Notes under the pieces: generated by a model
The model's input: only the letters and a program-made list of their open reading frames with translations
The model's database searches: none
Told to the model about the DNA's origin: nothing
Program-made: the position numbers and the translations under genes
IMG/VR virus record: IMGVR_UViG_3300031999_000053
Location: 1 to 43,975 of that record
Strand: one strand, 5' to 3'
DNA: 43,975 nt
Origin: a virus
Shown: one piece after another, positions 1-43,975 of the stretch
Numbering within the stretch: position 1 is the stretch's first letter
How the letters are laid out: every line of letters begins with the position of its first letter

Positions 1-553
1 ATACTTTTTCAAGTATAACGTCTTTATTTACAATCTTACCATAGTTACTTGCAAGAATTTCAAGAATTCCTCCTTCTTTAATAGAAAGTCTTTTAATTTC
101 TTTATCTTTATAATATAAAAGTCTCTGGGTTGGATCATACACACAATTTACAAACTTAATTTTATCATGTATTTTTACAGTTAATTTCTGAAGACTTGCA
201 AAAGTTTTAATATAAGTATTAATGTTGTAAAAAGCATGTGATACTATTGCCACATAATCAATTTCATTAACTGATAAGCTCATGTAAATATCAACAGAAC
301 TATTTAAAGTTAATTCGCTTACTGAGATGCTTATTACTGGCACATAGGGGTTATTTTTCTTTATAAATTCTACAGCTTTCTTAAAATAAACAGTATTATT
401 AGAAAGAATATATGCATCAACTTCACCCTTTTCAATATTATCAAAAAGTAAAGGTTCAATCATTGCATTTATGATTTGATAATTTAATTCTTTACCAATT
501 TTATTAAAAATATTATAAAGATTAATGTTTTCTGTATTTATGACAATTTTCAT
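1..553 (-). CDS. OmpR/PhoB-like transcriptional regulator with degenerate receiver (3' end outside window)
   Basis: An open minus-strand frame starts at the ATG at 553-551 and runs off the window edge after 184 codons. The last ~50 residues (KRLSIKEGG, LEILASNYGKIVNKDVILEKV) match the winged-helix Trans_Reg_C pattern of OmpR-family response regulators. The first ~120 residues have receiver-like hydrophobic alternation (MKIVINTEN, VDAYILS, VPVISISV), but I see no normal phospho-acceptor Asp, so it would be a pseudo-receiver. It probably binds DNA; the target is unknown. The wHTH reading is fairly good, the receiver reading is inference. Confidence 0.6.
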   Translation of the reverse strand, partial: MKIVINTENINLYNIFNKIGKELNYQIINAMIEPLLFDNIEKGEVDAYILSNNTVYFKKAVEFIKKNNPYVPVISISVSELTLNSSVDIYMSLSVNEIDYVAIVSHAFYNINTYIKTFASLQKLTVKIHDKIKFVNCVYDPTQRLLYYKDKEIKRLSIKEGGILEILASNYGKIVNKDVILEKV

Positions 554-635
554 ATGTCTTTTGTTAAATGTATACTCAATATAATAAAAAACTTTGAATT
601 AAAAAATTATTTTTCCTTTTAAAATGCTCATTCTA

Positions 636-1217
636 TTATTCATTTTTATTATTCTTTATTTTTTCTTCAGCGTCCATTTTGTTTTTTAAGTTTTGAAGAA
701 CTGTAAAGTCTCCAAGTGTTGCAGTATGTTTAGGTGCAGCTTCAATTTTCTTTTGTATTTTTTCAACTACTTCAATTTCGTTTTGATTAAGAGCAGGACT
801 TGATGTAAAAGATGAAAACATAGTAGCACGCTTCATCTTATTTATTTGGTATGTGATGTTACTATCTCCATTTAATAACTCTCTAGTAACAAGATTTAAA
901 AGATCTTGTACACAACCATTACATACATAAGTAGTAGTCTTTTCTCCAGTGAACGCCATAACAGCACCATGTGTTATATGTTTAATCATAAAATGGTTTT
1001 CTTTTTTTGTTTCGATACCCTTTATATCATTTTGTATTTGTTGTACAAAATCATTTGAAAATTCATTAGAATTATGCATGCGGGTTAAAACAGTTCCAAA
1101 ATCAATAATATCATGATAACAAACACTACATTTATGAATATTTTTTTTATCTTCAAATTCCCATACCTTTGTTACTTTATAAACAGGAAGATATGCAAGA
1201 TGATTTGACATCTTCAT
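636..1217 (-). CDS. Unknown protein with zinc-ribbon-like cysteine pairs
   Basis: 193 aa, not recognised. Two CxxC pairs (KCSVC near residue 30 and VCNGC near residue 100) could form a split zinc ribbon or knuckle. The C-terminal ~60 residues are charged, probably helical, and end in a Lys/Asn-rich tail. It is the upstream neighbour of the OmpR-like gene on the same strand. A first codon pair MKMS gives two possible ATG starts two codons apart. Zinc binding is inferred only from cysteine spacing. Confidence 0.6.
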   Translation of the reverse strand: MKMSNHLAYLPVYKVTKVWEFEDKKNIHKCSVCYHDIIDFGTVLTRMHNSNEFSNDFVQQIQNDIKGIETKKENHFMIKHITHGAVMAFTGEKTTTYVCNGCVQDLLNLVTRELLNGDSNITYQINKMKRATMFSSFTSSPALNQNEIEVVEKIQKKIEAAPKHTATLGDFTVLQNLKNKMDAEEKIKNNKNE

Positions 1218-1249
1218 ACAATATTTCGATTTTTGTTTTTTCCATATTT

Positions 1250-1480
1250 TTATTTAAAAGTTTCAGTGATCTCAATTTTCCAACCTAAATATGTTTCCAT
1301 AAACCATTGTAATGATTTATATTTTAAAGATGCAGGGTGAGCTGCTATTAAACCAATAAGAATTATTTCATCAAGTTTTGCTCCAGTTTCATCATCGAGA
1401 TCAGTTGATGATACATGAAATAATTGTTGTGGTATTATTTCTTGTGTGAATTGATTAAATTCTTCCTGTGTCATATTCAT
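1250..1480 (-). CDS. Small unknown acidic protein
   Basis: 76 aa, not recognised. It starts MNMTQEEFNQ and has an acidic N-terminal half (DLDDETGAKLDE) followed by a hydrophobic helix-like stretch (IILIGLIAAHP). No cysteine motif, signal peptide or clear membrane segment is visible. It lies in a row of minus-strand small genes with short gaps, typical of a phage early/accessory region. Confidence 0.5.
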   Translation of the reverse strand: MNMTQEEFNQFTQEIIPQQLFHVSSTDLDDETGAKLDEIILIGLIAAHPASLKYKSLQWFMETYLGWKIEITETFK

Positions 1481-1491
1481 ACCTAGATAGT

Positions 1492-1665
1492 CTAATAGCG
1501 AGTAGCTAAATTAAAAATTAATAAAAATCCTATGATTCCAATAAAAAATCTTGAAAATCCATTCCATTCACCAACATATAAATTCCAGTTACATAAACCT
1601 AAAAAACTATAAGTTATAATTATTATAATTATAACTACTATTAAATCTTTAAAAAATTTTTTCAT
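1492..1665 (-). CDS. Small two-segment membrane protein
   Basis: A 57-residue frame from the ATG at 1665 to a TAG at 1494-1492. It has two strongly hydrophobic stretches: residues ~8-24 (LIVVIIIIIITYSFLG) and ~40-53 (FFIGIIGFLLIFNL), preceded by the basic start MKKFFKD. The stop codon of the upstream minus-strand gene at 1668 lies just before its start, so they probably share a transcript. It looks like a small inner-membrane protein of unknown role. The frame is short, but composition and spacing favour a real gene. Confidence 0.5.
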   Translation of the reverse strand: MKKFFKDLIVVIIIIIITYSFLGLCNWNLYVGEWNGFSRFFIGIIGFLLIFNLATRY

Positions 1666-1667
1666 AA

Positions 1668-1880
1668 TTATCGAATTTGTTTTATTAAATCACAATTTAC
1701 AAACTTAACATATCTATGACACTGATCTGAAAGATTATGAAAATGAAGTTCTTTTTTTTCATTATCAATTGACATTAACACAATAATTTCATGTTTTGAA
1801 TTCCAATAAGTATTACCAGCAACAAGTTTTGAAATTTCGATTATAGGAACAATAGGTTTTACTTCGTTTGTATTTTTCAT
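1668..1880 (-). CDS. Small unknown protein
   Basis: 70 aa, not recognised. The sequence alternates hydrophobic and charged residues (VPIIEISKLVAGNTYW, EIIVLMSIDNEKKELHFHNL), suggesting a compact beta-rich domain. Two bases separate its stop from the small membrane protein downstream and ten bases separate its start from the kinase remnant upstream, consistent with one operon. Confidence 0.5.
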   Translation of the reverse strand: MKNTNEVKPIVPIIEISKLVAGNTYWNSKHEIIVLMSIDNEKKELHFHNLSDQCHRYVKFVNCDLIKQIR

Positions 1881-1890
1881 ATTTTAGTTT

Positions 1891-2319
1891 TTATAATTTT
1901 ACATTAAAACGATCTTTCATTTTTTCTAAAGTTTCAGCGGGAACATTGTGAACATTTTTACCTTGATGCCTATTTTCTATTATAATTGTAAAAGTTGTAT
2001 ATCCATATTTTTCTGCAAGGTCAAAGTAAGGTTTCATTTCTTTTTCAGTAGTGAAAGTATTAGCGACATAAATAATTTCTTTACCCTTATACATATTTGC
2101 AGCAACTTCATTTTGACAATGTTGATGTGCTTTTCCAAGCTCTGAAGCGTTGAAAACATATTTACCATTAACCATGAAATAATCATCTGCTGAAAGTACA
2201 GGAGAAGTTAATGCAATAGTTTTTGCAAAAGTAGTTTTTCCAGAACCTGATCAAGGGAGCCCTCTCACCAAGACTAATGCTTGTGTAGAGAGGGCTCCTA
2301 TTTTATTTAAATTGTTCAT
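1891..2319 (-). pseudogene. Polynucleotide-kinase-like P-loop kinase with an in-frame TGA inside the Walker A region
   Basis: Read from the ATG at 2319, the frame is open to 1891 (142 codons) except for a TGA at 2253-2251 (codon 23). It encodes RGLP, then the stop, then SGSGKTTFAK, a Walker A loop missing one residue, probably Gly (GGA to TGA). The rest matches the NEDD4BP2/T4-Pnkp-like kinase pattern: SADDYF, a lid-like helix, VANTFTTEKEMKPYFDLA and a final VPAETLEKMKDRF. A restart at the ATG at 2175 would lack the P-loop. TGA ends other genes here, so this is most simply a nonsense mutation. The lost activity would be 5'-phosphorylation of RNA or DNA ends. Confidence 0.75.
2256..2299. repeat. 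Perfect 11-bp GC-rich inverted repeat inside the kinase remnant
   Basis: GGAGCCCTCTC at 2256-2266 and GAGAGGGCTCC at 2289-2299 form an 11-bp perfect stem around a 22-base loop, very GC-rich for this genome. On the minus strand the downstream arm encodes the conserved R-G-L-P of the kinase, and the in-frame TGA follows directly. The upstream arm looks like an inverted copy of this conserved segment, as a template-switch event would produce. It could also attenuate transcription or translation. Confidence 0.7.
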
Positions 2320-2323
2320 AATT

Positions 2324-2812
2324 TCAGTAGCAAGATTTATAATGATATCTCTCATGAGATTTATCTTTTAATTTATATGATATTCCAATCATTGATTCAA
2401 AATTTAGAAAATCTGTCATCATTAATAATGAAAATCTTCTTTTATCAAAAGATACTCCTACATCAAAAGAAACTTTTTTTATCCTATCAAGATCAATTAC
2501 CTTATCATCTGATACAGTATTAAAAAAATAATTATAATTAATACCAAGATAAGGTTTTAATCCTTTAGTTTTATAAGATAATCCTAAACCACACTTTATA
2601 TTATTTGTATTAAACTTACTCCCATCTCTGCCTTTAATATTACCATACCATACTTTACCATATACACCAACAGTTTTTGTAGTATAATTATAAAGTAATC
2701 CTGGACGTAAAAATACAGGTTCTAAAGTTACAAAAACTTGTGCATTTAATGATAATGAAATTAACGAAAATATCATTAACATTTTTATTTTTTTAATAAA
2801 TTGAACTTTCAT
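2324..2812 (-). CDS. Secreted, outer-membrane beta-barrel-like protein
   Basis: 162 aa with a clear Sec signal peptide (MKVQFIKKIKMLMIFSLISL, cleavage likely after SLNA before QVF), a form common in Bacteroidota. The mature part alternates aromatic/hydrophobic and polar residues (LLYNYTTKTVGVYGKVWYG, GLGLSYKTKGLKPYLGINYNYFF, VSFDVGVSFDKRRFSLLMM), as in small outer-membrane beta-barrels. The start overlaps the upstream gene by 4 bases. A surface role such as superinfection exclusion is possible but is inference. Confidence 0.6.
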   Translation of the reverse strand: MKVQFIKKIKMLMIFSLISLSLNAQVFVTLEPVFLRPGLLYNYTTKTVGVYGKVWYGNIKGRDGSKFNTNNIKCGLGLSYKTKGLKPYLGINYNYFFNTVSDDKVIDLDRIKKVSFDVGVSFDKRRFSLLMMTDFLNFESMIGISYKLKDKSHERYHYKSCY

Positions 2813-3228
2813 TTTTTATCTTTTTTATATTGTATTACATCTAATGGGTTAAAATATAAATCAATTTTTCTGTTGATATATAAGTTGCCTTCCTTATCTC
2901 TTTTTATGTTGAATACAAAATTATTTTGAATACTGCATCCATCATAATCCAAATCCTTTCTTACTCCAGTACCAATTAACATGTTATATGTTAATTTCTC
3001 ATTTCCCTCCATTTCAATAACTACTTCTTTTGTTCTTCTATTATGAGAAGATTTTTTAGCCCAATATTGTCCACAGTAAGTAGCTGTATTAAATAATGTT
3101 TTCACTTCATCAACTGTATATCCGCATGAAAATACTTTAGTTTTATTTTTACAGAATTTTTCTATAAGTATTATTGTAATAGCTATACTAAATACTATAC
3201 ACAAAATTTTAATCCAAAGAGGTAGCAT
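2809..3228 (-). CDS. Membrane-anchored protein of unknown function
   Basis: 139 aa with one N-terminal hydrophobic segment (residues ~4-24, LWIKILCIVFSIAITIILI) followed by a basic KFCKNK, so the C-terminal ~110 residues form a separate soluble domain. That domain has four scattered cysteines and is otherwise unrecognised. It overlaps the secreted protein gene downstream by 4 bases, implying coupled translation and perhaps shared envelope localisation. Confidence 0.55.
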   Translation of the reverse strand: MLPLWIKILCIVFSIAITIILIEKFCKNKTKVFSCGYTVDEVKTLFNTATYCGQYWAKKSSHNRRTKEVVIEMEGNEKLTYNMLIGTGVRKDLDYDGCSIQNNFVFNIKRDKEGNLYINRKIDLYFNPLDVIQYKKDKK

Positions 3229-3258
3229 AATTTTTATAGTTTAAAATTAAAATTTAAA

Positions 3259-3504
3259 TTACCAACTGAACCACATCAATACCCATTCTCCTCTAAAAGC
3301 TCCTAATTTTACTAAAACTTTATCTAAATTTTTATAGATATTTTCTTCATCCCAATTTTCATAGCATCCATCATAATCTTTATTAACATAATACTGTAAG
3401 CCCATATCATTTCCTCGGACATTGGCATCTATATATGCTCCAACTTCAGGATATTTTTTACGAAGCTGAATAACATCAAATAATTTAATAGTTTTTGTTT
3501 CCAT
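3259..3504 (-). CDS. Small unknown acidic protein
   Basis: About 81 aa from the ATG at 3504 (METKTIKLFDVIQL). I prefer this start because it overlaps the upstream stop as TAATG, a coupled-translation arrangement; an ATG three codons earlier (3513) is also possible. The protein is Trp/Tyr- and Asp-rich (NKDYDGCYENWDEENIYK, WVLMWFSW) and resembles small phage proteins of unknown role. Confidence 0.5.
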   Translation of the reverse strand: METKTIKLFDVIQLRKKYPEVGAYIDANVRGNDMGLQYYVNKDYDGCYENWDEENIYKNLDKVLVKLGAFRGEWVLMWFSW

Positions 3505-3824
3505 TAGTCCCATCTTGAATTAAAGTGAAAATCTTTTCCAAATTCTTTAGTAAGAAGTTCAGAAAATTTCTCGGCAAATACTTCTTTGTGAGACATGGAT
3601 TGGTTAAAATCTCCAACCCAATATTTATAATGCTTTGCATAATTGTCCCAATCCATAAGTTCTAAAGCTTCAAGTTGTTTACCAAAAACATCATTTTTAC
3701 GAACCTTGAGATATACCCAGGCAAAGCCACAGGGATAAATCATAATATCTTCACCTGCAGTTTGAAAAGCATATTTTCTTGCTTCAATCCGGGCTTTTTC
3801 GAAAACATCTTTTATGTTATTCAT
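3504..3824 (-). CDS. Conserved phage protein with CGFAWV motif, function unknown
   Basis: 106 aa. It contains CGFAWVYLKV around residue 32 and an NQSMSHKEVFAEKFSELL helix near the C-terminus. The combination of GED, a CGFAWV core and a later N-Q-S-M/K-E-A helix recurs in small uncharacterised proteins of many large phages, as I recall. No catalytic motif is visible. Its stop overlaps the start of the next gene. Confidence 0.55.
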   Translation of the reverse strand: MNNIKDVFEKARIEARKYAFQTAGEDIMIYPCGFAWVYLKVRKNDVFGKQLEALELMDWDNYAKHYKYWVGDFNQSMSHKEVFAEKFSELLTKEFGKDFHFNSRWD

Positions 3825-3948
3825 AATTTTATATTATGTATAATATTTGATTAATAGTTAAATATAATAATAATTTCTGATAATAAAAAATATTTAATGA
3901 ATTATTTTTAATAAAAATTTAATTATTTATTGAAGAAATTTAATTATT

Positions 3949-4710
3949 TTATTCTTTGTTTAGTCTAGAAAAAAACACAGAAGGATTAAGAATTTCTTCG
4001 TATGTTGGGGGAGGATTATCAACAAGAATTTTAATTCCTTTTTCTAATCCACATGTATCTAAAAAATTCTTTAGAAAATAAGAAGAATATAAATATTTAT
4101 TATTAGAAAGTTTACTTGAATCTAATAATTCAATTTTTGTTTTAGGAATTTTAAAATCTTTAAGTAATAGAGATGGAGTTTCTTTTAAGTAATAAACAAC
4201 ATATTCGCATATGCCTTCTTCTATAAAATCAGCTCCAAAATATAATTCACTTGTACGAAACATACTTATAGCTCCATATCCCGGATGAACATAATGACCA
4301 TTTTTATTTAACGTCATTACTAATTGATAAAAATATATATGTGTTAATTCATGAAATATAATGGCTTTAACGGTATGATCATTATATATTGCATTTTTTT
4401 GTTTGTATTTTGATAAGTTTTTAAATTCATACTCAATAAATTTTTCTTGATCAGTTATAACTATTTCATCGGGTATATAATATATACCTAATGCATCGTT
4501 ATCATAATATGATAAATTTTCTGTATAAATACGCACTTCATATATAATATCAAATTTACTTTTATATTCATATTCAATTAACAATCTTTCTTTATTTTCA
4601 TCAATAAACTTTATAATGCCTTCAGATGAAGGTTTACCTTGTTTATTATATAAGTTTGGTTCTTGTTGAGGTATTAAAAACAAAACTGCTATGAGAAAAA
4701 TTCTTATCAT
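3949..4710 (-). CDS. Secreted zinc metallopeptidase (gluzincin-like, HELTH)
   Basis: 253 aa. An N-terminal hydrophobic segment (residues ~2-14) looks like a signal peptide or anchor. The sequence IIFHELTHIYFY carries the HExxH zinc/catalytic motif at residues 120-124. FIEEGICEY at ~162-170 supplies the third ligand Glu (E164 or E165), with the E-G-x-x-E-Y context seen in peptidase MA-type gluzincins. It should be exported and act in the periplasm or outside. It is the first gene left of the divergent control region. Substrate unknown; envelope remodelling, lysis or degradation of a host factor are options. Confidence 0.72.
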   Translation of the reverse strand: MIRIFLIAVLFLIPQQEPNLYNKQGKPSSEGIIKFIDENKERLLIEYEYKSKFDIIYEVRIYTENLSYYDNDALGIYYIPDEIVITDQEKFIEYEFKNLSKYKQKNAIYNDHTVKAIIFHELTHIYFYQLVMTLNKNGHYVHPGYGAISMFRTSELYFGADFIEEGICEYVVYYLKETPSLLLKDFKIPKTKIELLDSSKLSNNKYLYSSYFLKNFLDTCGLEKGIKILVDNPPPTYEEILNPSVFFSRLNKE

Positions 4711-4856
4711 TAGTGTAATTTAATTTTTAATATTCGGCGCAGAAGTTCCTATTTTTATATAAATTTGTAGTTTAAACCAAAATAATTAATTTTATTGACA
4801 AAAAGAAATAATTTAACACAAATTTAATAAAACTTTTTATATCTATTTTAATATAA

Positions 4857-4877
4857 TACGCGCGTGCGTGCACGTGT
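4857..4877. other. 21-base perfectly alternating pyrimidine-purine tract
   Basis: TACGCGCGTGCGTGCACGTGT alternates pyrimidine and purine without a break and is very GC-rich in an AT-rich genome. Such tracts can adopt Z-DNA and contain nested palindromes (GTGCAC, CACGTG). It lies in the gene-free stretch 4711-5044 between the divergent gene blocks, 146 bases from the metallopeptidase start and 168 bases from the first rightward gene. Confidence 0.75.
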
Positions 4878-4879
4878 CT

Positions 4880-4905
4880 GACTCAAGATCTATTTTCCTT
4901 GAGTC
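4880..4905. promoter_or_regulatory. Hairpin in the divergent control region
   Basis: GACTCAAG (4880-4887) and CTTGAGTC (4898-4905) form an 8-bp stem with a 10-base loop, immediately after the alternating tract. No long T-run follows on either strand, so it is not a classical terminator. It could be an operator or an RNA leader structure. The remainder of 4711-5044 is AT-rich with no gene that I can see. Confidence 0.45.
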
Positions 4906-5020
4906 TCTAGTCTTTATTATATGGTTACTTGTAAATAAGTTTTGTACTTTAAGTTAAAGTTTTGTTAAATTTTTTAAAAATAAATATTAAAAAATATTTT
5001 TTTATTTCAATTATTTTTAT

Positions 5021-5028
5021 TATATTTG
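5021..5028 (+). promoter_or_regulatory. Bacteroidota-type -7 element (TATATTTG)
   Basis: TATATTTG fits the TAnnTTTG -7 element of the Bacteroidota housekeeping sigma factor. It lies 17 bases upstream of the ATG at 5045, after AT-rich sequence, in the divergent region. A clear -33 element is not obvious. It would drive the rightward early block with a very short leader. Confidence 0.5.
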
Positions 5029-5044
5029 AATTAAATAAAATGAA

Positions 5045-5218
5045 ATGAAATATAGGATAAATGATATAAAACAAACACTAGAAATTGCCACAGATAGTAA
5101 AAAGTTGTTCTTAAGTGGTTATGCGATTATAGATGAAAAAGGACACTGTTTTATTATTGTATATGGAGAAGATAAACGAGATATTATATATGAATATTTA
5201 AATGAATGTAAATTTTGA
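5045..5218 (+). CDS. Small unknown protein, first gene of the rightward block
   Basis: 57 aa (starts MKYRINDIKQTLEIATDSKK, ends YLNECKF) ending in TGA. The ATG is 17 bases after the TATATTTG element. An ATG at 5040 is followed by a stop after two codons, so 5045 is the usable start. The pattern YAIIDEKGHCFIIVYGEDKRD suggests a small beta-hairpin-containing fold. Not recognised. Confidence 0.5.
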   Translation: MKYRINDIKQTLEIATDSKKLFLSGYAIIDEKGHCFIIVYGEDKRDIIYEYLNECKF

Positions 5219-5250
5219 AGAAACTTTGCTCTTAAAAAATATTATAAAAA

Positions 5251-5451
5251 ATGGAAAAATTTAATAAAATAAAAGAAGATATTAAATCACAACTTGATAC
5301 AATTGATTATCAAGGCGATTTAAGTGATATTGGAAATGAAATTGGAATTATATTAGGTCATTATATTCATGAAAATGAATTAGGATGGGAATTAAAAAGT
5401 TTCTTTGATGGTATAAAACATGGAATTTCATTAACAAACAGAACTCATTAA
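5251..5451 (+). CDS. Small unknown protein
   Basis: 66 aa, charged and helical (MEKFNKIKEDIKSQLDTI; IGNEIGIILGHYIHENELGW). It begins 32 bases after the previous stop and ends 2 bases before the next start, so it is part of a rightward operon. Not recognised. Confidence 0.5.
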   Translation: MEKFNKIKEDIKSQLDTIDYQGDLSDIGNEIGIILGHYIHENELGWELKSFFDGIKHGISLTNRTH

Positions 5452-5453
5452 AA

Positions 5454-5648
5454 ATGGAATGTTTTAAAAGATATGGAATGAAATTCATTCCCAAACATCA
5501 ATATCGTACACTTCTTGAAGCAATTGAAGATGCTGCTATTATTAATAAAAAGTTTCAACAGATTCATAAAGTAGTACCTTATAAATGTACACTGTGCAAT
5601 CAATTTCATTTAGGAAAAAACAAAACATTAATCGATCATAAAAAATAA
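5454..5648 (+). CDS. Small zinc-finger-like phage protein
   Basis: 64 aa. YKCTLCNQFHLGK near residues 43-55 has CxxC followed by a histidine, the usual form of a small phage zinc finger. A basic N-terminal region and helix (LLEAIEDAAIINKKFQQ) precede it. Zinc and perhaps nucleic-acid binding are inferred from this pattern. It is tightly packed between its neighbours (2- and 4-base gaps). Confidence 0.55.
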   Translation: MECFKRYGMKFIPKHQYRTLLEAIEDAAIINKKFQQIHKVVPYKCTLCNQFHLGKNKTLIDHKK

Positions 5649-5652
5649 AAAC

Positions 5653-6159
5653 ATGGAAGCACTTAAAATATTAGAATTTAGAAAAATCGATGGAACTCCT
5701 ATTGAAAACGTAGAAAAGTATGTAAAAAATTGGACTATAGAAAATCCTTATGGAAAAGTTCTTATTGGATGTGACTCACAAGTTCATGGACGTAGAATCA
5801 AATATTCTGTTATAATAGTGATGCACTATATAGATGTAATGAAAATAGGTCATGGATGTCATTTACTTATATGTGATATTTGGGAAAAAAGAGTTGCAAA
5901 AACTCAAATTGAAGAAATACCTTCAAAACTTTGGAAAGAAGCGCAATATGCTTTACAAACTGCTGAACTACTTGATGGAAAAGATGAATATTTTAAGAAA
6001 AAAATAGAAATTCATTTAGACTTTAATAGTGTAGAAAAATTTAAATCTAATATGATGTACTCATCAGGAATGGGTTTAATTCAATCTGCTGGTTATTTTG
6101 TATTAGGAAAGCCCTTTGCACAAATAGCTTCAAATTGTGCAGATCATTTTTGTAGATAA
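5653..6159 (+). CDS. RNase H-like DUF458 (YkuK-type) protein
   Basis: 168 aa. VLIGCDSQVHGRRIKYSVIIVMHY near residues 36-60 matches the start of the DUF458/YkuK family, predicted to have an RNase H-like fold with Asp (D41) in the GxDSQ motif as a candidate metal ligand. EIHLDF (~115-120) supplies another acidic position, and the C-terminal GYFVLGKPFAQIASNCADH is typical of the family end. Length fits. Nuclease activity is predicted from the fold only. Confidence 0.6.
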   Translation: MEALKILEFRKIDGTPIENVEKYVKNWTIENPYGKVLIGCDSQVHGRRIKYSVIIVMHYIDVMKIGHGCHLLICDIWEKRVAKTQIEEIPSKLWKEAQYALQTAELLDGKDEYFKKKIEIHLDFNSVEKFKSNMMYSSGMGLIQSAGYFVLGKPFAQIASNCADHFCR

Positions 6160-6227
6160 TTTTCAAATTCATTATAATTTTTATCAATAATCATGATATA
6201 TTTAAAGCCATTAGTAATAGTGGCTTT
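6144..6227 (-). pseudogene. C-terminal remnant of a homing-type nuclease
   Basis: On the minus strand, the 27 codons before a TGA at 6146-6144 read KATITNGFKYIMIIDKNYNEF..., with a stop directly upstream. This aligns with the end of the small nuclease at 19014-19277 (KQASINSGFKYIMIINKNYTQF) and of the remnant at 38644-38901 (EKATIASGFNYNIIIDKDYTNF). The element appears to be the last fragment of a lost nuclease gene, lying antisense across the end of the DUF458 gene. Confidence 0.65.
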
Positions 6228-6229
6228 TC
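6204..6229 (+). terminator. Hairpin terminator after the DUF458 gene
   Basis: AAAGCCA and TGGCTTT (6204-6210 and 6221-6227) pair around an AT-rich centre that can pair further, with T residues following. It sits 44 bases after the DUF458 stop. The same hairpin with only small changes occurs at 38686-38712. Both lie inside antisense nuclease remnants, so the structure derives from codons for K-A-T-I..G-F. Confidence 0.55.
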
Positions 6230-6246
6230 ATTAAAAATGAATTAAT

Positions 6247-6561
6247 ATGAAAGAATATATTTTATGTGCAGCTATTTGGTATAAAGATTTTCAACTTAAA
6301 ACACCTATAGATTCGAATACTTTACCAGTTAACTGTGATAAAGGAATGGTGTTTTGTGGTTATAGACATATTCAATGTATGCGTTCAATGACATCTATTT
6401 CTGGTATATGGGCAAAAAAAGATTTGATAGGTGAATATGAACAAGGATTTTTGACTTCTAAGAATCGATTTGTTGATAGAATAGAAGGTGCTAAAATAGC
6501 ATTTGATGCAAATCAAATTAATTCCCAAATACATGTTTTATATAGTGAAGATTTATATTAG
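6247..6561 (+). CDS. Conserved phage/bacterial protein (GFLTSKNRFVDR motif), function unknown
   Basis: 104 aa with KGMVFCGYRHIQCM near residues 32-45, GFLTSKNRFVDRIEGAKIAF near 67-86 and a terminal LYSEDLY. This motif set (CGxRH, GFLTxxNRFVDRxEA, SEDLY) is familiar from small conserved proteins of many phages and bacteria; no biochemical role is known to me. Ends in TAG. Confidence 0.6.
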   Translation: MKEYILCAAIWYKDFQLKTPIDSNTLPVNCDKGMVFCGYRHIQCMRSMTSISGIWAKKDLIGEYEQGFLTSKNRFVDRIEGAKIAFDANQINSQIHVLYSEDLY

Positions 6562-6600
6562 AAGAAGAATGTTTTAAAAGATAAATATAAAAAACAAATT

Positions 6601-6846
6601 ATGAAAAAAATTATTAAATTTTTAAAAAACTGGTTTGAGAAAAATGGTTTAATAAAAATCCTTATCTCATTCATAATCTTAGTATTATTTATTTCATTAT
6701 ATCGAAAAAACCCCGATATAAAATTCCTAAATGTAATGACCTTTATTGTTGGTGGTTATATTGTATTAACTGCATTAATTTTTATAACTGCTGGATTTGT
6801 TAATATGTTTAATGATATTAAAGAAAAAATAGAGGAAAACGATTAA
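6601..6846 (+). CDS. Small membrane protein with two transmembrane segments
   Basis: 81 aa with hydrophobic stretches at ~18-34 (IKILISFIILVLFISLY) and ~44-68 (NVMTFIVGGYIVLTALIFITAGF), a basic N-terminus and an acidic helical C-terminus. It abuts the next membrane-protein gene with no gap. Size and topology would fit a holin, but there is no specific evidence. Confidence 0.55.
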   Translation: MKKIIKFLKNWFEKNGLIKILISFIILVLFISLYRKNPDIKFLNVMTFIVGGYIVLTALIFITAGFVNMFNDIKEKIEEND

Positions 6847-7209
6847 ATGATCTCTATTATTTTTTTAATTTTATCTGCAGTTTTTAACGCATGTATGGAT
6901 GTATTAAGAACTCGTTATTCAATTTCAATTTTTTCTAAATGGAAGAATCAAAATTGGGTGAATCCTGGGTTATCATGGCCCAATAAATGGAAACCCGAAT
7001 CAAAATTTGGAGATTTAATAATGTCTACTGTTTTAGTTTGGATTACAGATTTTTGGCATCTTTGCAAAATGTTGATGTTATTATCTTTAATGTTTGCAAT
7101 TGTATTTTATGCACCTTTTATTAATTGGTGGGCAGATTTGTTAATACTTTATTGTTCATTTACAATTCCATTTGAATTATTTTTTAGTAAAATTCTTATA
7201 AAACCATGA
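6847..7209 (+). CDS. Multi-pass membrane protein
   Basis: 120 aa with an N-terminal hydrophobic segment (MISIIFLILSAVFNACMDVL), a polar Trp/Pro-rich middle (WVNPGLSWPNKWKPESKFGD) and about two further membrane segments (FWHLCKMLMLLSLMFAIVFY; INWWADLLILYCSFTIPFEL). Similar short proteins with an N-A-C-M-D start and a W-N-K-W middle occur in Bacteroidota and their phages, as I recall. Its TGA overlaps the next ATG by 4 bases. Confidence 0.55.
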   Translation: MISIIFLILSAVFNACMDVLRTRYSISIFSKWKNQNWVNPGLSWPNKWKPESKFGDLIMSTVLVWITDFWHLCKMLMLLSLMFAIVFYAPFINWWADLLILYCSFTIPFELFFSKILIKP

Positions 7210-7535
7210 AAAAATTTATTCTTATTTTAGTATTAGTGTTATTAACAATATCTTGTAATAAGTATATTGTGAGTAATGTATATGAAAAAACTTATATAGA
7301 CGATGTAATTGCAAGAGTTGATGTTCAAAATCAACTAAAAGTTTATGAAATGGATTCAATCCCAACAAGTCAATGGATGGAAAACACTATTAAAAGTGAT
7401 ACAACTCGTATTGAACAAAGAATACTTCGAAAAATTGTTGATAAAAATACAAATTATCAGTTTATATTTTCCATGTATGTGTATCCGTCATCTTTATATT
7501 ATCAATTTGTTATACGATATCGCGGAAAAAAATGA
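7206..7535 (+). CDS. Putative lipoprotein
   Basis: 109 aa starting MKKFILILVLVLLTISCNKY, a lipoprotein signal with lipobox (L-T-I-S-C), so it is probably lipid-anchored at Cys17. The mature part is mixed alpha/beta without a known motif (VYEKTYIDDVIARVDVQNQ, IFSMYVYPSSLYYQFVIRYR). It overlaps the preceding membrane protein by 4 bases, so the membrane and lipoprotein genes may form an envelope-related (possibly lysis or exclusion) set; that role is inference. Confidence 0.6.
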   Translation: MKKFILILVLVLLTISCNKYIVSNVYEKTYIDDVIARVDVQNQLKVYEMDSIPTSQWMENTIKSDTTRIEQRILRKIVDKNTNYQFIFSMYVYPSSLYYQFVIRYRGKK

Positions 7536-7640
7536 AATTCTTACATTTTTGGATGATTAATCTAATTTGAAAATAAGTAGCATAAAGTTTTTTATTTGTC
7601 AGAAATTATTGTTATATTTAACTATACAATTAACAATAAT

Positions 7641-7868
7641 ATGAAACATTCATTAGATTTAGAAAGATTAAATTGGCTTACAGATAGAACTAATCGTTCT
7701 AATAATCAAACTCAATTTCTTTTTGATTTAGTAGATGGTGATTTCGAAAAATTAAAAACCTTAGAAACACAAATAAAGAATTGTTTCCTTTTTTATTGTC
7801 CCGGTGATAAAGATGAAGTTGATAAAGTGTTAAAAATGGAACCTAAAGATGATAGTTTTTCATTATAA
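7641..7868 (+). CDS. Small unknown protein
   Basis: About 75 aa from the ATG at 7641 (MKHSLDLERLNWLTDRTNRS). The frame can be extended to a TTG at 7596, but that stretch contains promoter-like sequence (TATATTTA at 7613-7620), so the ATG is preferred. It has repeated Asn, an acidic C-terminus and the segment NCFLFYCPGDKDEVDKVL. Not recognised. Confidence 0.5.
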   Translation: MKHSLDLERLNWLTDRTNRSNNQTQFLFDLVDGDFEKLKTLETQIKNCFLFYCPGDKDEVDKVLKMEPKDDSFSL

Positions 7869-7879
7869 AAAATCTCTTA

Positions 7880-8125
7880 ATGACAAAAAATGATTGTAAG
7901 ATTTTAGTAAATGAATTAAGAAATAACATTTCTTATTCTGATATTGATACCTCAGTTTTATTCGGTTGTGGTCTTGATGATTTTCCTAAAGGAAAAATCA
8001 TAAGAAAAGAAGCGTTACTAATGCACTTAAGATGGCAATGTCTATTTTTAAATGGTGGAATTGATGAAGAAGAATTATGCACTATTCTTCAGATTTTTAA
8101 GGAAAAACGAATAATAATGGTGTAA
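7880..8125 (+). CDS. Small unknown protein
   Basis: 81 aa (MTKNDCKILVNELRNNISYS...), largely helical, with FGCGLDDFPKGKIIRKEALLMHLRWQCLFL in the middle. Eleven bases after the previous stop and two bases before the next ATG. Not recognised. Confidence 0.5.
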   Translation: MTKNDCKILVNELRNNISYSDIDTSVLFGCGLDDFPKGKIIRKEALLMHLRWQCLFLNGGIDEEELCTILQIFKEKRIIMV

Positions 8126-8127
8126 TT

Positions 8128-8727
8128 ATGTACAAATTTCAGAAGGTACAACTTAATTGGAAAGGTATCCAAATTGATTATGATTGGATGCTTGTGCTTG
8201 AGTCTTTAGATGAATTGATAAATTATCATCAAGGAACTATGAAAGCTCAGATTCGTCCAGCTTGGAATAATTTAGATGAAGTACATGCAGGTAAATCTCA
8301 TATAAGTACTAATTTAGGCATGATGATAAATTTTTCTGCTGAAGCGATGGATGGAAGAAAAAGTTTACTTGAATTAACTGCTATTGTAGGTGGAAAGATA
8401 TTTGAAGCTAAAGCTCATGGAATAATTAACACTGGAAAAATTTACATAAATAAAAAAGGTGGATGTTTTCCCCATAGTAAAGATTTAACTATTTTAGATG
8501 AAATGTTAATTGATAAATTGATTTTCCCTCAATATACACTTGAAGATATTGATATACAAAAATGGCAAGGTGGAAAACATTGGTACGCATATATTGGAGG
8601 TAACGAAGTTGAAGTTGATGGCGTAAATAAATGGAGTACACCTGAATTAGCTAAAGAAAAAGCCAAATCAGCTTTGTATAGATTACAACAAGAACAATAT
8701 CATATAAAAGGACAAAAAATACAATAA
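8128..8727 (+). CDS. Unknown protein
   Basis: 199 aa, not recognised. The middle has a beta-strand/glycine pattern (LLELTAIVGGKIFEAKAHGIINTGKIYINKK), and the C-terminus has WYAYIGGNEVEVDGVNKW followed by a helix resembling a small strand-strand-helix module often seen as a C-terminal add-on. No membrane segment. It abuts the nucleotidyltransferase remnant directly. Confidence 0.55.
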   Translation: MYKFQKVQLNWKGIQIDYDWMLVLESLDELINYHQGTMKAQIRPAWNNLDEVHAGKSHISTNLGMMINFSAEAMDGRKSLLELTAIVGGKIFEAKAHGIINTGKIYINKKGGCFPHSKDLTILDEMLIDKLIFPQYTLEDIDIQKWQGGKHWYAYIGGNEVEVDGVNKWSTPELAKEKAKSALYRLQQEQYHIKGQKIQ

Positions 8728-9171
8728 TATGTACACAGCACAAGAAATTTGTACTGCTTTGAATATCGATTATTCACAAGTATTAAACATTTATCCTTAT
8801 GGGTCACGTGTCTATGGTTCTGTGAATGAATTTTCTTACCTGAAGATAAAATAGTTCAAAAGAAAATGAACTTCTCTCTTGCCAAGTTGGATAAGAAAGA
8901 AATGGCAAAGAAACTTATTACTCTTGCTTCTGCAAGTTGGCATAATGCAGTATTATCCCATAAAGATAATAACATTTTATTTGCAAAGAAAAACATTTAT
9001 CATGCAATACGTATTCTTGATTTTGGAATACAAATTAAAAATAATGATAAAATTGTAAATTATGAAAGTTTGAATGAATTTAAGAAAAAATTAGATATTA
9101 GGTCAGCAGATTTTCATGTTAAAGATTATTTTCATCTATTTTTAGAATTAAGTCAAGAATTAAAAAAATGA
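8728..9171 (+). pseudogene. Nucleotidyltransferase broken by internal deletion and frameshift
   Basis: The 5' frame (ATG 8728) reads MYTAQEICTALNIDYS and YPYGSRVYGSVNE, the nucleotide-binding GS motif of Pol-beta-type nucleotidyltransferases, then hits a TAG at 8848-8850. A second frame (FLPEDKIVQKKMNFSLAKLD, then IYHAIRILDFGIQIKN) matches the C-terminal helical domain of the same large-phage/bacterial family. The metal-binding Asp residues and roughly 80-100 residues between are missing, so it should be inactive. The 3' part could be translated from the ATG at 8866 (101 aa). It overlaps the RNA ligase start by 4 bases, suggesting an RNA-repair operon. Confidence 0.65.
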
Positions 9172-10340
9172 ACTATAAATTAACATATAAAGACGCACTG
9201 AAAATGTGTGAAGCGTACAAAAACTTCAATTTCTTTAAGACTGAACATATGTTTGGAGGTTACAGAGTAACCACATTTAATTATTTCTTATGTGATTATA
9301 ATATGTTCATGAAGCCTTTAGTAGATGAACCTGAAATTAACGCACTTGATATGAGAGGTGTTACTTTTGTGTTCAATGAAGATGGAACTTTGTACAAAAG
9401 ATTCTTGATGCTTAAGAAATTTTTCAATCTTAATCAGGTTGTTGATACTCAGTATGATGTTTTGAAAGACAAGAAGATTGATTTTGTTACTAACAAAGAA
9501 GATGGTTCTTTGATTGCTTTTATGGATTTACCTGATGGAACTGTGTTTGCAAAAACTCAGGGTGGGTTTACTAACGAACAGTCTGTAGAAGCCATGAAAC
9601 TTTACGAAACACAAGCAGGCGTTAGAAATTTTGTTGATCATGCATTGCACACAGGATTCACTCCTTTGTTTGAATATGTTTCTTATGATAATCGTATTGT
9701 TCTTAAGTACATCAATAAAGAACTTCGCTTAATAGGCATGCGCGACAATGATAATGGTCAATTCTTTTCTACCGTATATATGTATAAACTTAAGGAAAGT
9801 TTTAATCTTGATGTTGCAATTAAAGAAATTAAGTTTGAATCATTAGATGAAATCATAGAATTAATGAAAACTGCAACTAATATAGAAGGAGTTGTAGTTC
9901 ATTTTATAGATAATCAAATGATTAAAATAAAATCTAAATGGTACTGTAACCTTCATGATATTCGTACTGTAAATATCTTCAGAGAAAATTTCGTTATTCG
10001 TCATTTACTTGAAGAAACTTTAGATGATGTTACTCAAGAATTAAATATGACTGATGATGCTGATGCATTTAAATTTATTGATAATGTTAAAGTAGCAGTT
10101 ATTAATTGGATTAATTATATTGATAAATGTGTAAATTTTTTAATCAAAGAATATGAAAAAATTGGAGATTGGAAAGAATATGCAACTATAAATCATAAAA
10201 AAGCATTTTTTGGATTAGCAAAAACTAAAATTCAACAACCAGAACTTTATATTAAAAGAAAAATATTATATATGCTAAACGCATCAAAGCATTTAATGGA
10301 AGCTAAAAAAATAATAGAAAAATATAAAAATGAAATTTGA
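9168..10340 (+). CDS. rnlA: T4 Rnl1-type RNA ligase
   Basis: 390 aa (T4 Rnl1 is 374). All nucleotidyltransferase motifs of the ligase superfamily are visible: motif I KEDGS with catalytic Lys110, AKTQGG as motif Ia, FEYVS as motif III, EGVVVHF as motif IV and IKIKSKWY as motif V. Upstream, ALDMRGVTF and KRFLMLKKFFNLNQ match Rnl1 (RGxxF, KFFNLNE). The C-terminal ~130 residues form the Rnl1-like helical domain. It seals 3'-OH/5'-P RNA ends, classically repairing cleaved tRNA anticodon loops. Neighbours: nucleotidyltransferase remnant upstream (4-base overlap), HD protein 15 bases downstream. Confidence 0.93.
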   Translation: MNYKLTYKDALKMCEAYKNFNFFKTEHMFGGYRVTTFNYFLCDYNMFMKPLVDEPEINALDMRGVTFVFNEDGTLYKRFLMLKKFFNLNQVVDTQYDVLKDKKIDFVTNKEDGSLIAFMDLPDGTVFAKTQGGFTNEQSVEAMKLYETQAGVRNFVDHALHTGFTPLFEYVSYDNRIVLKYINKELRLIGMRDNDNGQFFSTVYMYKLKESFNLDVAIKEIKFESLDEIIELMKTATNIEGVVVHFIDNQMIKIKSKWYCNLHDIRTVNIFRENFVIRHLLEETLDDVTQELNMTDDADAFKFIDNVKVAVINWINYIDKCVNFLIKEYEKIGDWKEYATINHKKAFFGLAKTKIQQPELYIKRKILYMLNASKHLMEAKKIIEKYKNEI

Positions 10341-10355
10341 ATAAATAAAATAAAA

Positions 10356-10892
10356 ATGAGAGCTAAAACAGTTAATGAAATTCCTACATTTATAGAACTT
10401 TACAATATATGCCCTATTGAAATTAAGGATATTTTAAATAAAGCTAAAATTACTCCGCAGACAGCAACATGGCATCCAGAAGCACCCAATGAAATTGTTC
10501 CTCATAATGTATATGCTCATATAAAAATTGTATATAATAGAGCAAAAAAATATGGTGATTTAAATCTTATGCTAGCAGCTTTTTTTCATGACCTTGGAAA
10601 AACTCAGGTTACAACTAAACACCATTCTATTCCAGATAAATGGTCTGCAAAAATGCATGAGCATGTTTCAGCACGTTTAGTTGAAAAATATCGTGATTGG
10701 ATTGAAAGTTTAGGGGGTGATTTCGATATTGTTTATTATATTGTTAAAGAACATATGCGTGCTAAACAATTAAATCACATGCGACCAGTAAAACAAGAAG
10801 CTATTCGTCAACATAAGTATTATGATTTATTGCATCAATTTACTAAATTAGATGATATGAAAACTCCTTATTTAAATGAATTTAACAAATGA
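10356..10892 (+). CDS. HD-domain metal-dependent phosphohydrolase
   Basis: 178 aa. VPHNVYAHIKIVYNRAKKYG followed by LMLAAFFHDLGK gives the H...HD signature (H50 or H55, H78-D79). Further His/Asp residues (KHH at ~89, HEHVSARLV at ~101, VKEHMR at ~130) complete an HD metal site. The layout resembles the HD domain of bacterial CCA-adding enzymes, which can act on 2',3'-cyclic phosphates. Next to the RNA ligase this suggests an RNA end-healing role, but nucleotide hydrolysis is equally possible. Confidence 0.75.
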   Translation: MRAKTVNEIPTFIELYNICPIEIKDILNKAKITPQTATWHPEAPNEIVPHNVYAHIKIVYNRAKKYGDLNLMLAAFFHDLGKTQVTTKHHSIPDKWSAKMHEHVSARLVEKYRDWIESLGGDFDIVYYIVKEHMRAKQLNHMRPVKQEAIRQHKYYDLLHQFTKLDDMKTPYLNEFNK

Positions 10893-11640
10893 ACAACTTA
10901 GTCTCCTTTTCCGTTGTGTGGGTGGGGGCCCAATTGATAAAGCAAAGATAATTGTCTTTGGCAATGAACTTGGAACAAGCGAAGCCGGCGGTAATACACA
11001 AACTACAATCGAACATTTTCAACATGACTGGACATCAAATCCTGTTCTTCCTGTTGGAGAAGGTTTTGTAACACTTAAATTTGGAGTACTTCCTGTAAAT
11101 AGTGTCTTTCTTCAATTCATTAGTCGTATGGCGCTCGCAATTAGACATAAAGAAGATCGTTTTTTTGACTCATTGACATTTGAAGGTAGAGCATTTTTAA
11201 ACAACTATATCATGAATGAGCTTTATCGTACAGATACTGCTGTTCTTAACCTGAAACCACTTCCCCAAACTTCAGAAAAGCACTGGGATTACACAAATGT
11301 TAATGAGGATGGATACCATAATCTCTTTAATTTCAATCTTCGTCGATCACAGGAGAACTCTTGGAAGAACTTGAGACTATCTGTTATGAAATTTGCATTC
11401 GAGATGGCGCAAAACGCATTAATTCTTGGGTCAGGAGATAAAAAAAACAAAAGAGCATTTCTACAATTAATGTACAATAATAATATTCAATTTGATGATG
11501 TAATACTGGAAAATGGACTAGAAATATATGTATCAAAAAAACCTAAAATAATTTTATCAAATTACTATAGCCCATATAGTTTAGGTTTAGATGGATTAAA
11601 ACAAATTTATCATTATATTATTAAAAATGAAATGTTATAA
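10876..11640 (+). CDS. Unknown protein, possibly uracil-DNA-glycosylase-fold
   Basis: 254 aa overlapping the HD gene by 17 bases. KIIVFGNELGTSEAGGNTQ (~24-42) resembles the first strand and GxExG-type loop of the uracil-DNA-glycosylase superfamily. AVLNLKPLP (~120), ALILGSGDKKNKRAFLQLM (~178) and a late IILSNYYSPYSLGLDGLKQI could be later strands of that fold. I cannot point to firm catalytic residues, so this is a weak structural guess. Confidence 0.5.
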   Translation: MNLTNEQLSLLFRCVGGGPIDKAKIIVFGNELGTSEAGGNTQTTIEHFQHDWTSNPVLPVGEGFVTLKFGVLPVNSVFLQFISRMALAIRHKEDRFFDSLTFEGRAFLNNYIMNELYRTDTAVLNLKPLPQTSEKHWDYTNVNEDGYHNLFNFNLRRSQENSWKNLRLSVMKFAFEMAQNALILGSGDKKNKRAFLQLMYNNNIQFDDVILENGLEIYVSKKPKIILSNYYSPYSLGLDGLKQIYHYIIKNEML

Positions 11641-11695
11641 TGTTAAATATATTTTACAAAAAGATATAAATTTGTAAATTGTATTTTACATTATG

Positions 11696-11724
11696 AAAAA
11701 GAGTCAGTATATTGACTCTTTTTG
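11696..11724 (+). terminator. Rho-independent terminator
   Basis: AAAAAGAGTCA / TGACTCTTTTT form an 11-bp stem around a 6-base loop with a T-run, 55 bases after the stop of the preceding gene and before the structural-gene block. It separates the RNA-repair operon from the fibre genes. Confidence 0.8.
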
Positions 11725-11763
11725 CGTTTTATAAATTTTATTTTGTTTATTTTAATTAAAGAA

Positions 11764-11787
11764 TATATAAAATAAAATATATAAATT
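11764..11787 (+). promoter_or_regulatory. Late-promoter-like motif
   Basis: TATATAAAATAAAATATATAA-type sequence just upstream of the ATG at 11790. Variants of TATATAAA(A/T)A recur immediately before most structural genes here (13600, 24165, 27461, 31611) and resemble the T4 late-promoter box TATAAATA. A gp55-like sigma factor is encoded at 23778. Confidence 0.45.
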
Positions 11788-11789
11788 TC

Positions 11790-13592
11790 ATGAAATTTTC
11801 GAGTTTTTCGAGATCTACAGAAGATTTAACAATTACATTACAAAATGATATTCCTATAGAAAATGTAGGAACTATCAAATATTATCAAGATAATGCGAGT
11901 GGTATATTTTCAAAAAAAGAATTTCGTTGGTCATTTAATAATGAGTATTGGTCTTCTTGGCAAACTTTAACTCAAGTCGCGTTAACTGCGATTGATACTT
12001 ATGTTAATTACTATTTCTTTTTACAGATTAGATACACATTAACTGCAGTTGGTTCTGGAACTGTTACAACATTTGAGTTAAATTATCTTAATGGTACAGC
12101 AGTTGCGGTTACACCAAGAATTCTTACAGAAGATATTCAACATCTTGATGCTTCAGCGGTTCTTATTCACGATATTCTTCAAACATATGAAGTTGTTACA
12201 ATTAGAGATGCTAGTTTATTAAATGGATATTCTGGTAATTATTATTTAGATCGTCAACATCATGTAGGACATCAAACAATTAGTTCAATTACAGGATTAC
12301 AAGCAATATTAGATAATACTGCTACTGTGGGTGCTTATGTTAAAGAAGCTTCTCTTGGAACTGATTTTACTTGGGTTAATGGTTTATTAGATGTGAGTGT
12401 TACAAGTGGTTATTCAACTACTTATATTGATGGTTCGTTAAATGCAAAAACAGACTTTACCTATACAGTTAAGCAAGATGTAAGTATTGGATTAAAAGCA
12501 GATAAAACTTATGTTGATACATCACTTAATAATTTAGGAATTAAAGATGCAAATATTGACACTTCATTAAATGCTTTATGGGTTAAAGAAGGAAATCAAG
12601 ATTCTTCATTACTTCTTTATGTTAAAAAAGCTGGAGACACGATGACAGGAAATCTAACTATTAACTCTTCTCTCTTTGTTAATGGTAATGTTGGTATAGG
12701 TACTAATTCACCAACTAAAACTCTTGATGTTTCTGGTAACTTCCATACAACAGGAAATGCTCGTATTGATAGTTCATTAGGTGTTAAAACAGCATATATT
12801 TATACAGATGCAACATCTGGATATGCTACATTATTAGATATTCGTTCAAATAATGGAACAGCATTATCTGGCGGAGATACTAATTTTACTGGAACTTTAG
12901 GAACATTAAAACTAAGAACTTATAATATTGGAACCACCATCCCTAGTATAAGAGGTTCAGCTTTCTTTCAAGATACTGGTGGTTTAATGTTTTTAACACA
13001 AGCAAATAATGAATCTATATTTTTCGGCACAAATTATAATTATTTAGCACCACAAATGGTTCTTAATAGTGCAGGTAAATTAGGTGTGGGTGGAATTCAA
13101 AATCCTTCTACTTATCTTGATGTTTCTGGTAACTTCCATACAACAGGTGCTGCTTGGTTTGATGGTTCATTAAATATAAAAAATCAAAGAATAATAGGAA
13201 TAGCAAATCCTATTGATTCTTCAGATGCAGTCAACAAGTACTATGTAGATAGTTCGTTTGGATTAAAAATTGATGTTGATACATCATTAAATTCTATATG
13301 GACTAAGTTTACTAATATAGATGCTTCATTAAATTTAAAAACTGATTATACTTATACTTTCAAACAAGATGCTAGTATAGCACTTAAAACTAATTTCACA
13401 TATAGTCTTATTCAAGATGCTAGTATAGCACTTAAAACTAATTTCACATATAGTCTTATTCAAGATGCTAGTATAGCACTTAAAGCAGATAAAAGTTATG
13501 TAGATGCTTCTTTAGTTAATATAAGAATACAAATGGATAGTTCTTTTGCAGCAAATGAATTATGGATGATAGTTTATGCCGTTTCATTATAA
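11790..13592 (+). CDS. Tail-fibre-like structural protein
   Basis: 600 aa. Residues 1-110 form a globular, baseplate-attachment-like N-terminal domain (GIFSKKEFRWSFNNEYWSSW). The rest has fibre repeats: heptad-like D-x-S-L/I-N units, two GxGT..P..LDVSGNFHTTG modules (near 305 and 447) and NKYYVDSSFGLK, typical of trimeric phage tail fibres. Near the C-terminus 16-residue units (QDASIALKTNFTYSLI) repeat. The gene follows a terminator and late-promoter-like motif. Host-receptor binding is the probable role; no chaperone or peptidase domain is seen. Confidence 0.7.
   Translation: MKFSSFSRSTEDLTITLQNDIPIENVGTIKYYQDNASGIFSKKEFRWSFNNEYWSSWQTLTQVALTAIDTYVNYYFFLQIRYTLTAVGSGTVTTFELNYLNGTAVAVTPRILTEDIQHLDASAVLIHDILQTYEVVTIRDASLLNGYSGNYYLDRQHHVGHQTISSITGLQAILDNTATVGAYVKEASLGTDFTWVNGLLDVSVTSGYSTTYIDGSLNAKTDFTYTVKQDVSIGLKADKTYVDTSLNNLGIKDANIDTSLNALWVKEGNQDSSLLLYVKKAGDTMTGNLTINSSLFVNGNVGIGTNSPTKTLDVSGNFHTTGNARIDSSLGVKTAYIYTDATSGYATLLDIRSNNGTALSGGDTNFTGTLGTLKLRTYNIGTTIPSIRGSAFFQDTGGLMFLTQANNESIFFGTNYNYLAPQMVLNSAGKLGVGGIQNPSTYLDVSGNFHTTGAAWFDGSLNIKNQRIIGIANPIDSSDAVNKYYVDSSFGLKIDVDTSLNSIWTKFTNIDASLNLKTDYTYTFKQDASIALKTNFTYSLIQDASIALKTNFTYSLIQDASIALKADKSYVDASLVNIRIQMDSSFAANELWMIVYAVSL
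13365..13483 (+). repeat. 48-bp tandem repeat in the fibre gene
   Basis: Units starting CAAGATGCTAGTATAGCAC begin at 13365, 13413 and 13461 (period 48; the third is partial). The first two are identical in DNA and encode the 16-residue unit QDASIALKTNFTYSLI. Near-perfect DNA identity implies recent expansion, a means of changing fibre length. Confidence 0.9.
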
Positions 13593-13599
13593 ATAAATA

Positions 13600-13607
13600 T
13601 ATAAATA
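13600..13607 (+). promoter_or_regulatory. T4-type late promoter box TATAAATA
   Basis: Exact match to the T4 late promoter box, 15 bases before the ATG at 13623, within a longer AAATATATAAATAAAATAA context shared by other late genes in this window. There is no other obvious reason for this repeated string before structural genes. Confidence 0.55.
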
Positions 13608-13622
13608 AAATAATAATAAAAA

Positions 13623-14213
13623 ATGTCTAAAATTAGAATAAATAATTATACTTTTAACAAAACCGCAAAAACGATATCTTTTACAGATTATAAAACTATT
13701 AGTCTTGATGGTTTATTGCTTATAACTAATGTAACTTCTAATATAATAATTTATAATTTTGCTTCTCCGGCTTTAGGAGGATCTGTATCTGGAAATACTT
13801 TAACATTGAATTATGATACTTCTTCAATGTCAAATACAGATAAATTACAAATTTTATATGATGATCCAAATACAAATTCAGCAACAGATGAATCTATTTT
13901 ATTATTAAGAAGAATAGTAAAGGAACTTGAATCAAGTGCTACAGTTGATAGAGCTAATAGACAAAGAGTTGTGATTGATGGTTATAAATCTGATATTGCG
14001 GGTAACACTATTGATTGTCTAGGAGCAGTATTAACGGGGTCTAATGTAGGATTAGCGGGGCAAAGTGCTCAAATTGCACCTCCCTATAATAGTTTAGGTT
14101 CTCCCTGGTTTAATTATACTTGGGAAGGGCCAGTAGATCAAAGATTTAGAGTAGCAGAAGATAGCCATATAAGTTATCAATTAGGTATAAGATCTCATTT
14201 AACATTTTCTTAA
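13623..14213 (+). CDS. Virion structural protein (small, beta-rich)
   Basis: 196 aa. The N-terminal domain (SISFTDYKTISLDGLLLITN-type pattern, VTSNIIIYNFASPALGGSVSG, LTLNYDTSSMSNTDKLQILYD) is a beta-domain I have seen repeatedly in virion proteins of large phages. The C-terminal half (VVIDGYKSDIAG, SPWFNYTWEGPVDQRF) is unrecognised. Flanked by two fibre-like genes and preceded by a late promoter box, so a fibre or tail accessory role is likely. Confidence 0.6.
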   Translation: MSKIRINNYTFNKTAKTISFTDYKTISLDGLLLITNVTSNIIIYNFASPALGGSVSGNTLTLNYDTSSMSNTDKLQILYDDPNTNSATDESILLLRRIVKELESSATVDRANRQRVVIDGYKSDIAGNTIDCLGAVLTGSNVGLAGQSAQIAPPYNSLGSPWFNYTWEGPVDQRFRVAEDSHISYQLGIRSHLTFS

Positions 14214-14240
14214 AAGATAAATAAATAAAATAATTATATT

Positions 14241-17213
14241 ATGTCAGTAGCTAATAATTTAAAAAAACAAATAGACCTTCCAGTATGGGAATGGTGCAGA
14301 TTTACTCCAGTTGTATCATCTACAGCTCTTTCTCTTTGCTCAGATGAATCTAGTGGAGGAAGATATATTTATTATATAGGCACAACCTGTTGGAGATATG
14401 ATACTTGGACAGATGGCTGGCAGCAAATAGCAACACATAATGGTACGTTATCAGCAGTTGGTGCAACTCGTTATTCAGTATATGGAGGTTATAGAGGAAG
14501 AGCAATAAGCGCAACATCAACAACTCTTACATTAGCAGGTCTTCAGGGGCAAAAGCTTCTTGGCAAAACTATTAGAATTACTCAAGGAAAGGGTGCGGGT
14601 CAAGAAAGAGTTATTAGAAGTGTTAGCGAACCGATTATAGTAGAATATGGTATTGCAAGTATAGCTTCAGCCACAGCTATTACTGATGCTCAAACTATAC
14701 CAAAAAAATGGAAAATAAATCAGTGGGCAGGTTATCAATGCAGATTAGTATTTGGAACAGGAGCTTCTCAAATTCGTAAAATTTTATATAATGATACTAA
14801 TACTTTAACTTTTTCAGATACTAACTGGCAAGCATATGATTCATGGAATAATACAGGTTTTTCTGTTCTTACTCCTTATGCAGCTCCTGTAGCTACTGTG
14901 GCCTCAGTTAGTAATTATTATATTGAATATAGTACTATTACAGTTGATGAATGGACTACTACTCCAGATTTATCTTCAAGATATATGATTTTATCTGGTG
15001 GTATATGGTTTTTACATGGAAAAACTTTAGCTCAGGGTTCTGCATCATTACAATATTATGATGTGCTTTCAGATACTTGGCAAACCAAAACATGTCCTGG
15101 CGGAATGTTTCCAGTACTTGCTCAATCAGATGTGACAATAGAAAGAATTGGAGAAATATCTGGGTCTTTTGCTACAGGAAATTTAACTAGTGCTAGTTAT
15201 GATCCTAATACAAGAAAAATTACAGATACCAGTGCAAATTTTGTTATAGATAGATATGCAAATTTCCAATTAAGAATCGTTAATTCATCGACTGGCATAG
15301 AAATGAGACGTAGAATTTTAGGAAATACTTCAACTAATATTTTTCTTGATAAGCCAGTTGATGTATCTGTACATAACGCAACATATTCTATTTATGGAGA
15401 TACTAATGCTATATGGACGACTGGTAATTCTCAATCTTCTATGTATAAATACATGATTGAAGAAGATCTTTGGACTGATAGTCAAAATTCTGATTCAGGT
15501 GTTGTGAAAAATATGTCTGCTGGTAGAATAGGTAGAATGGCTTATGGTGTAGCATCAGTTACAGTTAATGCTTCATCTTTAACAGGAGTAAATTCAACTC
15601 CTACGGTTGCTGGAACAGGATATAAAGTTGGAGATATTTGTAACGTTTCAACCGGTACTACAGGTAATGCAGGAAAGATACGTGTAGTTAATATTAATCC
15701 TTCAAATGGTGCAGTAACTGCATTAGAATTATATGCTCCAGGAAATACTGGAACATATACTATTGCTGCAGGGAAAACAACAGTTAACTTAATACCTGCT
15801 TCGGGTGGTGGTAGTGGTCTTCAAGTACAATGCACATCTGCAGGTGCTACTTTATATGCTACAACATCAATGAATCATGATTTGATTGTTGAAGATACTG
15901 TATTATTTGCAGGGGCATCTGTAAGTGCTTGGAATGTATCAACTAATGTTATTGCTTGTGATGCACTTACAACATATTATAGTTATGTTCCTACAGGTGC
16001 TTTGGGTCTTATAGCTCCAGTTGCTGCATCTACAAATGTAACTACAGCAATAATTGATTCGGAAAAAATATGGACTGTCGATGAACATGCAGGAAAACTT
16101 GTAACTCTTTGGCCCGCAGGACAAAATCCTTTACCTGTTTCATTTACAAGAAAAATTATTTCAAACAGTTCTACAGGATTAAATCTCTTGGGGGGTTTAT
16201 TTGCAGCAGGAACAACTGGTACTTCAAGATATCTTATACACGATCCTAATTTCTTTGGTAAAGAAGATCAAACTAAAGTAGCAGGGCAAGAACCAGATGG
16301 TTGGGCATGTTGTGGTTATGTAAGTTCTACTAATTCAACTCTTGTTGATAATACTAAATCTTGGATTCCAGGTCAATGGAATGGTTATAAGATGAGAGTT
16401 TTATGTGGAACAGGATTTAATATGGGAGAAGTTTCTATTGCCTATAATGATGCATCTTCTTTAACTATTTCTTCATCTACTTTTACTCCAGATACAACTA
16501 CTAAATATAGAATAGAAGATACTTATGGAATGATAACAAGTGGAGCTTCTGCTACTGTAATTACAGATGCTGCTAAAAACTGGTCAGTAAATCAATGGGC
16601 AGGAAAATCTATTAGATTATGGCTTTCAGCAAACTCAACAGCAACTAATGTTCCTGTTGAAGTTATTGCAACAGCCAATACTGCTACTACAATAACCTAT
16701 GCTACAACAACTACACTAAATGATCCAAGTAATGGATATACAATTCTTTCTCCACCCATAAGAAATATAGGAATGCAAGCAATGTGGAATTATGGTTCAA
16801 GTGATACAAGTACTAAAGGAAAATACTTATATGTTCCAAGAGGTGGTACTACAGTTACAGTAGGTACAAACTTATTAGATAGATATGATATTATTCATGA
16901 TAAATGGGATCTTAGTCTTGTAACTAATCCTGAATTTGAACTACAAACACTTGGTTCTCAGTGGGCTTACGATGGAAAAGATAAAATATATTGGACTGCT
17001 TCAGGCGCACAATCAACAAGAGTTAATGCAATAGATATTAATACATTTTCAATGGATCCTGCAGGAATACATCCTTATGCTAATGCTGTAGCAGTTCAAG
17101 GAAATAGAATGGAAATAATAACTACAGTGGACGGATTAATGTACTTATATTTAATAAGAGTTGCAGGATCTGAAATGTTTAGAACATTATTGTGGTGGCA
17201 ATATATTACTTAA
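14241..17213 (+). CDS. Large repeat-containing virion protein, probable fibre/adhesin
   Basis: 990 aa, rich in Thr, Ser, Gly and Asn. It has at least four copies of a ~50-70-residue unit (W-x-x-N-Q-W-A-G-x-x-x-R-L...G-x-G...R-x-I-x-x-N-x-x-x-x-L-T) around residues 155, 615, 695 and 765, e.g. INQWAGYQCRLVFGTG, PGQWNGYKMRVLCGTG and VNQWAGKSIRLWL. Kelch-like blocks (YYIGTTCWRYDTWTDGWQQI; YLYVPRGGTTV) occur at both ends. No enzyme motif is seen. It follows the fibre genes and ends before a strong terminator, so it is probably a surface structural protein. Confidence 0.65.
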   Translation: MSVANNLKKQIDLPVWEWCRFTPVVSSTALSLCSDESSGGRYIYYIGTTCWRYDTWTDGWQQIATHNGTLSAVGATRYSVYGGYRGRAISATSTTLTLAGLQGQKLLGKTIRITQGKGAGQERVIRSVSEPIIVEYGIASIASATAITDAQTIPKKWKINQWAGYQCRLVFGTGASQIRKILYNDTNTLTFSDTNWQAYDSWNNTGFSVLTPYAAPVATVASVSNYYIEYSTITVDEWTTTPDLSSRYMILSGGIWFLHGKTLAQGSASLQYYDVLSDTWQTKTCPGGMFPVLAQSDVTIERIGEISGSFATGNLTSASYDPNTRKITDTSANFVIDRYANFQLRIVNSSTGIEMRRRILGNTSTNIFLDKPVDVSVHNATYSIYGDTNAIWTTGNSQSSMYKYMIEEDLWTDSQNSDSGVVKNMSAGRIGRMAYGVASVTVNASSLTGVNSTPTVAGTGYKVGDICNVSTGTTGNAGKIRVVNINPSNGAVTALELYAPGNTGTYTIAAGKTTVNLIPASGGGSGLQVQCTSAGATLYATTSMNHDLIVEDTVLFAGASVSAWNVSTNVIACDALTTYYSYVPTGALGLIAPVAASTNVTTAIIDSEKIWTVDEHAGKLVTLWPAGQNPLPVSFTRKIISNSSTGLNLLGGLFAAGTTGTSRYLIHDPNFFGKEDQTKVAGQEPDGWACCGYVSSTNSTLVDNTKSWIPGQWNGYKMRVLCGTGFNMGEVSIAYNDASSLTISSSTFTPDTTTKYRIEDTYGMITSGASATVITDAAKNWSVNQWAGKSIRLWLSANSTATNVPVEVIATANTATTITYATTTTLNDPSNGYTILSPPIRNIGMQAMWNYGSSDTSTKGKYLYVPRGGTTVTVGTNLLDRYDIIHDKWDLSLVTNPEFELQTLGSQWAYDGKDKIYWTASGAQSTRVNAIDINTFSMDPAGIHPYANAVAVQGNRMEIITTVDGLMYLYLIRVAGSEMFRTLLWWQYIT

Positions 17214-17224
17214 AATTAATTATG

Positions 17225-17250
17225 AAAGCACTAAGATCTTAGTGCTTTTT
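17225..17250 (+). terminator. Rho-independent terminator
   Basis: AAAGCACTAA GATC TTAGTGCTTTTT is a perfect palindromic 10-bp stem with T-run, 12 bases after the stop of the 990-residue protein. It closes the fibre operon. Confidence 0.85.
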
Positions 17251-17277
17251 GTTTATATAATATACAAATAACATATA

Positions 17278-19002
17278 ATGGATATTAAACAATTAGAAAG
17301 TCAAATAGAAGAATTTAGAATTAATTTTTTAGGAGAAAAAACGTGGATTTGGAGAAAAGGTCAAAAGGAAGCTATAATTGAAATTATAAATGCATATCAA
17401 AATAATATTAAAACAGTTATATTTGACGCGCCAGTTGGCTCAGGAAAAAGTTGTGTAGCAATGTGTGCATCGTGGATATTTAATCAATTGAATAAAAAAT
17501 GTTATATTCTTGCGTCAGATCTTTCTTTGCAAGAGCAATATGAAAAAGATTTTGTAAAATTTAATATAAATTGGGGCTCTATTAAAGGAATAGATAACTA
17601 TATTTGTATAGATAACATGGAGAAAAATTCATTAGGCACATGTCGTATAAGAAATAAACTAGCAAAAAGTATGTATTGTTATAATGATTGCCCATATTAT
17701 ACAGCAAGAGATAATGCATCAAAAACATCTACTTCTTTATTAAATTACGCATATTGGTTAATATCACAAAATTATGTAAATTCATCATTAAGTGATCCTA
17801 TTTTTCCTCCAAGAGATGTAACATTTTGTGATGAGGGACATAAAATTCTTGATATTGTTCAAAATCATTATTCACCTCGATTTGATTCTAAAACACTTGA
17901 AAAATTAGAAAAACTTACTCATTTTTTTGCTCTTTATAAGTTAAATGATCATACTAAAGATTTAAGTGCTATTAAAGGTGATCTTGAACAATTATTTAAA
18001 ACAGAAGATCAAGATAAACTTCATCAAATTTTAACATCTATAAAAAATAATCTTCAATTTAATTATCGTAAAACATGGGAAAGATTCAAAGAAAAGGTTA
18101 AAGAACAATATCCTCATGATGATCCACCAAAAGAATGGAAAGAAGCTCTTCGTTTATGTGATTGGGTTAAAGATTTACATTGTAAAGTAGACGATTATAA
18201 TGATATTATAGAAAAAACTTCAACACGAAATATTGTAAAAAATCCAACTGGTGAAAATGAATTAACATTTAATTGTTTAGAAGAATCTTATATGATGCAT
18301 AAATATTTTCATCAATGGGCCGGATTTACTGTATTAATGAGTGCTACATTTGCAGATCCTTCAAAATATATACAAAGTATTGCATTAAAAAACGCGAAAT
18401 ATATTAAAATAGATAGCCAATTTAACTTTGAAAAATCACCTATTTATTTTTATAATAAAAAGAGAATGACTTATAATCAAATAGCGAGCAATCTTCCCTG
18501 GTTATATGAAACTATTGATGATATTTTAGATAAACATAAAAATGAAAGCGGAATAATACATACAGCTTCTTATGATCTTGCATTAAAAATACATGATGGT
18601 ATGTCCAAAAAACATAAACGAAGAATTTTAGTTTATAGTGGAACTGAAGAAAAACGTCAAGTACTAGAAATGTTGAAAATAAACAAAAATAAAGTACTTA
18701 TGGGACCGAGCTTAAGAACAGGTTTATCCTTAGATAATGAATGGGCAAGATTTGCGGTCATAGCAAAAATTCCATACCCTAGTTTAGCTGATAAATTTGT
18801 TGAAGCTAAGCTTAAAATATCATCTGACTGGTATAGAGAAAAAACTATATTGGAAATTTTACAATCTGTAGGAAGAACTGTGCGTAATGAAAATGATTGG
18901 TGTATTACATATATTTTAGACGCGTGTTTAGGTGATTTAATTCATAATAACAGAAAAGCTTTTCCTGTAGAATTTATGTCAAGACTTCGAATTGTGGAGT
19001 AA
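17278..19002 (+). CDS. XPD/DinG-like superfamily 2 DNA helicase
   Basis: 574 aa. Walker A APVGSGKS at ~51-58; Walker B box DEGH at 185-188; motif VI-like ILQSVGRTVRNEND near 535. Between motifs I and II four cysteines (C110, C122, C134, C138) fit the Fe-S cluster arrangement of XPD/DinG/Rad3 helicases. The family unwinds DNA 5'-3' in repair or recombination; phage versions probably assist replication or recombination. DEGH rather than DEAH is unusual but seen in the family. It begins just after a terminator, so it has its own transcript. Confidence 0.85.
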   Translation: MDIKQLESQIEEFRINFLGEKTWIWRKGQKEAIIEIINAYQNNIKTVIFDAPVGSGKSCVAMCASWIFNQLNKKCYILASDLSLQEQYEKDFVKFNINWGSIKGIDNYICIDNMEKNSLGTCRIRNKLAKSMYCYNDCPYYTARDNASKTSTSLLNYAYWLISQNYVNSSLSDPIFPPRDVTFCDEGHKILDIVQNHYSPRFDSKTLEKLEKLTHFFALYKLNDHTKDLSAIKGDLEQLFKTEDQDKLHQILTSIKNNLQFNYRKTWERFKEKVKEQYPHDDPPKEWKEALRLCDWVKDLHCKVDDYNDIIEKTSTRNIVKNPTGENELTFNCLEESYMMHKYFHQWAGFTVLMSATFADPSKYIQSIALKNAKYIKIDSQFNFEKSPIYFYNKKRMTYNQIASNLPWLYETIDDILDKHKNESGIIHTASYDLALKIHDGMSKKHKRRILVYSGTEEKRQVLEMLKINKNKVLMGPSLRTGLSLDNEWARFAVIAKIPYPSLADKFVEAKLKISSDWYREKTILEILQSVGRTVRNENDWCITYILDACLGDLIHNNRKAFPVEFMSRLRIVE

Positions 19003-19013
19003 GATAAGCAAGT

Positions 19014-19277
19014 TTGTTAAATATTAATAAATTATTCTCAGATATGTTAAACGCTATATGTATTAAATATACGTTTAATGGAAAAAATAAAGTTTATCAT
19101 CCAGATTTTTATATACCATCTTTAAATCTTATAGTAGAAATTAAAAATTCTTACCTTGCAGAAAAAGATAAAGAACAAATAGAATTAAAAAAACAAGCTT
19201 CAATTAATAGTGGGTTTAAGTATATAATGATTATTAATAAAAACTATACGCAATTTATAAATGAATATATAAATTAA
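19014..19277 (+). CDS. Small nuclease domain, likely remnant of a homing-type endonuclease
   Basis: Up to 87 aa from a TTG start; an ATG occurs at 19044 (MLNAICIKYTFNG). VYHPDFYIPSLNLIVEIKNSYL is a PD-(D/E)XK-like core (D..F-Y-I-P...E-I-K), followed by a helix and SGFKYIMIINKNYTQF. This domain is usually the C-terminal part of longer phage homing-type endonucleases, so the gene is probably 5'-truncated. Related fragments lie at 6144-6227 and 38644-38901. It might still be a free-standing nuclease. Confidence 0.55.
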   Translation: MLNINKLFSDMLNAICIKYTFNGKNKVYHPDFYIPSLNLIVEIKNSYLAEKDKEQIELKKQASINSGFKYIMIINKNYTQFINEYIN

Positions 19278-19284
19278 AAAAAAA

Positions 19285-20649
19285 ATGGCTTTACATCAAC
19301 ATTATAATAATGAAGACATACTTGTAAGAGCTGTGATAGGGGGGATCCTGAATATATTAAATAACAAAATTACCTATGAACAAGTATGGAGCAATGAAGA
19401 TATAGAAAAAATAGAAGTGCCCTGGTTTTATAATATGAGCGGAGACCTCCGTTTTATGCAAGATTTCTACACACATTATGCAGAATGTTTATCGCCAAAG
19501 GGTATAGATGGTAATTTTGACATGATCCCTCGTGGTATTATTACATACGCAGGATCAACAGTTGATTCAGCCAGAATAACTTCAAGAATGGTACAAGGAA
19601 ATTTTTACAAAGAAATAAACGGTCAACTTCAAACTTATCGATCATTTTTATATTCAATACCATTAAATATTAATTTTAATTGTGAAATGTGGATTGATAC
19701 ACAAGTAACTTCATTAAAAATTGAACAAATAATTCGTGAAATATTTTATAAAACGGTTACATTTTATGTTTATTTTAAAGGAATGAGACTTGGATGTACT
19801 GTAGGATTTCCTGAAGATATAACATTAGAAAAAAACATTCAATATTCATTTGAATCTGAAAATAAAATAAAAATTACATTTACTTTACAGGTTGAAGCAT
19901 ATCAACCAGTGTTTGATCCAACTACAGAAGTTAACGCAAATGATAATATGACAGGATTAGGTCTTCGTATTATTGATGCAGCTCAACCAAAAAATGATGG
20001 GAATATTATATTAACTACTCCTACTAATCCTTCAAATGATTTAATTATACCTAAAGGTTATCCATTATTATTAGAATGGGAATACACTGATGAAAATGCA
20101 ATAATTAACAAAGTAGATATTTTATGGTCAAATTCTGGTGAAAATGTTAGAAATGTAGTTCAAAAAGGAGTTTTTAATAATGAATATTATATATGGAACA
20201 TTCCAGAATCTTTTACTACATATAAACACCCTGCAATTATTTGGCCAGATGATACAAGTGTTAATATTTATCGTGATCCAATTATTAAAATTCTCCCCGA
20301 TGTATGCACGGGATTAATTAGTACTTCATCATTTACAATAGTGGATAGCGGATATTTCATATCATCAAATCCTGATGCATCGGTAAATGTTATACTAGAA
20401 ATGAAAAATACAAGTAATCAGGTGTTTTATTCGGGTGATGCTTCTTTATATTTTAATTTATTAGGAAATAAAATTAATGAAACAACGCCAGTTACTTTGC
20501 CGTATGGAAATATATTATTTCCAGGAACTATAGATTATAAAATTGTTGATATATATGTGGTTAATTCAGTAACAGCTTATGACGATGCACTAGTTTTAAC
20601 TGACACTGCTGGTGCGTTTGGAGTTATACGGAATGTTACAATTATATAA
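19285..20649 (+). CDS. gp15-like tail-completion/sheath-stabilising protein with C-terminal extension
   Basis: 454 aa. The first ~210 residues follow the T4 gp15 layout: N-terminal HxHY.N..D helix, IEVPWFYNMSGDLRFMQDFY, PRGIITY, IPLNINFNCEMWIDTQVTSLKIEQIIREIF (compare gp15 IYELSIFTRYEDD..QIVEQIL) and a final FTLQVEAYQP. The C-terminal ~220 residues resemble Ig-like domains (PLLLEWEYTDENAIINKVDILWS, YYIWNIPESF). gp15 caps the T4 tail at the neck. The match is by pattern, not strong identity. Confidence 0.5.
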   Translation: MALHQHYNNEDILVRAVIGGILNILNNKITYEQVWSNEDIEKIEVPWFYNMSGDLRFMQDFYTHYAECLSPKGIDGNFDMIPRGIITYAGSTVDSARITSRMVQGNFYKEINGQLQTYRSFLYSIPLNINFNCEMWIDTQVTSLKIEQIIREIFYKTVTFYVYFKGMRLGCTVGFPEDITLEKNIQYSFESENKIKITFTLQVEAYQPVFDPTTEVNANDNMTGLGLRIIDAAQPKNDGNIILTTPTNPSNDLIIPKGYPLLLEWEYTDENAIINKVDILWSNSGENVRNVVQKGVFNNEYYIWNIPESFTTYKHPAIIWPDDTSVNIYRDPIIKILPDVCTGLISTSSFTIVDSGYFISSNPDASVNVILEMKNTSNQVFYSGDASLYFNLLGNKINETTPVTLPYGNILFPGTIDYKIVDIYVVNSVTAYDDALVLTDTAGAFGVIRNVTII

Positions 20650-20710
20650 AAATGGCCAAAAATTTCAAAATACAATAAATATATAATATAAATCAAAATA
20701 ATTAAATTTT

Positions 20711-22903
20711 ATGATAACAAGGATTAATAACTTGAAAGAACAAACAACAGTTGTTGAAGTAAAGGCATTATGCGAAAATACTATATCGCTTATATCATCT
20801 TCTATTTATAATGGAGTTACACCAGATGCACAATTAGAAATTGAGCGTGTATCTTTAACAAATCTCTTTGAAGAATTAAAAAAATATAGTGATGATGTTT
20901 TAATTAAAGAATGGCTTAATAACCAACAAAGAGTATACTTCGTTAAACATTTAGGCGTAAGAAAAGCTGTTAATACTTTAATGGAAAAAGAAGCTAAATT
21001 TAATTTCACCCTTTCTGAAATTCTTGAAAGTTTTCGTAATAAGTTAGAAAATACTCCTGAAGTATTATTATATGAAGCTTTTATATCAGCTATATCTGGA
21101 TTTAATTATCTTCCAACTGTTAATACTGAGTTAAATGCTATTACAAGCAAAGTATCTCAATATAAAAATGATGTTGATATTTCCAAAATTATTGAAATAA
21201 TGAAGGAAACGCGTAGTAATTATCTTCTTCCTCTCATTGAAGATGTTGTTGATAATTATTTAAATAATAAAAATGAACAAAATAAAAGTTTTCTTAAAGA
21301 AACTTTAGTTAAGTTCAGTTACGATCCATTTATTAGAGATATTATTAATATAGTATCTTTGGATGCAACTCAACTTCAATTAGAATACGCAAATGCAGAA
21401 TGTGATATAACTGAAAAACTTTTTTCGCCTATTCTTTATTTAGGTGAAAATGAAGCACTGTTTAATGTTAAAGGAACTTATTATGTTAAAAAGGGCAATA
21501 ATATAAATAAAATTAAAAAAGAAAATATTTTAAATCTTAATGAATCTTTTAAGAATCTTTGCGAAGTTATAAATCTTCCAAGTGTTGAAGTTACTAAAAA
21601 AGACATAAAAGTTTATGTTGGTGATGATAATGCTATTTTAAATGAAAATGAAACCTATGTTAATGGTAGTCTTTTTACTAAGAATCAAATTAATGAATCT
21701 GCTGAAGTTGCAAAATGGGGTGGTAATGCTGAATTTTTTAATATTCTAAATATATTAAGAGAAAACTTTGATGAAATAGCAGAACTTGATTTTGTTAAAA
21801 GAGTTGAACTTAAAGAAAATGGAAATTATGCTGCTGATGTATTTAAACTAAGAGATAACATTTTTATTACAACTTTTGATCCTCTTAATAACAAAGCTAC
21901 GTTTTATCGTAACATTAATCCTATTCAAGCAGAAAAGATTATGATGGAACATATGAGATTTGATGTATCTAAAACATTCGAAGATATTCTTCCTAATAAA
22001 GAAAAAATCTTGGCTGAAATTGATGAAGCTAAAAAAGAATATTCTGATTACATTAAACTATTAGAAGAAAGAATTGAACAATTCTTAAATGAAGTTTCTC
22101 CTACAACAGAAGGAGTTATATCTGCTCTTCAAGAAGAATTAAATGATGTTAAAAATGATTACAAAAATTACATTAATGAAGTTGAACAATACATTAATGT
22201 AAGTGAAAATTTAAATATTACAGTTCAGGATGATACATCAGGAAAATCTTATACAGTTGTAGTTCCTACTGGAGCCATGGCAGCAAAAGGTGAAGAAGGA
22301 ACGGGTGAAGTTGGATCTGGCGCAGAAGGCGATGAATTTGGAACAGAAGTAGGAATGTTAAATTTACCATCTCCTGATACTACAGGTGGCGCAAGTTCAG
22401 CAGTTACTTTTGATGATGACCAAACAGAACTTTTAAGCGATCAACCATCAGACGATCAGGATAAAGTTGAGTTGGGTGCAGATGATATTGAAGCTTATGC
22501 TGATAAAGTTGATGCAGAAGCCGAATTAGAAAAACCTGAAGAAACACCTGCTGAGGGTGGCGAAATTGCACCAGGTGCTGAAGTACCTCAAGGGGGTGAA
22601 GATCCAGAATTAGCTCCAGAATTAGGTGCAAATGGCGAAGACGATACAGCTGAATTAGATCTTGGACTAAAAACGCCAGGAGAAGGTGAAGAAGCACCAC
22701 CTGAAGGTGAAGAAGCACCACCTGAAGGCGTACAATCACCTTCAGAAGAAGTGCCAGGAGAAGAAAAGAAAAAAGAAGAAGCCGTTGGTGCTCCTGAAAA
22801 GAATCTCGAAAGAACAAACTTTGAAAAAGATAAAAATCCTGGTGATTTAGATCAACCTAAAAAAATCAAAAAAGTATTTCTTAAAAGACCAAAAAAATCA
22901 TAA
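20711..22903 (+). CDS. Large coiled-coil protein with acidic repeat tail, probable virion/core protein
   Basis: 730 aa, not recognised. Residues 1-440 are mostly helical and globular. Residues ~440-510 form a coiled coil (DEAKKEYSDYIKLLEERIEQ; LQEELNDVKNDYKNYINEVE). From ~530 the sequence is Glu/Gly/Pro/Ala-rich and acidic with repeated EGEEAPP, and it ends in a basic patch (KKIKKVFLKRPKKS). The acidic tail plus coiled coil would fit a head-core/scaffold-type or packaged protein, but this is inference. The late-promoter-like string TATAATATAAA precedes it. Confidence 0.5.
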   Translation: MITRINNLKEQTTVVEVKALCENTISLISSSIYNGVTPDAQLEIERVSLTNLFEELKKYSDDVLIKEWLNNQQRVYFVKHLGVRKAVNTLMEKEAKFNFTLSEILESFRNKLENTPEVLLYEAFISAISGFNYLPTVNTELNAITSKVSQYKNDVDISKIIEIMKETRSNYLLPLIEDVVDNYLNNKNEQNKSFLKETLVKFSYDPFIRDIINIVSLDATQLQLEYANAECDITEKLFSPILYLGENEALFNVKGTYYVKKGNNINKIKKENILNLNESFKNLCEVINLPSVEVTKKDIKVYVGDDNAILNENETYVNGSLFTKNQINESAEVAKWGGNAEFFNILNILRENFDEIAELDFVKRVELKENGNYAADVFKLRDNIFITTFDPLNNKATFYRNINPIQAEKIMMEHMRFDVSKTFEDILPNKEKILAEIDEAKKEYSDYIKLLEERIEQFLNEVSPTTEGVISALQEELNDVKNDYKNYINEVEQYINVSENLNITVQDDTSGKSYTVVVPTGAMAAKGEEGTGEVGSGAEGDEFGTEVGMLNLPSPDTTGGASSAVTFDDDQTELLSDQPSDDQDKVELGADDIEAYADKVDAEAELEKPEETPAEGGEIAPGAEVPQGGEDPELAPELGANGEDDTAELDLGLKTPGEGEEAPPEGEEAPPEGVQSPSEEVPGEEKKKEEAVGAPEKNLERTNFEKDKNPGDLDQPKKIKKVFLKRPKKS
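22685..22726 (+). repeat. 21-bp tandem repeat (2 copies) in acidic tail
   Basis: GGTGAAGAAGCACCACCTGAA occurs back to back at 22685-22705 and 22706-22726, encoding GEEAPPE twice. Exact DNA identity points to recent duplication in a low-complexity coding tail. Confidence 0.9.
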
Positions 22904-22906
22904 ATT

Positions 22907-23650
22907 ATGAATATAGAACTTTTACCACGAGAAATTTTAATTTTAAAAGAGGCTATTACTAACATAGACTATACATATTCTCAATTTGATGAATTTGAAG
23001 TTCATCTATTATTAGAAAAACTTATTGAAAAAAAAGTAATTGAAGCAAATGAATCTATTAATGAAGATATTCAAATATTAGATAAAGTTCATTATAATAA
23101 AGACCATGGATATGTTACAGGAGAAATTGAGGGAAAATTAGTCGTAATGGTTCAGGGAAGTACATTTTTAGTTGATCCTAAAGATCTTAAAGAATGGAAT
23201 AAAAAACCTGATTTGGTTACAGTTCCTCATATGAAATTTGACGAAGAAACACAAAAACTTTTATTTGAACAATTTGTTAGATGTGGAGTTTATCACGGAA
23301 ATGTTCCTATTAAAATGAATGATTGTTATGTTAGATATAATCAATGGGAAAAAGCTACACCTGATCAACAGATTAAAGTTCTTATTGAAGGCAATGTTAC
23401 ATTTATGCCAAAATCACAAATTAAAATACTTGAAAATTTAAATGATTTTGCAAATGAAGAAAATTATATTCCAGGAGTTTTAATTGATGAAACAACTGAA
23501 GAGGTTATAGAAAACATTCTTGTTCAAGCAATTGATTATACAAATGCCATTGGTGATGCAGATTCTGTAAGAGTTATTAGAAAAACTGAAACTGGAGAAC
23601 AGGAAATACAAACTGTTCCAAAAGCAATGGTTAGAACTTTAGCAGTATAA
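22907..23650 (+). CDS. Unknown protein, probably virion-associated
   Basis: 247 aa, not recognised. It begins 3 bases after the previous stop, so the two genes are co-transcribed. The middle has small beta-barrel (SH3-like) patterns: GYVTGEIEGKLVVMVQGSTFLVDPKDL and, later, IKVLIEGNVTFMPKSQIKIL, suggesting a duplicated domain. The N-terminus is helical (LLPREILILKEAITNIDYTY). It ends just before a terminator. Confidence 0.5.
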   Translation: MNIELLPREILILKEAITNIDYTYSQFDEFEVHLLLEKLIEKKVIEANESINEDIQILDKVHYNKDHGYVTGEIEGKLVVMVQGSTFLVDPKDLKEWNKKPDLVTVPHMKFDEETQKLLFEQFVRCGVYHGNVPIKMNDCYVRYNQWEKATPDQQIKVLIEGNVTFMPKSQIKILENLNDFANEENYIPGVLIDETTEEVIENILVQAIDYTNAIGDADSVRVIRKTETGEQEIQTVPKAMVRTLAV

Positions 23651-23674
23651 AAAATAAACAATAAAAATAATGTT

Positions 23675-23701
23675 AACGCGATAAAACCTTATCGCGTTTT
23701 T
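23675..23701 (+). terminator. Rho-independent terminator
   Basis: AACGCGATAA / TTATCGCGTT form a perfect 10-bp stem with a 4-base loop and a T-run, 24 bases after the stop of the gene before it. Unusually GC-rich for this genome. Confidence 0.85.
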
Positions 23702-23777
23702 GTTATATAAAATTAAAAGTTTGTTAAATTTATAAAAATATAAAAATTGAAACTAAAAAAAAATCAAAAATTAAAAT

Positions 23778-24122
23778 ATGATTCATGTTAAAAATAATGA
23801 CTTAAGAAATGAAATCATTAAATGTAAAGAATCTAATGTATTATCAAAAGAAGCATTGGATATGTTTATGTTAATGGCTAAAAAATTTTCTACAAAATTA
23901 AATTATGTTTATCCAGAAGATCGCGAAGATTGTATTGCTTTTGCAATAATGGATTGTTATCAATATTGGAGAGGTTATAATCCTGAAAAATCTCAAAATG
24001 CATTTGCATATTATACTCAAATTATAAAAAATGGATTTGCAAAGGGCTGGCGAAAATTATATGGTAATTTTCCTAAAAGTAAAAAAATATCTACATCAAA
24101 CAATAAGCTTTATAATATTTAA
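23778..24122 (+). CDS. T4 gp55-like late-transcription sigma factor
   Basis: 114 aa (T4 gp55 is 185). YPEDREDCIAFAIMDCYQYW near residues 53-72 and NAFAYYTQIIKNGFAKGWRKLYG near 84-106 match the sigma-region-2-like core of gp55 (short helix, then A-Y-F/Y-T-Q-I...N-x-F/A-x-R). It should direct host RNA polymerase to late promoters; TATAAATA-type motifs precede many structural genes here. It is the first gene after a terminator. The homing endonuclease remnant follows directly, a typical insertion position next to an essential gene. Confidence 0.75.
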   Translation: MIHVKNNDLRNEIIKCKESNVLSKEALDMFMLMAKKFSTKLNYVYPEDREDCIAFAIMDCYQYWRGYNPEKSQNAFAYYTQIIKNGFAKGWRKLYGNFPKSKKISTSNNKLYNI

Positions 24123-24181
24123 AATTATACATTAATTATTATAAAACTTTTTACTAATTAAGATATATAAAATAAAAACAT

Positions 24182-26041
24182 ATGTCTAAAGATGAATTTA
24201 TTTTATATATTTCAACAAATAATCTAGGTTTTTATAAGACAAGAAAAATTCATATCAAGAAACGATTTCCCGAAATCCTTCAAGAAATTAAAGAATTTTT
24301 ATTAATACACAATTTAACTCCTATTAATTTTAATGATGCTGTACATTACTATATAAATAATTGTATTGTGCAAAATAAATGTTCTTGTGGAAAAATTATA
24401 CACCATGATTCTATGTATTGTTCTAATAAATGTAAAAATGACAATATCGATATAATTTTAACTAAATCTAGATCAACATTATTAAAAAAATACGGTGAAA
24501 ATAGTCCACTTAAAATATCTCAATTTAAGAAAAAATTTGAAGATACATGTTTAAATAAATTTGGAGAAATTCACCCATCAAAAAATAAACAAGTTGCACA
24601 AAAAATAAAAAATACAAATATAAAAACATATAAAGATTCTAATCTACGGAAAAATGTAAGTATTAGAATTAAAAAGGCTTATGAAAAGGATATAGTAGGC
24701 ATAATAAAAAAAAGAAAACAAACAAATTTCAATAAAACGGGGGAATATGTAACATTAACATCAAGTGCTATAAATAATGCTAAAAAAACTCTTATAAAAA
24801 AATATAACACACCAAATCCATTTGCTATACATAAAAATACATATGAATTAGCAAAATTAGGAAGTTTAAAATTTTATAATAATAATGAAAATAAAGAAAA
24901 GGCTATTAAAAAAAGAATAGAGACTATAATTAAAAAATATGGTTCTTTAAAAATAGTGTTTTGTTTAAATGATAATTTTTATCTTTAAATAAATCGCTAT
25001 GCCAATATATTCCATTAAATTCTATTGCAATATGTTTTTCTGGAATATAAATATCGATTTCACTACCCTTAAGTATTTTTTTATTATTTTTTTCACATGA
25101 AATATATGTATTTAACCAGTTAAAAAGTTCTATTTCGGCATTTGATCTCCATTGCACCGGTGGTGAACATATAACACAAGTTATATCATTATGATTCGTT
25201 CTATCTCTTAATAATCGTAATGATATATTATACTCTTGATTACATTTATGACATCTACATTTAACATATCCTAAATTATTATATTCAATCTTTATAATGT
25301 TATCAATGACACCAGATTCTTTTAAATTTTTTAATATTCTTTCCTTTTTATTATTAAAAACTATTTCATTCATTTTATCTAAAAAATCTAGATATTCATC
25401 TTATTCATATATGGGAAGATTTATGGAATAATAAAAAAGATATTATAAAAGGAAGAATTTTATCAAAACTTAGAATTAATCAAATATCTATAGGTGCGCG
25501 AAAGTGTAAGATACAAGAAATTTCATCGTTTACAGCAAATGAATTTTATGAACTCAATCATTTACAGGGTAAAACAAAAGGCTTTAGGTATATTGCTTTA
25601 TATTTTAATAATGAAATTATTTCATGTATAAGTATTGGAAAAAGAAAATTAGGAAAAAATAAAAATATTAATACATTTGAAATTTTAAGATTTTGTAATA
25701 AAATAGGAATTAACTGTATTGGTGCGTTTTCAAAATTATTTAATTATATTATTAAAAATTATCCAGCTAAATATATTTCATATGCGGATTTATGTTGGGG
25801 TGAAGGAAATGTATATGAATATTCAAATTTTAAGTTGAAAGAATATTCTAAACCTAATTATTGGTATTTTTTAGAAAATAAAAGATATCATAGATATACA
25901 TTTAATAAACAAAAACTTATAAAAATGGGATATGATAAAAATAAAACTGAATTTCAAATCATGAATGAAATTAAAGCATTTAGAGTATATGACTGTGGAA
26001 ATGCTATATGGGAATATATAATAAATAAAAATGGCTTTTAA
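24182..26041 (+). pseudogene. Hef-like homing endonuclease scrambled by an internal inversion
   Basis: Residues 1-252 (24182-24940) carry a CSCGK...YCSNKC zinc motif and repeated KKYGxxxP / NTxxKTYG-type units typical of phage Hef-like endonucleases. The nuclease core (EIDIYIPEKHIAIEFNGIYWHSDLF) lies on the opposite strand in 24942-25387. The C-terminal part (LDIHLIHIWEDLW to stop at 26041) is again on the plus strand, open over 218 codons with no start codon. Re-inverting 24942-25387 gives one open frame of 619 codons across both joints. The gene is therefore broken as sequenced. Confidence 0.85.
24942..25387 (-). other. 446-bp inverted segment within the homing endonuclease gene
   Basis: The minus strand of this segment encodes the missing middle (FLDKMNEIVFNNKKER... 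to ...NKTLFLKN). With breakpoints near 24941/24942 and 25387/25388, both joints are in frame (..KKY-D-FLDKM.. and ..NKTLFLKN-LDIHLIHIWED..). The eight residues between NKT and HLIHI match the usual family spacing. An alternative crossover in the 7-bp inverted repeat AAATAGT (24951) / ACTATTT (25360) is also in frame but adds four residues there. TAAAAAAT flanks both breakpoints. Confidence 0.8.
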
Positions 26042-26079
26042 CGAATCATACAAACGATGGAAATATACCAAAAAGTAAA
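26032..26079 (+). pseudogene. Short frame resembling the N-terminus of the following gp4-like gene
   Basis: ATG at 26032 reads MAFNESYKRWKYTKK then TAA; after the stop the frame continues KSKYLQLSESAKNKKK to TGA. The start closely resembles MSYNQAYKLW of the gp4-like protein beginning at 26126 (M-x-[FY]-N-[EQ]-[SA]-Y-K-x-W). It overlaps the end of the homing endonuclease gene. It could be a duplicated gene start left by endonuclease insertion, or the remnant of a separate small gene. Confidence 0.35.
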
Positions 26080-26125
26080 AAAGTAAGTATCTCCAGTTGT
26101 CCGAATCAGCTAAAAATAAAAAAAA

Positions 26126-26740
26126 ATGAGTTATAATCAAGCGTATAAATTATGGCATGTGCCAAACAAAAATGTTTTTAATGAAAATGGAAACCTTAAG
26201 AAAGGCCAAACACTTCAAGGATATTATAGAATACAAAACCCACAAAAATATGTAGGTGATCCAAATCTTGTAATATTTCGTTCATCTTGGGAGAGCAGTT
26301 TTTGTAAATGGTGTGACTTTTCGCCTTCAATACTTCGTTGGAGTAGTGAACCTGTAAAAGTTCCATATTATGATCGTATATCTAAACTTAAAGAATGTAA
26401 AAAAAATGGGTTAGATCCAAATAATCCAAAAAATTGGGTAGTGAAGAACTACAATGTTGATTATTGGATCGAAGTAAATAAAGGTGATGGAATTACACAA
26501 AAAATGTTTATAGAAATTAAACCATCTAATAAATTAAAAAAACCTATACCTCCAGATGCAAATGCTCCATTAAGAGAACAAAGAAGATTTAACAGTGAAG
26601 CAAAAGATTATTTATTAAATGAAGCAAAATGGGCTGCTATGACAGCATGGGCTGAAAAAAATCACACTAAATTTTACGTATTCACGGAAATCACACTTAA
26701 ACATTTGATCGGGAGGTTCTGGCAAGGAAATAATAATTAA
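26126..26740 (+). CDS. T4 gp4-like head-completion nuclease
   Basis: 204 aa. YRIQNPQKYVGDPNLVIFRS then SWESSFCKWCDFSPSILRWSSEPVKVPY (residues ~54-81) is the hallmark of T4 gp4 (head completion). The nuclease triad is visible as E56, D112 (YNVDYWIEV) and E130-x-K132 (FIEIKPSNK), as in TnsA-like endonucleases. A ~30-residue N-terminal extension precedes the conserved part. gp4 acts in finishing packaged heads. It lies two genes upstream of the portal, so it belongs to the head-assembly block. Confidence 0.8.
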   Translation: MSYNQAYKLWHVPNKNVFNENGNLKKGQTLQGYYRIQNPQKYVGDPNLVIFRSSWESSFCKWCDFSPSILRWSSEPVKVPYYDRISKLKECKKNGLDPNNPKNWVVKNYNVDYWIEVNKGDGITQKMFIEIKPSNKLKKPIPPDANAPLREQRRFNSEAKDYLLNEAKWAAMTAWAEKNHTKFYVFTEITLKHLIGRFWQGNNN

Positions 26741-26751
26741 TATGAATTAAA

Positions 26752-27453
26752 ATGGAATCTCCTAAGATAACATATGAACAAATGAAACACATAGATGACA
26801 TTAAAAATGTTGCTTATGAACGTTTGTTTGAAAATTACTTAAAATTAGAACTTAAAGGTCCAAAAAAATTAATTGATATTGAATCAACAGATCAGGAATC
26901 AGTATTAAACAAATTTAATTTTGGAACACCTTGGCCTGGAATGGTTTATACATTTATTCATGTAAATGAAAAAACTTTAAGTGAATTACAAAATATGAAA
27001 ACTGGAAAACCTGTGCAATTTCATGATTTTACGCCTATTGTTTTTTGTACAAATTTTAATCCACTTTCAGGTATTCTTAAAGGATTAAATTTAAATATAT
27101 TACCTACTGAAGAAAGAGTTAAATTTTTTCAAGCATTTTGGGAAAATTATAAAGAATTTTTTGCAAGAATAGAAGAAAAAACTGAATATAATAAAGAAGC
27201 ACTAAATAAAAAATATTTAATTGCAGCATTGATTGGAAGAAACCCTGCGTTATTTAAGAAATTTAATAATGAACAAAATGCTTTGTTTGAATTTGCATAT
27301 CGTTCATATGATTTAAAAAATATAGCGAAGTTTAGGATGATAGAGTACTCTGAATGGGTGTATATTCCTTTTTTCGATGCAAAACAATCATTCAAAAAAG
27401 CTAATTTGGAGTTAATATATCGAACATATTGGGATAATAAAAATCATAAATAA
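26752..27453 (+). CDS. Unknown phage protein of the head/neck block
   Basis: 233 aa, 11 bases after the gp4-like gene. It contains FHDFTPIVFCTNFNPLSGIL followed by KGLNLNILPTEERVKFFQAFWENY (~100-130), a pattern (P-L/I-V-F...G-L/I-N-L-H/N-x-L-P...R) that I associate with uncharacterised structural/assembly proteins of large T4-like phages. No catalytic motif. The position between gp4-like and portal genes suggests a head or neck function. Confidence 0.55.
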   Translation: MESPKITYEQMKHIDDIKNVAYERLFENYLKLELKGPKKLIDIESTDQESVLNKFNFGTPWPGMVYTFIHVNEKTLSELQNMKTGKPVQFHDFTPIVFCTNFNPLSGILKGLNLNILPTEERVKFFQAFWENYKEFFARIEEKTEYNKEALNKKYLIAALIGRNPALFKKFNNEQNALFEFAYRSYDLKNIAKFRMIEYSEWVYIPFFDAKQSFKKANLELIYRTYWDNKNHK

Positions 27454-27460
27454 ATGAATA

Positions 27461-27468
27461 TATAAATA
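27461..27468 (+). promoter_or_regulatory. T4-type late promoter box TATAAATA upstream of the portal gene
   Basis: Exact TATAAATA 8 bases after the preceding stop codon and 46 bases before the portal start. A second TATATAAAT follows near 27490. It fits recognition by the gp55-like factor. Confidence 0.5.
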
Positions 27469-27513
27469 ATGTTTAATAAAATTATAAATATATAAATTAA
27501 ATAATTAAAACTT

Positions 27514-29268
27514 GTGGCTGGATTTTCACTACGCAACTTAGATCGAGGTCCTCAGACCTTTATGGATAATATTCAGAGAAATATCCGTTACTTATCAATT
27601 TTTGGTATGCGGTGGGATCAGAATATTATTAAGCAATCAAAGGCAATTGGTATTACTGAAATTCAAGAAGATTCGATGTATAGTCTCTATGGACAACATC
27701 AATTGGCTTCTGGAATGGATATTAATCAAAAAGAATTTATTGCATTTTTTGATAAAGAATATGCTACACGAAGAGACTTTTTAAGAAGATTTGCGATGAA
27801 TGGTGAAATTGAACATGTGCTTGAAGTAATAGCAGATGAAACAATTATATTAGATGATGCTAATTTCTTTGCATATCCAAACACTCGTAAGTTAAAATCT
27901 GTTCTTAAAGCTGAAAAGGCAAAAGAAATAGTAGATGATCTTAATGAATCGTATAAAAAGGTTTATTATGCGTTCGGTTTTAACTCTGGACATGATGGTT
28001 GGCATTACGCTAAAAAATTCTTAATTGATGGATTTCTTGCATTCGAAATTATTTATGATGGTGAAGGTTCTGAAGATGCTAAAAATATCTTAGGATTTAA
28101 AGAACTTGATCCTGTTACTCTTGAACCTGAAATTCGAAAAGATGAAAGTGAAAATGAATATAGAGTATGGATACAATTTAGGGGTGATACTGAGCGTCAG
28201 CGAGAATTAGTTGATGGTAATGTTATTTATATCTCATGGGCTAGAGGAAATTTCATATCTCGTTTATCATATGTTGAAAGACTTGTTCGTGCATTTAATA
28301 TGCTTCGCACAATGGAAAACTCACGTATCATCTGGAATGTTATTAATGCTCAACAACGAATGAAAATTATAGTTCCAATTGGAACTCAATCAGAAGTTAA
28401 AGCAAGAACTCGATTGTCTGAATTACGTGGTATGTACAAAGAAGACATCACAATTGATTATCATAGTGGTGAAGTAACAATAAATGGAACTCCGAATTTT
28501 TCATTTGCAAAACAATATATCATTCCTTCAAAAACTGATGGTGGCCAAGTTGAAATTGATTCAATGGCACCAGCTGGTTATGATTTATCAGGTACTATGG
28601 CACTTGATTATTTTTGGAAAAGATTTATTATTGAAACCAAAATCCCTAAAGATAGATTTTCATCTGCTGGTGAAAATGGTGGAGGAGATTCGAATTGGAC
28701 AACTGGTGGTGATAGTATTGCAAGAGAAGAAATACGATTTGGTTATTTTATAAATAGAATTCGTTCTATTCTTCAAGAAATATTAATGAAACCTACATGG
28801 ATTCAATTTTGTCTTAAACAACCAGTTTTTGCAAAAGATAAAGCATTAAAAGGTGCTATTGGACTTGAATTTATTGAAGAAAACTTGTTTACTGAATCAA
28901 AGAAAAGACAAATTGATGGTAAAGGTGCTGAAATGGTTGAAAAACTTATGGGCATACATCAACCAGAAATAGATGCAGAAGGTGCAGTAACAGCAGATGG
29001 AATGTATTTTGACCCCAAGTTTTTAGTTGAAAAATACATGAACTTCACTGAAGAAGATATGAAACTTAACGAAAAATATAAGAAAGAAAGAAGAGAACAA
29101 TTAACAAGAGTGGCAGACGCCATTAAACGTGTAAAAGCAGCATCAGGCGAAGAAGAAACTATAGGAGGTGAAACTGGTGGTATGAATACGGGTACTGAAG
29201 ATCTTGGCGGCGGTGCTACTGAAGAACCTGGAGCAGAAGCGGGCGGAGCAACTGAATTAGGATTATAA
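27514..29268 (+). CDS. Portal protein (T4 gp20-like)
   Basis: 584 aa (T4 gp20 is 524). The start is GTG. Recognisable gp20 features: RRDFLRRFAMNGEIEHVLEVIADETIILDD (~90-120), the clip/stem region IYISWARGNFISRLSYVERLVRAFNMLRTMENSRIIW, APAGYDLSGTMALDYFWKRF, and SSAGENGGGDSNWTTGGDSIAREEIRFGYFINRIRSIL (~390-430). The C-terminal ~50 residues are a Gly/Glu-rich tail not present in T4. It forms the dodecameric DNA entry ring. The gp4-like nuclease gene is upstream. Confidence 0.9.
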   Translation: MAGFSLRNLDRGPQTFMDNIQRNIRYLSIFGMRWDQNIIKQSKAIGITEIQEDSMYSLYGQHQLASGMDINQKEFIAFFDKEYATRRDFLRRFAMNGEIEHVLEVIADETIILDDANFFAYPNTRKLKSVLKAEKAKEIVDDLNESYKKVYYAFGFNSGHDGWHYAKKFLIDGFLAFEIIYDGEGSEDAKNILGFKELDPVTLEPEIRKDESENEYRVWIQFRGDTERQRELVDGNVIYISWARGNFISRLSYVERLVRAFNMLRTMENSRIIWNVINAQQRMKIIVPIGTQSEVKARTRLSELRGMYKEDITIDYHSGEVTINGTPNFSFAKQYIIPSKTDGGQVEIDSMAPAGYDLSGTMALDYFWKRFIIETKIPKDRFSSAGENGGGDSNWTTGGDSIAREEIRFGYFINRIRSILQEILMKPTWIQFCLKQPVFAKDKALKGAIGLEFIEENLFTESKKRQIDGKGAEMVEKLMGIHQPEIDAEGAVTADGMYFDPKFLVEKYMNFTEEDMKLNEKYKKERREQLTRVADAIKRVKAASGEEETIGGETGGMNTGTEDLGGGATEEPGAEAGGATELGL

Positions 29269-29320
29269 AAATTAATTAATTTTAATGAATAAATAAATAA
29301 AATAAAATAAATTAAATATT

Positions 29321-29710
29321 ATGGAAAATGGAATTTTAACAACATTACAAGAAGAGCAATTAGCTATTATAGTTGATGATGCTCTTAAATTTAAAGGAAT
29401 TCTTGAATGGATTGATGGATTTATTGCAAAAGTAGTTATAACTCTTTTAGATGATAAAATCCTTAATAAATTAAAAGATGATCTTAAAGTTAAATTAGCT
29501 GAACTTGTAGATGCTGCTATGGCTGAAGACATTGAATTATCAGAAACACTTGCAGCTGATATTATTAATGGATTAGTAGATATTCCTGGTTTAGATGAAA
29601 CTAGTGAAGGTCTTATCTTTAAAGGTGCTATTGAATTAGCAGTTGGTGCTATTTTAAATTGGATTGCAAAAGCAAAAGAAGAACCAGTTGTTTTAACATT
29701 AGCTAAATAA
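29321..29710 (+). CDS. Small helical protein of unknown function
   Basis: 129 aa, acidic, almost entirely helical and rich in Ala/Leu/Ile (LTTLQEEQLAIIVDDALKFK; FIAKVVITLLDDKILNKLKDD; DIINGLVDIPGLDETSEGLI). No cysteine or catalytic motif. Placed between the portal and the tmRNA with a late-promoter-like AATAAATAAAATAAAATAA leader. Could be a small virion component. Confidence 0.55.
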   Translation: MENGILTTLQEEQLAIIVDDALKFKGILEWIDGFIAKVVITLLDDKILNKLKDDLKVKLAELVDAAMAEDIELSETLAADIINGLVDIPGLDETSEGLIFKGAIELAVGAILNWIAKAKEEPVVLTLAK

Positions 29711-29784
29711 ATTTAACAAAAATTTAACAAATATATAGTACATTTTTATAAAAATTGTATTATATTAGTTCTTTAAGATATTGA

Positions 29785-30090
29785 GAGTGCTGAAATGCTA
29801 GTTATAGAGTAGATATTTTGAGGTGCTTTTTTAATGATAACACTCCTATAATTAAAATAGGAAAAAGATATTAAAACGTTCTTTGTAAAAAGATTATCTA
29901 TGAGATATAGTTGTATGGACGAGATTTCGATATCTCCACCTCCACATGTATAAATAAAACGGGGGTGCATGGATTTGACAGCGACGAATAAGTAATAGAG
30001 ATTAGTTTTAATAACGCAATAAACGGCGAAAATGTTTATAATGAGTATCGTATTGCAGCTTAAGAAGTTCGCATACGACAAACAACAAAA
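29785..30090 (+). ncRNA. ssrA: Circularly permuted (two-piece) tmRNA
   Basis: Acceptor piece first: conserved GGAC (29917-29920), T-arm GAGAT TTCGAT ATCTC (29921-29936), acceptor strand CACCTCC (29937-29943) and A at 29944 (CCA would be added). About 16 bases later the coding piece starts with GGGGGTG (29961-29967), then GGATTTGACAGCG. GGGGGTG/CACCTCC pair over 7 bp with the G3:U70 alanine identity pair. The tag ORF runs from GGC at 30025: GENVYNEYRIAA then TAA (30061-30063). A helix-5-like stem TCGTAT (30048)/ATACGA (30073) spans the tag end. The acceptor piece 5' end is uncertain: CCTAT/ATAGG and GAGTG (29785)/CACTC (29841) pairings suggest it lies between about 29785 and 29841. It rescues stalled ribosomes and tags proteins for degradation. 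Confidence 0.9.
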
Positions 30091-30117
30091 AAGTTAGCCA
30101 ATTGGCTAACTTTTTTT
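30087..30117 (+). terminator. Rho-independent terminator of the tmRNA
   Basis: AAAAAAGTTAGCC AATT GGCTAACTTTTTTT is a perfect palindrome with flanking A- and T-runs; the base-paired GC core is GTTAGCC/GGCTAAC. It ends the coding piece of the tmRNA. The T-run runs straight into the ATG of the GH16 gene. Confidence 0.9.
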
Positions 30118-31041
30118 ATGAACATATATAAAAATTTTATGAAACAAATTTATTTAAGAAGTGTTCCTGCTAGCGATTTTTTTATAAATATATTTTATAA
30201 AATTAGATTCTGGTTTTATAGAAATTTTTGGAAAGATAAATTATCTCATTTTTCTAATGAATTAAAAGATAAATGGGAATTAACATTTAAAGATGATTTT
30301 CTTGAAAAATCTTGGGGAAATAGTGATGATAATAAAAAATGGATAGTTGGCGAATGTTGGGGTTGGTTTTACCCAGATACTATTTCTTATTTTGGTCCTC
30401 CAGAAACAACAAATGAACCGTATAGTAATGCTAAATTTACTGTTAAATATAATCCAAAAACTTTTCCTGATGATTTTAAAACTGGAAAACCTATAACAAT
30501 TCCATTTGAGGTTAGCCTTTTATCTTCGTGCCTTTCTTTTAAACAACAATACGGAAGATTTGAATGTTGTTGTACAATTCCACATGATAAAGGAGTATTT
30601 CCAGCTTTTTGGATGTGGGGATCAACTTGGCCACCAGAAATAGATGTATTTGAATTTGATGGTGGTATAGATGGAGAAACTGCTGGTAGACAAAAACCTG
30701 ATCTTCATTATGGAGTAGTTGAAGATGGAACTAAAAGAAGTATACCGAGATGGCCAATTAGAGTTGAAAGAAAAAATGAAAAGATAAGACACTGTGATAA
30801 ATTTCATGAATTTGCAGTAGAATGGACTCCAGATAAAATTAAATTTATAACTAATGGCATAACTGTATATAGATTTACTGGGAAAAAAGAATTAGAATGG
30901 TTTAATAAAGATACAACTAAAATGTGGATAGTAATTAATCATGGTATAAATATGAATAACATTCTACATGTTAAATCTGACGAAAAAAATTATTATTCAG
31001 AATTTTTAGTAGATTATATAAGAGCATATAAAAAAATATAA
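30118..31041 (+). CDS. Glycoside hydrolase family 16 enzyme
   Basis: 307 aa. WPPEIDVFEF holds the GH16 retaining signature E-I-D-x-x-E (E174 nucleophile, D176, E179 acid/base). The surroundings fit: KWIVGECWGWFYPDTIS, YGRFECCCTIPHDKGVFPAFWMWGS, FHEFAVEWTPDKIKFITNG and MWIVINHGI. GH16 enzymes cleave beta-1,3/1,4-glucans and galactans such as laminarin, agar or carrageenan. No signal peptide; residues 18-38 are aromatic and hydrophobic. The ATG directly follows the tmRNA terminator, so the real start may be the ATG at 30136. It could be a virion depolymerase or be released at lysis. Confidence 0.85.
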   Translation: MNIYKNFMKQIYLRSVPASDFFINIFYKIRFWFYRNFWKDKLSHFSNELKDKWELTFKDDFLEKSWGNSDDNKKWIVGECWGWFYPDTISYFGPPETTNEPYSNAKFTVKYNPKTFPDDFKTGKPITIPFEVSLLSSCLSFKQQYGRFECCCTIPHDKGVFPAFWMWGSTWPPEIDVFEFDGGIDGETAGRQKPDLHYGVVEDGTKRSIPRWPIRVERKNEKIRHCDKFHEFAVEWTPDKIKFITNGITVYRFTGKKELEWFNKDTTKMWIVINHGINMNNILHVKSDEKNYYSEFLVDYIRAYKKI

Positions 31042-31081
31042 GAGTGCATAAAATAAAAGAATATATAATAAAAAGAATACT

Positions 31082-31585
31082 ATGAAAAAACTTGTAAAAG
31101 AATCTTTAAATGAAGCATATAAAGAAGGTGATCCATTTCTCGATGAATTATGTAATGCTATAGAAAATAAATTAGGTGAAAGTTATGCTCAAAATCATGA
31201 TCTACAAATTGATTTTGATGGTCCGGATGATGATACCATTGATAGTTTAGTTGTTAAAGAAGAATATAACGTAGATTTTGAAGATAGTGAAGAAAGACAT
31301 CCATGGGTTGAAATAGAAACTGTAGTTGATTTTAATACAAAAACTATTAACACTAGTGGTAATTTATCAAGTAAACAAGGCGACATAGATGAAGATGCAA
31401 GTAGAAACAGTACCTTTAATGAAAATACTAATGCTGAAGATTTAGCAGAAATAATATACAGTAATCATGATGAAGTAGCCCATGATATAGAATATGCAGG
31501 TGAACAACAAGCAAATAGAGATGATGACGATGACGAAAAAGGAGGAGAGGGATATGAAGGATATTGGAGAGGTGTAAGTGATTAA
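31082..31585 (+). CDS. Putative capsid-internal protein with LNE targeting peptide
   Basis: 167 aa, very acidic (many Asp/Glu; DDDDDEKGGEGYEGYW near the end). It starts MKKLVKESLNE-A. An N-terminal ~11-residue peptide ending L-x-E before a small residue fits the T4 prohead protease gp21 cleavage rule and the capsid-targeting sequences of T4 internal proteins. Similar starts occur at 31632, 40112 and 40471. I infer packaging into the head; the mature domain is unrecognised. A late-promoter-like GAATATATAATAAAA precedes it. Confidence 0.5.
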   Translation: MKKLVKESLNEAYKEGDPFLDELCNAIENKLGESYAQNHDLQIDFDGPDDDTIDSLVVKEEYNVDFEDSEERHPWVEIETVVDFNTKTINTSGNLSSKQGDIDEDASRNSTFNENTNAEDLAEIIYSNHDEVAHDIEYAGEQQANRDDDDDEKGGEGYEGYWRGVSD

Positions 31586-31631
31586 AAAAACAAGAATATA
31601 TAATAAAAGATATATAAAATAAAATACGAAT

Positions 31632-32213
31632 ATGAAAGCAGGTCAATTTAACATCCATGATTATTTAGAAAAACTTAATGAAGAAGCTACTCCTATGATG
31701 TCTGGCGGCGAAGGTGTATCTGATGAGGGAGGTATTCTTATTCCCAATGAAAATAAAAAGACTTATGATTGGCTAAAAAAAGAATATCAGGCTGGACAAA
31801 CAGAAGTTAAAGTTGAGATTAATATGGGTGGTGCTAATTTTGAACCTGGATATGATCTTCAAACAGATCTTAAATCTGTTAAAGATTTTAAACCTGGTAT
31901 GTTTGGTGAAGTAAAAACTGCCGATACTCCTGGTGGAAAAGAATCTGGTGATAAAAAATCTCCACTTGATGCTAAAAAAGCAAATCCTGTATTTACAAAA
32001 GGTGAAAGTGATGCAACAAAAAAAGAACTTCCTAAAACTAATGCATCAAAAGGTGATATAAAAGATAAAGAAGAACATGAAGCCGGTGAGTCAAAAGAAA
32101 AAGAAGAAAAAGAAGAACATGAAGCCGGTGAGTCAAAAGAAAAAGAAAAGGGTGAAGAAAAAAAAGAAAAACCCGAAGTTAAAAAAATCGACCTTAAAAC
32201 CAAAAAACACTAA
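31632..32213 (+). CDS. Putative capsid-internal protein, charged low-complexity
   Basis: 193 aa starting MKAGQFNIHDYLEKLNE-E, another short leader ending LNE. Residues ~50-90 are ordered (KTYDWLKKEYQAGQTEVKVE, GANFEPGYDLQTDLKSV); the C-terminal ~90 residues are Lys/Glu-rich with two copies of EEHEAGESKEKE. High charge and an LNE leader fit packaged internal head proteins or DNA-condensing factors (inference). Preceded by GATATATAAAATAAAA. Confidence 0.5.
   Translation: MKAGQFNIHDYLEKLNEEATPMMSGGEGVSDEGGILIPNENKKTYDWLKKEYQAGQTEVKVEINMGGANFEPGYDLQTDLKSVKDFKPGMFGEVKTADTPGGKESGDKKSPLDAKKANPVFTKGESDATKKELPKTNASKGDIKDKEEHEAGESKEKEEKEEHEAGESKEKEKGEEKKEKPEVKKIDLKTKKH
32070..32150 (+). repeat. 42-bp tandem repeat in charged tail
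   Basis: GAAGAACATGAAGCCGGTG begins at 32070 and again at 32112 (period 42), encoding two copies of EEHEAGESKEKE. The long identical stretch suggests a recent duplication. Confidence 0.85.
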
Positions 32214-32234
32214 ACACCTTTATGATTGCATAAT

Positions 32235-32498
32235 ATGATGAATGACAATATATTAGAAAAAAGATTAAATAATTTTAAGAATAAATTAAATGATAAAATT
32301 TCTTTGCCCAGTAATCCTATGTTTACTGCATTTACATTATTATTTACCGGAATTATATTTTTATTTAAAGCATTAATATTTGGTTATAGTATCAAACTTA
32401 TATTTGTTACTGATTGGAATTGGTGGCAATTTATTTGTGTGGGTATAGCAATAAACTTTTTATTAACTTATATATACGATTTATTTCGCAACAAATAA
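32235..32498 (+). CDS. Small membrane protein with two transmembrane segments
   Basis: 87 aa from the ATG at 32235 (MMNDNILEKRLNNFKNKL); a TTG at 32226 or the ATG at 32238 are alternatives. Hydrophobic segments lie around residues 30-52 (MFTAFTLLFTGIIFLFKALI) and 64-82 (WWQFICVGIAINFLLTYIY). The N-terminal helix is amphipathic and basic. Role unknown. Confidence 0.5.
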   Translation: MMNDNILEKRLNNFKNKLNDKISLPSNPMFTAFTLLFTGIIFLFKALIFGYSIKLIFVTDWNWWQFICVGIAINFLLTYIYDLFRNK

Positions 32499-32518
32499 TA
32501 ACTTTTTAGAGGGTTTTG

Positions 32519-32674
32519 ATGTTTTTGAATAAAAAAATCATGAATATTAAATTAACAGAAAGCCCAAAACAAATTTCATTTGACGAAATAAAAAAATTAT
32601 TAAAAGAAGAAAAACTTATTTTCACAAATAGATATCAAGAAAAATTTAAATTATGGGAACAAATGGTAAATTAA
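32519..32674 (+). CDS. Very small protein overlapping the thymidylate kinase start
   Basis: 51 codons (ATG 32519, alternative ATG 32540 giving MNIKLTESPKQISFDEIKKL). It ends KFKLWEQMVN at 32674 and overlaps the kinase gene by 22 bases in another frame. The continuous gene packing and helical, charged composition favour a real small gene, but this is weak evidence. Confidence 0.35.
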   Translation: MFLNKKIMNIKLTESPKQISFDEIKKLLKEEKLIFTNRYQEKFKLWEQMVN

Positions 32675-33387
32675 TCGTATGTGAAGGATGCGATGCGAGT
32701 GGCAAAAGTACACAAATAGAACTAATCAAAAAATACTTTGAGACTAATCAACTTATTTACAAATATATTCATTTTCCAATATATGATGGCAACGAATCGG
32801 GTTCTGTTATTTCAGCTTATTTGCGGGGTGAGTATGGAGATATTAATAATGTAGATCCGATATTTGTTGCAAATATATATGCAATGAATAGGTATCAATT
32901 TTTGCCAACTCTTCAAAAACATCTTTTAGATAATGATGTAGTTTTATTAGATCGTTACGTATTTTCAAATATGGCGTATCAGGGGGCTAAATATGATACA
33001 GAAGCTCAAACACAAATAATGAGAGATTGGATTAATGAATATGAATTTGGTTTTTTAGAACTTCCATATCCTAATTTGAATATTTTCTTTGATGTTCCAA
33101 TTGATTTAATTGAATCTCGATTAAAAAATAAACGAAAAGGAGATGATCGTAAGTATCTTAAAGGAAAAATAGATATTCACGAAAAAGATATTGAGTTTCA
33201 AAAAAAAGTTCGAGAAAATTATTTAGCACTACAAAAATATCAAGATTATAAAATTGTGCAATGTGGGGAGATTAATACTAATGAACAGGGTAAAGAATAT
33301 TTAACATGTTATTCTCCAGATGAAATTTTTTTCAAATATAAAAAGTATATTGATTGTGTTTTATTTAATAAACCTATAATATCATAG
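32653..33387 (+). CDS. tmk: Thymidylate (dTMP) kinase
   Basis: 244 aa. P-loop EGCDASGKST at residues 11-20, the DR(Y) motif in VVLLDRYVFSNMAYQGAKYD (~100-119), and a lid-like basic segment (SRLKNKRKGDDRKYLKGK). Length and order fit dTMP kinases, which make dTDP for DNA synthesis. It pairs functionally with ThyX at 42108. It ends with TAG. Confidence 0.85.
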   Translation: MGTNGKLIVCEGCDASGKSTQIELIKKYFETNQLIYKYIHFPIYDGNESGSVISAYLRGEYGDINNVDPIFVANIYAMNRYQFLPTLQKHLLDNDVVLLDRYVFSNMAYQGAKYDTEAQTQIMRDWINEYEFGFLELPYPNLNIFFDVPIDLIESRLKNKRKGDDRKYLKGKIDIHEKDIEFQKKVRENYLALQKYQDYKIVQCGEINTNEQGKEYLTCYSPDEIFFKYKKYIDCVLFNKPIIS

Positions 33388-33529
33388 AAAAATATAACAT
33401 ATATTTAACAAATTTAACAAACATTAATAAAGAAAATGTATTATATTATATTATAATTTTTATAAAACTTTTTTAATGCTTTTGTATATAAAATTAAGAT
33501 AAATAAATTTAAACTAAATAAATATTAAT
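33388..33529. promoter_or_regulatory. AT-rich intergenic leader with probable promoter sequence
   Basis: 142 bases with TTTAACAAATTTAACAAAC and AGATAAATAAATTTAAACTAAATAAATATTAA near the end. The second resembles the late-promoter-like strings before structural genes. A TTTAACAAA string also precedes the tmRNA (29711-29730). No gene or stable hairpin seen. Confidence 0.35.
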
Positions 33530-33871
33530 ATGACAACAGAGAAAAAAAACACAACGCCGCCAGCAGTTGATAAAGTAGAAACACCGACAGTACCAGAAAA
33601 TCTACCAGTGGATGCAGCTCAAAAAGTTGAAATTAATGCATATGTTCCAACATATAAAATTAAACCAGATTTCAAAAAGGCTCTTTTACAAGCTATCGGA
33701 GATCGCCCGTTTAATGAAATTGCTGGCCTTGTAAATGCAATAGATGTAGAAACTATGGATCATCAAACTCTTACACAAATTATGAACGCTATTGGTCAAT
33801 TTCCTTATACAAGGGTTGAGATTTTAATGAAAAATGTTGGAAACTTTGTGACTCAAATAATAGAAGAGTAA
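33530..33871 (+). CDS. Small unknown protein
   Basis: 113 aa. The first ~45 residues are Pro/Thr/Val-rich and probably disordered (TTPPAVDKVETPTVPENLPV). The rest is a helical domain (FKKALLQAIGDRPFNEIAGLVNAI, LTQIMNAIGQFPYTRVEILM). No motif recognised. Preceded by a late-promoter-like leader. Confidence 0.5.
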   Translation: MTTEKKNTTPPAVDKVETPTVPENLPVDAAQKVEINAYVPTYKIKPDFKKALLQAIGDRPFNEIAGLVNAIDVETMDHQTLTQIMNAIGQFPYTRVEILMKNVGNFVTQIIEE

Positions 33872-33907
33872 AGAACAATCATCATAAAACTAAATTTAAA
33901 ATACTAT

Positions 33908-34540
33908 ATGAGTAGAAAAAAAGAAAGTATACAAATTATTGCGCTTAATTTTATAGAAAACAAAACAAACGAAAATTTTACAAAATTAATAAATCGTTTA
34001 AAACCCGGAATTATATCATTTGCATATAATTTTGTTAAAGATAGAGATTTAGCAAATGAGGTTTCATCACAAGTTTTTATAGCTATTTGGGAAAAAATTA
34101 ATCAATATAATTCTAAATTTAATTTTTCAACTTGGACATATGCAATTGCTAAAAATGAAGCTCTTGGAATTTTAAGAAATAGAAATAAAAATTTATCTTA
34201 TGATAAATATATGCAAAATAACTCTAAATTACTTCAAACATATAATCCAGTATTTAATATGAATACAGAAATTATGATACCTCATGGAGAGACTTTAACT
34301 CAAATATTATATGACGTATCTGTTTCAGCAATTGAAGAATTAGATGAACCATATAAAACAGTAATGATTGAAAGAGAAATTAATCAAAAACATTTAAATA
34401 ATATTGCAAATGATTTGGGGTGGAATCTTTCAACTGTTAAAACAAGACTTCGTAAAGCAAGAAAAGATGTAGCACAAGTTTTGTATAAAAAATACCCAGA
34501 TTTAGTAGATTCATATTTTGGAAATGAAAACGAATTATAA
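33908..34540 (+). CDS. ECF-like sigma-70-family factor
   Basis: 210 aa. Region 2: FAYNFVKDRDLANEVSSQVFIAIWEKINQYNSKFNFSTWTYAIAKNEAL (~38-86), with the F-S-T-W-T-Y-x-I-A-x-N signature of ECF sigma factors. Region 4: ELDEPYKTVMIEREINQKHLNNIANDLGWNLSTVKTRLRKARKDV (~140-190), a helix-turn-helix with S-T-V-K-T-R-L-x-K-A-R. It should redirect host RNA polymerase. It is distinct from the gp55-like factor at 23778, so the phage encodes two sigma-type factors. No anti-sigma gene recognised nearby. Confidence 0.85.
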   Translation: MSRKKESIQIIALNFIENKTNENFTKLINRLKPGIISFAYNFVKDRDLANEVSSQVFIAIWEKINQYNSKFNFSTWTYAIAKNEALGILRNRNKNLSYDKYMQNNSKLLQTYNPVFNMNTEIMIPHGETLTQILYDVSVSAIEELDEPYKTVMIEREINQKHLNNIANDLGWNLSTVKTRLRKARKDVAQVLYKKYPDLVDSYFGNENEL

Positions 34541-34577
34541 AATAAAAAATGGAAATTGAATAAAATAAAAAACTAAA

Positions 34578-35060
34578 ATGTTAAATTGGTTAAAACCTAA
34601 AAATTGGGGTATAGTTCAAGTTTATAGAGATTTTGAAAATTTTGCAGATTGGAAACGCGTGATCAATAAAGAACAAAAAAATCCAAAATCAAATTATAAT
34701 CGTTGGAAATTAAAACATACAAGCTTTTATGATGTGTATACTATTATTACTTTAGATGAAGCTGATGCTTTATTACCAGAAGCTGTTCAAAGAACAAAAG
34801 TAATAGAAAGTCTTAATCCACTTCATCGCTATTTAGATGAAGATTTAGGTTTTGCTGAATGTCTTAATTGTGAATTTAATCAATTTGAAGATGATAAGGG
34901 CAATTCCACATTATCATATATGATTGTTTATCGCTTTAATTTTAACAAATTCTCTATTAAATGGTTAGTTAAGTCTTTAATTATTTTAGGAATTGTAATT
35001 TATATCGTTGCAAAGTTTGATTTACTAACTAAATTTTTTACGTGGGTATCCAGTCTATAA
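34578..35060 (+). CDS. C-terminally membrane-anchored unknown protein
   Basis: 160 aa. A soluble N-terminal ~125 residues (WGIVQVYRDFENFADWKRVI; VYTIITLDEADALLPEAVQ) is followed by one membrane segment (~134-150, LVKSLIILGIVIYIVAKF). Not recognised. Located between the sigma factor and nuclease genes. Confidence 0.5.
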   Translation: MLNWLKPKNWGIVQVYRDFENFADWKRVINKEQKNPKSNYNRWKLKHTSFYDVYTIITLDEADALLPEAVQRTKVIESLNPLHRYLDEDLGFAECLNCEFNQFEDDKGNSTLSYMIVYRFNFNKFSIKWLVKSLIILGIVIYIVAKFDLLTKFFTWVSSL

Positions 35061-35073
35061 AAATAAAATAAAC

Positions 35074-35841
35074 TTGGAATTTAATAAAGAAAATATAAAG
35101 TGGATTAAAGATGAAAGAGGTTTACCAGCTTGTTTTTATAAAATAAAAGTACCTTCAGTATCTACTATATTATCTGAAATGATTCCTGACACTGAGTATG
35201 ATAAATGGGTAGCAGCTGTAGGAAAAGATGTGGTTGAAAAAATAATGAATGCAGCCTCACACAGAGGTTCTGCAATGCACGTGTTTATTGAACAATTTAT
35301 TAATATTTATTCAAAAACAAAAGATGTTTCAGAAGCATTAAGAGTTACTCAAGAAGAAAGCCCAAAATTATTACAAACAGATAACATACCAAATGATAAA
35401 ATAGAAGAAGGACGAAATTTATTTTATAAATTTTATTATTCAGAATATTCTACTCAATTTTCTGACATAATAGCTTTAGAAATGGGAACATATTCACCTT
35501 CGTTATTTTATCGTGGTAAGTTAGATATTTTATATAAAGATAAACTTTTTGGTCTTTCATTGACAGATTTAAAATCTTCGAATGGTAGAATCAAAAAGGG
35601 GAGTGTAAAAGAATTAAAATATAAATTACAATTAGGTGCATATTCAAAATGTATTTCTGAAATGTATGAAGAAAAGGGTATTACAATTAATAGAGCATCT
35701 ATTCTTTGTGTTGATAAACAAAGTGATATATTACAAGAAATTTGTTTAAATGGAAAAGAATTAATAGAATATGAAAATAAATTTATAGAATTAGTAAAAG
35801 AATATCATGTAAAAAAAGAAAACGATTTTCTTTTAAGATAA
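35074..35841 (+). CDS. RecB/Cas4-like PD-(D/E)XK nuclease
   Basis: 255 aa from a TTG start 13 bases after the previous stop. VPSVSTILSEM and SHRGSAMHVFIE (R64, H69) are followed by IIALEMGTY (E136), RGKLDILYKD (D151), LTDLKSSN (D165-x-K167) and LKYKLQLGAYS (Q186, Y190). This is the full motif order of RecB/Cas4-type exonucleases, as in phage PDDEXK nucleases used in recombination or host-DNA breakdown. No CxxC cluster pattern is visible. Confidence 0.8.
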   Translation: MEFNKENIKWIKDERGLPACFYKIKVPSVSTILSEMIPDTEYDKWVAAVGKDVVEKIMNAASHRGSAMHVFIEQFINIYSKTKDVSEALRVTQEESPKLLQTDNIPNDKIEEGRNLFYKFYYSEYSTQFSDIIALEMGTYSPSLFYRGKLDILYKDKLFGLSLTDLKSSNGRIKKGSVKELKYKLQLGAYSKCISEMYEEKGITINRASILCVDKQSDILQEICLNGKELIEYENKFIELVKEYHVKKENDFLLR

Positions 35842-35901
35842 CGTTCTTTCATGAAAACTTTTTAATATTTAATTATATAAATTTTAAAATAAATTAATAA
35901 A

Positions 35902-36564
35902 ATGAGTGAAAAAGAAAAAACAAAACTTACAATCGTCAGAGATGATGTAGAAGAAATAAAAGAAGTAAATAAACCAACTCCTGAAGAGGTACTTCAATTT
36001 AGAAATGAATTCGAAAAAGCAATGGAAGAATTCAAAAATACTAAATGGGAAATTAGTGAAAAAGGAAATTTTGCAGCTAATGATATGGGTTTATTTATAA
36101 TTGATTTTATGAATAATTTTGCATTTTGGACTAAAACAGGATGGATTGGTATACTTAAAATGAATGAAGAACTTAGAAAAGCATTAGCATTAGTCGATGA
36201 AAATAGTGGGTTACAGTTTGATTATCAAGCTCTTGAATTTTGCGCATTTATGCTTGCAAACCCGGGTGGAATAGGATATAATAAAGCTCTTGAATTTGAA
36301 AAAATAGCAGAAAAATATTCAAAAATAGGTATTTTGCTTGGTACAAAAGTTGAAGAAGCTAGAACACAACTTAAAGGTGTACAATATCTTCAAGAAAAAT
36401 GGGCTGCTGCAGAACAAGGTTTCTATCTTTCAGAGTTAGAACCAAAAGATGCATCAACCGGAGAAACCCCTAAAGAATCTAAAGAAAAAATAATTCAAAT
36501 GAAAATAAATCCCAAAGAAAAAACAACTGAAATTATCAATACAGAAGAAAATCATGATAGATAA
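35902..36564 (+). CDS. Unknown protein conserved in this phage type
   Basis: 220 aa, acidic and helical. Core residues ~30-185 contain FRNEFEKAMEEFKNTKWEIS, FIIDFMNNFAFWTKTGWIG and LEFCAFMLANPGGIGYNKAL. The C-terminus is charged (KINPKEKTTEIINTEEN). No catalytic motif or membrane segment. It ends just before a strong terminator. Confidence 0.5.
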   Translation: MSEKEKTKLTIVRDDVEEIKEVNKPTPEEVLQFRNEFEKAMEEFKNTKWEISEKGNFAANDMGLFIIDFMNNFAFWTKTGWIGILKMNEELRKALALVDENSGLQFDYQALEFCAFMLANPGGIGYNKALEFEKIAEKYSKIGILLGTKVEEARTQLKGVQYLQEKWAAAEQGFYLSELEPKDASTGETPKESKEKIIQMKINPKEKTTEIINTEENHDR

Positions 36565-36587
36565 AATTAAAAAATAAATACATCTTT

Positions 36588-36617
36588 AAAGACTTAAGTG
36601 AAAACTTAAGTCTTTAA
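36588..36617 (+). terminator. Rho-independent terminator
   Basis: AAAGACTTAAGT / ACTTAAGTCTTT form a perfect 12-bp stem with a 4-base loop, 23 bases after the preceding stop. The T-run after the stem is short; the stem's own 3' TTT supplies part of it. Confidence 0.75.
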
Positions 36618-36642
36618 TGTTTATATAAAATAAAGTATAAAT

Positions 36643-37020
36643 ATGATAACCAAAATATATAAAACAAAAATTAAAATTATGACGCCTGAATACTTTTTTA
36701 CAAAAAACATGAAATATTTTGCGTTAGCACTTTTACTGTTATTTTTTTTAAAGACAATACAAAGTTGTAATCGTGGAATGCAATTAAAAATAGGCGCAAA
36801 AGAATATGTACATACAATAGATTCATTGGAAACAAGATATAACATATATTATAAAGAATCTGAAGATAGTATTAAGAAACTAAATTTTGAATTAAAACTA
36901 TCAGAACAAAGCGTGCAATCTGCAAATGATAGAGCTAGTGCAGTTCAAAGTGCAGTTGAAAAAATCAAATCAAATACAACAGTAGTAGTTAAAGGTGTTG
37001 AAGAAGTTAAAAATAAATAA
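36643..37020 (+). CDS. Membrane-anchored coiled-coil protein
   Basis: 125 aa from the ATG at 36643; the ATG at 36679 (MTPEYFFTKNMKYF) is an equally likely start. One hydrophobic segment (~24-40, YFALALLLLFFLKTIQ) ends in a Cys (SCNRG), so it could be lipidated. The rest is a coiled coil (EYVHTIDSLETRYNIYYKES, SEQSVQSANDRASAVQSAVE), the topology of small phage spanin-like proteins. Function unproven. Confidence 0.5.
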   Translation: MITKIYKTKIKIMTPEYFFTKNMKYFALALLLLFFLKTIQSCNRGMQLKIGAKEYVHTIDSLETRYNIYYKESEDSIKKLNFELKLSEQSVQSANDRASAVQSAVEKIKSNTTVVVKGVEEVKNK

Positions 37021-37022
37021 TT

Positions 37023-37310
37023 ATGAGAACTATAGTTATAACATCCTGCCCCTTATCAACAAATAAAAATGAAGTATTTGCAATGGCCAAAAATGATAAA
37101 CAATTAGTTGACGTAATTGGGATATTTGGAAAAGGAATAAAAAAATCAGAAGATATAGAAACATTTTTTCAGAAAGATAATATAATAGTAACAAATAAAT
37201 GTTATTTTTGTGCATTTTTTGAAGATGATTTAGAATTAAAACCTTCTTTTTCAAAAAATGATTTAAAATTAAAAGATGCTTTTGCTGAAGATAGTTTAAA
37301 ATTAAAATAA
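37023..37310 (+). CDS. Small unknown protein with repeated C-terminus
   Basis: 95 aa, 2 bases after the preceding stop. The N-terminus is alpha/beta (MRTIVITSCPLSTNKNEVFA). CYFCAFFEDD has a CxxC pair. The tail repeats an ~10-residue unit (DLELKPSFSK, DLKLKDAFAE, SLKLK). Not recognised. Confidence 0.45.
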   Translation: MRTIVITSCPLSTNKNEVFAMAKNDKQLVDVIGIFGKGIKKSEDIETFFQKDNIIVTNKCYFCAFFEDDLELKPSFSKNDLKLKDAFAEDSLKLK

Positions 37311-37315
37311 AATAT

Positions 37316-38647
37316 ATGAAATTAAACAATTTTAAAGTAACATCAAAAGGATTAACATTAGGATTAATAATTACTTTCTTTACCTTATATGTTTGTGTAG
37401 GTTTTGTAAGTACTTTACATAGTATTACGTTTTTCCATTTAGCTAACTCGATAGGTCTTGCAGTATTACTTGGATTAACATATGAAGTTGGACAAGCTAG
37501 TGTATTGTTCGCGCTCCTCATGACCAAAAATAAAGATAAGTTTCTGCCGTGGTTATTAATGATATTGCTTACTACCTTGCAAGTAACTGCAAATGTATTT
37601 GCATCATTTCGATATATGGTTTTATCTGGAAATAATGATTGGATTTATTGGCAAAAATCTATATTATTTGGATTTGAGGCATCACCAGAAATATATCAGG
37701 TTATTATTTCATGGATTGCTGGCGCATTACTTCCAATTGTTGCTTTGGGTATGACTGCATTAGTAGCTCAGAATATCAAATTGGCTACAGAAGAAGATGA
37801 AAATAAGACTGTAGATGAATATTCAGACGAAGAATTTGAAGAAGGTTGGAGTAATTTGAAAAAAGAAGAGCCTAAAACTTATACTGAAAAAGAAGTACAC
37901 GATTTTATAGATGATGCTTTAAATGATTCAGGAGTTATAACAAATCCTACACCAGAATTTTTGAAAACTATTCAAAGTATTGATGATGCTTTAACTAAAC
38001 ATAAAAAAGAAAAAGTTCCAATTGATGTTTCTCAATTAGAAATTGATAATGAAAATTTACAATATCTCGAAAAGCCTGAAACTAAAATGGAAACAGTCAT
38101 TAAACCTTTAGAATATGAGATACCTATAGAATTATCTGAAAAAGTTACTACAAAAAATCTTAAAGATTTGATTAAAAAAACAGATGATAACATATCTTTT
38201 TCTAAACCATTAGATGAATATGTTGATGATGTTTTTAAACTTTCTACAGAAGATCTTGAATCTTTTAATAAAGGTATTTCTGATAAAGAGATGCAAGAGA
38301 TAAAGGTTCCAAAAAAAAGATTTCGAAACCCTTTAAAGAAAAAAAGTAAAATTCATCGAATCAAAAACATTAACGAAATTAATCCTCTGTCAAAAGGAGA
38401 TGAGGCTATAGCATTAATCGAGAATTTAGAAAAAATAAAAGATAAGGAATCCATTAACCAACCTGTTTCTGAAGTCGAGCAGACACATGAATCAATTCTC
38501 GTACCTGAGATATTAATACCATATATAGATGGAGGAGTTGAAGTGATTGATGCAAAAGCAGTGCCTAAAGAAAAGAAGAATCTCGGAGTTGATAAATTTG
38601 GCATTCCCATTCAAAAGGGTGAACATACATCATTCGATCGGATTTAA
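37316..38647 (+). CDS. Membrane protein with long acidic cytoplasmic tail
   Basis: 443 aa. About four membrane segments occupy residues 1-160 (LGLIITFFTLYVCVGFVSTL; FHLANSIGLAVLLGLTYEVG; WLLMILLTTLQVTANVFASF; VIISWIAGALLPIVALGMTA). Residues 165-443 are highly charged and probably disordered, with a basic patch KVPKKRFRNPLKKKSKIHRI near 330-350. Not recognised. A phage-made inner-membrane platform is conceivable but speculative. Confidence 0.55.
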   Translation: MKLNNFKVTSKGLTLGLIITFFTLYVCVGFVSTLHSITFFHLANSIGLAVLLGLTYEVGQASVLFALLMTKNKDKFLPWLLMILLTTLQVTANVFASFRYMVLSGNNDWIYWQKSILFGFEASPEIYQVIISWIAGALLPIVALGMTALVAQNIKLATEEDENKTVDEYSDEEFEEGWSNLKKEEPKTYTEKEVHDFIDDALNDSGVITNPTPEFLKTIQSIDDALTKHKKEKVPIDVSQLEIDNENLQYLEKPETKMETVIKPLEYEIPIELSEKVTTKNLKDLIKKTDDNISFSKPLDEYVDDVFKLSTEDLESFNKGISDKEMQEIKVPKKRFRNPLKKKSKIHRIKNINEINPLSKGDEAIALIENLEKIKDKESINQPVSEVEQTHESILVPEILIPYIDGGVEVIDAKAVPKEKKNLGVDKFGIPIQKGEHTSFDRI

Positions 38648-38901
38648 AAATTTGTATAATCTTTATCAATAATTATATTATAATTAAAGCCACTAGCAAT
38701 AGTGGCTTTTTCTTTTGCATTAATTTCTTCTTTATCTCTTATAGCTAAATATCCGTTTTTTATTTCATCATAATAAATTTTTGAATTAAGTTTATGAGTT
38801 TTCTTAATATGTACACTTAATTCACAAGCTCTACCAAAAACTCTTTCACACTCTTCATATATAAAAAGTCCTTGTTTATTTTTTCTAAATTCTTTTATTG
38901 A
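38644..38901 (-). pseudogene. Internally deleted homing-nuclease remnant (zinc finger fused to nuclease end)
   Basis: The minus-strand frame from 38901 to the TAA at 38646-38644 is open for 85 codons but lacks a start codon. It reads GLFIYEECERVFGRACELSV, HIKKTHKLNSKIYYD (a C2H2-type finger that has lost its first Cys), then jumps to EIKNGYLAIRDKEEINAKEK and ASGFNYNIIIDKDYTNF, the end of a PD-(D/E)XK nuclease as at 19014-19277. The nuclease middle is missing. It overlaps the end of the membrane-protein gene by 4 bases. Confidence 0.65.
38686..38712 (+). terminator. Terminator hairpin, near-copy of the one at 6204
   Basis: AAAGCCACTA GCAA TAGTGGCTTTTTC: 10-bp stem (one A/T-rich end) with T-run, about 40 bases after the 37316-38647 gene. 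It lies within the antisense nuclease remnant; the upstream TTATCAATAATTATA is also shared with the 6181 region. Confidence 0.7.
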
Positions 38902-38933
38902 TTATCCCTTATTTTGTTTAAGATATATAAATT

Positions 38934-38996
38934 AAAGCAGGACAGCCATTAGTCCCTTTTGGTTGTTTTATGCACAAACATAAAACTAACTGCTTT
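38934..38996 (+). ncRNA. Candidate structured RNA (three-way junction)
   Basis: AAAGCAG (38934-38940) pairs with CTGCTTT (38990-38996). Inside, AGCC/GGTT (extendable to ACAGCC/GGTTGT, 38942-38966) and GTTTTATG/CATAAAAC (38965-38986) form two hairpins. A late-promoter-like AGATATATAAATTAAAG (38921 on) ends right at the outer stem, so transcription could begin there. It may be an independent small RNA or the leader of the structural gene at 39076. No known RNA family recognised. The remaining sequence to 39075 is AT-rich with AATAAATAAATAAAATAA before the gene. Confidence 0.4.
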
Positions 38997-39075
38997 CTAT
39001 ATTTTATATATTCATTTAAAAGTTGAAATATATTTAATTAAATCTTGAATAAATAAATAAAATAATTATACAATT

Positions 39076-40086
39076 ATGTCTACAGACCTTTTTAATAATA
39101 TTTCTAATAATTACATTAATCCTGCTTTAGCTTCATGCGCTGGTAATTCTGATACATATACTTTTGAATTTTTACCAAATCAACAAGTTGGAGTTGTTTC
39201 AGGAAGTAGCATAATAACTGCAATGGGTCTTGGAGATATCTCACGAGCCGTTGAAGGTTGGGATCAACAAACAAAATTATTACAGCCAGGAGAAGTGATA
39301 TTTATTCAAGGCTTAACAAAAGGAATTTCTAATAAAATTCAATATTTTCCGTTTGATGCATCTGTGGTATATACTGGAACAAATCACTCTTTATATATGG
39401 ATGTTGATATTTCAATCAATTATTATAAAAATTTTAAATATTATGATATTAATATGCATGTTGAATCTGATGCAACAGAGGATGTAGCTATTGATACAGC
39501 ATTTAATATTGCATTTGATGGATTAAGTATTGGAGTTAGTGCTTCTTATGATTCGAGTGGTTTAACTTTTACTGGTGCAACGGCTGGATATTCATTTGAT
39601 ATAACGGCAGTAGATGTTAGTCTTGGAGATCCAAGCGCATCTACCGGTTATGCTTCATTAGTAGAAGACATATCATTAGGAACTCCAGCATTCAAATATC
39701 CTAATGGAGCAATGCTTGGATATGTATTAAAAGTTACATATCCTTCAACGGCAATTGACTCGGATTCATATATAGAAATAAATCATGTTCCTGATTATTT
39801 AGTTTATTTCGAACCAAGTACTGGAGATCCAAATAGTTATATAAGATATTATAAAGCAGTTGATGTTGGTTTAAGCGGAACAAGTTGTATAGGTGATACA
39901 TTAAGTGCAGCTGATTATTTAGATTATGTCGAAACAAATAATAAATGGGAAAAAGTAGGAGTTCTAAGAATGTGGTTAACAGCAGTAGATCCTACTAGTT
40001 CATCAACTGAAAATTTGATAACAGGATTTTATGTACATAATCCTCAAAGTTTGGCAGTAAAATTAGATTATATAACTATATTATAA
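39076..40086 (+). CDS. Virion structural protein, beta-rich
   Basis: 336 aa, rich in Ser, Thr, Asp, Tyr and Val with no Arg/Lys clusters. GDISRAVEGWDQQTKLLQPG (~52-75) is a possible N-terminal structural motif. The middle (FNIAFDGLSIGVSASYDSSG) and VYFEPSTGDPNSYIRYYKAV look like beta-sandwich strands. Low charge, the late-promoter-like leader and neighbouring internal-protein genes suggest a tail-tube, decoration or fibre component. Family not identified. Confidence 0.55.
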   Translation: MSTDLFNNISNNYINPALASCAGNSDTYTFEFLPNQQVGVVSGSSIITAMGLGDISRAVEGWDQQTKLLQPGEVIFIQGLTKGISNKIQYFPFDASVVYTGTNHSLYMDVDISINYYKNFKYYDINMHVESDATEDVAIDTAFNIAFDGLSIGVSASYDSSGLTFTGATAGYSFDITAVDVSLGDPSASTGYASLVEDISLGTPAFKYPNGAMLGYVLKVTYPSTAIDSDSYIEINHVPDYLVYFEPSTGDPNSYIRYYKAVDVGLSGTSCIGDTLSAADYLDYVETNNKWEKVGVLRMWLTAVDPTSSSTENLITGFYVHNPQSLAVKLDYITIL

Positions 40087-40111
40087 TATAAAAAATAAAA
40101 GACAATTAAAC

Positions 40112-40453
40112 ATGAAAGCAAAATTAGTTAGAGAAAGTTTAAATGAATCTGTATCCAGTTCTGTGGAATCTGTATCCAGTTCTGTGGTTAATCCTATTAT
40201 TATGCATTTAGCTGGAATTTCTGATAAAGATATTCAAAAAGTAATGCATATTGTTGATACTATTGCACAAAGAGTAGGAGATAGTGGATCTTGTGTGTTG
40301 GGCAGTGGTCTTAAACTAAATGGGCGTGTTTTCATTGAACCATATTCTCAGGGTAGTTTGGGTCCTGAAGAAATTTATCATGAAGTGAAAAAATATTTAA
40401 ATTATAAATATCCTCACATTAAATTTGATATTGAATATGGGAATATGGACTAA
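40112..40453 (+). CDS. Putative capsid-internal protein with LNE targeting peptide
   Basis: 113 aa starting MKAKLVRESLNE-S, nearly the same leader as the gene at 31082, followed by a duplicated Ser/Val-rich stretch (SVSSSVESVSSSV). The rest is a small alpha/beta domain (DIQKVMHIVDTIAQRVGDSG, GRVFIEPYSQGSLGPEEIYH). Packaging and cleavage after LNE are inferred from T4 rules. Confidence 0.5.
   Translation: MKAKLVRESLNESVSSSVESVSSSVVNPIIMHLAGISDKDIQKVMHIVDTIAQRVGDSGSCVLGSGLKLNGRVFIEPYSQGSLGPEEIYHEVKKYLNYKYPHIKFDIEYGNMD
40145..40186 (+). repeat. 21-bp tandem repeat (2 copies)
   Basis: GAATCTGTATCCAGTTCTGTG occurs twice in tandem (40145-40165 and 40166-40186), directly after the LNE leader codons, encoding ESVSSSV twice. 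It lengthens the linker behind the putative cleavage site. Confidence 0.9.
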
Positions 40454-40470
40454 AATATGTAAAATAAAAT

Positions 40471-41262
40471 ATGAAAAATAAAAGACAATTTTTAAGAGAG
40501 GGGTATGGAAGCGGTTTTTCTTTTACTGGCGGTCGTATAGGTGGTATGGGTGGCACATCCAGAAGTGGCTTTGGTGGCGCTGGAAATTTAGGTGGTCCTA
40601 ATATGATGTACACTTATGAGATCAAACCTCTTAATCATTCATTGGAACAAAAACCTAATATGACTGCAAATAGTCAAATTGTGCAGATACAAATAGGTTC
40701 TAAAATATCCGGAGAACCTATAAGATCAAATGCTACCCCTAATAAAAAAATAATTAAAGGAATTATTCAAAAAATTGTAAAAACAAATGATAATTCAATA
40801 AAATATTATATTATACGAGATGAAACAACACAAGAACAAGTTAAAATAGATCCCTTAACTGTTAAATTAATTATTCATGAACCTATTGAATATTATAATG
40901 ATAATACTGATAATATTCCAAGTAGAAGAAAACAAAAAATTAAAGCTGTTATAACAGAAAGTAAATTAGTTCCAGAATCATTAAAAGAATCTTTAAACGA
41001 ACAAATAATCAATAATAGATTAAATATATTTTTTAATAAAGATGATTCATATGATGCAATACGAAACTTTATATTATATAATTTTTATTGGAATCCTGGA
41101 ACATATAAAATTTATAATTTTAAAAAAATTGGAACTATTAGTAATAAATATTCTATTGCTGGAAAATTAATAAATAAACCACACATACAAATGATTTTAC
41201 AAGTACAAAGAAATATAAATGATTTTAAGTCTCTTAAAGAATCTTCATTAGATTTAAATTAA
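40471..41262 (+). CDS. Putative capsid-internal/structural protein with Gly-rich N-terminus
   Basis: 263 aa. It starts MKNKRQFLRE-G (again L-x-E before a small residue), then a Gly-rich stretch (~12-45, GGRIGGMGGTSRSGFGGAGN). A middle beta domain (~85-140) follows: IIKGIIQKIVKTNDNSIKYY and IIRDETTQEQVKIDPLTVKL. An internal SLKESLNE-Q near 175 could be a second processing site before a C-terminal domain. It overlaps the convergent glycosyltransferase gene by 4 bases. Family unknown. Confidence 0.5.
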   Translation: MKNKRQFLREGYGSGFSFTGGRIGGMGGTSRSGFGGAGNLGGPNMMYTYEIKPLNHSLEQKPNMTANSQIVQIQIGSKISGEPIRSNATPNKKIIKGIIQKIVKTNDNSIKYYIIRDETTQEQVKIDPLTVKLIIHEPIEYYNDNTDNIPSRRKQKIKAVITESKLVPESLKESLNEQIINNRLNIFFNKDDSYDAIRNFILYNFYWNPGTYKIYNFKKIGTISNKYSIAGKLINKPHIQMILQVQRNINDFKSLKESSLDLN

Positions 41263-42092
41263 AGAGAACTTAAGTTCTTAGTTTCCCATGGAACTATAAA
41301 TTTGTGAATTTTTTTATCAAGTTTTTTTACGTACACTTCATTTGAAGGGACGTTGAACAACATTATTGCTTTATCTCCTTCTTTCCAATTATTAAATTGA
41401 TCAACACATTTCTCAATTAACTCTTGATTAAAGTGATCTTTAGCACTCCAATTTTCTAATTTCTTTCTTATATCTTTTCTAATCCACGCTCCATGCGCCA
41501 TTCTAATTACTTCATCTGGAAACAGATAGGTACCTATATTCATTGGGTTAAAGATCCTTCTTGTTGGATCTGTGGGTCCTGGAGCTGGTCCATTAAAGGT
41601 ATATGTAAAATAAGTTGAACATATTCCAGGAACAAATGGCCTGAATGGATAAACTAAATAATGTTCAAAATCACGATAGTAATTAATATAACTCCAATAT
41701 GTAATTGGCCAGCCATTTTTATTAATTTGATTTTTAGCTTCTTTTAATTGATCTACATCATAAAATTCATCTGCATCTGCAGATATTACATGAGAAAACC
41801 CCTTTTCTTTCATTAAATTAATACCTATATTTCTTTTATTAGTTTCTTGCTCTCTGTGAGGCATATTATAATCTGGCTTAAATTCTAATAATTCATCTAT
41901 TAATCCTATTGATTTAAGACGATGAAGTTCTTCCATATCTTGAGGATCTATTGGATTACCACAATATGATTTAGCTTGCCAAATCGCTGTAATATAATTT
42001 AATTCGTTTCGTATTTCGCTAAGTATTGATTCAAGTAATTCACTTGCATCAAATGAATTTATATTATAAGCTAATGAACGTATTTTTCCCAT
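41259..42092 (-). CDS. GT-A-type glycosyltransferase
   Basis: 277 aa. GFSHVISADADEFYDVDQLK holds the D-x-D metal/sugar-nucleotide motif (D106, D108) in the DADEF form typical of family 2/GT-A-like enzymes that start from short glycosyl donors. MPHREQETNKRNIGINLMKE just before it is the usual nucleotide-binding helix. RMAHGAWIRKDIRKKL near 200 may hold an acceptor-side His. It could glycosylate phage DNA, virion proteins or host glycans. Transcribed with thyX (16-base gap). Confidence 0.7.
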   Translation of the reverse strand: MGKIRSLAYNINSFDASELLESILSEIRNELNYITAIWQAKSYCGNPIDPQDMEELHRLKSIGLIDELLEFKPDYNMPHREQETNKRNIGINLMKEKGFSHVISADADEFYDVDQLKEAKNQINKNGWPITYWSYINYYRDFEHYLVYPFRPFVPGICSTYFTYTFNGPAPGPTDPTRRIFNPMNIGTYLFPDEVIRMAHGAWIRKDIRKKLENWSAKDHFNQELIEKCVDQFNNWKEGDKAIMLFNVPSNEVYVKKLDKKIHKFIVPWETKNLSSL

Positions 42093-42107
42093 AATTTAAA
42101 TTTTTTT

Positions 42108-42773
42108 TTATTTATTTATATCATCAAAAAGTACAGGAATTTTTAATTTAAATTCTTTTAATAAAGGAATTGTTAACTCTCTCATTTGTGGATGAGCAAC
42201 TATACTAGTTCTTAATGTAAAAAAATGTCGCCATTCACGTAAATTCATTTTAACATTAATTTCTGTTTTTAAAGAATTTGGAAGAACTGTTCGAGCTTGT
42301 TGAGGTTGCCAACCTAAATTAATTAATTCATTATAATATGTTTCACTCATTATCATTGCTTTATACCACGTATTTTCAGCTGGTGTAAAATCAGATTGTT
42401 CACTTTTACTTCTCCATTCTCCATCATAAATGTGATCAGACCAACAAGGAATTATAAAAGTTAATTGATTATTAAATTTATCTTTTGAATAATTACAATA
42501 TCTTGTGCTTTCTTGAGCATAAGATGCAATACGATGTCTAACTATTTCATGAGAAACTCCTCTATCACAAATAAATTTAACAATGATATCAAAGAATTCT
42601 AACATGGCTTCATGTTTTTTTGCAAGTAAATTTTTAATCATTTGCTCAGCAGATTCATTAGTTATTTTGTCTTCAGATTTATAACAAGTTCTAGCAACTT
42701 TCTCAATTATTTTAAGAATTTCTTTTCCATCAATTGCTGTTAAAATTTTAGTATAAGGTTTAATTAGTTTCAT
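42108..42773 (-). CDS. thyX: Flavin-dependent thymidylate synthase ThyX
   Basis: 221 aa. RHRIASYAQESTRY at 79-92 is the ThyX signature RHR-x7-S, preceded by FICDRGVSHEIV. NYSKDKFNNQLTFIIP and later LGWQPQQARTVLPNSLKTEI and LREWRHFFTLRT also match the family. It makes dTMP from dUMP with FAD, NADPH and methylene-THF. The thymidylate kinase at 32653 provides the next step. Confidence 0.92.
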   Translation of the reverse strand: MKLIKPYTKILTAIDGKEILKIIEKVARTCYKSEDKITNESAEQMIKNLLAKKHEAMLEFFDIIVKFICDRGVSHEIVRHRIASYAQESTRYCNYSKDKFNNQLTFIIPCWSDHIYDGEWRSKSEQSDFTPAENTWYKAMIMSETYYNELINLGWQPQQARTVLPNSLKTEINVKMNLREWRHFFTLRTSIVAHPQMRELTIPLLKEFKLKIPVLFDDINK

Positions 42774-42844
42774 ATAATCATGTATTTTTAGATATTATAT
42801 TAACACAATTATAAGAGTTTTAAGAAATTGTTAAAAGATTAAAA

Positions 42845-43975
42845 TTATTTTTCTTTGATTTCAAGTTTTCCGCCCGTGTTACCATCATAAAAGGTGAAAT
42901 TGAACTCACCATTTCTCGATCCAACAAGTTTTTGAGCTATTTTAGTAGCTATCATTTCTGCAACATTATTCCAATCTGTACCACCAGTTGTGACTGCAGT
43001 AGGAGTTCCGGAAGTAGGTTTAATTTCAACACCTTTGGTTGTTACTGCATGTTGTGCAGTAACAGTTGCGAGTTTTTGAAGATTATCTGTGTTTAAACCA
43101 CCCATATTAGTAACTAATAAACCTACATTAGTTGCAAGTAATCCCATTGAGTTGGCTAATTTTTCAAGTCCTTGTTGAGATTTAGCCAAAGTATCAAATT
43201 GTCCAATTATATCACTAAAACTACCTAATTTTTTTCCAATTTCTTCAGAAGTTTTATCCAAATTTTTACCAGCTAATTCACTATTTAACGCATTTATAAA
43301 TGTACTTATTCCTGCAACCATGTTTTTAGCCACAGTTGAAACTGGAATACCTGGGCCTGGAAGTATTTTTCCATCTTTATCTTTTTTAGGAATAGTATTA
43401 TCTGCACCGTATTCTGAATAAGTAGCTAATAAATCATTAAAAGTTGTAATTCCTGTAAGAATTCCAGGCTTATCTGCAGCAAACCATCCACCAATAGCGC
43501 TTCGTTTCTTACCCATTAAAGATTCATTAAAAGCATTCATTTTGTTTCCTACCATACCACCTAATTCAAAACCGGTGGCAACCTTAGCCATTTGTGATAC
43601 AAACTCGGAAATAGTTCCAGTTAAATTTGTTACTACAGTATCTATTGCTACTGAAAAACCTGGTCTAGTTATATTACCTTTATCATCTACGACTGCTGGT
43701 ACGTATATTTCTTTTTTCTCTCCATATTTAGCAAATAATTCTAATGTATTAGCAAATTGGCTTACACCCGAAAGAATACCTTTTTCTCCTCCTAATGATT
43801 TATTCATTCTAATCATTTTTCTACCTATAGGTCCACCGAGTTCAAATAATGGCGCCATAACTGCCATCGCGTTTACAAATTGTCCAAACGTATCAACAAT
43901 ATGTTGTGTGACTGTTCTGATAGGAACGTTTTCAGCTTCTTTAACTATTTTACCATTTTCATCTAATACTGCTGG
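42845..43975 (-). CDS. Repeat-built tape-measure-like protein (5' end outside window)
   Basis: Open from the window edge (frame reads PAVLDENGKIVKEAENVPIR upstream of the ATG at 43867) to the stop at 42845; 376 codons are visible. At least three ~95-110-residue repeats share [IV]P-x-x-D-x-x-G-K/N-I, a [PV]-x-x-T-V helix, FELGG-x-[IV]G-x-KM-x-x-x-N-x-SL and GILxGIxxF. The C-terminal ~130 residues have Leu/Ala helices (LEKLANSMGLLATNVGLLVT), then a small beta domain (GEFNFTFYDGNTGGKLEI). The pattern suits a tail tape-measure or similar elongated virion protein; not certain. Confidence 0.5.
   Translation of the reverse strand, partial: PAVLDENGKIVKEAENVPIRTVTQHIVDTFGQFVNAMAVMAPLFELGGPIGRKMIRMNKSLGGEKGILSGVSQFANTLELFAKYGEKKEIYVPAVVDDKGNITRPGFSVAIDTVVTNLTGTISEFVSQMAKVATGFELGGMVGNKMNAFNESLMGKKRSAIGGWFAADKPGILTGITTFNDLLATYSEYGADNTIPKKDKDGKILPGPGIPVSTVAKNMVAGISTFINALNSELAGKNLDKTSEEIGKKLGSFSDIIGQFDTLAKSQQGLEKLANSMGLLATNVGLLVTNMGGLNTDNLQKLATVTAQHAVTTKGVEIKPTSGTPTAVTTGGTDWNNVAEMIATKIAQKLVGSRNGEFNFTFYDGNTGGKLEIKEK

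Follow-up and report, generated by a model that had tools for sequence, protein, structure and literature searches.

A putative homing endonuclease gene apparently broken by a clean, recent inversion in a T4-like bacterial virus

Homing endonuclease genes are thought to go through gain, fixation and decay. The closest described counterparts of the gene considered here are the Hef-like or EDxHD endonucleases (phrog_3339, phrog_559; I-Bth0305I). Iyer and colleagues (PMC7824862) also describe Mom domains joined to nuclease domains in jumbo phages; they credit PA5oct with five momylating enzymes and read the fusions as restriction-modification, not homing. As for rearrangements, the ICP1 homing endonuclease gene gp174 carries a 228-bp in-frame deletion between degenerate repeats (PMC10448857). 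Primate microinversions of 17-33 nt, with inverted repeats of at least 3 nt, have been modeled as products of microhomology-mediated break-induced replication (PMC8755829), and invertons are invertible segments driven by recombinases (PMC11892184).

In the window (the whole 43,975-nucleotide stretch of viral DNA analyzed, IMGVR_UViG_3300031999_000053), a single Hef-like homing endonuclease gene is divided into three pieces at 24182-26041, collinear with intact orthologues. It resembles the Hef-like/EDxHD endonucleases in that an orthologue (L007) matches the family over its whole length and the gene stands free between essential genes, at a site that is occupied in some relatives and empty in others. 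It differs from them in that its core is inverted and an intact product appears impossible; homing and cleavage are putative. With the jumbo-phage fusions it has in common the predicted C-terminal fold of the L007 protein, Pfam Mom matches in two of 13 relatives and an overlap with the PA5oct genes, but DNA modification is a prediction for the window. The ICP1 gp174 rearrangement likewise lies inside a phage homing endonuclease gene, yet that deletion keeps the frame, whereas the present inversion breaks it. The primate microinversions share a clean inversion edged by a very short inverted repeat; theirs span 17-33 nt, in contrast to 430-438 bp here, in a phage. As in invertons, the segment has been turned around at its own location and both orientations are hinted at, but here there is no long repeat, no recombinase in the fragments searched and only one lineage.

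A gene in three pieces and its intact relatives

The pieces, and the open reading frames that a program delimits among them, are:

24182..24945, plus strand: N-terminal part of the endonuclease gene, DUF7487 region (Pfam DUF7487, E 4.5e-13), aligning with L007 residues 1-255
24182-24988, plus strand: N-terminal ORF in the inverted state, 268 aa, its stop ending at 24988
24946..25383, minus strand: inverted segment with a Cys-rich stretch and most of the nuclease core (EID...EFNGIYWHSD; phrog_3339, E 1.4e-21)
24930-25373, minus strand: mechanically called ORF, opening with ATG, 147 aa
25384..26041, plus strand: C-terminal part, comprising the final strand and helix of the nuclease plus a Mom/GNAT-like domain (phrog_3339, E 8.3e-68)

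The three parts match the PHROG homing endonuclease profile phrog_3339 consecutively, at profile positions 44-209 (N-terminal part, plus strand), 216-323 (core, minus strand) and 327-533 (C-terminal part, plus strand). This order, together with the single-frame orthologues, agrees with the initial annotation, which had placed the N- and C-terminal parts on the plus strand and the nuclease core on the minus strand. Its report that flipping 24942-25387 yields one frame of 619 codons was reproduced, as was the lack of frame damage: no stop or frameshift is present in any of the three pieces. However, 829 out of 5,600 tested pairs of endpoints (70 x 80) likewise leave the frame open, so that the open frame alone is weak proof and homology to relatives has to decide.

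At the same site, the gene is present as one collinear frame in L007 (617 aa), L017 (614 aa) and L022 (612 aa). In L006/L007 (two contigs from samples 3300032053 and 3300031707, 99.9% identical over 3,934 bases), L017 and L022, the intact gene has the gp55 late sigma factor and the head-closure protein as neighbors; L022 has an extra 131-aa ORF between the endonuclease gene and head closure. The window pieces tile in order on the L007 and L017 proteins, with the inverted segment in frame on the minus strand and covering L007 residues ~257-402. The re-inverted protein is 66% identical to that of L007 and 59% identical to that of L017. No relative examined is split in this way apart from one near-identical contig (L005), and the minus-strand part belongs to the same frame in the orthologues. 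The collinear intact genes at the same site and the inverted right junction of the second contig (see below) support the view that a homing endonuclease gene was broken by a clean and apparently recent inversion.

The flanking genes are:

23778..24122, plus strand: gp55-like late sigma factor, 114 aa (phrog_234, E 5e-15), adjoining the endonuclease gene in L007, L017 and L022
L007 3375-3722, L017 7562-7909, L022 3600-3947: gp55-like gene in the relatives
26126..26740, plus strand: head-closure protein with a TnsA-like nuclease fold (phrog_218, E 2.7e-36; Pfam PF08722, E 1e-13)

We surveyed 48 head-closure loci, the five most distant of which had no coordinates and gave no match, and found gp55 upstream of head closure in 36. 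The site is empty in 26 of these 36, with gp55 and head closure 3-46 bases apart. Five, including the near-identical phages L006 and L116, carry a collinear endonuclease gene between the two, one (L144) has a decayed copy, a C-terminal remnant at ~2080-2540 that contains a stop, and four hold another insert of 962-1,578 bases. The 12 loci in which gp55 was not found comprise L108 (the scrambled contig of L005), L149, which has only the C-terminal part, at the contig start, L137, L145 to L148 and the five distant ones. Presence, absence and decay of this kind fit the gain and loss of a mobile gene.

A second set, overlapping in part with the first, comprised 89 loci with 114 matches to the C-terminal domain. 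The core lies in the same ORF in 108 of these matches, is not nearby in five (three cut by the locus end) and is on the opposite strand in one, L005's own contig. Neither the 89 C-domain loci nor the 48 head-closure loci held any further scrambled copy; the C-domain set includes the best 80 of 503 loci by E-value, a choice that favors unbroken genes, so that scrambled copies may be under-sampled. In L006, a second endonuclease of the same kind (4800-5440, with a 499-aa open frame) lies further downstream of head closure.

Breakpoints and a second contig

Comparison with the intact relatives, which the initial annotation had recommended, fixed the breakpoints at a 4-bp inverted repeat, where the strand changes in blastn of the window against L006/L007 (~24946-24949 and ~25380-25383):

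24946..24949, plus strand: left arm of the repeat, TTTA
25380..25383, plus strand: right arm of the repeat, TAAA

The flipped segment thus spans 438 bp including the repeats, or 430 bp between them. A precise inversion of 446 bp (24942-25387) had been proposed originally; the inversion holds, but each endpoint had been set 4 bp too far out. Re-inversion at the 4-bp repeat gives KKYGSLDKMNE, where L007 has SKYGSLDKMNE, while re-inversion at 24942/25387 gives KKYDFLDKMNE; the right joint is identical under either choice (NKTLFLKNLDIHLIHIW). Both joints fit L007 once re-inverted, and in the window both junctions are clean and the flanks continue without loss. An inverted repeat of 4 bp or longer is present at 5% of random placements, so the microhomology is only suggestive.

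A 7-bp inverted repeat, AAATAGT/ACTATTT, does lie inside both ends as first described (24951-24957 and 25360-25366), but it has no bearing on the breakpoints: when 438-bp segments are placed at random in this gene, 16% carry a repeat of 7 bp on the inner side of each end, no more than 25 nt away. As a recombination site it was rejected, as a flip at this repeat would remove the conserved DKMNE and insert residues at the opposite joint. In the region, 268 inverted-repeat pairs were found, which is not surprising at a G+C content of 21%. None of the 25 pairs listed is a longer repeat with arms on both breakpoints, and the inverted repeats near the breakpoints do not exceed chance, with 66% of random placements scoring at least as high.

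The second contig, IMGVR_UViG_3300032053_010508 (L005; L018 denotes the whole contig), matches the window from 24943 on with 99.95% identity over 6,096 bases, inverted right junction included. Compared directly, window and L018 show three mismatches up to 40,166 (one lies at the junction itself) and diverge beyond, which marks L005/L018 as a different strain; blastn over 18,589 bases gave 125 mismatches and one gap. The left flank is absent from L005, so that the inverted left junction, and hence the full inverted arrangement, is seen in the window only. A pattern search for the left flank elsewhere returned 0 matches. A search with the N-terminal protein likewise found 0 relatives, but its patterns missed even L007 and L017, making this a weak negative. 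A pattern search for the inverted segment found it, besides the window, in L005's contig alone among the viral contigs, and a search of the genome contigs gave 0 matches.

The tip of L005 does not fit so simply. Its first 25-29 bases correspond to window 25380-25408 in reverse complement (28/29 identical, 1 mismatch) and join the segment exactly at the 4-bp repeat; read in reverse, they give the ancestral, un-inverted right junction. The layout of the contig is thus right flank (reversed), then segment, then right flank. Either the sample held both orientations and the assembly ran across the segment that they share, or a single snap-back template switch took place at the same repeat; both would produce such a tip.

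Origin and age of the inverted arrangement

At a probability of roughly three in four, we consider that a recent, probably single, microhomology inversion inactivated a mobile gene in a T4-like bacterial virus. A T4-like phage carries a free-standing Hef-like endonuclease gene, flanked by gp55 and the head-closure gene. Within 24946-25383, a break or stalled fork may have been repaired by copying off the opposite strand, primed by microhomology at TTTA/TAAA, resulting in an illegitimate inversion; most likely, such microhomology primed either the repair of a break or template switching during replication. The flip splits the predicted nuclease domain and moves most of the catalytic core to the other strand, truncates the N-terminal frame and leaves the C-terminal part without a usable start, its first in-frame ATG, GTG or TTG not occurring before 25835. 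With the nuclease split, the N-terminal frame truncated and the C-terminal part startless, the gene should be off, and we infer that it is inactive, with no complete nuclease domain in any product. The inversion probably happened once. Against a single completed inversion in a uniform population stands the L005 tip with its ancestral right junction, from which we infer that some templates in one sample keep the ancestral orientation.

The absence of any stop or frameshift from the pieces indicates that the inversion is recent on the substitution scale. About 6.5% of random substitutions would create a stop in the gene, and ~44 substitutions (2.4%) free of selection would be enough to produce a stop with 95% probability. 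Polarized with L007 and L017, changes on the window branch affect 31 codons synonymously and 41 nonsynonymously, as compared to 32 and 31 for L007 (p 0.39) and 51 and 77 for L017 (p 0.66). In the inverted segment alone, the counts are 5 and 13 for the window and 7 and 6 for L007 (p 0.26), a tilt toward nonsynonymous change. Relaxed selection on the window branch is thus not indicated by any significant nonsynonymous excess in these comparisons, a test of little power. Of the three origins first offered for the arrangement (recent, reversible or an assembly artefact), a recent one finds backing in the open pieces and the substitution counts, while an artefact of one contig is made unlikely by the second.

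It is unlikely, if still worth weighing, that the orientation arose in vitro, by snap-back or chimera formation, or was made by the assembler, with the phages carrying an intact gene. A single snap-back at the 4-bp repeat could yield the L005 form, and the inverted left junction is seen in just one contig. The inverted right junction, by contrast, is shared by two contigs that differ beyond 40,166. Moreover, the uninterrupted flanks and clean junctions of the window speak against such an origin, as a single chimera would be expected to give one junction rather than two reciprocal ones at the same repeat. An artefact limited to one contig is thus unlikely.

A reversible switch, in which a host or phage recombinase or frequent template switching flips the segment repeatedly, so that some phages have the endonuclease switched on and others off, appears improbable. 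L005 shows the inverted and, over its first 25-29 bases, the ancestral right junction at the same bases, and all gene pieces stay open, as such a switch would allow. Yet inverton repeats that serve a recombinase are commonly ~10 bp or more, as opposed to 4 bp here, and the inverted repeats nearby do no better than chance. Resolvase and Phage_integrase had no match in the four of four contigs searched, all of them fragments. In addition, no other scrambled copy turned up in the loci screened, the segment was found in no further contig of the collections, and in the L007 model the right breakpoint lies between helix 393-403 and strand 407-412, within the predicted nuclease domain. We regard it as similarly doubtful that the population holds the core of a nuclease-Mom fusion in both orientations, flipping at a 4-bp repeat without a classical invertase site. 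If it did, a selfish DNA-cutting and DNA-modifying gene would have a reversible on/off state; and if both orientations occurred at substantial frequency, inversion at short repeats in phages would be frequent enough to see in one sample.

That the minus-strand ORF is a separate gene in a normal arrangement can practically be dismissed: although it begins with ATG and runs for 147 aa, that ATG is the internal methionine of KMNE, common to L007 and L017, the orthologues are single frames, and core and C-terminal domain share one ORF in nearly all matches surveyed.

The preferred reading, a recent inversion primed by microhomology, is ordinary in kind and unusually clean, with the L005 tip as a loose end. 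It would catch the first step of decay, alongside intact, empty and remnant versions of the site in relatives. A gene caller would list three unrelated ORFs where one gene exists. A literature search on related subjects showed nothing of this kind among the entries listed.

Predicted protein and neighboring features

The L007 orthologue matches phrog_3339 over its whole length (E 1.3e-104). An AlphaFold model of this protein (13 sequences; mean pLDDT 80, pTM 0.52) is predicted to be mostly helical up to residue 277, followed by a small sheet, a nuclease-like region at 337-430 (helix-strand-strand-strand-helix-strand-helix) and a C-terminal domain. A profile of 13 relatives weakly matched PDB entry 3r3p ("Mobile intron protein"; E 0.006, positions 358-430), which we take to be I-Bth0305I. 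I-Bth0305I was not among the fold matches listed for the L007 model, whose listed ranges all lie in the C-terminal domain, and no NCBIfam family was assigned to the endonuclease.

For the C-terminal domain (residues 440-617), Mom of phage Mu (8bv8) was the top Foldseek row (E 2.2e-6), and the L007 model aligned with it over 159 residues (Z 12.8, rmsd 4.3). Many GNAT acetyltransferases score as well as or better than Mom on fold, so the Mom-like fold holds at the superfamily level. Pfam Mom (PF25680) matched two of the 13 relatives (best E 3.7e-8), with no match in L007 and none at E 0.1 in the C-terminal piece of the window. Nuclease and possible DNA modification activities may thus be combined in one protein, as judged from the model. 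PA5oct matches the C-terminal part of the window at five places among the matches listed, the best of them annotated as a Hef-like homing endonuclease. The overlap between these five places and the five momylating enzymes, as described in PMC7824862, suggests that homing endonuclease and restriction-modification-like fusion may be two names for the same genes.

The gp55-like factor is short in the window and its relatives (114-115 aa) and ends in KLYNI, IYNI or IYSL. By comparison with T4 gp55, this ending may be a minimal clamp-binding tail. Three-frame translation beside relatives with an empty site revealed an apparent scar behind the endonuclease gene:

26031..26125, plus strand: partial second head-closure start (MAFNESYKRWK) and second gp55-like end (GNIPKSKKVSIS)

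This stretch is probably the scar of an earlier homing event or illegitimate insertion.

Near its right end, the window has ~280 bases (43532-43813) without counterpart in the blastn match to L018. The two contigs are near-identical for 15 kb and then diverge abruptly (window 40167-43975), a pattern of strain mosaicism. Downstream of the head-closure gene, the window also contains:

29892-30063 (ARAGORN 29853-30154), plus strand: permuted tmRNA (Rfam RF04321, 55.2 bits, gathering 47, E 5.1e-8)

Its tag is GENVYNEYRIAA; the permuted tmRNA is likewise present in L018 and absent from the L017 and L022 stretches. Directly behind it, at window 30087-30116, lies a perfect 30-base palindrome, detected as a self-complementary match to L005, which is possibly a terminator.

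Follow-up and report, generated by a model that had tools for sequence, protein, structure and literature searches.

The 43,975-base window, an IMG/VR virus record analysed here over its whole length, very probably carries a functional tmRNA (ssrA) gene in circularly permuted form, belonging to a Mahaphage-like phage. An earlier note had proposed a permuted, two-piece phage tmRNA at positions 29785-30117 from the letters alone. This assignment is borne out by ARAGORN and by the Rfam model RF04321 (tmRNA_permuted), which find the gene at the same coordinates in a viral record with portal, head-closure and helicase genes. Permuted tmRNAs are a known kind of RNA, found here in a less known setting. 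The newer point is the stub of an endonuclease gene whose relatives adjoin tmRNA genes of every known layout, and this association is the part of the analysis most worth following.

In the window, the 3' strand of the acceptor stem comes first, followed by the 5' strand and then by the tag ORF (Table 1). As the earlier note had read, GGAC and a T arm stand before the acceptor 3' strand, GGATTTGACAG, the tag ORF and a terminator-like hairpin follow the 5' strand, the two acceptor strands pair with a G3:U70, and the spacer put at about 16 bases is 16 nt long. ARAGORN reports a permuted 'tmRNA*' at 29853-30154 with the tag GENVYNEYRIAA and a stop codon. RF04321, whose modelled base pairs cover the tRNA-like domain only (PMC11915505), matches 29892-30063 over the full length of the model with 55.2 bits (gathering 47, E = 3.4e-8), and this is the sole over-threshold match in an Rfam scan of the whole window. 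The lineage models for the alpha (RF01849), beta (RF01850) and cyano (RF01851) forms give no match over gathering in the window, the best being a partial beta match of 26.1 bits vs 84. An unconstrained fold forms the T arm, with 5 bp and a 6-nt loop, and the 7-bp acceptor stem (z = -3.67), and 0 of 200 shuffles are as stable.

Table 1. Features of the permuted tmRNA locus, in window positions.
Feature	Position	Strand	Basis
Portal protein gene	27514..29268	+	PHROG 213 portal, E 6.9e-50
Partial second copy of leader and acceptor-piece start (GTTCTTTAAGATATTGAG...AGTAGATAT), no T arm	29768..29816	+	Sequence comparison
Homing-endonuclease-like C-terminal remnant, CFFNDNTPIIKIGKRY and stop	29824..29874	+	Frame open from 29794; sequence comparison
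tmRNA acceptor piece (3' tRNA-like half, encoded first)	29867..29944	+	RF04321, ARAGORN, alignment with relatives; ends at discriminator A73
GGAC	29917-29920	+	Direct sequence reading
T arm	29921..29936	+	GAGAT 29921-29925, TTCGAT 6-nt loop 29926-29931, ATCTC 29932-29936
Acceptor stem 3' strand, CACCTCC	29937..29943	+	Sequence reading and covariation
A73	29944	+	Sequence reading
Intervening sequence, 16 nt	29945..29960	+	Removal by processing predicted from known permuted tmRNAs
Acceptor stem 5' strand, GGGGGTG, G3:U70	29961..29967	+	Sequence and covariation; RNase P cut before 29961 predicted
tmRNA coding piece (5' tRNA-like half, tag ORF, terminator)	29961..30117	+	ARAGORN, RF04321, folding
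GGATTTGACAG	29971-29981	+	Sequence reading
Tag reading frame, GENVYNEYRIAA and stop	30025..30063	+	ARAGORN; resume codon GGC at 30025
Terminator-like hairpin, AAAAAAGTTAGCC AATT GGCTAACTTTTTTT	about 30087..30117	+	Folding

The gene shares with other two-piece tmRNAs of RF04321 the order of acceptor half, intervening sequence and coding half, the G3:U70 pair and the tag frame. It differs from the alpha, beta and cyanobacterial permuted tmRNAs in falling below the cut-offs of the lineage models, in its 6-nt T-loop and in the lack of an encoded CCA, as A73 is followed by CAT. The T-loop TTCGAT, which the earlier note had suspected of having 6 bases, is also formed at that size by the unconstrained fold, and the relative L126 likewise has 6 nt. 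The 7-nt TTCRANY type is usual, but RF04321 does not require it, and it is not defining, as none of the 30 alpha members sampled has this type either. A P2 helix joins the two pieces (GTTGT at 29910-29914 with GCGAC at 29981-29985), in agreement with the RF04321 alignment, and is stronger in the relatives L122 and L136 than in the window (GTATGCAA/TTGCATAY).

Sixteen viral loci have portals that are 78-100% identical to that of the window (best segment). Related phages show the same gene order, with a permuted tmRNA after the portal gene in 10 of the 11 portal-related contigs searched whole (8 of them over the RF04321 cut-off), although one of the 10, L135, is identical to the window in portal and tag and so is not independent. 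The remaining region, in L130, is present with no tmRNA at the site, indicating that the tmRNA is dispensable. A blastn search of the window tmRNA against phages gave no match because the gene is too diverged, and the T-arms of its relatives were used as queries instead. The tags of the relatives are conserved and end in MAA or IAA. Two of these genes, in L121 and L127, carry the non-canonical T-loop GGCGGAA, a type of some alphas, and are syntenic with the gene of the TTCGA type in the window.

Covariation was measured on an alignment of the tRNA-like parts only, with spacers omitted and N placed at the gaps of two 6-nt T-loops and at two D-region positions. In 9 distinct sequences, the 12 acceptor and T-stem pairs are 100% paired, compared with 80% in shuffled and 42-59% in slid alignments. 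Changes on both sides, the compensatory variation to be looked for in related phages, occur in 7 of these 12 pairs (all five of the T stem and two of the acceptor stem). The covariation value of 0.528 compares with 0.120 for shuffled alignments, none of 500 reaching it, and with no more than 0.208 for slid ones, and the G3:U70 (a U-G pair) is invariant in 9 of 9 relatives.

It is improbable that the gene is a degenerating or non-functional relic. An odd 6-nt T-loop would fit such a history, as would the stretch at 29768-29874 upstream of the acceptor half, which to judge from its sequence is clearly debris made up of the partial duplicated leader and an endonuclease C-terminus. However, the stems, G3:U70, tag frame, stop and terminator are all intact, and the stems covary across relatives. 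Chance complementarity with no RNA gene has nothing more than the AT-rich background in its favor and is barely conceivable, being refuted by the covariation and opposed by two independent programs and by synteny.

The partial leader copy matches the sequence with which the working gene begins in L122, L124, L125 and L136. A boxA-like leader, GTTCTTTAAGATAT, is found at 29768-29790 of the window and in relatives, ahead of most tmRNAs of the clade. LR756500 and LR756501 have the similar GTTCTTTGAARATATG directly ahead of their tmRNAs, and GTTCTTTGA stands before some chromosomal tmRNAs of Bacteroidota. Directly 3' of the window tmRNA is a glycoside hydrolase family 16 gene (PF00722, 30118-31041).

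If the RNA functions as predicted, one transcript would be made, RNase P would cut before G1 (29961), and 3' trimming would leave A73, to which host enzymes would add CCA. The two pieces would be held together by the acceptor and P2 helices. Established tmRNA biology suggests that the RNA would be charged by host AlaRS, with EF-Tu and host SmpB as partners. The charged tmRNA with SmpB would then enter stalled ribosomes, add Ala-GENVYNEYRIAA and free the ribosome at UAA, and the tagged protein would be marked for ClpXP-type proteolysis. The gain for the phage would probably be ribosome recycling over a long infection. We rejected an SmpB partner encoded near the window tmRNA, as no SmpB was found in the contigs of the permuted-tmRNA clade, which include a 405-kb relative and are mostly fragments. 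SmpB is encoded in Lak-A1 (MK250016), LR756504 and LR756501.

The genes of the window include those for portal, head closure, RNA ligase/tail, helicase and sigma proteins, and the 44-kb record is probably a fragment. The best public relatives of the portal are those of Prevotella Lak phages/Mahaphages and other huge phages, at 39-42% identity. Al-Shayeb et al. 2020 placed Lak within the Mahaphage clade, and Bacteroidetes are the predicted replication hosts of Lak and of the largest Mahaphages (PMC7162821). Because the portal is nearest to those of Lak phages and Mahaphages, the tag is of the Bacteroidota GE(N) type and no CCA is encoded, we infer that the host of the phage is likely a member of the Bacteroidota. 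The same three features make the earlier description of the virus as a Bacteroidota phage likely rather than proven. A further ORF of the window, at 24930-25373 on the minus strand, is homing-endonuclease-like (PHROG 3339) and belongs to a family distinct from the tmRNA-adjoining one described below; it has relatives in L131, L126, L130 and Mahaphages.

The earlier note knew of no permuted tmRNA in a Bacteroidota phage. This is contradicted by four crAss-like phages (cr125_1, cr114_1, cr50_1 and cr272_1) and Chryseobacterium phage MA9V-3, deposited Bacteroidota phages whose tmRNAs ARAGORN finds to be permuted, and we therefore rejected any claim to a first example. Three of these five tmRNAs exceed the RF04321 cut-off, and all five genes were deposited simply as tmRNA. 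They resemble the window gene in being permuted, in their G-type tags and in having no encoded CCA. In contrast, the phages are unrelated to that of the window, and in the larger of our two trees their tRNA-like domains mostly fall with one-piece tmRNAs of Bacteroidia. Within a limited literature search, we found no paper describing the permuted form in Bacteroidota phages. One-piece tmRNAs are present in Cellulophaga phi38:1 and Calle_1.

Two-piece tmRNAs of phages in general have been published: 402 phage genomes yielded 133 unique tmRNA structures, of which 53 were two-piece by ARAGORN, 50 of these from marine or aquatic phages (PMC9004378). Methylophilales phage Melnitz, from the same study, likewise encodes a permuted tmRNA, but its gene is alphaproteobacterial-like and accompanied by a glutamine riboswitch, whereas the window gene belongs to a Mahaphage-like phage and has an endonuclease stub at its start. 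We found at least 120 viral stretches that match the permuted junction, and among the matches listed most are permuted by ARAGORN. The crAss-like permuted tmRNAs have RAGATH-9 or RAGATH-22 RNAs shortly upstream (L270 1289-1457, L274 1021-1188 and L276 857-1023), and in L274, which is cr114_1, a tRNA gene (1545-1616) lies within the intervening sequence.

The window tmRNA belongs to a phage whose likely host phylum has one-piece genes on its chromosomes: 60 of 61 Bacteroidota genomes contained one-piece tmRNAs, as did 53 of 60 genomes of one class. RF04321 exceeds its cut-off in only 1 of 395 Bacteroidota genomes; as positive controls, it did so in 37 of 41 Alphaproteobacteria and in 2 of 100 genomes of one beta order. 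A DNA polymerase A-like gene and tRNAs lie close to the lone match, whose genome also has a normal one-piece tmRNA, and the ORFs suggest that the match sits in a prophage. This count, with its single and apparently prophage-borne case, indicates that, in Bacteroidota, permuted tmRNAs belong essentially to phages. Among the matches of a pattern scan of genome contigs, ARAGORN found no tmRNA.

How tmRNA genes came to be permuted, apparently several times, is unexplained. For the window gene, there is close to an even chance that the order was permuted within this phage lineage or among Bacteroidota phages, as an event separate from those of the alpha, beta and cyanobacterial forms. More distant Mahaphages (LR756500, Lak-A1 and LR756504) have one-piece tmRNAs, and the EMxMAA C-terminus of the tag of LR756500 (GNNAEMRMAA, in a one-piece tmRNA scoring 95.5 bits) recurs in the permuted clade. 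An encoded CCA is absent in 6 of 6 members of this clade vs 1 of 30 alphas. The tags of the clade are mostly of the GE type, as in many Bacteroidota, and window clade and many Bacteroidota also share the lack of an encoded CCA; the window has the TTTGACAGC motif as well. Alphas have AN-type tags, an encoded CCA in 29 of 30, and the T-loop GGCRGTA or GGCGGAA. A reduced tree groups the window with Bacteroidota one-piece tmRNAs (89/87). However, the trees rest on about 73 columns of the tRNA-like domain, all permuted forms as one group are not rejected (p 0.196), the window is a long, unplaced branch in the larger tree, and the GGCGGAA T-loop of L121 and L127 occurs in some alphas.

It is possible, though doubtful on balance, that the gene was instead permuted before it was taken up from a proteobacterial or some other phage or host lineage and that its tag was adapted later. 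In favor of this, L121 and L127 fall with alphas in the reduced tree (100/97) and reach 49.8 and 46.2 bits under the alpha model (gathering 50), and donors abound among the viral stretches with a permuted junction. Yet this alpha-like signal probably rests largely on the T-loop, the window and other clade members do not group with alphas, and the window stays far under the cut-offs of the lineage models. The earlier note had offered independent permutation and transfer as alternatives, and trees leave this choice unsettled because the tRNA-like domain is too short: AU tests reject neither a phage clade nor an all-permuted grouping (p 0.14-0.20), and the placement of the window shifts with sampling between the larger and reduced trees. 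We therefore rejected trees as an approach to the origin. The Mahaphages, as one broad megaphage group, contain three tmRNA architectures, namely one-piece, permuted and, in LR756501, a form whose T-loop is interrupted by a group I intron (96.1 bits for the intron; the tmRNA scores below cut-off, with its exons paired by hand).

The stub in the window corresponds to the last codons of an endonuclease gene, fused to the tmRNA start. Its sequence, CFFNDNTPIIKIGKRY and stop, resembles the ends FFENTNPIIKIGNRY of L129 and IFKRNEPIIKIGKRY of L121, each followed by a stop codon. In both of these relatives, an intact 246-aa endonuclease gene stops exactly at the start of the tmRNA acceptor piece. The adjacent stub shows, by this resemblance, that a tmRNA-associated, putative homing endonuclease once occupied the window locus. 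The family is related to the gene just 3' of the intron-form tmRNA in LR756501 (30.6% identity, E about 1e-21).

With a profile as guide, 47 endonuclease loci were found in viral contigs, and 30 distinct loci were examined after near-identical copies and matches confined to the N-terminal zinc finger were left out. A tmRNA adjoins the endonuclease gene in all 30, as in LR756501, with 21 of the tmRNAs identified by ARAGORN or a covariance model and 9 by weaker evidence (profile-HMM, hand pairing or inspection). Those found by hand pairing or inspection (e.g. in L416, L422, L424, L433 and L436) were missed by ARAGORN and, where run, by the Rfam scan. Eight loci that share only the N-terminal part or short segments have no tmRNA by ARAGORN, although one, L411, has weak profile matches about 2 kb off. 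The gene association is therefore well supported. The linked tmRNAs are permuted (7), one-piece, split by a T-loop intron or, in one case (L417), tRNA-like only. In L416 (2911-3740), the endonuclease gene lies inside the intervening sequence, between a T-arm at 2911 and an acceptor 5' strand at 3728, and its stop codon overlaps the start of the coding piece.

The predicted endonuclease structure (pLDDT 86.3) has Vsr (1cw0) as its top PDB match by Foldseek, a weak one (prob 1.00, E 1.5e-3, TMt 0.43). E179, D181, H185 and D200 are invariant in 16 family sequences, while the window copy is a stub only. Previously described tmRNA endonucleases, in the literature searched, are LAGLIDADG proteins inside tmRNA group I introns (PMC11915505). 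Like these and Vsr-like homing endonucleases, the present family ties an endonuclease gene to the tmRNA near the T-loop. It differs from the LAGLIDADG enzymes in having a zinc finger and the weakly matched Vsr-like fold, and in lying mostly beside the gene, where it adjoins one-piece, intron-split and permuted tmRNAs rather than being inside introns.

These observations suggest that the family is a tmRNA-targeting mobile endonuclease that may reshuffle tmRNA genes, and intronless homing at tmRNA genes is our favored hypothesis. We tentatively propose that such zinc-finger/Vsr-like endonucleases might target the T-arm of phage tmRNAs, insert beside or between the halves, duplicate 3' ends and so drive conversion among one-piece, intron-split and permuted forms, the window gene being a product whose enzyme has decayed. 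A tandem of tmRNA, endonuclease and tmRNA that lost its outer halves would give the layout of L416, and loss of the enzyme from such a layout would give a permuted gene with a short spacer. In L413, L420 and L441, the stop codon of the endonuclease gene is followed by a further copy of the tmRNA 3' tail, which fits entry of the element at the T-arm with restoration of the 3' end. Among the endonuclease-linked tmRNAs, several have a T-loop that is odd or interrupted by an intron, and divergence of the T-loop as a form of endonuclease resistance is suggestive in a comparison whose set was picked by the TTCGA pattern.

As one megaphage group holds one-piece, T-loop-intron and permuted genes, and the endonuclease family adjoins tmRNAs of all three layouts (in L416, between the halves of a permuted gene), the origin of permutation becomes testable, through tandem tmRNA-endonuclease-tmRNA intermediates, cutting of the T-arm and the resistance of endonuclease-bearing alleles. 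The tRNA-like-only gene of L417 (3739-3849, minus strand) is 111 nt long, matches RF00023 with 50.8 bits, has a 6-nt T-loop and lies beside the endonuclease gene. It resembles the TLD-only tmRNA of mycobacteriophage DS6A.
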